Shown here: piece after piece, positions 1 to 30,785 of the stretch
Numbering within the stretch: the stretch's first letter is position 1
How the letters are laid out: each line of letters opens with the position of its first letter
Virus record (IMG/VR): IMGVR_UViG_3300032296_000873
Location: 1-30,785 of that record
Strand: one strand, 5' to 3'
Origin: a virus
DNA length: 30,785 bases
The notes under the pieces: model-generated
What the model was told of the DNA's origin: nothing
The model's database searches: none
The model's input: the letters and a program-made list of their open reading frames with translations, nothing else
Program-made: the position numbers and the translations under genes

Positions 1-2
1 AG

Positions 3-416
3 TCCATCGTCACCGAAGAGTTCGTCCATAAGGTCGGAATCATCGAATCCAATCTCAAGCCGGACGCTGTCGGCGATGACGGCGAAAGTCTCGGCGCGTT
101 CCAGATCAGTCGCCGGGCTTGGGCCGATGCTGTAGCCTACAGCACCATCAACTCCGGGCCTCACGAATACACCCTGCCCCTCGACTGGAAAGGACACGCT
201 CACGACTTTGAGATGGCGCATCGTGCGGCCACGCTGATCCTCAAGATGCACGAAGAGCGTATGCTCAAGAACCGCGTCAAGCCCACCGAGTTCAAACTCT
301 ATATGGCCTACAATATGGGTTACTACGGAGCAGCCCAGCACGGCTTCGACATCAACCAGACTTGGGGTTTCCGCAGGGCGATCCTCACCCGAGCCAAGGT
401 CATCCTTTCCCGATGA
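3..416 (+). CDS. Lytic transglycosylase / lysozyme-like protein, 3' part only
   Basis: The frame is open from the first bases of the window, so the true start lies upstream; 137 residues are visible. The segment IIESNLKPDAVGDD followed by GESLGAFQIS matches the SLT/lysozyme-like fold, in which the Glu of the ES pair (codon at 45-47) is the usual catalytic acid and the G-x-FQIS loop lines the active site. A later YMAYNMGYYGA stretch matches the A-x-N-x-G...Y region of the same family. The expected role is cleavage of peptidoglycan glycan strands, either as endolysin or as an entry enzyme. It sits in the rightward operon, away from the holin-like genes on the other strand. The stop overlaps the next start as ATGA. 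The family call is fairly firm; the choice between lysis and entry roles is open. Confidence 0.72.
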   Translation, partial: SIVTEEFVHKVGIIESNLKPDAVGDDGESLGAFQISRRAWADAVAYSTINSGPHEYTLPLDWKGHAHDFEMAHRAATLILKMHEERMLKNRVKPTEFKLYMAYNMGYYGAAQHGFDINQTWGFRRAILTRAKVILSR

Positions 417-706
417 GTACCCGTAGCATCCAGTCCATCCTCCGAATCGCCCAAGAAGAGGCGACCCGTCTAGACGGAGAGATCAACACCTCCAATGAGC
501 AGGTGATCTATCTCGCCGACAAACTCGCCAAGGTCTTCCACTCGCTGCGCCAGTTCAACGAGACGCACGGCCGAGACCTCGACCCGGATGTGCTTGACGC
601 ATTCAACTCGGCGTGGCGAAACCACGAATCATCCTTTGACATCTGGCAATCCTACCAGCATAACAGCCTCTCTCCCACCACCAACAACACTGATACCAAT
701 GAGTAA
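413..706 (+). CDS. Small hypothetical protein, helical
   Basis: This 97-residue protein starts at the ATG that overlaps the previous stop (ATGA), which I prefer over an in-frame ATG at 362 lying inside the upstream gene. The sequence is mainly charged and helical (SIQSILRIAQEEATRLDGE and a later LADKLAKVFHSLRQF stretch), with a Ser/Thr/Asn-rich tail that looks disordered. No catalytic motif, membrane segment or signal peptide is visible. It directly precedes and overlaps by 8 bases the Rad52-like annealing gene, so it may be co-translated with it and act in the same DNA-processing context, but that is inference from position only. Function unknown. Confidence 0.7.
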   Translation: MSTRSIQSILRIAQEEATRLDGEINTSNEQVIYLADKLAKVFHSLRQFNETHGRDLDPDVLDAFNSAWRNHESSFDIWQSYQHNSLSPTTNNTDTNE

Positions 707-1604
707 TCCAGAAGAAGTAATGAACAAACTCCGCGCTCCTTTCGCTGCTGACCGCATCGAGTGGCGTGTCGGTTCCTGCGGCGAAAAGTCGGACGGCTCG
801 ATCTGGGCGCGATGCCTCGCCTACATCGACAACCGCGCCGCGATGGAACGCCTCGATGAGGTCTACGGAATGAACTGGTCGCACAGCGAAGAGTTCAAGC
901 AGATCGGCGGCCAAGCCGTCTGCACTGTGACGATCACTATCGAGTCCCGCAACGAAGGCGTGGCCCTGTTCCCCTATCGCTCCGTCACTGGCTCCTGCTG
1001 CGTGGAAGCCAACGGCGACATCGACCCGTTCAAGTCCGCTGCCTCCGGTGCTATGAAGCGCGCCGTGGTCAATCTCGGCATCGGCCGCTACCTCTACGAT
1101 CTGCCCGAGGCTTGGGCTGTCATCGACCCCAAGGGCAAGTATGACGGCAAGACCAAGAGCGGCACTCGTTTCCGCTGGAACCCTCCGCAACTCCCGGGTT
1201 GGGCTGGCGGCGGTGCTGCCTCCGTCCAGAATGTCATCAGCAACGCCGAGTACCACGCCAGCGAAGAGTATCAGGTCGAGGCCGCTCCCGCTCCCGTCTC
1301 TCGTCCGGCTGCCGCCGCTCCGGCCGCTGCCTCCTCCGGCAACGACCCCATTGTTCCCTTCGGTGACCGCAAGGGTCAGCCCCTCTCCAGCCTGCCGCTC
1401 AAGGGCGACAAGGGCGTGAAGTGCGGCGACCTGTACTACTGGGCTAAGGTCTACACCCCGAAGGAATTCAAGGGTTCAATCTCGCCTAAGGACATCGCCC
1501 TCAAGAAGCGCGCCGAAGAGATGTACGCCGCCGCCACCTCTGGCTCTGCTCCTAAGTCCGAGCCGCAGTCCATCGACGACATCATCGACGAAGTTCCGTT
1601 CTAA
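699..1604 (+). CDS. Rad52/Rad22-family single-strand annealing protein with ExoX-C-like C-terminal domain
   Basis: This 301-residue protein starts at 699; the longer in-frame ATG at 588 lies inside the neighbouring gene. Residues ~8-140 carry Rad52-family features: IEWRVGS, a YGMNW motif near 57-60, and the signature DPFKSAASGAMKRAVVNLGI at 109-128, which ends in GRYLYDL. Such proteins form rings that anneal complementary ssDNA in phage recombination and repair. Residues ~190-215 are an Ala/Pro-rich linker. Residues ~217-278 (VPFGDRKGQPLSSLP, then DLYYWAK) resemble the DUF3820/ExoX C-terminal module found on nucleases. The protein ends DDIIDEVPF, like the acidic tip of bacterial SSB. The first assignment is strong; the last two are pattern matches. 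No exonuclease partner is seen in the window. Confidence 0.85.
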   Translation: MSNPEEVMNKLRAPFAADRIEWRVGSCGEKSDGSIWARCLAYIDNRAAMERLDEVYGMNWSHSEEFKQIGGQAVCTVTITIESRNEGVALFPYRSVTGSCCVEANGDIDPFKSAASGAMKRAVVNLGIGRYLYDLPEAWAVIDPKGKYDGKTKSGTRFRWNPPQLPGWAGGGAASVQNVISNAEYHASEEYQVEAAPAPVSRPAAAAPAAASSGNDPIVPFGDRKGQPLSSLPLKGDKGVKCGDLYYWAKVYTPKEFKGSISPKDIALKKRAEEMYAAATSGSAPKSEPQSIDDIIDEVPF

Positions 1605-1608
1605 TCCT

Positions 1609-1779
1609 ATGAAGGACACGCACAACACCTATGACCCTCAGGAGGAACCCATCCTCCTTGATGAGGTCACCGGAACTAACAACTCGTTTGAGGTTTCCAT
1701 CATCACTCAGGTGGTGGAGATCTCCGATGAGGAGGTACTCGAAATCCTCAACTACGGCCTCGGCCTGATGAAGCGATGA
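1609..1779 (+). CDS. Small acidic hypothetical protein
   Basis: A 56-residue acidic protein begins 5 bases after the annealing-protein gene stops and ends by overlapping the next start (ATGA at 1776-1779). Its sequence (MKDTHNTYDPQEEPILLDEV at the start, ISDEEVLEILNYGLGLMKR at the end) has no recognisable motif, membrane segment or signal. The tight junctions on both sides and the uninterrupted frame support it as a real gene. Small acidic phage proteins often bind host proteins or mimic DNA, but nothing in this sequence shows which, so no function is proposed. Confidence 0.65.
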   Translation: MKDTHNTYDPQEEPILLDEVTGTNNSFEVSIITQVVEISDEEVLEILNYGLGLMKR

Positions 1780-1943
1780 CTAGCGCCAAGACTATTGAAG
1801 ACTTCCTGTCCGAAGTCGCCCACCAGATCGAGACGCTCAAGTCCAAGTTGAACGATGCCACCGACATCATTGGCTGCCTCCAAGTGGAGAACGATGACCT
1901 CAAGGCTCGCCTCAAGAAGTACGAAGATGATCAAGGCAAATAA
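1776..1943 (+). CDS. Small coiled-coil protein
   Basis: This 55-residue protein starts within the stop of the previous gene and ends 17 bases into the next one. From about residue 8 to 50 it shows heptad-like spacing of hydrophobic residues (IEDFLSEVAHQIETLKSKL, then CLQVENDDLKARLKKYEDD), so a dimeric or trimeric coiled coil is likely. There is no enzymatic motif. A second coiled-coil gene of similar size lies at 3134-3358, which suggests small oligomeric accessory factors in this operon. The function is unknown; the gene call rests on the overlaps and the clean frame. Confidence 0.65.
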   Translation: MTSAKTIEDFLSEVAHQIETLKSKLNDATDIIGCLQVENDDLKARLKKYEDDQGK

Positions 1944-2400
1944 GATCCTAGACCCTGAGCGAGTCCGGGCGCTGATGGCATCTATGCAGCCTCCCGGGGT
2001 GCAGCACGATTCCAATGTCGATTTCAGCAAACGAAATACTCGCAGCAAGGTAGAGAACGCCTGCACGATGATCGTGAAGACGGCTTGCTCGATCCCGGCT
2101 GCCGCCCAGTCTTGGGGGGTCTCCACTAAGAAGATCCTTGATTACGCCAAGGCCAACAACATCCCAGTAGTCCACAAGCCGTGGGAACTGGATGCTAAGG
2201 CTAAGGAGATTATCGAGTCCGGGTCGTATACTCAGAATGTACCCCGAGGTCTGAAGCAGCGCGTGGCCTACGAACTCGCCCTGAAGATCGGCCTGAGCGC
2301 AGCCTGTCGCCGCCTCAATGTTTGCAGGCGTGGCATTTACTACTACTGTGAGCGGTACAACCTGCCCACCCCTGAACGATCCGAACGCAGAAAACGATGA
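1927..2400 (+). CDS. Putative DNA-binding protein with two HTH-like segments
   Basis: The 157-residue protein starts at the ATG at 1927, which overlaps the previous gene by 17 bases; an in-frame ATG at 1855 lies deep inside that gene and is rejected. Two segments look like helix-turn-helix units: residues ~57-79 (PAAAQSWGVSTKKILDYAK) and ~122-146 (GLSAACRRLNVCRRGIYYYC). The C-terminus is strongly basic (ERSERRKR). This fits a DNA-binding protein, perhaps a transcription factor or recombination accessory, acting in the host cytoplasm. Its stop overlaps the start of the metallophosphoesterase gene (ATGA). The HTH reading is based on spacing and small-residue patterns and has not been confirmed by profile search. 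Confidence 0.65.
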   Translation: MIKANKILDPERVRALMASMQPPGVQHDSNVDFSKRNTRSKVENACTMIVKTACSIPAAAQSWGVSTKKILDYAKANNIPVVHKPWELDAKAKEIIESGSYTQNVPRGLKQRVAYELALKIGLSAACRRLNVCRRGIYYYCERYNLPTPERSERRKR

Positions 2401-3134
2401 GTACCCCATATGAGATTGTCGCTATGGGCGACAACCACGGCGACCTAGCCTGCGAGAATACCCTCGATGGGATTATGGCCTTCGTTGAACGGGTGCGCCC
2501 AAAGTACAGGGTACATCTAGGAGATAACTGGGACTTCCGCTGGGCGAGGCGTGGCGTTGACAAGGACTCCACGGAAGCCCGTGAAGGGGTCAAGGAAGAC
2601 CTAGAGGCTGGCATCAAGTGGCTAGAGCGGTACAAGCCTACCCACTTCCTTATGGGCAACCACGATGACCGCATCCGGCAGATCATCCATAGTACGGACT
2701 CCATCAAGACCCGCGAAGATATGCAGGAGATTCAAGACCGCATTATGCGGACGCTCCGCAAGGTTGGCTGCAAGGTCATCAAGCCCTACAGCGTCAAGCA
2801 CGGCCGTATTGTCATCGGCCCCCTGACATTCATCCACGGCTTCTCCCACGGGATGAACGCCCTGCTAAAGGATGCCCGTGCATTCGGATCTCCGGGCGGC
2901 GGCTTTACGATGGGTCACCTGCATCGCCTAGAGCAGTTGAACAACGAGTCCTTTGAGGGCGGCGCGTCTTGGCTGTGCGGCTGTGCTATGCGTATCGATT
3001 CCGCTGAATACGCGATGAGGCACAGTTCTACCCTTCGGTGGCAGAACGGGTTTATGTGGTATCGAGTGGAAGGTGATAACTACATCGGCAAGCAAGCCCA
3101 CCGCTTCGGCAAGGGCTGGTACTACCCGGCCTGA
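2397..3134 (+). CDS. Calcineurin-like metallophosphoesterase
   Basis: This 245-residue protein carries the full motif series of the metallophosphoesterase superfamily: D-x-H as GDNHGD at residues 11-16, GD as HLGDNWD at 40-46, GNHD at 87-90, a His in IHGFSH at 146-151, and GHLH at 173-176. These residues bind two metal ions and hydrolyse phosphomonoesters or phosphodiesters. Phage members are often called phosphoesterases or DNA-processing nucleases; the substrate cannot be read from the sequence. It is a single-domain protein of usual size, with no signal peptide, so it should act in the cytoplasm. It overlaps the genes on both sides (ATGA before, TGATG after), in an operon with an annealing protein, which is compatible with a role in nucleic-acid metabolism. 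Confidence 0.9.
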   Translation: MSTPYEIVAMGDNHGDLACENTLDGIMAFVERVRPKYRVHLGDNWDFRWARRGVDKDSTEAREGVKEDLEAGIKWLERYKPTHFLMGNHDDRIRQIIHSTDSIKTREDMQEIQDRIMRTLRKVGCKVIKPYSVKHGRIVIGPLTFIHGFSHGMNALLKDARAFGSPGGGFTMGHLHRLEQLNNESFEGGASWLCGCAMRIDSAEYAMRHSSTLRWQNGFMWYRVEGDNYIGKQAHRFGKGWYYPA

Positions 3135-3358
3135 TGAAGATCGAAATCGACTACTACCATTTCGAGAACCTCAATCGAAATGTCCTGTCCCTCGGCAATC
3201 AAGTCCGCGACCTGAGCAACGAGAACTCCACGCTCAAGGCCGAGGTCGAGCGGCTGACGGCCTTCACCACCCGCACCATCATCCCGAACGAGGAACTGCA
3301 AGCACAGGTCGAGCAACTCCAGAACCGATGCGACTTCTTGGAGGGAAGGCAGTCGTGA
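3134..3358 (+). CDS. Small coiled-coil protein
   Basis: A 74-residue protein starts on the last base of the phosphoesterase stop. Residues ~14-45 (VLSLGNQVRDLSNENSTLKA and on) and ~52-70 (EELQAQVEQLQNRCDFLEG) give two heptad-rich coiled-coil stretches separated by a short break. There are no metal-binding or catalytic motifs. Its stop overlaps the next start as GTGA, typical of coupled translation. The likely state is a small oligomer that bridges other proteins, but no partner can be named. Confidence 0.68.
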   Translation: MKIEIDYYHFENLNRNVLSLGNQVRDLSNENSTLKAEVERLTAFTTRTIIPNEELQAQVEQLQNRCDFLEGRQS

Positions 3359-3522
3359 AGCACCCCAAGCAAGTCGGTATGTCCTGCAAGAACACCCGGT
3401 TCGTGAAGAAGGGGCTGACTTGGGAGGAAGTACAGCGAGTCGAGAAGGCCACCAAGGCTGACCGGGATCGCTGGAACGAATTGCTTGCCAAACCTTGGAA
3501 CAAGTGGAGACTGATAAAATGA
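3355..3522 (+). CDS. Small basic hypothetical protein (GTG start)
   Basis: This 55-residue protein most likely starts at GTG 3355, which overlaps the previous stop as GTGA and so continues the operon's overlap pattern; the next in-frame ATG (eight codons on) is an alternative. It is rich in Lys, Arg and Trp (LTWEEVQRVEKATKADRDRW, then KPWNKWRLIK) and appears helical. The basic, Trp-containing tail would suit nucleic-acid or protein contact, but no known motif is visible. The stop overlaps the next start. Confidence 0.6.
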   Translation: MKHPKQVGMSCKNTRFVKKGLTWEEVQRVEKATKADRDRWNELLAKPWNKWRLIK

Positions 3523-3719
3523 CTGATATTTCCAAATGCGATGGCTGGATCCGCAATGTCCTTTGCGTCAACCGGGACAACTGCCTGCGTTACACTATCA
3601 AGGCCGATGACCTGCTCCAGTCTTGGCTCACGCCCCAGATGAAGAGCAACGGCCAGTGCCAATACTTTATTCCTAACTACGCCAATGAAAAAGAAAAACC
3701 TAGCAAACAAGATTCTTGA
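3519..3719 (+). CDS. Small four-cysteine protein, possible metal-binding
   Basis: The 66-residue protein starts at 3519 (ATGA overlap). It has Cys at residues 7, 16, 22 and 47 in the pattern CDGWIRNVLCVNRDNCLRY ... GQCQYFIPNY. Similar short phage proteins with conserved Cys and a QSW segment occur widely, and four Cys in one small domain suggest a zinc or other metal site. The C-terminus is charged and overlaps the next gene by 35 bases. Function unknown; the Cys arrangement is the only visible clue. Confidence 0.65.
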   Translation: MTDISKCDGWIRNVLCVNRDNCLRYTIKADDLLQSWLTPQMKSNGQCQYFIPNYANEKEKPSKQDS

Positions 3720-3954
3720 ATACCTAAGGCGCAACGAGAAAGAGCAGCCAATCCCTGCCGGATACAAGAGCATCAAAGATTGGTGCGTGATGCTAGGATG
3801 CAGTCGCAGGGTATGGGGGGTTATGCTTCACGACCTAATCAAGACGACCAAGGTGAAGGCGGTAAAACTCAAGCGCGTTCAGGATGGTAAGATTCGGATG
3901 ATGAACTTCTATAAGATTGACGAATCCTTCTTGCGCGAGATCCGTAAGTCCTGA
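3685..3954 (+). CDS. Small basic winged-helix/HTH-like protein
   Basis: This 89-residue, strongly basic protein is the last gene of the rightward operon. Residues ~29-52 (SIKDWCVMLGCSRRVWGVML) look like a helix-turn-helix with Gly-Cys-Ser at the turn, followed by a basic beta-rich stretch (KVKAVKLKRVQDGKIRMMNF) that could form the wing. A DNA-binding role, for example repression or replication control, is likely but unproven. It overlaps the preceding Cys-containing gene by 35 bases, longer than the other overlaps here. No other start is clearly better: the MKKKNLANK beginning is typical of small phage proteins. Confidence 0.65.
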   Translation: MKKKNLANKILEYLRRNEKEQPIPAGYKSIKDWCVMLGCSRRVWGVMLHDLIKTTKVKAVKLKRVQDGKIRMMNFYKIDESFLREIRKS

Positions 3955-3956
3955 AG

Positions 3957-4091
3957 GGCTGACCGCCCGATAGGTCGGCTACGGGGGTCATATCGCAGGA
4001 GCCTTCCTAGAGCCACGCACAACGGCTACCGACCAGCGCACCGCGAATGACTCACTGTCACCGCAAGGCCGCCTCCAGTCAAGCGGCCGTT
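3957..4091 (+). terminator. Convergent-operon junction with hairpins; possible bidirectional terminator
   Basis: The rightward operon ends at 3954 and the leftward operon ends at 4096, leaving a 141-base gap. Two hairpins are visible. In 3957-3980, GGCTGACC pairs with GGTCGGCT around an 8-base loop (two G-U pairs on the + strand). In 4067-4088, GGCCGC pairs with GCGGCC around a 10-base loop, with flanking AA/TT. The sequence GGTCGG of the first hairpin can instead pair with CCGACC at 4029-4034. Neither hairpin is followed by a convincing U-run, so intrinsic termination is uncertain. The position between two converging operons makes a termination role reasonable. Confidence 0.4.
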
Positions 4092-4095
4092 AAGT

Positions 4096-4422
4096 TCACA
4101 GTCTGTTCTTAAAGGTCTTCCACAGCAAAGCCCCGGCGATGCCTAGGCAGCCTATGGCAACAGCATAGGCAACATCACAGGTATTGATGAGGGCAATCGT
4201 GGCCTCGCTCAACTTGTCCCCGAGTTTGCCGTCATCCGATACGAAGTTCGTCCCAGCGTCCACGATGATGAGCGCCATCGCCTGAGAACTAGACAGGGTG
4301 GCAAGCGTGGTCTGGATCACATAGGATGTGTACAGGGCGCAACCACCTGAGATGCCGAGGATGAACCAAACGGCAATCACCAGATTGTTCTCAGCGGCGC
4401 TTCTTGGACTTGGCTTTTCCAT
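4096..4422 (-). CDS. Small two-TM membrane protein, possible second holin/antiholin
   Basis: This 108-residue protein has two hydrophobic spans: residues ~14-36 (LVIAVWFILGISGGCALYTS) and ~84-102 (VAYAVAIGCLGIAGALLW). The loop between them (~40-80) is polar and acidic, and the tail is short and basic. Two spans, small size, and a place directly after a holin-like gene at the end of the late operon suggest a holin, antiholin or other lysis membrane protein. The first 32 bases overlap the end of the upstream gene. No family is recognised, and other small inner-membrane roles are possible. Confidence 0.65.
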   Translation of the reverse strand: MEKPSPRSAAENNLVIAVWFILGISGGCALYTSYVIQTTLATLSSSQAMALIIVDAGTNFVSDDGKLGDKLSEATIALINTCDVAYAVAIGCLGIAGALLWKTFKNRL

Positions 4423-4744
4423 TGGGCTTCACTTCGTTGAGTTTCTTCTTGAACTGCTTGTCTAGGTACGAGAGGGCGAAGTCCGTCACCTCCGGGGCTG
4501 CGAAGCCTGCGAGTCCGGCTACGGCCAGCCGAAGGGTGTAGGAGGACACATAGTCGGTGATAGCCAGACCCACCACTACGGCGACCACGGCGGCAGAGAA
4601 GGCCGAGCGGATCATCCACAGGAAGCCAACAGGCTCAGGGGACAGCAGCGCCCGGGCAACGGCGGCAGACGAACCAAGGGCGCTGGAGATCACTCCGTCC
4701 TTAGCCATCTGGTTATAGTCGATGGGGTCACTTGGACTGCTCAT
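4391..4744 (-). CDS. Putative holin
   Basis: I place the start at 4744, giving 117 residues: this ATG has AAGGA about 8 bases upstream, one of few Shine-Dalgarno-like sites in the window, whereas the longer start at 4768 has none. The protein has a short polar N-terminus, a weakly hydrophobic helix (GVISSALGSSAAVARALL), then two stronger spans (SAFSAAVVAVVVGLAITDYV and LRLAVAGLAGFAAPEVTDFA), and ends in a dense basic tail (KPNGKAKSKKRR). A basic C-terminus after two or three spans is typical of holins, which pierce the inner membrane at lysis. It lies between a spanin-like lipoprotein gene (17-base overlap) and another small membrane protein. The holin role is inferred from topology and position. 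Confidence 0.65.
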   Translation of the reverse strand: MSSPSDPIDYNQMAKDGVISSALGSSAAVARALLSPEPVGFLWMIRSAFSAAVVAVVVGLAITDYVSSYTLRLAVAGLAGFAAPEVTDFALSYLDKQFKKKLNEVKPNGKAKSKKRR

Positions 4745-5453
4745 TGTTCTTGTCCTTGATGAAATCAAAAAGCCGCCAAAGCAAGAGGCAGGCGGCGATT
4801 CCTAGGGTGACACCAACGATCCAAGCGAAGTACTCGGACGAGAGGATGACCGGGACGGCTGCGGCCAGCGGAGCGCAGGCCAAGATCGAGCCGCCCACGC
4901 GCCAGCCGAAGATAGCCCCGGTCAGAACCCCGACCACGAACAGGCCGACCCCGGCCATAGTCCAGAGGCTCTTGTCAGACTCGTCCTTGACCTTCTTGAT
5001 CTCAGCCTTGAGGGCTGCCGCCTCCTTCTTGGAAGCGTCCAGATCCTTGCGGGCTTGGACAAGTTCATCGGCGTTCTTCTTGGACTGGGCTACGGCCTCG
5101 TTCCATTCCTTCTCCACGCCCTTGAGCCAAGCCTTGGCCTTGGCTACCTCGGCCTCATATGCCTTGGGGTCTGCGGCGGCAGCCCTGTCCCGGGCGGCCT
5201 TGAGATCTGGCTCCTCAGGCTTGGGGAGATGAGCCAGCGCCACCCTGCCCTCGGACTGAACCACGGGAGGCTTATTACTGTTCTCAATCATAACAGTAAC
5301 GGCAGAGGCGACTTTGGAGTCTCCCTTGTCGATATTGTTACCCAGCGTACCGAGGCTATCAGGGGTGGGTACGGCCACGGGAGGAGCCTTAGGCTCTTCC
5401 TTCGTAGAACAGCCTGCAAGGGCAAGCCAGAGGCCAACAAAGATGTATTTCAT
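4728..5453 (-). CDS. Lipoprotein with coiled coil and C-terminal TM segments; possible unimolecular spanin
   Basis: The 241-residue protein begins MKYIFVGLWLALAGCS, a short signal peptide with lipobox LAGC and lipidation Cys at 15. A Pro-rich stretch (~21-31) follows, then a long Ala/Lys/Glu coiled coil (~82-160), then hydrophobic segments at ~163-183, ~189-205 and ~209-232 and a charged tail. An outer-membrane lipid anchor, periplasmic coiled coil and inner-membrane anchor in one chain is the layout of unimolecular spanins, which fuse the two membranes at the last step of lysis in Gram-negative hosts. Classical ones have a single TM segment, so three would be unusual. The start overlaps the stop of the giant upstream gene (ATGA). 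An i-spanin-like or unrelated lipoprotein is also possible. Confidence 0.65.
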   Translation of the reverse strand: MKYIFVGLWLALAGCSTKEEPKAPPVAVPTPDSLGTLGNNIDKGDSKVASAVTVMIENSNKPPVVQSEGRVALAHLPKPEEPDLKAARDRAAAADPKAYEAEVAKAKAWLKGVEKEWNEAVAQSKKNADELVQARKDLDASKKEAAALKAEIKKVKDESDKSLWTMAGVGLFVVGVLTGAIFGWRVGGSILACAPLAAAVPVILSSEYFAWIVGVTLGIAACLLLWRLFDFIKDKNNEQSK

Positions 5454-8400
5454 CGGGAAGGCATAACTCCTCGGTAGCGTTCCAAGTTCTGGATCTGCAT
5501 AATGTCCTGCTCGGAGCGATAGACATTGGCCTTAGGACGGCCTGTGGCAGGCTTGGTCGTCTCGGCATCGAGATAGTTCTGAGCAGCCTCAAGCGGGCTG
5601 ACCTTCAGCACCCCGACTCCGGCGGTGTTCAGGAATCGGCGCTCAAGATTCTCCATCGCCTCGATAGCATCGGCCGCATCGTTGGTCTGCTTGATGAGCA
5701 TCCCGTTAGCGCCGTACACCTTGTAGGTGACGATGTCCTTGCCAGCAGCAGAGTTGGCATTCTTGTACTCGCGGAGCAGACGGCCGCCGGACTTCTCAGC
5801 CACCCACATACGACTGTTGATCAGATTGATGCCCTGCTGGGCAGCCATCGGGCCTCGGAAGGCTTCCCCGGCGATAGCCTTACCACGGCCGATGTTGTCG
5901 GCGAACAGGTAGTTGGCGAACGCCTGCTGGAAGGCCAGCGTATTGGATTCAAAGCCAGCCACATTACGGAGGTACAGGATACCTGTACGGGTCGTGGCCG
6001 AGGGGGTTACCGCTGTGTCCGTGGCGACAGCCATACGGAACGGCTGCACTGTCAGGCGACCCGGGTCTACGAGGATAAGGCCGGGAGCGATGAGCGGCTG
6101 ATTAGAAGACAGGGCCAAATCAATAAGCCTGTTGGTCTCGCTTCCCTTAACATCGGCCACACCGCGAGCCGTCTCATAAGCGCGCTCAAAGGCAATACGG
6201 CGGGCATCGGCCTGAGCCTGAAGTTTGTCGGCCTCAATCTGGGCTTCACGGGCAGCCTTGGCATCAGCCTTGGCTTTCTTCTGGGCTTCGCTACGCCAGT
6301 ACGCAGCGCGCTGCTCGATGGCCTCAATCTCCGCTGCTGCCTTCTCGCGGACTTGGTTGACCATAGCACGGCGCTTCTTCTCGTTCTCATTCAGGGTCTG
6401 CTGTTTGTCGCGGGCCTCGGCCTTGCGCTTCTCAAGGATTGCCTTGTAGCGAAGCCTCCAACGCTCGGCCTCGGTTCGCTCCGGCTCAGTGATGCGAGTG
6501 ATCTTGCCGTCAGGGCCGACACGGAACTCCTTGGTGGCAGCAATCTCCTCTGGTGTCATATACGGAGCCTCGGGGGCTTCTCCCGCGCGAGGGGTTACAT
6601 CTCGACCCTGAGCAGCAGCCTCGGCCTCGGCGGCAATGATTTCAGGAGCAGTGGTCGGTGTGGCTTCAGCAGCAGGCGCTTCCTCCCAGAGTTGCGGGGC
6701 TTCCTTCTTGAGGTTCAGTTCAGAACGATCAAGAACCTCCATCGTTTCCTTCCACTCCTTCTGAGCCACCCTGAAATCTTCTCCTTCAAGACCGCCAATC
6801 GCTTCACCCTTTGCCTCCATATGCTTACGGAAGGCTTCAAGGTACTCCCTGTTGTTCTTGAATGTATCCTGAGGATGCTCCTTGTTAAATGCATAGGCAG
6901 CAAATTCCGCACTCGCGCTTCTTCCGAACTTTGAGAACTGGAACAAGTTGGCGATTGTCTCAGTACGCATAGTATTGTTCGGAATCTCGTATGCGATGGT
7001 CTGCTTGCTTTCGGCCTTGAAGATGGTCGTGCTTAGTTCCTTGAGATGGTCGATGATAGGACGCATTCTGTCGGCGCTTACGCCGCCAAGTCGTTTCTGG
7101 TCTTCCGCTCGCTTGATGAGGCTATCAACAACTTGGCCCGGATTAGCACCATTGGCGATGATGTCCATAGCCTCATCGGCAATGAACTTAGCGACAGAAG
7201 GAGGAACCTTGCCTCCCTGCTCCTGATACAGACCCTTAATGATTCCGTTGAAGTCATTGATGTCCGCAACCTTCTGGCTCAGGAAGAAGTTAGACTGAGG
7301 CTTCGGAGCCTGAGCCTGAGTACCCGGGAGCGGCTTGTCGCGCTCATAGCGCCACTGGTTCAGGATGGAATCGACATAGGCAGCGTCCTCACGGGAGGCG
7401 GTCTTTTTGCGGATTTCCGAAATTACATCCCGCATCTCAAGGCTGTTGCTCTGGACGATCTTGCCGTCACCGAGCGTGTACGAGATGACCTTCTCCCCGG
7501 TGGATGTCTTGCCCGTGAAGATCTTGACCTCAGACAGGGACGGGTGGACGCGGACTTCAGTGACTCCGACATCAAGGCCGTTCTGGTACTTGCCGCCTCC
7601 TAGGTCAAAGACAGTCCTGATGGTCATCGCCGGGATACCCTTGATAAGCGGAACCTTCTGGATGTCCCAGCCCTTGACAGACATCACGAACTGGCCGCTA
7701 GTCACGCCGCGCTGATCGATGAACTGAGACTGGCCGTTAGGCTTGAGCGGGCCGAACTGGTCGAGACGGAAGTCGGACAGCGGGAAGTTAGTGCCACGGA
7801 TGGCAAAACCATTGGCCGTGTTGGTCTGTCGGTTCTGCTCAACCCAGCCAAGTCGCTTCTTGCCTGACTCCAACTGGTAGATGATACGCAGGGCATCACG
7901 CATCGCAGCACCACGGACAGGGTTCTGCGGGTCAAGGACTTCAGCGGACACCGGATTGACATCACGGGGAGCGCCGTCCTTCATCGGGATATTGGCAGTA
8001 GGGTCTAGCGGGCCGTTCTTGTAGTAGTGGTTCATCCACAAGGCTGCCGCATTATGGAATTCAGCATCCGTACCGAACAGGCTTCGGAGGTAAGTGGCCG
8101 TGTATTCCTTGCCAGCCGGATCTTTCAGGAAGGTGCGCTTGCCAGCCTCATCGAGCGTATAAAGGCCGCCGCTGAAGGACTGGTTTACGGAACGCTGGAA
8201 CGCCTGAGTGTCGAAGCCGTGGACACGGACGACACGCTGCTTGGCGTTTACCATCTGGCCTGTCACCGGGTCTTTGACCTTAACCTTATTGCCCTTGGCA
8301 TCGTAGATAGGCGCTTCGCCCATCGTGAAGGCCAGAGGAACGATATGGCGAGTCTCGCTCTTACCAGCGATATCCTTGCCGATGCGGAGGCGGTGAGCCG

Positions 8401-11400
8401 TCATAGCCTCGACATTGACCGAGAACACATTGCTGTACTCAGCCGTCAGGACGGCCTTGGATTCACCAGACCCGATTGTCTTCAGGATAGTGATGAAGTT
8501 GTCCTTTACGGACTGCGGCACATTCGGGTTGTTGGCGATAGCCGCAATCTCGACCTGAGACGGGATACCCGTGCGGATGACATTGCCGTCAGCATCAGTG
8601 TAGACCTGCATCCCACGCTCGGCCTCAGGAATGGCATTGAGGCTGTCCTCCATCGAACGGACGAAGCCGTCAGACTTAGCGCCGATCTGCTCGGGCGACA
8701 TAATATTGCCACGCTCGTCCAGCACCCAGTCCATCCCGTTCCGCTTGATGAAGTCGATACGCTGCTCGACAGGGATCATCGGGTCGTACAGGTTGATGGG
8801 TCGGACTTTCATCGAACCCTTGCCGCCAGTCACATCGATGAGCCTGTCGTAGAAAGCATCTAGAACGGCAGAGCGTACAATCTCGTTGTTCTCGTTCAGG
8901 AAGTAGCCGCGCAGGGTTCCGTCACCGGACTCCACGAAACGCATACCAGAAGCCTCAAGTTGAGTCAGGATGTGGGCTGCGTTCTTGCGGGTGAACGACC
9001 CGTAGACTGGGTCGAACATATTCTTGAGAGCCGTATCCACATTGTCGGCGATGGTTCGATCACCGAACAGGGTCTTCTTGATGGCGCTCCAGTTTGTCGT
9101 GGCAGATGCGGCACGGCCGGGAGGGGTAGCGAGGCCGGGGCGATAGCCCGGACGCTTGGCAAGGTCAACGGCGGCCAGCATCCAAGTCATCGCTTCGCGG
9201 AGAGGATCAATGACACCAGAGATATCCTTGCCGCCAGACTTTTCGTACAGGTCGATTCCGTTCTTACCCTCGGCCATAAACTTGGCTCGCTGGGCAGGTG
9301 TAAGGGAGTCTCCGTAAGCCTCAAGGATGGCGTTGGTGATTTCCTTCGGGACGGCACGACCAGAAGAGTCGCCAGTCGGCTCAAGGAGCATCTTGACCAT
9401 ATCAGGCATCAGGCTCTCGGCGGCCGAGTCGGCCAGAAGGGCGTGCATACCCTCGGAGACAGCACCGATGTTGTCGATGTTGTCGATGTTTAGGTAGACG
9501 CTCTTTCCCTGAGGGCCGTCTACGATGTAGAAGCCGTTGGCAACGGAGCGAGCCGTGGAGCCGTCTGGCATAGCACGGGACTCATACGGACGGAAAGGAA
9601 TCTCGACCTTTGACTCGCCGAGGGCCGCATTGTAGTCCCCGGTAAGGACAGTGTTTTGTTGTCCGGCTACCTCAAGGCTGGCCTGCAACTCGGACTTCTG
9701 CTGGAGCAGTCGGTCTAGTTTAATCTTGTTCGCGTCAGCCTTCTTGATGTCAGTCCAGTTGACTTTCTCGTCATCAACGATGGCCTGCTGCTTGGCGATT
9801 TCGGCATCAACAGCCTTCATCGAGCGGTTCAGGTTATCAATGTTTACCTGATTCTCCTCAACCTTAACTTTTAGGTGCGTAGCCCTGTCCTTGGCTTCGC
9901 GAGACTTGTCCAACTGAGCCTTGCGCTGTTTCGCGTAATCGGCAGCCTTAACAGGATCTCCGGGGTGAAGGGCGGCGGCCTCGGACATAATCATATTGGC
10001 CTCGACTTCAGGAGAACCTGTCAGGATTGTGGCGGCCTCAAACTCAGTGCCTCGGACGAACTTCACCTGTCCACGGGTGGACATATACAGGTCACGGACG
10101 ATGCCAGCGCGGCGAATGTATCCGGCCGAGTCAGCACCGGAGTCACCAAGGAAAGCAAGCATATTTGCTCGCTGGGCTGGATCCTTTATTTTCTGTGCAA
10201 TAGTAACTACATCCCCTAGGATGACACGGGCGTGAACAGGGTCAGCACCATTGGGGGTGACTTGGTGCAGGCGGTTCATAGCCCGGAAAGTACCGGAGAA
10301 ACCGATGCCCATACCAGCGCCAGCGCCGTAAGCGTCACTATCGTTAAGACCAGCAATCAAAGCACCAGTGCCACCCGCGATAAGGCCATCTTCCCAGACG
10401 ACACGGGTAGCGTTCATCATCGCGTCTTCTAGGCCAGACCGATGCATACGGCGAAGGATTTGAGCGTCATCGGAAAGCATAGCGGCTTTCGCAAGGGCGG
10501 CCTCCTGCTCGGCTGTACGCACGACACCCTTCATCATCGGTACGCTGCTGAAAAGTTTACGGGCTTCCTCTTCCATATCGATGGCACTGCGGAGGAATGT
10601 GGATTCGCCATACTGCTGACCCTTGGCGATGTTAGCGCCGATGGCTTTGTTGATTCGTGCGGTCTGAGCGAGTTTGCCTCCGATGAGGCGAAGAGTTTCC
10701 GGGCGAAGCAGGAAGCCTATGCTGGATGAACCCATAGCAGAACCAGCAGCAATCATCGCAGCGGTAGCGAACTCCCCTGTTGCGATTTGAGCGGCAACCA
10801 AAGCGCCACCAGCAACGCTACCAGCAAAAGGCACACTAAGGATTTTGCGAGATGCCGTTCCGAGCCATCTGCGGACAGTGTACCCTTTTGCCGTGGATCG
10901 CTCAACATCTAGCAAATTAGCAATAGCATTGAACGGAGCAGAAGCACCCTGAGCAAGATAGCCTCCACCCTTAATGACAGAGCCTCCGACAGGACGAGCG
11001 CGGAGTTTCTCGATGCCAGCGACATCGTCCGGAAGTTCGTCCAACTTGCCAGTAAGTTCGTTGACACGCTTGGAAAGACCTTTGTTCTTGGCAATGGTCT
11101 GGCCGATTTCCTTGCGGACTACCTGAGCGGCAGGAGACTGTCCGATGATGGACTTGCGGTCACCGATAGCCAGACCGATGATGTCGTCATCCGTGAACTT
11201 AGCGCCCGGAAGGGCGGCCTCAAGTTTGACACGGAGGTCGGCAATGGCAGCATCGAACACCTTGCTTGTGGTGTTGGCGCTGGCACGGAGGGCAGAAGCC
11301 TCGGCCGTGACCTCCTGAAGTCCGGCACGGATCCCATCAAGCGTCTTCTTGGCGGCGGCAGCCTTGGCTCCTACACCGAGAAGTTTTAGGCCGCCAAGGA

Positions 11401-12964
11401 CAGTCATCACAGGGTCGGCAAGAGCGCCAGCCTGAATGAGTTCCTTTTCCTGCATAATGCTTCCAGCGGCCCGCTGGCCTTCACGGAAGATAGAAGGCTG
11501 TCCGGGTGAGATAGCCTCGGATGTTTCGGCGGCCTTGCGATAGAAGAAGCCAGTGATAGACTCGCCGTCACCCTGAGCGTCACGGGAGTTCTCAATCCAA
11601 AGGTCGATGTTTTCGTCCAGTTTGGCCGCCTCCATCTGCTGGTAGGCAGTTGAACCCCTGATGTAGTCAACATACGCCTTGCCCGGGTGACCAGCCATAC
11701 CCTTGAACATAGCCTCTGTCTTGAACATCGCAGAGGTAGGATCGAGGGACTGGTTGAACAACTTGACCATATTCGGAGCGGCGTTCATCACACCCTCACC
11801 GAAGTTAGCAAGTCGCTCCCAAGACATCTGGGGACGGAAAGCGCCTTCGGCCTTGAGTTCAGATAGACGCTGGAATGTAGCGATATCGTCCGGGTTGGCG
11901 TACTGACCAAATCGGCCGTTAAGGGTTGCTGCAAAGGCAGCGCCGTCTTCATCGGCATTAGCAGCCTCGGCCATTTCTTTGCCGTACTCCTTGGCAAGTT
12001 CGTGGGCGCGCTGAAGGACAGAGTTTGCCTCGTCCTGATACTCCTTTGGCTTCTGAAGCCAGATGTCGGAAAGGACAGTTCGTCCGTTCTCCATCATCAC
12101 CTCCCCTTCACTGCCGATGGCTACCATTGTCCCGATGCCGCCTTCAACAAAGCCTCCAACAGCATAACCGCCCTCAACGGCGAGATTAACTACGCCCTCG
12201 GCAAGACTACCAAGGAAAGATTCTCCGTGGTACTCTTTCCATCGAACGGCAGAAAGAAAGGCTTTACGGCGGGCATCACCAGTAAGCCCGGAAAGTTCCT
12301 TAACAGGATTATTGAAGACCTGCTGGCCGTACTGTGAGTTGACATCCAGCATATCGACCATCGGGCGCAGGATGCCCATCGTGTAGGTATTGGTGGCCTT
12401 GCGGGCGGTCAGTTCGCCCTCTTCGGCGACCATTCGGGCAACGACCCAAGGGTCTACCCCGGCCTGCTTGGCAATGCCGAGGATCTGTTCATTGCTTAGG
12501 TCGGCAGGATAAAAGGTGTCCCCTGCTTTCTCGGCCTCGTCCATCTTGGCCTTGATGACAGGGGCAATCTTGCCGTAGACATACTTGGCATCGTGACGAA
12601 CCTGCGGGCGCAGGGTGTTCAGGACATACCACGCAGCGTCCTGATTGCTGTTAGCACCTTGCGGCAGGCCGCCCTTGATATTTCGGGAAAAGTCGTACAG
12701 GGCTAGGCTGTCAGGACTAGGCTGCGCTCCAGCGCCAATGGCCTCCTGAGTAACATCACTACGCTCAAAAGCCCTAAACAGGCTCTGGTTGGCCGCCTTG
12801 TACTGCTCGTTGCTACGCAGCGTATACTCCGGAGTACCGGGCTGGTACTGGGCATCGGAGTACATAGCCCCCGCCGGAGTCCCGTCCGCTAGTTTGTAAG
12901 CGAAGGGTTCAATCGGGTAAGCCCCTTCGTCAGACTGGGCTTTGAGCGTGGTGGGAGATTCCAT
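5450..12964 (-). CDS. Giant (2504-residue) putative internal virion / DNA-ejection protein
   Basis: At 7.5 kb this is about a quarter of the window. It is the last of four genes placed where T7-like phages keep internal core proteins gp13-gp16, and gp16, the last, is also the largest (~1300 residues in T7). The role is inferred: a virion protein ejected to form the channel for DNA entry. Gly/Ala-rich, weakly hydrophobic segments lie near residues 250-286, 513-541, 706-755 and 856-891 and could contact membranes. Long charged coiled coils lie near 1010-1108 and 2165-2271. Residues 158-190 (ILGIAKQAGVDPWVVARMV) resemble the first helices of an SLT transglycosylase, but no G-x-x-Q motif follows. 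Near 1165-1175, SEGMHALL vaguely recalls an HExxH-type helix without the Glu/His pair. No intact enzyme domain is visible. Confidence 0.75.
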   Translation of the reverse strand: MESPTTLKAQSDEGAYPIEPFAYKLADGTPAGAMYSDAQYQPGTPEYTLRSNEQYKAANQSLFRAFERSDVTQEAIGAGAQPSPDSLALYDFSRNIKGGLPQGANSNQDAAWYVLNTLRPQVRHDAKYVYGKIAPVIKAKMDEAEKAGDTFYPADLSNEQILGIAKQAGVDPWVVARMVAEEGELTARKATNTYTMGILRPMVDMLDVNSQYGQQVFNNPVKELSGLTGDARRKAFLSAVRWKEYHGESFLGSLAEGVVNLAVEGGYAVGGFVEGGIGTMVAIGSEGEVMMENGRTVLSDIWLQKPKEYQDEANSVLQRAHELAKEYGKEMAEAANADEDGAAFAATLNGRFGQYANPDDIATFQRLSELKAEGAFRPQMSWERLANFGEGVMNAAPNMVKLFNQSLDPTSAMFKTEAMFKGMAGHPGKAYVDYIRGSTAYQQMEAAKLDENIDLWIENSRDAQGDGESITGFFYRKAAETSEAISPGQPSIFREGQRAAGSIMQEKELIQAGALADPVMTVLGGLKLLGVGAKAAAAKKTLDGIRAGLQEVTAEASALRASANTTSKVFDAAIADLRVKLEAALPGAKFTDDDIIGLAIGDRKSIIGQSPAAQVVRKEIGQTIAKNKGLSKRVNELTGKLDELPDDVAGIEKLRARPVGGSVIKGGGYLAQGASAPFNAIANLLDVERSTAKGYTVRRWLGTASRKILSVPFAGSVAGGALVAAQIATGEFATAAMIAAGSAMGSSSIGFLLRPETLRLIGGKLAQTARINKAIGANIAKGQQYGESTFLRSAIDMEEEARKLFSSVPMMKGVVRTAEQEAALAKAAMLSDDAQILRRMHRSGLEDAMMNATRVVWEDGLIAGGTGALIAGLNDSDAYGAGAGMGIGFSGTFRAMNRLHQVTPNGADPVHARVILGDVVTIAQKIKDPAQRANMLAFLGDSGADSAGYIRRAGIVRDLYMSTRGQVKFVRGTEFEAATILTGSPEVEANMIMSEAAALHPGDPVKAADYAKQRKAQLDKSREAKDRATHLKVKVEENQVNIDNLNRSMKAVDAEIAKQQAIVDDEKVNWTDIKKADANKIKLDRLLQQKSELQASLEVAGQQNTVLTGDYNAALGESKVEIPFRPYESRAMPDGSTARSVANGFYIVDGPQGKSVYLNIDNIDNIGAVSEGMHALLADSAAESLMPDMVKMLLEPTGDSSGRAVPKEITNAILEAYGDSLTPAQRAKFMAEGKNGIDLYEKSGGKDISGVIDPLREAMTWMLAAVDLAKRPGYRPGLATPPGRAASATTNWSAIKKTLFGDRTIADNVDTALKNMFDPVYGSFTRKNAAHILTQLEASGMRFVESGDGTLRGYFLNENNEIVRSAVLDAFYDRLIDVTGGKGSMKVRPINLYDPMIPVEQRIDFIKRNGMDWVLDERGNIMSPEQIGAKSDGFVRSMEDSLNAIPEAERGMQVYTDADGNVIRTGIPSQVEIAAIANNPNVPQSVKDNFITILKTIGSGESKAVLTAEYSNVFSVNVEAMTAHRLRIGKDIAGKSETRHIVPLAFTMGEAPIYDAKGNKVKVKDPVTGQMVNAKQRVVRVHGFDTQAFQRSVNQSFSGGLYTLDEAGKRTFLKDPAGKEYTATYLRSLFGTDAEFHNAAALWMNHYYKNGPLDPTANIPMKDGAPRDVNPVSAEVLDPQNPVRGAAMRDALRIIYQLESGKKRLGWVEQNRQTNTANGFAIRGTNFPLSDFRLDQFGPLKPNGQSQFIDQRGVTSGQFVMSVKGWDIQKVPLIKGIPAMTIRTVFDLGGGKYQNGLDVGVTEVRVHPSLSEVKIFTGKTSTGEKVISYTLGDGKIVQSNSLEMRDVISEIRKKTASREDAAYVDSILNQWRYERDKPLPGTQAQAPKPQSNFFLSQKVADINDFNGIIKGLYQEQGGKVPPSVAKFIADEAMDIIANGANPGQVVDSLIKRAEDQKRLGGVSADRMRPIIDHLKELSTTIFKAESKQTIAYEIPNNTMRTETIANLFQFSKFGRSASAEFAAYAFNKEHPQDTFKNNREYLEAFRKHMEAKGEAIGGLEGEDFRVAQKEWKETMEVLDRSELNLKKEAPQLWEEAPAAEATPTTAPEIIAAEAEAAAQGRDVTPRAGEAPEAPYMTPEEIAATKEFRVGPDGKITRITEPERTEAERWRLRYKAILEKRKAEARDKQQTLNENEKKRRAMVNQVREKAAAEIEAIEQRAAYWRSEAQKKAKADAKAAREAQIEADKLQAQADARRIAFERAYETARGVADVKGSETNRLIDLALSSNQPLIAPGLILVDPGRLTVQPFRMAVATDTAVTPSATTRTGILYLRNVAGFESNTLAFQQAFANYLFADNIGRGKAIAGEAFRGPMAAQQGINLINSRMWVAEKSGGRLLREYKNANSAAGKDIVTYKVYGANGMLIKQTNDAADAIEAMENLERRFLNTAGVGVLKVSPLEAAQNYLDAETTKPATGRPKANVYRSEQDIMQIQNLERYRGVMPSR

Positions 12965-12967
12965 TAC

Positions 12968-15865
12968 TTAGTTGGCTTTCATACCATCAGGAAGAAGACC
13001 CTTAGCCTTCATCTTGGGATATAGAATGTCGAATGCTTTCTTGAGTTCACCCTGACTGACAGACGGCGAATTGCCACCCGGAGGCTTGATGCCGAATCGG
13101 CGGTAGAACAGTTCAGCGCGATCAACACCCTTACGGATAAGTGCAGCCTGAGAGTTCAATCCGAACTTCTCAAGTTTGTCAGCCTGAGCCTTGGCTGCCT
13201 CAGGATTGAAGCCCATCTGGTTAGTCTCAAGGGTGCGCTCATAGAGGCCGTTGACAAAGACAGACAGGGCGTTCAAAGAAGCCTGAAGGTCTTCGGCAGA
13301 GACATCGGTAAGGGTGGCAGCCGTGTTAAGATATGTAATGGCAGACTTGACGAACTCTCGGTCAGCGTCAGAGAAGTTACCACCGGAGACGATGGCACGG
13401 CGCAGCGTAGCAACACCGAACACGCTAGCCAACTCGGCCTCGTAGTAGTTCTTCATATTTGTTGCCGTAAGACGGAACGACTGCCTCCATCCTGCACCCT
13501 GCTTGACCCGTGTCTTCAGCGTGTTGTCAAGGTTAATAAGGAAGTCGGTAGACTTGTTCCAGCCTTCAACAGACTCATTTACGGATGTCCGCTGCTGGTC
13601 TGTAAGAGGAGCGATGCCAAAGTCGGACGGATCAAGGTCTTCTCCGGTTTCCTTGTTCTTGCCCATACGAGCGCCAAGGTGCGTCCAAACGCCATAAGTC
13701 GGGTATTCCTGAAGTTGCTTCTTCCTTCGGTCAGAAAGAACCTGCTTGAGTTTCTGAGAGGCGGCTTCGGCTTCGGCGGTCTCCTTGCGTTCAAGACGGG
13801 CTGCTGTACGCTCCTTGTCTTTAGCATTAGCGGCAGCCTGATAGTTGGCGAAGTCGCGGGTGATGGCGGCCTCCTTGTCGTCCAGAGCCTTCAGTTCCCG
13901 GGCTTCGGCCTCGTTCTGGAACTTGACGCTGTTCTCCAGATAGGATGTAATAGCGGAAGCCTTCTGAGGAGCCACGACTCCGAGCGCAAGAGCCTGCTGG
14001 CGCTGGCGGGCTAGTGTCGCAGCGTTCTTTGTGCGTTCAGTAGAGTACTTAGTACGGACAGTCTCACGCTCCTCGTTGACCTTATCCAGTCGTTCCTTGA
14101 CGGCGACAGACTCGGCAGCGACATCGAAGGTCTCAGGGATGGGAGTGCCAGCGGCTGTCGTGCGCTGTTCCTGTTGAGCCTGAACGGCAGGCTGTTCGGC
14201 AGTGGCTTGAGCAGCAGGCGCGGCGGCAGGAGTACCAGCCGTTCCGGCCGTCAGGGCAGGAGACACGGCGGGTTCGGCTTCACCTTTACCACGGAGTTCG
14301 ACTAGACGCTTGGCGTTAGCGGCAAACCTTGCACGAACCTTGCCTGCATCCTTTTCGTCTACAATGATATTGCCATCTTCATCTGTAACCCCGTGCGTCA
14401 GGCCAAGAAGTCCACCGATAGCCTCAACAACTGGCATAAGATTCGGGTTTTCAACCCTATTCTTATCCAGTCCCATAAGGTACTGGTTTAGAAGCATCTG
14501 CTCATCAGTCAGCCTGTTGATCTCACGGGCTTTCTTGGCATCAGGAGATGCCTCACGCATCAAAGGCTCAGGCTCAGGCTCAGGAGTCGGAGCGGCAGCA
14601 GGACTCTTGGCGGCCGCAGCCTTGGCAACGGCGCGAAGGTTATTGATATGCTCTTGCGGAGTTACACCGGAAATCCGGGCAGCCTCAAGCAGTTCCTCCC
14701 TCGACATACCAGCCTCGGCGGCCATTGCATCAATCTCGTCCTTGGCAGGCTCTGGCGCGGCATTTGCAGCCTGAGTGGCCTTCCAGTTTTCTACATACTC
14801 AGCAGGGGTCATCCCTGCAAGTCGCTCGCCTCTGTATCTGGCGCGTTGCTCCTCTTCGCCAGTAATAAATGCAGCGTCACCCCAAGTCTTAACTTCATCG
14901 GTAGGAGCAGCCTCGGTTTCAGTCGTCTTGCCCTTGGCTCTAGCGGCGATCATACTTGCCATAATCGCGGCATATTCCTGAGGAGTTTGACCATTACGAG
15001 TTGCAGCCTCAATCAGGCCAGCCTTTGTCATCCCAAGATCCTTAGCCAGTTTAGCAACTTCATCCTTAGCGGCGGCAGGCTTAGTTCCAGCCGTCAAGGC
15101 AGGAGATACGGCAGCAGGCTCGGCAGGAGCGGCGGGAGCGGCAGCAGGTGCGGCAGCAGGAGCGGCGACACCCGGGACAGTATTATCTACAGTCGTTACA
15201 GACGGACTGACATTGGTAGTTCCAGTGCCACCTCCGCTAACAAGATACGGAGAAATATTGATACCAGCCGTAGGAGAGGTCGGCGCTTCAGAGCCACCCA
15301 TAAATTCCCTCATAAGCGGCTCAATAAGGCCAGTCTCGGCGGCCTTAGCAGCCGCTTCGGCTCTCAGTTTGGCAATTGTAGCCTGCTTGACCTCTCGCTC
15401 AATTCTTGCGGTTTCACTAGCAGCCTTCTCGGCGATGAACTTCTGCTCACCTTCAAAGCGGTTAGCAAAGTCAATCAGGGCATCGCCAGACAACTTGCTG
15501 CCGTCACCGCCCGTCTGATTGTAGAAGTCGATATACTTCGCGAGACCCTTCTTGTCGGCGTACTTATCCCATTTTGCCGAAACAACTACAGTGCCGTCAT
15601 CGGCCTTGGTCAGAAGGCCGGACTTGATCATCCCTTCCGTAGCGGTGATGCGATCATCGTTACGGATGTACGGGGCGAGTTTAGCGCGGGTAGCGATTTC
15701 GTTCTTGCGCTTCTCTTCAGCACCCATCATACCCTTGCCAATAGACTCGGCGGCGCTGGCAAGACCTTGGCCGATAGATCGGCCTGCATTTCCGTATGCT
15801 TCTACGAAGCCCGGAGCAAGTTGCTGAACCTGCTCGGACTGATACTTGGCGAAGGGGGAGGCCAT
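12968..15865 (-). CDS. Putative internal virion protein with Ala/Pro-rich linkers and internal repeats
   Basis: This 965-residue protein sits where T7-like phages encode internal core protein gp15. The N-terminus (~1-150) is a compact region starting MASPFAKYQSEQVQQLAPGF. Residues ~225-270 and ~415-435 are Ala/Pro/Glu-rich linkers. Between them a ~37-residue unit occurs twice: LGMTKAGLIEAATRNGQTPQ in 268-306 and AGMSREELLEAARISGVTPQ in 376-412, with a weaker copy around 337-368. AVSPALTAGT occurs at 252 and again at 533, and EPLMRE at 182 and 433. Residues ~585-740 form a long coiled coil with many Arg, Lys and Glu. The C-terminal ~200 residues look globular. It ends 3 bases before the 2504-residue gene. 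A core or ejection role is inferred from order and composition. Confidence 0.72.
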   Translation of the reverse strand: MASPFAKYQSEQVQQLAPGFVEAYGNAGRSIGQGLASAAESIGKGMMGAEEKRKNEIATRAKLAPYIRNDDRITATEGMIKSGLLTKADDGTVVVSAKWDKYADKKGLAKYIDFYNQTGGDGSKLSGDALIDFANRFEGEQKFIAEKAASETARIEREVKQATIAKLRAEAAAKAAETGLIEPLMREFMGGSEAPTSPTAGINISPYLVSGGGTGTTNVSPSVTTVDNTVPGVAAPAAAPAAAPAAPAEPAAVSPALTAGTKPAAAKDEVAKLAKDLGMTKAGLIEAATRNGQTPQEYAAIMASMIAARAKGKTTETEAAPTDEVKTWGDAAFITGEEEQRARYRGERLAGMTPAEYVENWKATQAANAAPEPAKDEIDAMAAEAGMSREELLEAARISGVTPQEHINNLRAVAKAAAAKSPAAAPTPEPEPEPLMREASPDAKKAREINRLTDEQMLLNQYLMGLDKNRVENPNLMPVVEAIGGLLGLTHGVTDEDGNIIVDEKDAGKVRARFAANAKRLVELRGKGEAEPAVSPALTAGTAGTPAAAPAAQATAEQPAVQAQQEQRTTAAGTPIPETFDVAAESVAVKERLDKVNEERETVRTKYSTERTKNAATLARQRQQALALGVVAPQKASAITSYLENSVKFQNEAEARELKALDDKEAAITRDFANYQAAANAKDKERTAARLERKETAEAEAASQKLKQVLSDRRKKQLQEYPTYGVWTHLGARMGKNKETGEDLDPSDFGIAPLTDQQRTSVNESVEGWNKSTDFLINLDNTLKTRVKQGAGWRQSFRLTATNMKNYYEAELASVFGVATLRRAIVSGGNFSDADREFVKSAITYLNTAATLTDVSAEDLQASLNALSVFVNGLYERTLETNQMGFNPEAAKAQADKLEKFGLNSQAALIRKGVDRAELFYRRFGIKPPGGNSPSVSQGELKKAFDILYPKMKAKGLLPDGMKAN
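14630..15064 (-). repeat. Internal protein repeat within the 965-residue core protein gene
   Basis: Two copies of a ~37-residue unit are encoded at 14948-15064 and 14630-14740. Each has the shape DE(I/V)..(M/L)A...GM(T/S)...L(I/L)EAA...G.TPQE, and a degenerate copy (GMTPAEYVENW) lies between them. They are separated by linkers rich in Ala, Pro and Glu. The copies differ at many positions, so this is an old protein-level duplication and not a DNA-level tandem repeat. The unit looks like a small three-helix module. Confidence 0.6.
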
Positions 15866-16926
15866 TAGGCGTTGAGGAGTTTAAAGCGGGGTTCGACCAC
15901 GATGTCCATCGCTTTCTTGACGATGAACTTGAGCAAGGGCTTGTCCGAGATGAACTTAGCGAAACGCTCACCCTCTTCAAGGTAAAGGTCGCGGAACCAT
16001 TCGGGAGCCTCTGTGAACAACCAGTGACGGAAGACCATCCACTCGGCGCGGTCTTCGCCGTAAACCTCGCGGGCGACCCAACAGGCGGCAAGAGCCGAGT
16101 ATCCAGCGTATGTGCCAACCGCCTGAATAGCACCGCCGATGATAGCACCAGAACGCTGGGCATTGGCAGACTGGATCGCAGTCTCCATCTGGATACGGTT
16201 GGCTCGGATGTTAGCCATATACTGGGATTCCGGGGTAAGGAACGGCGAAGTGCCGACATCGCCATACAAGCCCTGTGCGCTGCCAGCAAGGCCAGCGAGG
16301 CTATACTGCTGGGAGGCGGCAAAGGCGGGGGTAAGGAAGCCCTGAAGGCCAACCTGCTGCTGGTTTGCACCCATCTGGTAGGCTGTCTGAGCCGTGGCCT
16401 GACGCTGCTGGAGGCGGCGCTGACCCATATTGAAGGTATTCAGGATCTCAAGGTCAGCACCCTGACGGCTGAAGTTAACGCCACGGGCGGCTCCAGCAGC
16501 ACGGGCAGCCTGCTGGGCTTGGGTGGTCTCGGCCGCGCTCAGGGATGTCCCGGCCTGAAGGTCGGAAAGAGCCTGCTGGCCGAAGGTATTGAAGATACCC
16601 CGGGTATTGGGGTCAAGGGAGGCTAGGGCAGCCTGACTGGACTGAGCGCCAAGGCCGGACAGCATCGACATCTGGTCGGTGGCGTACCGCTGCTGGAGTT
16701 GCTGGGCGGGCTGGTACAGATCGCCATACAGACCAAGAAGACCCTGAGAGGAGGCCCGGAGGCCAGCCATACGGGTATTAATGAGGGTCGGGGCAAGGCG
16801 CTCCTCAAGCACGGCCTGCTCGGGCAGAATCGTACTTTGCACCTTAAGTGCGTTGCGAGCCTCAGTCAGATACTGGTTGTAGTCTGCTTGAGGGTTCGGT
16901 TGTGGTGTTCTTGCTGATCCTCCCAT
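15865..16926 (-). CDS. Putative internal virion protein with CWVAR-type C-terminal domain
   Basis: The 353-residue protein occupies the gp14-like slot of a T7-type core module. Its first ~255 residues are rich in Gln, Ala and Gly and predicted helical (LYQPAQQLQQRYATDQMSML and similar), like other podovirus core proteins. A hydrophobic Gly/Ala stretch at ~258-281 leads into CWVAREVYGEDRAEWMVFRH at 282-301, followed by WL, APEWFRDLY, and a helical end. That C-terminal block matches a widespread phage-associated tail with an invariant Cys (C-F/W-I/V-A-x-x-x-Y-G), similar to what is called a CFI-box C-terminus. Its function is not known to me. The start overlaps by one base the stop of the 139-residue gene, and its own stop overlaps the next start the same way. 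Confidence 0.72.
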   Translation of the reverse strand: MGGSARTPQPNPQADYNQYLTEARNALKVQSTILPEQAVLEERLAPTLINTRMAGLRASSQGLLGLYGDLYQPAQQLQQRYATDQMSMLSGLGAQSSQAALASLDPNTRGIFNTFGQQALSDLQAGTSLSAAETTQAQQAARAAGAARGVNFSRQGADLEILNTFNMGQRRLQQRQATAQTAYQMGANQQQVGLQGFLTPAFAASQQYSLAGLAGSAQGLYGDVGTSPFLTPESQYMANIRANRIQMETAIQSANAQRSGAIIGGAIQAVGTYAGYSALAACWVAREVYGEDRAEWMVFRHWLFTEAPEWFRDLYLEEGERFAKFISDKPLLKFIVKKAMDIVVEPRFKLLNA

Positions 16927-17345
16927 TATAGTGCTTCGGTTAGGTTGATATATTTGTTAGAGATTTCGACTACCTTGTCGAATTGGATAGCCCATTTCTT
17001 CTGGTTTTCCCAGTTCGGGTAGCGTTGCCGGAACTTCCAGATTAGGCTGATACGCCCAGTGGAGTTAACGGCACACCAGTCCATAATGCAAAGTTCTTTG
17101 CCAGCCTCCTCTTGGGGCTGGACTTTGAAGTCCGGGTTAAGGACTGACTCGTCCCCAGTATAGGGGGTAGCAATAGGGTAGGCGACCCCCACCCCGGCGA
17201 CCCGCCCTTCGTCATAGGAGACGAACAGGTAGTCGTGCAGGAACGCCCAGCGGAGGTAGTTCTTGGTGTCCTTAATGCCGAACGCCTCCCTGCGACCCTT
17301 GTAGCGGTTCGCATCAATGAAGGAGGTTAGTTCGGACAGGAGCAT
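16926..17345 (-). CDS. Putative GNAT-like protein, T7 gp13-like position
   Basis: This 139-residue protein lies between the fibre gene and the core protein genes. T7 gp13 (internal virion protein A, ~138 residues) has the same size and a similar neighbourhood and is distantly related to GNAT acetyltransferases. Here LHDYLFVSYDEGRVAGVGVA (~36-55) fits the two central strands of a GNAT fold, where the beta-hairpin carries V-x-G-x-G; the C-terminal third has helix-strand features (KKWAIQFDKVVEISNKYI). A clear acetyl-CoA pyrophosphate loop (R/Q-x-x-G-x-G/A) is not seen, so catalytic activity is doubtful. A structural or assembly role is the more cautious reading. Confidence 0.6.
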   Translation of the reverse strand: MLLSELTSFIDANRYKGRREAFGIKDTKNYLRWAFLHDYLFVSYDEGRVAGVGVAYPIATPYTGDESVLNPDFKVQPQEEAGKELCIMDWCAVNSTGRISLIWKFRQRYPNWENQKKWAIQFDKVVEISNKYINLTEAL

Positions 17346-18577
17346 CAGGAGACTCGGTAGCGGATGATTACGATGCCGTCAGCGCCAAGGCTATTGCCGT
17401 GGTCACCTTGAGCGGAGCCACTGCCACCGCCGCCAGAGTTAGCGGTAGGAGTGCCACCCTGACCACCGCCGCCATAGATGCCGGGGGCAGAAAGAGTAGA
17501 GGCGCTATTGCCAGCACCGCCACCGCCGCCGCCGCCATACACACGAAGCGTTCCACTAATGGACGATCCGTAGCCTTGACCGCCTACGCCGCCAGCATTA
17601 GTCCACTTGAAAACCTGAGTTGTTTGAGCGCCAGCACCACCGCCAGCAGCAGTAAAATCGCCAGAACCACCAGTGATACCAGAGCCAGATGTGCCTCCAG
17701 TGTAACCGCTACCGGGTTGACCACCATTGGCAGTGAAAGAACTAAAGTAGGACGCACCACCAGTTCCGCTAGAGCCAGAACCAACGACTACGCTGATAGG
17801 GGCAGTACCCTTGGCGATACTAAGGAAGCCTGTGACAACAGCGCCACCACCGCCACCACCGCCGTGAGGGTTATTGCTTGCGCCAGCACCGCCAGCACCA
17901 ACGACAAGGACTTCGACCTTACCCTCTTTGGTAAGCGAAGGGGTGAATGTACCAGAGACAGTATAAGTGTGGATCTTATAGCCATCAATAGTCGTAATCA
18001 CACCTCCGCTAGCGTCAAAAGGGCTACCACCCACTGCCTTCCATTCAGTACCCGAATATACTTCGGCCTGATCTAGTGTGGAGTTATAACGCATCTGGCC
18101 TGCCACGGGAGTGCCGGGGCGTTGGCCTGTCGTGCCTACGGGGATTTTTACCGCAGAGGTAGTGTTGAAGGCGGCGAGTCCGTTGACATCAAGGCTGGCA
18201 TCAAGGGTCGTATTGCCAGTGACTGTAAGGCCACCAGTAAGCGTGGCATCTTCGGCCTCGATGTCGCCAGCCACATCTACCTTTTGTCCGGCAGCGGGAG
18301 TGATTACTAGGTCAGCGCCAGTCGAACCAGTGATAGCACCAGTCGTGACAGGAACACCGCTGCCTAGGAGGTCTCCAGCAGTAATCTTACGAATAGCCGA
18401 AGCGGAGGCATCGTGGACGATAAGGCCATCGCCCGTGGCGACAGTGCCAGCGGCAAGGGCAGTCTGGTCTGTGATAGCACCGGGCAGCAGGACAGCGCCG
18501 TTCGTCTGGTTATTCAGACGAGCCGCAGTCACCTGTTGCCCATCGATGTAGGTTTCTGGGGATTGGATTTGGGCCAT
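17345..18577 (-). CDS. Tail fibre / adhesin with glycine-rich C-terminal domain
   Basis: The 410-residue protein starts MAQIQSPETYIDGQQVTAAR, a fibre N-terminus common in marine and freshwater podoviruses that likely docks to the tail. Residues ~50-140 are repetitive short beta segments (GDIEAEDATLTGGLTVTGNT) of the type that form trimeric beta-helices. Residues ~148-184 contain TGQRPGTPVAGQMRYNST and EVYSGTEWKAVG, a recurrent fibre module. From ~196 on lies a glycine-rich domain: KIHTYTVSGTFT, VEVLVVGAGGAG, a run of seven Gly (239-245), several more Gly runs, and the ending GIVIIRYRVS. Such domains fold as polyglycine-II-like bundles with variable loops and may bind the host surface. It probably determines host recognition. 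Confidence 0.85.
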   Translation of the reverse strand: MAQIQSPETYIDGQQVTAARLNNQTNGAVLLPGAITDQTALAAGTVATGDGLIVHDASASAIRKITAGDLLGSGVPVTTGAITGSTGADLVITPAAGQKVDVAGDIEAEDATLTGGLTVTGNTTLDASLDVNGLAAFNTTSAVKIPVGTTGQRPGTPVAGQMRYNSTLDQAEVYSGTEWKAVGGSPFDASGGVITTIDGYKIHTYTVSGTFTPSLTKEGKVEVLVVGAGGAGASNNPHGGGGGGGAVVTGFLSIAKGTAPISVVVGSGSSGTGGASYFSSFTANGGQPGSGYTGGTSGSGITGGSGDFTAAGGGAGAQTTQVFKWTNAGGVGGQGYGSSISGTLRVYGGGGGGGAGNSASTLSAPGIYGGGGQGGTPTANSGGGGSGSAQGDHGNSLGADGIVIIRYRVS

Positions 18578-20509
18578 TTATTTGGTGGTTTGAGTCATAT
18601 GTCCGGGGATGATGGCCTCTACGGTCACCGACCTGATGGACGGACGAAGGTTCTTGGTATTGAAACGCAACTGAGAGTAGTACCCTGTTTTACGGGCAGG
18701 CACACGGAGGGTGAAGTCCTCCTCTACGGGAGATCCGTAGGTCGTGATGTTTGTCGATGTGTCCGGGTTTACGGTCTCAAAAAAGATATCGAAAGCGCCT
18801 GCGGCAGGAAGCGCAGCATCCACTTGGAAACTGGAGAACCGCTTTTCTCGGTTCGTCTGGAAAGAGTATGCCCTTGTAAGTAGTTCACCCTCAATGTTAA
18901 TCGGGCTAAAGGCCAACGGGTTAAGGGTAGCCGGGATATAAAATCCAGTGCCATCAAGAGGGAGTATCGGTGTTCCACTAGCCAAGCCAAACTCATCCCA
19001 GTCAAGTTCCTCAAGCAAGAATACACCCTGCTTGTCATTGACCATAAACATACGGCGGCGCTTACCTTTCTTGGCTACGACAAAGTCCATAAAGGCCAGT
19101 GTCCCGGCCTTGGCGATCTTGCAGTTAGACCCAAAATAGAATCCACCCGGAACCGCAAGGTCATCAGTATACGGAACCTTGATATTAAATGTAACAGTGC
19201 TAAAGAACGAAGGCTCAACAGTGTATGTTCCGTTGGGGTACTTCTTATCAAGTCCGTAAGGGGTGGCAAAACTGCTAGTGAATGAGATATTCACCTTGTC
19301 TCCGATGTTTACGCCGTGAGGCGTGGCAGTGTTGATTTGAACAGTAATAAACGCACCGCTGGAATAAGATGCCGTGCTGGTAGTAGCAGCCTTGTCATTC
19401 TCGATGCTGGCGTTGACCGGGTAGGTGTCCACGGACTCCCACGCCTTGTTGATGAAGTTGTAGACCAAGACGGCGTTGTTAGCCTCGCTGTCGTCAAGAG
19501 GGACGGCTAGATAATAGCGGTTCTCCCAATAGGTGGCTACGGCATTCTCGACTGCGTTAAAGTTGATGCGGGCGATGACATCAGAGATCGGGGCAGACAG
19601 CGGCTCGGCAATCGTCAGGAGTCGCATCCCTTCCGGGGTGTTGCCAGCCCCATTGCCAGCGCCAGCCGGGTTCAAGATATATACGCCGTTGTCCGAAAGG
19701 AACAGGATACCGCCGCCAGCCTGCACGATAGACCCCTTGGCAACGCAGCCGATGTCAGAGGCGAGCGATTTGATGTAGGAGTTGTCCTCGGTGGCAGGAT
19801 CATTGAGCGCGTTAGCACCCACGCCAGCAGCGGCGTAGAAGATGCTATTCCGCATAAAGATGACGAACTCGTTCAGCGTCCAAGGCGTGATGGCTACTAT
19901 GCTGTCATTACTGCCGTCATTGATAGTGAAGACATCCAAGGCCGACCAGTGATCGTCCTGAAGGTAATGGCTGACTTTGATGGTATTGCGGTCAGTCTGT
20001 ACGATATGCCGATTGCCGTAGTAGATGGCGTGTCGGCTGTTGGGGTAGTTATTATGCGTCCCTGCGCCCGGAACGACTATCGTGGTATTGCCATCCCATC
20101 GAAGCACGGACTTGCCTTCACCTCGCAGGATGTAGACATAGCCGATACCCTGAGCCTGATACAGTTCGACCTCGTCTCCGTTGGCAATCGTCTCACCTGC
20201 CGGGAAGTTGACCTTAATTGAGACCGCCTCAGTATCCGGGTTGTAGGTATACAGGCCGTCAGAAACGACCAGAACGATCAGTTCAGACCCGGTTGTAGTC
20301 GTGAAAGCACAAGTCCCGTAGATGGTCTGGCCTACGAGCGCGCCAGCCGTCAGTCGTTCAGCACCCTTACGGACAGTGGCGACCCCACGATCCATACGGA
20401 TGTTCTGTGCCTTGGAGACATAGTTCTTACCAAGGTTGACAGGGTTATCCCGGGAGTTCAAGCCGATGAACCCCTCGTCACCATCGACTGCGTATTCCCG
20501 GGACGGCAT
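18578..20509 (-). CDS. Tail tubular protein B / nozzle-type protein
   Basis: This 643-residue protein matches the nozzle family (T7 gp12-like) in size, position after the adaptor, and sequence. The start, EYAVDGDEGFIGLNSRDNP, is typical; residues ~150-215 hold the most recognisable stretch, including YGNRHIVQTDRNTIKVSHYL and HWSALDVFTINDG. Repeated beta strands (LSDNGVYILNPAG, WENRYYLAVPL) fit the beta-propeller of this family. Six copies form the tip of the short tail through which DNA leaves. Residues ~372-466 form an apparent insertion (HGVNIGDKVNISF, then NGTYTV and TVTFNI), a small beta module frequent in phage structural proteins. The stop abuts the fibre gene with no gap. Confidence 0.85.
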   Translation of the reverse strand: MPSREYAVDGDEGFIGLNSRDNPVNLGKNYVSKAQNIRMDRGVATVRKGAERLTAGALVGQTIYGTCAFTTTTGSELIVLVVSDGLYTYNPDTEAVSIKVNFPAGETIANGDEVELYQAQGIGYVYILRGEGKSVLRWDGNTTIVVPGAGTHNNYPNSRHAIYYGNRHIVQTDRNTIKVSHYLQDDHWSALDVFTINDGSNDSIVAITPWTLNEFVIFMRNSIFYAAAGVGANALNDPATEDNSYIKSLASDIGCVAKGSIVQAGGGILFLSDNGVYILNPAGAGNGAGNTPEGMRLLTIAEPLSAPISDVIARINFNAVENAVATYWENRYYLAVPLDDSEANNAVLVYNFINKAWESVDTYPVNASIENDKAATTSTASYSSGAFITVQINTATPHGVNIGDKVNISFTSSFATPYGLDKKYPNGTYTVEPSFFSTVTFNIKVPYTDDLAVPGGFYFGSNCKIAKAGTLAFMDFVVAKKGKRRRMFMVNDKQGVFLLEELDWDEFGLASGTPILPLDGTGFYIPATLNPLAFSPINIEGELLTRAYSFQTNREKRFSSFQVDAALPAAGAFDIFFETVNPDTSTNITTYGSPVEEDFTLRVPARKTGYYSQLRFNTKNLRPSIRSVTVEAIIPGHMTQTTK

Positions 20510-20616
20510 TACTTACCTGTGATGGAGTGCCAGACGGCGAGCAGTTTCTCGGAGTAGCGAGCGCCGACATAAACGCCACCAAGGAAGGTGACTGTAGCGA
20601 GGATAATAGTAATCAT
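20509..20616 (-). CDS. Tiny single-TM membrane protein (35 residues)
   Basis: A short frame not normally scored as a gene fits exactly between its neighbours. Its ATG (20616) overlaps the previous stop as ATGA, and its TAA shares one base with the nozzle start at 20509. The product begins MITIILATVTFLGGVYVGAR, a single membrane span ending in a basic residue, then continues YSEKLLAVWHSITGK. Exact overlaps at both ends argue strongly that it is translated. Single-span micro-proteins in late phage operons may be lysis regulators or virion/membrane accessories; nothing here decides between these. Confidence 0.65.
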   Translation of the reverse strand: MITIILATVTFLGGVYVGARYSEKLLAVWHSITGK

Positions 20617-20795
20617 TTAGGTAGGGAAATTTTGAGTCTTTCGAGTTCAGCCTTAAGTTCGGCTTCGGTGGGCTTGGTAATCAGCGTGAGAGTACCGAAG
20701 TACTTGCCGCCACCAACAAACTCCTTGTAGCCAAGAGCCTTGTCTGTCTTGACGAAGGCAGTCCAGCCCTTCGGAATTGTGATTTCAGTAGCCAT
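20613..20795 (-). CDS. Small hypothetical protein
   Basis: A 60-residue protein starts 5 bases after the Tyr-rich repeat gene. It has a beta-like N-terminal half (ITIPKGWTAFVKTDKALGYK, then KYFGTLTLIT) and a helical end (TEAELKAELERLKISLPK). There is no signal, membrane span or known motif. It overlaps the tiny membrane-protein gene by 4 bases and lies between fibre-type and nozzle genes, so a structural accessory role is possible but only by position. Confidence 0.6.
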   Translation of the reverse strand: MATEITIPKGWTAFVKTDKALGYKEFVGGGKYFGTLTLITKPTEAELKAELERLKISLPK

Positions 20796-20800
20796 AAAGT

Positions 20801-21631
20801 TTAGTAGTAGTAGTATCCTCCTGTGCCGTCCCAGTAGTAGTTGTAAGTGCCATCATTGGTGATGTAGTCTCCGTAGTTGACACTCCAAGTTCCCTGCTGG
20901 ATAGATGAGTATGTGTTTCCGCTAAGTTGGAAATAGTAGTCAATGGAAGTCCAACTGCTGTAAGTGAAGTAGTTTCCGCTACCGCTAGGCACTTCAGTTT
21001 GGTTAGAACCTCCAGCAGAGTCTGTACCGATGAATGTGCCGTCAGATGCCTGAGAGTAACCATCCATATTGGAGTAGTAACCTCCATATCCATCGTGGTA
21101 ATAGGAGTATCCTGTCCAACTTTCGTAAGCAAACGAACCTACTGGAGTGGAGATGGAATTACTTCCAGAGTTTGAATCAGATGTGATAGAGTCACCATAG
21201 GGACTGTAAGAACTGCTTCCGCTAGAGTAATAATAACCAGCACCATCGTGGAAATAATCGTTACTCCACGAACCATTAGTATAATTCGTTGTGTTAATAG
21301 TCACATACGAGTTTCCGCTATCCGAATAAAACGACTGACTATATGGCCTAAATGAAACATCAAAGGCACTAGCCCAATCATAGTAACTGCCACCAACGCC
21401 ATCTGCCTTTTCATAAACACTGCAAATCTGGTTAGACACAGAGCCACCAGTTGTCCCAAAATAGAAACTGCCACCGCCTTCACTGATAGGATACTCTTGT
21501 CCGTAAAGTGTGTTTAGGATTGTCCCAGCGGCAGGGAACGAGATCGCACCCGGAAGCGAGAACAACGAAGCCCCGCCAGCCCTGCCGACAGAGATGTCCT
21601 TGTCCCCAGCGAATTGAAACCTAACCGACAT
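20801..21631 (-). CDS. Tyr/Gly/Ser-rich repeat protein, putative structural or fibre protein
   Basis: The 276-residue protein has an ordinary N-terminal ~65 residues (MSVRFQFAGDKDISVGRAGG ...) and then an unusual repetitive part extremely rich in Tyr, Ser, Gly, Asp and Asn. A D-G-x-G-G-x-Y-Y motif recurs: ADGVGGSYYDW (76-86), HDGAGYYY (128-135), HDGYGGYY (179-186), WDGTGGYYYY (267-276). Trp and Tyr-Gly-Asp positions also recur between copies. Such units look like repeating beta turns. The gene is visibly more AT-rich than its neighbours. It lies between the 99-residue beta protein and the nozzle, so it is probably a virion surface, fibre or tail-attached protein. No enzyme motif is seen. Confidence 0.7.
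   Translation of the reverse strand: MSVRFQFAGDKDISVGRAGGASLFSLPGAISFPAAGTILNTLYGQEYPISEGGGSFYFGTTGGSVSNQICSVYEKADGVGGSYYDWASAFDVSFRPYSQSFYSDSGNSYVTINTTNYTNGSWSNDYFHDGAGYYYSSGSSSYSPYGDSITSDSNSGSNSISTPVGSFAYESWTGYSYYHDGYGGYYSNMDGYSQASDGTFIGTDSAGGSNQTEVPSGSGNYFTYSSWTSIDYYFQLSGNTYSSIQQGTWSVNYGDYITNDGTYNYYWDGTGGYYYY
20804..21313 (-). repeat. Tandem ~50-residue Tyr/Gly-rich protein repeats
   Basis: Within the gene at 20801-21631, residues ~107-276 comprise about three and a half imperfect units of 45-55 residues. Each unit holds a Thr/Ser-rich strand, an S-W segment (GSWSNDYFHDG, ESWTGYSYYHDG, GTWSVNYGDY), a DG-x-G-x-YY turn, and a G-D/T-x-I-x-x-D ending (PYGDSITSDS, SDGTFIGTDS, NYGDYITNDG). On the + strand the codon bias shows as long runs of gtagtag-like triplets. 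Unit borders are approximate. Confidence 0.6.
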
Positions 21632-21930
21632 TAGATGACGGCGTAGGCGATATGCAGGGTCGGTGTGCCGGAAGCGGACTTGGCTCGCACAGCACCCTTA
21701 TAGGAGTCCAGCGAGAGGGTAGCGCCAGCAGCCAGAATGAGGCCGGTAGATCCAGCGCCATTCAGGATGATTTCAGCGGCGATGCTGGCATCCTTATTCT
21801 GGATGATGAGGCTGACGCGCTTCTCTGGGGTAACGGAAGCCGGGAGGACTTCTGCGGCCGTGGTGCTAAGGGCGACATCGGCGTGGATAAACGCCGGGAC
21901 AAACGGGGAGGAGATGGAGATGTTAGACAT
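21631..21930 (-). CDS. Small beta-rich protein, possible capsid decoration or stabilisation protein
   Basis: This 99-residue protein (MSNISISSPFVPAFIHADVA at the start) has alternating hydrophobic strands: KRVSLIIQNKD, AAEIILNG, STGLILAAGATLSLDSYKGA, and TPTLHIAYAVI at the end. The arrangement, a strand, then an N-x-D loop, then G-x-x-L-x-A-G, is common in small immunoglobulin-like or jelly-roll phage proteins of ~100 residues that bind virion surfaces. It lies 5 bases after the adaptor gene, and its stop overlaps the start of the Tyr-rich repeat gene by one base, so the two may form one structure. Function is inferred only from fold-like pattern and position. Confidence 0.6.
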   Translation of the reverse strand: MSNISISSPFVPAFIHADVALSTTAAEVLPASVTPEKRVSLIIQNKDASIAAEIILNGAGSTGLILAAGATLSLDSYKGAVRAKSASGTPTLHIAYAVI

Positions 21931-21935
21931 ATCGA

Positions 21936-22700
21936 TTAGTAAGTGTTGTTCATATTGATTCTACCCACCTGCTGCTGCTGGCGCAACACGATGTCAACGG
22001 TATCGGACATAATACGCTCGGCCTCGGCCTCGGCCACCTGAGCGGCCTCCACCTGAAGTTCCGAACGAAGCCAATCCGAGTACGCGCCACGGGCGGCATA
22101 GGGGGCGAACAGATAAGGGATGCTGACGATCTGCCACTTGGCCGGATGCGTAGCAGGGGTCTGCCCGGCCGTGGTGGCCTCAAGGCAGTTGTAAAAGTTT
22201 CCGTAGTGGGGCTTACCAGCAACAGGGGTATATGTGCCAGTATTGGAGCCGCTGTCAAAGTACATCTGAGCGCCTACCGAGTAGGCTACGGCAGCATCAT
22301 ACAGGTCTCCGACCAATTCAGGTCGCTTGATGCGGTACTCAGCCCAGACAGTACCGGGGTCAGAAAGGAAGTTCAGGACTTGGGTCGTACCGTTATCGTA
22401 CAGACGGAAACCCAACTGCGATGTCCGGCTTGTGACCAGCGGATTAGAGTCATAGCAGTACAGGATCTCCCCGGCATCGGCAGGGATGGCGGCAGTCACA
22501 CGGCCAGCGCCGTCATCTGTGACTGTCAACTGGGCGACACGGGTCGTGTCAGGCCACTCCTGCGACTCCCAGATCATCCGAAGACGCTCGGAGATGAGGT
22601 CTCGGAACTGGGCAAAAGTCTCCGAAGTGATGTTGTGCCTGTCCTGCCCGGAGAGTTGAAGGGCGTTGTATAGGACTGGCGAAAAATGGGTGGTTCTCAT
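21936..22700 (-). CDS. Tail tubular protein A / head-tail adaptor, with carbohydrate-binding-like insertion
   Basis: The 254-residue protein has the hallmark of the gp11-like adaptor family near the N-terminus: FRDLISERLRMIWESQEWPD at 32-51, where the W-E and WP pair is conserved. The adaptor ring joins the portal to the nozzle. Residues ~135-195 form an apparent insertion: AYSVGAQMYFDS, a loop, HYGNFYNCLEATTAGQTP, and AKWQIVSIP. This Y-x-x-G ... Y-x-C ... G-x-P ... W layout resembles small chitin/carbohydrate-binding modules (CBM5/12 type). The chain then returns to the family's helical end (DWLRSELQVEAAQVAEAEAE). The gene starts within the previous stop (ATGA). Confidence 0.82.
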   Translation of the reverse strand: MRTTHFSPVLYNALQLSGQDRHNITSETFAQFRDLISERLRMIWESQEWPDTTRVAQLTVTDDGAGRVTAAIPADAGEILYCYDSNPLVTSRTSQLGFRLYDNGTTQVLNFLSDPGTVWAEYRIKRPELVGDLYDAAVAYSVGAQMYFDSGSNTGTYTPVAGKPHYGNFYNCLEATTAGQTPATHPAKWQIVSIPYLFAPYAARGAYSDWLRSELQVEAAQVAEAEAERIMSDTVDIVLRQQQQVGRINMNNTY

Positions 22701-23062
22701 TTTGTGAGATAACCATCAGCGGTGAAGATAGCACCATTGACAGTCGTGCGCTTGATGCGGTTGTTTACGGCAACCTCGGGGTTGTCACGAATGAACTCGG
22801 AGACGAATGTTTCGTCATTCCAGCAATCGTAACCAAGGCGTTGACCCCAGTAGTGGACAGCAGAAAGAGGGATACGAGCCTTCAACTCGCCTACCCCCTC
22901 GATGGATTTAGCAGCGTTTGCGTGATTGAAGGCCGCAAACTGCTTGGCCTGATGGTACGAGGCCGCCTCTTGCACCTTCCAGCCTGCGATGAGTTCCCTC
23001 TCCACCTCCTTGCGGAGATGGGAGGGAATGACATCAGCGAACGACTGGATGATGTCCGACAT
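22697..23062 (-). CDS. Hypothetical head-region protein
   Basis: I set the start at 23062 (MSDIIQSFADVIPSHLRKEV), 7 bases after the capsid stop; the longer frame to 23161 would overlap the capsid gene by 92 bases and reads like out-of-frame capsid sequence. The 120-residue product is mostly helical in the first half. Its second half contains AVHYWGQRLGYDCWNDETFV, then FIRDNPEVAVN, which are distinctive but do not match a family I can name. Its place between capsid and adaptor suggests a head-completion or minor head protein. The stop overlaps the adaptor start. Confidence 0.7.
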   Translation of the reverse strand: MSDIIQSFADVIPSHLRKEVERELIAGWKVQEAASYHQAKQFAAFNHANAAKSIEGVGELKARIPLSAVHYWGQRLGYDCWNDETFVSEFIRDNPEVAVNNRIKRTTVNGAIFTADGYLTK

Positions 23063-23069
23063 TCCGCTA

Positions 23070-24101
23070 TTAGGCGGTGAAGTCGAACTTACCGAAGGCC
23101 AGCGGGTTGTACACGCAGAGGCCAGCAACCGCTTCGATGAGACGGGCAGGGCCGCCACCATTGTCCGTCAGTTCAGTGACACCAGCGACATTGCCGCCGT
23201 AGCGAACTTCGACCATATCAAACGGGATGATATAGCCGGAGAAGTTGTTCTTCAGGAACAGGCTCGGGTGCAGACGGATCTGACCGAAGTCGCCTTGGAA
23301 CACATCCACGGAGGAGATGTACGAGGACTCGTCAGCCTCGCGGCTCAGGGTGCGAACGGCCGAGAGGGTGTTCGTGCCACCGCTGGAGGGCGTGGTGAAG
23401 ACGAGGTTGGTGAAGGCGCGCTTCAGGGTCGGGCCGACAATCGCGTCATAGTTCTTGAACTGACCTGTCTGGTTGTAGATACCAGTCAGGATGTCCTGAA
23501 CGACAGTCTCGGTGAGGGCAGCAGTGCCGACAGTCGAGATCTGAGCAGCGGAGGGGCAGAAGGCCGAGGCGGCAGCCGGGAGATCGACAGTGTCGATGTT
23601 GGCGGCGGCGACGATCCACTTGTCGAGACCACGGGTGCGGTAGCCGACTGTGCCGTTATCGACCTGAGCGGTCTGATTGCTGCACATCGCGACTTCCATA
23701 TCGCGCTTGATCATCGTGATCGCCTTGGAGACATTGTTGGCGAGTTCGTCACGGACACCAGCGATGTTGGCGACATCCTGAGTCAGTTTCGAGACGCGAA
23801 CAGCCTTGCGGAAGATCTGGATGCGGTTCGACAGTTCGACGCGGTACTGAGTACCGCCATCGTTGACGAAGTTAGATGTGCCAGAGGCCGGATCGACATC
23901 CGTGCCATCGACAACCGGGGTCGGGGCGGCGGCAGCCGGGAGGCGGTCAGCCTGCCAGCGGAAGATGGTGTTACCGGGCTGGGAAGCCTTCTTCGCCATC
24001 GAGGTGAAGGGGGTGTCCTTCGCATCGACCATAGCGATGAGGTTGGCGAGGTCTTCGCGCTTACCAGCGTTGACAATATTGCGTTCAAGTAGGGAGGCCA
24101 T
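23070..24101 (-). CDS. Major capsid protein, SU10-like type
   Basis: This 343-residue protein follows the scaffold gene and resembles the SU10-type major capsid family (HK97-like fold). Recognisable parts are KREDLANLIAMVDAKDTPFT at 14-33, IFRWQADRL at 46-54, then a helix with VRVSKLTQDVANIAGVRDEL and ITMIKRDMEVAMCSNQ, and YRTRGLDKWIVAA. These regions correspond to the N-arm, E-loop and long spine helix seen in relatives. Several hundred copies should form the icosahedral or elongated head. No delta domain or cleavage site can be read from the sequence. The start codon has no Shine-Dalgarno; the preceding 15 bases on the coding strand are C/T-rich. Confidence 0.88.
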   Translation of the reverse strand: MASLLERNIVNAGKREDLANLIAMVDAKDTPFTSMAKKASQPGNTIFRWQADRLPAAAAPTPVVDGTDVDPASGTSNFVNDGGTQYRVELSNRIQIFRKAVRVSKLTQDVANIAGVRDELANNVSKAITMIKRDMEVAMCSNQTAQVDNGTVGYRTRGLDKWIVAAANIDTVDLPAAASAFCPSAAQISTVGTAALTETVVQDILTGIYNQTGQFKNYDAIVGPTLKRAFTNLVFTTPSSGGTNTLSAVRTLSREADESSYISSVDVFQGDFGQIRLHPSLFLKNNFSGYIIPFDMVEVRYGGNVAGVTELTDNGGGPARLIEAVAGLCVYNPLAFGKFDFTA

Positions 24102-24122
24102 AGTAGTATAGGGAGGTAGGGA

Positions 24123-25157
24123 TTAAATGAAGCCTTTGGATAGCAGAACCTTAGCGAGGTCTTCAGCGTTGTTCGATTTGACGAATCGACTCTCAGCATT
24201 CTTGGCACTGGCTGTCTTAGTGCTAGTCTTTACTGGAGCAGCGGTAGGACGAACTGGCTGTACAGGTGCTTTGTTGGAAACCTGACGCATCGTAGTCTTC
24301 GACTCCCGAGCCATAAACCCACGGATGTAATCGCCCACGAAGAGCATATAATCCGGATGATTCTTGAACTGCGGGAAGTTATTGATGACTTGCTGCGCCA
24401 ACTGGTACTCCTTGGCCTGCGGTGTCTTCCACCACGGATATTCAGATTCTGCGATAGGTCGGATCGTATCGTAGGCGTTAATCTTGTTCATCTGCTTGGG
24501 CAGGTGAATTTCGATAGCCTTCGTAGAATTGACCAGCATCTTGCTGACATCTTCAGGGCCATATTCGGTATCCCCCATAACGAAGCCGTTAGGGTTCTCC
24601 ATACACTTGTATCTTAGCCACCGGGCTTGCTCGATCTCCTTCTCCACATCGGCTTTCGTATTAAGGTTGGCAAACGGATTTGATGCGTCTGTGACGCTAG
24701 TTTGGTTCGCCGACCCCGAAGCCTTGGTTTCAGAGATTTCTTGCTTCAGAGATTCGACCTCGCTGCGAAGCCTTTCGGCCTCTTCTTCAGCCTGCTTGCG
24801 CTTGGCCGTCAACTTGTCGATTCGCTTCTGAACGCCCTTGGAGAGGTTATCGCTCTCTCCGTTGTCTTCCGCTGACTGTGAAGGAACTTCGTCTTCGCCA
24901 TCCTCGGCCGGGGGGAGTTCCGTGTCAGTTACTTCGTCCTGCTGGGACGCTTCACTGTCGATGGTATCCTTGACCTCCGTTTGGACTTCGCCCTCATTGT
25001 CTGGTTGGGACTGTCCAGCCTGCTCATCGTCCCTGAACAGGGTATTGCGGAGAAGATCCGCAAGTGATTCTTGATTCAACCCGGACTGGGGCTGGTTTGA
25101 CTGTACCTCGGGGTTGTTTTGAGCCGTTCCGATCTCGGCATTAGGGTTTTCTGACAT
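24123..25157 (-). CDS. Scaffold / capsid assembly protein
   Basis: The 344-residue protein has the composition typical of scaffolds: an acidic, Gln/Asn/Ser-rich first ~105 residues (EDGEDEVPSQSAEDNGE), a coiled coil at ~108-145 (LTAKRKQAEEEAERLRSEVE), a helical middle with ARWLRYKCMENPNGFVMGD, and a basic C-terminal tail (~295-344) that ends KVLLSKGFI. A basic C-terminal end of this sort binds the capsid inner surface in other phages. Position between portal and capsid genes is the standard place. No protease motif was seen, so the scaffold probably leaves the prohead without an encoded protease in this window. Confidence 0.8.
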   Translation of the reverse strand: MSENPNAEIGTAQNNPEVQSNQPQSGLNQESLADLLRNTLFRDDEQAGQSQPDNEGEVQTEVKDTIDSEASQQDEVTDTELPPAEDGEDEVPSQSAEDNGESDNLSKGVQKRIDKLTAKRKQAEEEAERLRSEVESLKQEISETKASGSANQTSVTDASNPFANLNTKADVEKEIEQARWLRYKCMENPNGFVMGDTEYGPEDVSKMLVNSTKAIEIHLPKQMNKINAYDTIRPIAESEYPWWKTPQAKEYQLAQQVINNFPQFKNHPDYMLFVGDYIRGFMARESKTTMRQVSNKAPVQPVRPTAAPVKTSTKTASAKNAESRFVKSNNAEDLAKVLLSKGFI

Positions 25158-25261
25158 AACAGGGATGCGCTCCCAGAGGCGTATGGGGAATAACCTCAGA
25201 AACCAAGCATCGTCAATGGGGTCACCCCCTGTTTGTAACTTTTGGCAACTTCTGTCCTAAC
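25158..25261 (-). promoter_or_regulatory. Intergenic gap with 11-bp palindrome and weak promoter-like site
   Basis: At 104 bases this is the longest gap inside the head-tail gene block, in an operon where most genes overlap. It contains the palindrome GGGGTCACCCC at 25218-25228 and, on the coding strand just after it, TTGACG followed at 16 bases by GTTATT, a weak -35/-10 pair. It could be an operator, a processing site, or an internal promoter that boosts scaffold and capsid synthesis. No U-run follows the palindrome, so a terminator is not supported. Confidence 0.3.
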
Positions 25262-25501
25262 TCAAGAGCCGTACTTGCCTTCCCGGGACTCCTGTTGCTG
25301 GATGAGAAGCAAATCTTTGAAGTCCTTGAGCGCCTCGGCGCGACCACAGGCGTGGATCCGCTTTTCCCCTTCCGTAGAGTAAGAAATAGCCCGGTCTACC
25401 TCGGCCTCAACACTAGCGTCAAGGAAAGCAAGTACCGCATCGAAGACCTCATTGGTCTCGAAAGACAGTACCCGCTTATGGTCATTGATGGATTTAGCCA
25501 T
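25262..25501 (-). CDS. Small hypothetical protein between portal and scaffold
   Basis: A 79-residue protein starts 3 bases after the portal stop. It is helical with a mixed charge pattern: ETNEVFDAVLAFLDASVEAE, then KRIHACGRAEALKDFKDLLL. The H-A-C-G-R-A-E-A-L segment is memorable and I recall similar short proteins near phage portal genes, but no function is known to me. A head assembly accessory role would fit the position. Confidence 0.65.
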   Translation of the reverse strand: MAKSINDHKRVLSFETNEVFDAVLAFLDASVEAEVDRAISYSTEGEKRIHACGRAEALKDFKDLLLIQQQESREGKYGS

Positions 25502-25504
25502 AGA

Positions 25505-27655
25505 TTAGTATCCCGGCTGCTGGGGCTGCTGAGACTGCTGACCCTGTTGAGCCATCTTATCGGACACTGGAGTAACCCCGATACGGCCGATAGACTTGTT
25601 CTGCTGCTGGGAAATGCTCATCTGGAGGTTTTTCGTATAGTTCTGGAAGAGCATCTGGAACTGCTCGTCCTGCTGGGCAGCAGCCTGTGCCTTCGGGTTC
25701 TTCTGGATGATATCCTGCACGAACTGCAACTTGGACTGGGCAGCAGGGTCGTTCTCGACATATTGCGGCTCCATACCAGCCATCATCTTGGCGATGTCGG
25801 TCTGGACATCGGCGTACATCTTCTGGGAGGCAGAAGCCTGATCCAGCAGGATATCCTTGGCGGCTTCAGGGCTGATGGCCTCGACAAAGCGGGCGGTCAA
25901 CTTGTTGCGGTCAATCACGCCACCAGCGTCCATCGGGACGACAAAGGACGAGATTGCCTTCAGTTTCTCAAGGACATAGTCCGTGTCAAGTTCGCGCACA
26001 TTATACGAGACATTGAAGTCGTACATAGCCGATAGTTCCTGCGGCTGGAGAACGATAGGCATACCCACGACACGCTCGATTTCAGCGCCATCCATATACT
26101 GGAGCGACAGGGAAACGACCTGCTTATAGATCTTGCTCCAAGAGGACAGCCAGTTGTTGACCATAAACTGCTGGGTCATCTGGGTCTTGGTCGGGACGAT
26201 ATTCGGGTGATATAGGCCGAAATAGTCCGCATTGCTCTGCTCGACCCGATCAATCAGGTTGAAGGCAAGGGCAGGGTTGCCAGACGGGGGCGACAGGAAT
26301 GTGTAGTCGTCCGGGGTGGTGACAGGAAGCAGGCCGCCCGGCTGGATGATATTCTGCGTACCGAGGCGCTTCTTGACCTTGATGGGCGGCAGGGTCTCAA
26401 AGGCCGTGCGGTCACGGATAGAGTCGCGCTGCGCCTTGATTTCCATCTGGTCTGTGTAGGCCAGTTCGGGGACACCACGGCATTCCACGATAGAACGGCG
26501 CAGACGCTCGCGGCGGTATTCCACGAAAGGATACAGGCCGTGGGCGTAATCAAGCATTTCGTGCTTGGCGAACAACTTCTCCCGGGTGTTAGGGCAGAAG
26601 ACAGTGTAGTAGATGCACGGAACGCCGTTCTCGTTGATTTGACGAGTGTAGGCGTAGACGATTTCAATCAGATTGTCGGCGCGCTCAAGCGTGTTGCCGA
26701 TATTTGTCGTGGCCGGAACAAGGTTAGGTTCGGAGTACCAGTCGGACATACCAGTCGTCTGGGAGGCTTCTTCGACAAAGGCTTCGTCCCACTGGGAAGT
26801 CTTGATCATCTCACGCAGTTCCACCTCGGTCATAAAGGTGCGCCGGAAGATTACGCGGGCATCCTGAAGGTCGAGGGTCTCGGGCGGGAAGCAGATTTCG
26901 TCAAACGGCTTGAGGGCGGCGACAACAGGAGCGTTGGAAACGGCGTATTCCTGATTGAATGTGGCAACGCCAGCAGACATCAGTTCGTCAGCGACACGGG
27001 CAGCGTCCTCTTTGCTAAGGCCAAGCAGGCTCATCAGGGCGCTGACGCTATAGTCGCTAGTGCCAGTAGCCTTGAGGCTGTTGACGGCTTCTCCGGCAAT
27101 AATGTCACCAGACATACCGCGCTGCTCAAGTTCTGCCAGCGTCATCGAGATGGCACGAACACCAAGACGGCGTTCCCACCCGATATGAGCGACAGACCAG
27201 CCAAACTGCTGCGTGTACTGTCCTAGGAGTTCAGCCTCAGTGAGAAGATCAGCCCGCATCTTGTTGTTCACGACCCAGTCGGCGAGCGTCTGGATAGAGG
27301 AGGCGCGGGCGGCATCACCCACCTCAGTGCCACCGACACGCAGGCGAGCAAGTTGCCAAGCAGAGACAAGGATGACGACCAATTCGTTGATGGTCTTATC
27401 GACCAAGCGACAACGGACATCGGAAGCACCTTCAAACGGGAAAGCCTGATCGCCTTCGTTAAGGTTGCTGCTATGTTTCTTGCCGTCATCTGACTGGCCT
27501 TCCCAGCGGGCGAGACGAATGTCATCGTTAGAGTTCAGGCGAGCGACATTGCCGCCATTGTACAGGGAACGCTGGAGTTCGCTGCGGAGTTCACCGATAT
27601 CCGGTGTTTCCGAGTAAAAAGCCAGTTTATCCTTGCTGTTGTTCTTGTCTGCCAT
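25505..27655 (-). CDS. Portal protein
   Basis: I choose the ATG at 27655 (MADKNNSKDKLAFYSETPDI, 716 residues) over the longer frame to 27718, which would lie inside the upstream small gene. The size, position after the large terminase and composition fit podovirus portal proteins, which form the dodecameric ring for DNA packaging. Features include a conserved start region (NEGDQAFPFEGASDVRCRLV), a central helical clip/stem region (LGQYTQQFGWSVAHIGWERR), and MEIKAQRDSIRDRTAFETLP typical of portals with a wing domain. The C-terminus (~680-716) is Gln/Pro-rich and likely disordered. The start overlaps the preceding small gene by 29 bases and lacks a Shine-Dalgarno. Confidence 0.85.
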   Translation of the reverse strand: MADKNNSKDKLAFYSETPDIGELRSELQRSLYNGGNVARLNSNDDIRLARWEGQSDDGKKHSSNLNEGDQAFPFEGASDVRCRLVDKTINELVVILVSAWQLARLRVGGTEVGDAARASSIQTLADWVVNNKMRADLLTEAELLGQYTQQFGWSVAHIGWERRLGVRAISMTLAELEQRGMSGDIIAGEAVNSLKATGTSDYSVSALMSLLGLSKEDAARVADELMSAGVATFNQEYAVSNAPVVAALKPFDEICFPPETLDLQDARVIFRRTFMTEVELREMIKTSQWDEAFVEEASQTTGMSDWYSEPNLVPATTNIGNTLERADNLIEIVYAYTRQINENGVPCIYYTVFCPNTREKLFAKHEMLDYAHGLYPFVEYRRERLRRSIVECRGVPELAYTDQMEIKAQRDSIRDRTAFETLPPIKVKKRLGTQNIIQPGGLLPVTTPDDYTFLSPPSGNPALAFNLIDRVEQSNADYFGLYHPNIVPTKTQMTQQFMVNNWLSSWSKIYKQVVSLSLQYMDGAEIERVVGMPIVLQPQELSAMYDFNVSYNVRELDTDYVLEKLKAISSFVVPMDAGGVIDRNKLTARFVEAISPEAAKDILLDQASASQKMYADVQTDIAKMMAGMEPQYVENDPAAQSKLQFVQDIIQKNPKAQAAAQQDEQFQMLFQNYTKNLQMSISQQQNKSIGRIGVTPVSDKMAQQGQQSQQPQQPGY

Positions 27656-27842
27656 AAGTTTGTGTGTGTTGGTCGATATATTGCAAAAGGGATGACTTGT
27701 GGAAGCGATGCTGTCCACCTAGGGTAGTATAACACCGAATCTGACCTGTTTTGCGAAGTTTGTCCAATTCTCTGACATCAATACCTGTCATTCTCTTCGC
27801 AGCCGATCTAGAAAGCAGCATAGGGTATTCTTCTGGCTTCAT
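27627..27842 (-). CDS. MerR/excisionase-type HTH protein
   Basis: The 71-residue protein begins directly after the terminase stop with no gap. LLSRSAAKRMTGIDVRELDK (9-28) then IRCYTTLGGQHRFHKSSLLQ (34-53) fits the MerR/excisionase HTH pattern: S-x-x-A-x-x-x-G, L-x-x-x-x-x-G-x-I, a GG-x-x-R-F wing, and a final helix ending in YI. This is a DNA-binding fold. Since it sits between large terminase and portal and no other small terminase is evident, it could recognise the packaging site, or act as a late regulator or Xis-like factor. A Gln-rich tail follows. The fold is well supported; the role is inference. Confidence 0.78.
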   Translation of the reverse strand: MKPEEYPMLLSRSAAKRMTGIDVRELDKLRKTGQIRCYTTLGGQHRFHKSSLLQYIDQHTQTYGRQEQQQG

Positions 27843-29453
27843 TTAGTACGAGCCGCCCCCCTTGCACTTGAAGTGATTTTCTTCATACTCCTCTGGACTT
27901 AGTACCATCAGGTAACGCAGGCAGTCAACCGGGTCTTTGGAAGCACCCTTGTCCCCGTCAGCCCCAGTCCATTCACGCAACGAATAGATGAGATTTTGGC
28001 AATGCTTGGAAACATACAGTTTCGGTTCGTTGATTGGAGACAAAGGCTGGCTAGGGTCGTGCGCCAGAGCGTCATTGATGAGCGCCACCCCCTCCTCGAT
28101 GCGTAGGCCGGGTGCAGGAGTGAAGAACATCGGGTCTGGGTCGGTTTCTAGCAGTTCGATAAGGGAAGTGCCGTGTTCCTTGCCAGCGGCCTGTGTAGCC
28201 CCGGCTCTAGGGTCAATATAGCGATCCTCGACCACTTCCTCACCCTCAAGGCCACGGATAATCTCCTTGTACTCGTTAATTCCTCGCCCGCCGCCTGCTC
28301 GTTGAGCCGGGCCAGCCTTTCCGTCCATTTTGGAGTCCGGAAGCGCCCATTCCCCGTAAGTAGCGTCCGGCCACTCACGATAAACATACCAGCGGGTCTT
28401 TTCACCCTGTCCGACAGCCCGAAGCCACAGCATAAACCAGTTTCTGGCTCCTGCCGGGTCAATAACCATATAATTCGTGCCTTGTTCGGGGATTTTGTCG
28501 TGGTCAATCTCGTTAAGGTCGCCAAATCGTGGGAATTGCGCCCCGGCAAGGCTTTCAGCCCAACCATAGGCTCGGATCTTCTTCTCGTAGGTCGTCTTGC
28601 CCTCTAGGGTCTTACAAAGTTCGTCAAATGGGTTGTACGGGTTGAATTGGGAGTGAAACCAGACCACCCCAGCGTCCTTACCACGCGATTTGGCCCGGAA
28701 GGGCATATGGCCGTTAGGCACGCCCGGCGCGTGCTGAATATTCTGGTCTAGGATGGGGGCTGGCCTGCTTTCCAGTATCTTAGCGCCGGAAATGTACTCC
28801 TTGACAACATTCGTGTACCCGGAAATGGGGGTAAATGTCGTGATAAGCCTACCTCGGCGGGTAACGATACGATACCTAAGCGTTTCGATCCAGTCCAGCG
28901 GCACAAGTTCATCGCACCAGATGACATCGCACTCGCCACCCTCGATAACCCGCTTTTCTTGAGCATAATTCAGGAAATAGCACTGGCTGCCGTTAGGGAA
29001 GATGAAAGTCCCGTCCGAAAAGCCGTTTTTCTGGGAATATTGGATGTTCGTGACCCGCCCCTTCTTCAGGGACTTGTATTCCGGGGGCAAATACTTCCAG
29101 ATGACATTCTGCTGCATCTCGATGGACGACTTGGATGTCGTGTGTAGACACCAGACACGCGCATTCGGCGTATTGACCATCGTAGAGACAACCCGCTTGG
29201 CAGCCCACTCGGTCTTGCCCGCTCGATTGCCCCCAAGTACGCAAATCTCCTGATAAGTCTTCAGAAAAGCGTCCGCTTCCTTCCAGTGAAATGGTTCGTA
29301 GCCGTGGCGGTAGGGGTCAGTCTTCTCAGCAACGATCTTCTCTTCTCGGATCCGAAGGATCCGAGCGACTTCCTCTGCACCTACCTTTTCGGTCAGATTT
29401 TTAAGATCCTCTTGGCTGGGGATCTTGAGGACTGGATGGGGGCTAAGTTTCAC
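27843..29453 (-). CDS. terL: Terminase large subunit
   Basis: This 536-residue protein carries the full set of packaging motor motifs. Walker A is GGNRAGKT at 74-81, Walker B DVIWCDE at 176-182 with the catalytic Glu at the end, and motif III LITTFTP at 203-209. The nuclease domain shows acidic residues in VIDPAG (D332), IDPRAG (D414) and KDPVDCLRY (D507, D510). It pumps DNA into the prohead through the portal and cuts the concatemer. Translation appears to start at GTG 29453, which overlaps the previous gene's stop as GTGA; no Shine-Dalgarno is seen, so coupling to the upstream gene is likely. The next gene follows without a gap. Confidence 0.95.
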   Translation of the reverse strand: MKLSPHPVLKIPSQEDLKNLTEKVGAEEVARILRIREEKIVAEKTDPYRHGYEPFHWKEADAFLKTYQEICVLGGNRAGKTEWAAKRVVSTMVNTPNARVWCLHTTSKSSIEMQQNVIWKYLPPEYKSLKKGRVTNIQYSQKNGFSDGTFIFPNGSQCYFLNYAQEKRVIEGGECDVIWCDELVPLDWIETLRYRIVTRRGRLITTFTPISGYTNVVKEYISGAKILESRPAPILDQNIQHAPGVPNGHMPFRAKSRGKDAGVVWFHSQFNPYNPFDELCKTLEGKTTYEKKIRAYGWAESLAGAQFPRFGDLNEIDHDKIPEQGTNYMVIDPAGARNWFMLWLRAVGQGEKTRWYVYREWPDATYGEWALPDSKMDGKAGPAQRAGGGRGINEYKEIIRGLEGEEVVEDRYIDPRAGATQAAGKEHGTSLIELLETDPDPMFFTPAPGLRIEEGVALINDALAHDPSQPLSPINEPKLYVSKHCQNLIYSLREWTGADGDKGASKDPVDCLRYLMVLSPEEYEENHFKCKGGGSY

Positions 29454-29605
29454 TTCTTCTTGGTCAACTTACGCTTGGTAGCGCAAGGCTTATAAGAAGT
29501 CTTAGGCTTGGCCTTGATAACCACCTTGATTTCTGGCTTTGAGCCGGAAAGTGCCTTGTCGATGAACGACCAGAGACGGGAAAATAGGCTGCTAATGTCA
29601 GGCAT
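29450..29605 (-). CDS. Small basic protein (51 residues) before terL
   Basis: This short frame starts at an ATG directly downstream of a strong promoter and ends by overlapping the terminase GTG start (GTGA), so it probably couples terL translation. The product begins MPDISSLFSRLWSFIDKALS, a possibly amphipathic helix, and ends in a very basic tail (KPKTSYKPCATKRKLTKKK). The basic tail suggests nucleic-acid or membrane contact. No family is recognised. The promoter geometry predicts an mRNA with only ~2 bases before this ATG. Confidence 0.6.
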   Translation of the reverse strand: MPDISSLFSRLWSFIDKALSGSKPEIKVVIKAKPKTSYKPCATKRKLTKKK

Positions 29606-29613
29606 AAGTAAGT

Positions 29614-29641
29614 TTTATACAGGTTATAAGAGTTCTGTCAA
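29614..29641 (-). promoter_or_regulatory. Strong sigma70-like promoter of the terminase-structural operon
   Basis: On the minus strand TTGACA (29641-29636, a perfect -35) is followed by a 16-base spacer and TATAAA (29619-29614, five of six -10 bases). The predicted start is near 29607, two bases before the ATG at 29605. It lies just downstream of the tRNA 3' end. This is the best promoter match found in the window. Confidence 0.7.
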
Positions 29642-29644
29642 GTA

Positions 29645-29719
29645 TGGAGCCTTGGGACGGAGTCGAACCGACAACCCCCTGTTTACAAAACAGGCGCACT
29701 GCCATTGTGCTACCAAGGC
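29645..29719 (-). tRNA. tRNA-Thr (anticodon UGU)
   Basis: Read on the minus strand, the cloverleaf is clear. The acceptor stem pairs GCCTTGG with CCAAGGC; the D arm pairs GCAC with GTGC around a loop containing GG; the anticodon stem CCTGT/ACAGG closes the loop TTTGTAA with anticodon TGT; the variable loop is 5 bases; the T arm has the TTCGACT loop, with one T-T mismatch in its stem. The discriminator base T is followed by an encoded CCA. It reads ACA (and by wobble other) Thr codons. It lies in the leftward transcript between two small genes and terL, two bases past the 106-residue gene. Codon supplementation for late genes is a common reason for phage tRNAs. Confidence 0.92.
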
Positions 29720-29721
29720 CG

Positions 29722-30042
29722 TCAACCATCAAAAATTTCTTCATCATTAACGCCTTCCTTGTAGGCTTCGTAGGCGGCCTTGATGGAATGCCACATCACA
29801 GGCTTGAAATGCTCTTTGGGAGACCCCGGGCCGAAAGTGACTACCTTGTACTTATCGTCCTTGACCTTGGCTACGATCAAACCCTCCTTGAAGTACTTGT
29901 TGAACGACCTGACGGCAAAGACCAGCGCCGCCTCGGCCTGCTCGTCATTCTCGCACTTGGTATCCGAGTAGATACCCCCGGAGACAATCTTGGCCTTCTT
30001 GATGACCTTGGCCTTAGGCTTCTTGGACTTCTTCTTAGCCAT
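29722..30042 (-). CDS. Hypothetical protein with Lys-rich N-terminus
   Basis: This 106-residue protein starts MAKKKSKKPKAKVIKKAKIV, a highly basic stretch that probably binds nucleic acid or is disordered. The rest is a compact mixed alpha/beta region (AALVFAVRSFNKYFKEGLIV, then KYKVVTFGPGSPKEHFKPVM) with an acidic end (NDEEIFDG). No known family is recognised. It shares one base with the stop of the upstream 144-residue gene, and its stop lies two bases before the tRNA, so the tRNA may be cut out of this transcript. Confidence 0.68.
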   Translation of the reverse strand: MAKKKSKKPKAKVIKKAKIVSGGIYSDTKCENDEQAEAALVFAVRSFNKYFKEGLIVAKVKDDKYKVVTFGPGSPKEHFKPVMWHSIKAAYEAYKEGVNDEEIFDG

Positions 30043-30476
30043 TACCAGCGACCTCCAAATCGGGGGTGTTTAGCCGCAATCCACATCTTGCCGTCAGATC
30101 GCAGGGGTACAACCATCCCTAGCACAAAATTCCGGCTGTCCTTGACCAACACATTCACCCGCTCGTAGCCCTTGTCGCGCACGATATCGCAGGCAATGAT
30201 CCGAGGGTTCGCAAACTTGGCCTTGACGATACCCTCTACTTGCTTCGGCGGTTCAATGGCATCCAACTCTTGCTCCAACTCCGGGTTGTCCACCCCAGCC
30301 ATCAGGCAAAGGTTATCGATCCCAATCCTCGTCCAGAAAACAGGCCACAGCGTCTTCGGCCCCTTGCTAGGCTTCCGAAACCAATGCGCCCCCTCTTCCA
30401 ACTTCTTACGAATCTCCCGCATCTGCTGCTTGGAAATCCCGGTCACCCGGATCAAGTCCCCTTCTGAATAGTCCAT
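30042..30476 (-). CDS. Putative DNA-binding protein, N-terminal HTH-like; possible small terminase or regulator
   Basis: First gene of the leftward block, 144 residues. The N-terminus (YSEGDLIRVTGISKQQMREI, then RKKLEEGAHWFRK) reads as a helix-turn-helix with G-I-S at the turn and a basic follow-up. The middle (~60-80) is acidic and Pro-containing (NPELEQELDAIEPPKQVEGI). The C-terminal half is beta-rich (RIIACDIVRDKGYERVNVLV, then GMVVPLRSDGKMWIAAKHPR). Being upstream of terL it could be the small terminase subunit, or an early regulator of this operon. The size suits TerS, but no TerS family signature is visible. A promoter-like site lies right before its ATG. Confidence 0.65.
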   Translation of the reverse strand: MDYSEGDLIRVTGISKQQMREIRKKLEEGAHWFRKPSKGPKTLWPVFWTRIGIDNLCLMAGVDNPELEQELDAIEPPKQVEGIVKAKFANPRIIACDIVRDKGYERVNVLVKDSRNFVLGMVVPLRSDGKMWIAAKHPRFGGRW

Positions 30477-30485
30477 ATTCCGGCC

Positions 30486-30513
30486 ATAATCCTAGTTAAG
30501 TTACCTTAGTCAA
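30486..30513 (-). promoter_or_regulatory. Candidate promoter just before the 144-residue gene
   Basis: On the minus strand TTGACT (30513-30508) is followed by a 16-base spacer and GATTAT (30491-30486). The predicted start is about 30479, three bases before the ATG at 30476, which would again give a nearly leaderless mRNA. The -35 matches five of six and the -10 four of six consensus bases. Confidence 0.5.
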
Positions 30514-30578
30514 TCTATTCCCCCAAGGCTTCCCGTTACGCTCATTCACATTCGCTCCACAAGAACCCTTTCCCCCTT

Positions 30579-30616
30579 GGGGGACTAAAGGGGGGATAGG
30601 GGATTATTAAGGGGGG
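30579..30616 (+). other. Four G-tracts, possible G-quadruplex
   Basis: On the + strand, G-tracts of 5, 6, 4 and 6 bases occur at 30579-30583, 30590-30595, 30599-30602 and 30611-30616, with loops of 6, 3 and 8 bases. This satisfies the usual four-tract rule for an intramolecular G-quadruplex. The first tract also forms CCCCC-TT-GGGGG with the bases before it. It overlaps a candidate leftward promoter at 30606-30634, so it could affect transcription or replication start, but this is untested. Confidence 0.5.
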
Positions 30617-30634
30617 CCAGCCTAACCCTGTCAA
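30606..30634 (-). promoter_or_regulatory. Candidate upstream promoter in the gene-free right end
   Basis: On the minus strand a perfect -35 TTGACA (30634-30629) is followed at 17 bases by CTTAAT (30611-30606), four of six -10 bases; TAATAA sits two bases further on as an alternative. The predicted start, near 30599, falls in the G-tract region. It could start a longer transcript of the leftward genes. Confidence 0.45.
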
Positions 30635-30785
30635 GCAGTCCCAACAGACCAGCCCAACCTATTAGCCCGGCTAATGCCAGACCCCAGCAGGGCTTATTGC
30701 AGAAAAAGTCCAGATGGGTGAACCCGCTCGCCATCCCGGCCGCTCCGCGCGCGCGACCCCCTCCCCGGGGTGACCGGCCGTTCAC

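Follow-up and report, generated by a model that had tools for sequence, protein, structure and literature searches.

An SSB-like tip and a predicted ExoX-C/DUF3820-like module form a portable cassette at the C-terminus of phage annealing proteins

The single-stranded DNA-binding proteins (SSBs) of bacteria and phages have a disordered tail ending in acidic residues followed by a hydrophobic residue, proline and phenylalanine (DDDIPF), and this tip normally stands on an SSB fold. In a viral DNA of 30,785 nucleotides (IMG/VR record IMGVR_UViG_3300032296_000873, positions 1 to 30,785; here called the window) the same kind of ending closes instead the product of a gene resembling those for annealing proteins, which raises the question of what such a tip might do there. 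A preliminary description, made from the letters only, placed the gene at 699-1604 with the end DDIIDEVPF, and both are correct on translation, the 301-residue product ending SIDDIIDEVPF (Table 1). Its ATG (699) lies inside the end of the upstream ORF, whose stop is at 704-706, and this overlap suggests that the two are coupled in translation.

Table 1. Position of the annealing gene and of the parts of its product in the window
Feature	Coordinates	Strand	Residues and basis
Annealing protein gene	699..1604	+	301 aa; ORF listing and 33 relatives
Rad52-family annealing core	711..1121	+	Residues 5-141; PF04098 2.9e-14; fold closest to human RAD52
Ala/Pro-rich disordered linker	1215..1340	+	Residues 173-214; pLDDT < 50
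DUF3820/ExoX-C-like module (predicted)	1347..1538	+	Residues 217-280; conservation, predicted fold, PF12843 in relatives, ExoX-C profile
Disordered C-terminal tail	1545..1601	+	Residues 283-301; pLDDT < 50
SSB-like tip DEVPF, extreme C-terminus	1587..1601	+	Conservation among relatives

Viral contigs were scanned with the protein, using no pattern that touches the tail, and this search returned 33 relatives, which rule out a fusion peculiar to this contig. An AlphaFold model of the full protein, built with 34 aligned sequences, had a mean pLDDT of 71.7 and a pTM of 0.50, and it laid the chain out as a Rad52-like core, a disordered stretch at 173-214, a small domain at about 217-280 and disorder again from 283. 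The Ala/Pro linker that had been described after the core corresponds to the first of these disordered stretches, and both its length and its sequence vary among the aligned relatives. An AlphaFold check had been proposed for the C-terminal part, and it returned the compact domain between two disordered stretches.

The assignment of the core to the Rad52 family was borne out by several comparisons. Residues 5-141 match PF04098 (Rad52/22) with 53.7 bits against a cut-off of 20.3, and the protein matches phrog_1097, 'Erf-like ssDNA annealing protein', at 6e-46. When the predicted fold was compared with 999 chains using VIA-align 2, human RAD52 and yeast Mgm101 occupied ranks 1-12 with Z scores from 9.1 to 11.2; human RAD52 came first, at Z 11.2, with an rmsd of 2.9 across 129 residues. 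Foldseek with the predicted structure gave nothing significant (best Rad52 row E 0.06), and a sequence search of the PDB with the protein returned nothing meaningful (best E 0.17). The product is therefore classed, by sequence, as a putative phage single-strand annealing protein, the ssDNA binding and annealing of its core being assigned by family. The core type is the one found in the Rad52/Sak-type phage proteins (ul36 Sak and the Erf-like proteins of ES18 and Sf6; PF04098, phrog_1097), and among the matches listed those of Salmonella, Escherichia and Shigella phages are 42-44% identical to the window protein over residues 8-169.

The small domain between the linker and the tail is built around the motif PFGxxKGxxLxxL...LxxW...P...G.ISxKD, followed by a helix, and residues 211-281 folded alone gave a compact domain with a pLDDT of 88 and a pTM of 0.71. 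Conservation was followed in two alignments, one with 30 of the 34 members (A2; L001, L013, L015 and L024 were omitted as copies or near-copies) and one with 35 rows picked for diversity (A5). The proposal that this domain resembles ExoX-C/DUF3820 finds support in the family and none in the window sequence taken by itself: residues 217-301 of the window protein matched no Pfam model at E values up to 10, PF12843 and PF20600 included, whereas PF12843 (DUF3820/QSregVF_b) matched the modules of 16 of 30 relatives, with a best E value of 9e-5. One ERF-type relative, L062, exceeded the curated cut-off of PF12843 (24.4 bits against 22, over 37 of 66 model positions), and the other relatives scanned whole stayed below it. 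PF20600, the ExoX-like C-terminal model with a cut-off of 26.5 bits, matched neither the window nor the 30 modules, the relative L182 reaching E 0.4 and 10.6 bits, below that cut-off.

A profile comparison brought the ExoX side of this kinship into view. With hhalign, a profile of 35 modules matched an ExoX-C profile with a score of 39.0 and a probability of 94.8 (E 5.3e-8 in a single comparison) over 25 columns, so that the kinship is supported by some 25 columns surrounding the FGK-x-KG motif; none of 200 column shuffles reached this score, the shuffle maximum being 16.7. The ExoX-C profile was made from eight of nine fetched ExoX proteins (E. coli and seven phages), hand-cut just before the motif; the J2-1 protein (L147) was omitted for want of a clean cut at its motif. 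When E. coli ExoX was the single sequence compared, the match of the module profile was weak (E 0.01, probability 4). The FGK-x-KG core is common to ExoX-C (PF20600), DUF3820/QSregVF_b (PF12843) and the module, but the module continues with P-x-x-x-G-x-I-S-x-K-D and a helix, and ExoX has an RNase T domain whereas Pfam found none in the window protein. Comparison of the module structure with the PDB by Foldseek gave a best E of 7, and VIA-align over seven chains gave none with Z of 2 or more, which does not demonstrate a new fold. A tblastn search of 50,697 named phage records with the module had no match at E 10. Taken from relatives, profile comparison and structure prediction, the likely architecture is thus an annealing core, an ExoX-C/DUF3820-like domain and an SSB-like tip.

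The tip itself was described as close to that of SSB, and the relatives show it to be conserved at the protein level and at the extreme C-terminus: all 33, and the window, end in D[DE][VI]PF. Counting the window, there are 31 distinct proteins, which are invariant at positions -5, -2 and -1 and vary at positions -6 to -15 with entropies of 1.5-2.9 bits. Thirteen versions of the final five codons were seen, with synonymous changes at D and P in addition to D/E and V/I swaps, and the F codon is TTC in all 34 sequences. An end of the form [DE][DE][VIL]PF is found in 38 of 2631 distinct ORFs (stop to stop, 60 codons or more) from the window and the collected loci (L034, L073 and L111 left out), and all 38, judged by their ends, belong to this group of annealing proteins. 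The invariant tip beside a variable stretch, the varied codons and the rarity of the ending among ORFs indicate that selection maintains the tip as a C-terminal peptide. A chance or artefactual tail is ruled out by the conservation, the codon variation, the ORF-end count and the linkage of module and tip described below. Pfam found no match to PF00436, the OB-fold SSB domain, in the annealing protein. The window's tip has the bacterial SSB consensus. A search with the window's terminase turned up four records, none with a host, and a search for relatives in genome contigs gave 191 and 54 pattern matches, none of them confirmed.

Module and tip are not confined to the Rad52-type core. A search with the module profile found both on ERF cores (PF04404) in L062 (4.6e-12), L069 (7e-14) and L070 (8.3e-17); an ERF core was also seen in L102 with PHROGs, and in L104, L107 and L108 by sequence likeness to L102. 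At L072:2335-3258 the module stands on a third type of N-terminus, phrog_19042 (function unannotated; 7.5e-60), with the variant end EEVEF. This N-terminus is possibly an undescribed annealing family, and the protein had no match at 0.01 in named phage records.

Core-only searches were then used to compare proteins with and without the module, keeping the best 80 of at least 581 Rad52-type loci and the best 80 of 114 ERF-type loci; with the best 80 kept for each, module-less ERF proteins are unsampled among viral contigs. The module (E < 1e-3) was present in 115 of the 160 kept loci, 35 Rad52-type and 80 ERF-type. Among these best 80 loci per core, and with a loose tip pattern that accepts DDVPY and DAIPF, 108 of the 115 module carriers had the tip against 1 of 45 module-less Rad52-type relatives; for the ERF type, in the best 80 of 114 loci, the module was found in 80 of 80 and the tip in 74. 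In the 107 distinct module carriers the penultimate residue is always P, the last residue is F in 104 and Y in 3, and the last nine residues hold two to five acidic residues and no K or R in 104. The seven carriers with altered tips end in DPY (2), NPF (3), KPF (1) or GPF (1), and all the NPF and KPF ends are preceded by a complete internal DDVPF. The C-termini of L296, L300, L302 and L303 have a second PF end a short stretch after a complete DDVPF (DDVPFGDEGNPF, for example), and their tip looks duplicated or extended. The sole tip among the 45 module-less proteins is that of L184, a Rad52-type protein ending ADDDGLPF, which may have gained its SSB-like tip independently.

In a tree built from 97 distinct modules (of 116 carriers), well-supported branches force at least five changes of core type; with six long rows removed at least four are left, two of which depend on one row each, L168 and the long branch L181. 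A smaller 35-row tree forces two. The trees have 57-59 columns and a long-branch warning, and the bootstrap was unsettled in the tree made without the six long rows, so that the number of core changes is only rough. Module and tip are thus a portable C-terminal cassette whose two parts are linked and which is carried by swapped types of core. The ERF and Rad52/22 proteins, distinct in Pfam, have been placed in one superfamily (PMC8093625), and a different core therefore means a different family, the fold not necessarily being unrelated. The many ERF-type proteins of viral contigs share module and tip with the window protein but differ from it in their Pfam core, and the ERF proteins of the named phages Estes, LP.2, Pq0 and 42E have no tip.

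An SSB (PF00436 over its cut-off) was seen in none of 129 module-bearing records (0/48, 0/50 and 0/31), against 18 of 45 records with module-less Rad52-type proteins. This contrast is suggestive and not proof, since the records are often partial and a single C-terminal type, the ES18/Sf6-type end ELKQ.., is common to 31 of the 45 controls. One module-bearing record, G033, has a sub-threshold match to PF00436 (E 0.005, 12.3 bits) with a stop inside. A downstream ORF with an SSB-like tip was seen within the fetched flank of 0 of 115 module carriers against 7 of 45 module-less loci. The comparison was made with PF00436; DUF669 and Enc34 matched neither in 43 long records nor in the controls and are thus uninformative. 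An SSB encoded elsewhere in the window was considered and discarded, PF00436 having no match in the window record. As many records are fragments, a missing SSB gene is weak evidence when taken singly, and because of the shared ELKQ.. end of the controls, phage lineage and near-copies confound the tip contrast as well as the SSB contrast; in the Fisher tests of both, rows were taken as independent.

The named phages show the other arrangement. None of 13 (nine Rad52-type and four ERF-type) has a tip on its annealing protein, and among the nine Rad52/Sak-type ones, which unlike the window protein end without it, several have a separate SSB gene downstream. In six of the 13 (D4044, ES18, ul36, Sf6, SV21 and 42E) an annotated SSB ending DDLPF, DEIPF, DSDIPF or SDLPF is encoded immediately downstream, except that a single small gene intervenes in SV21. 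The protein that follows the annealing protein in Vibrio phage 1.265, unnamed, ends DEEIPF, and the SSB of LP.2 ends DEEMPDW. An ssb gene has been reported to adjoin almost 80% of the erf genes of Firmicutes phages, and a rad52/22-ssb module has also been reported (PMC8093625). From these sources, a tipless annealing protein beside a tip-bearing SSB is a common arrangement. The records of module-bearing phages suggest a different one, in which the annealing protein itself bears the tip and a PF00436 SSB was not seen.

On balance, we think it probable that these proteins combine an annealing core with a portable cassette whose tip docks host SSB-interacting proteins, the recruitment being inferred. 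The Rad52-type core would coat ssDNA and anneal complementary strands, and the tip would dock into the SSB-tip pocket of host RecO, PriA, Exo I, DnaG primase, RecQ or RecJ. RecQ and RecJ are among the host proteins that bind the SSB tip. An annealing protein on phage ssDNA might in this way recruit enzymes of host repair and replication by itself, and the module might provide a second contact, perhaps with DNA ends or a nuclease, given that its kin occurs in ExoX. More tentatively, several lineages may have put module and tip, as a mobile SSB-tail cassette, on different annealing cores, making the annealing protein an SSB-type recruitment hub in phages without an SSB gene of their own. At least 17 SSB-interacting proteins dock the SSB tip in E. 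coli (PMC7145534), and C-terminal regions of annealing proteins have been reported as dispensable for annealing and needed for partner contacts (PMC11783212). In phage HK620 the last six residues of the SSB, NDYPPF, are required for Sak4 to bind SSB-covered ssDNA and for its stimulation (PMC5928155). An SSB-like tip is there functionally tied to a phage annealing protein, as we propose here, although in HK620 the tip is on a separate SSB, needed for Sak4 loading, and here it lies within the annealing protein (PMC5928155).

Other functions for the tail can be imagined. It is disordered and acidic, and it could serve as an internal gate, folding onto the protein's own ssDNA groove as a DNA mimic until displaced by ssDNA, with no recruiting job. 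Acidic tails of the SSB type can also act on the DNA-binding site of the same protein, and for E. coli SSB weak binding of this kind has been cited (PMC5928155). Electrostatics would not, however, need the nearly invariant P-F seen in the distinct carriers, nor would one expect such a tail to be kept on two different core families, and we regard the gate as unlikely if it is to be the whole explanation; gating and recruiting roles would be compatible and not exclusive. A little less likely still is that the tip binds a phage-encoded partner encoded nearby, such as a PDDEXK exonuclease, a metallophosphoesterase or a helicase loader, and not host proteins. Around the annealing gene lie an HTH_36 gene and an IstB/DnaC-like gene upstream in contig G009, an HTH_36 gene and a DUF3799 PDDEXK nuclease gene upstream in G015, and a metallophosphoesterase gene downstream in the window, but the tip follows the bacterial SSB consensus and is common to both core types, the other genes having been compared in few contigs.

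The least probable of the readings, to which we give little weight, turns the direction around: many copies of a free SSB-like tip would compete with host SSB, and might thereby inhibit RecO, PriA, RecQ or Exo I and shield the phage DNA. The conservation of the tip is silent on direction; a tip on a DNA-annealing protein with a second conserved domain nevertheless fits delivery better than competition, and we continue to prefer the docking of host SSB-interacting proteins.

In the open-licence literature, as judged by titles and abstract openings, we found no description of an SSB tip on an annealing protein. A C-terminal HTH domain thought to be shuffled among clusters of annealing proteins is already known (PMC8093625); it is a DNA-binding domain related to the C-terminus of Red beta, with no SSB tip mentioned in the accessible part of that work, whereas the cassette of the window consists of module and tip. 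If our reading is true, the handover of a phage annealing protein to the replication and repair machinery of the host would be encoded in a single polypeptide. Host SSB compatibility is thought to limit where annealing proteins work in genome editing, and a protein with its own SSB tip is therefore a practical lead. A functional setting would also be given to DUF3820/PF12843, which takes its name from a putative quorum-sensing virulence factor, and phage matches to PF12843 may in some cases be tails of annealing proteins. In viruses of the Southern Ocean, PF12843 has been treated as quorum-sensing-related (PMC8407431), and some of those matches could be C-terminal modules of annealing proteins.

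A few observations were made on the surrounding genes. Gene calling on the long contigs was mechanical, and the annealing gene of G041, for example, was missing from the flagged ORFs. A Pfam scan of 92 of the 119 listed ORFs of G009 and G015 together, with structural-looking ORFs left out and spurious ones included, found two RusA, two C-5 methylases, two metallophosphoesterases and one Dam. The window encodes a metallophosphoesterase downstream of its annealing gene, at 2397-3134 (+), matching phrog_221 at 7.7e-15 and phrog_7339, 'DNA repair exonuclease', at 2.1e-7, and in G009 a similar ORF is found on the same side of the annealing gene (L126:6706-7440). The metallophosphoesterase of the window is possibly a nuclease partner of the annealing protein. 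In Erythrobacter phage R6L (L143, gp46-gp47) an ExoX-type exonuclease gene overlaps the start of the ERF annealing gene, a gene-neighbour link between the ExoX and ERF families that gives a hint at a nuclease-related role of the module. Further along the window, positions 5450-12964 (-) are taken up by a single ORF of 2504 aa, which probably encodes a giant virion protein.
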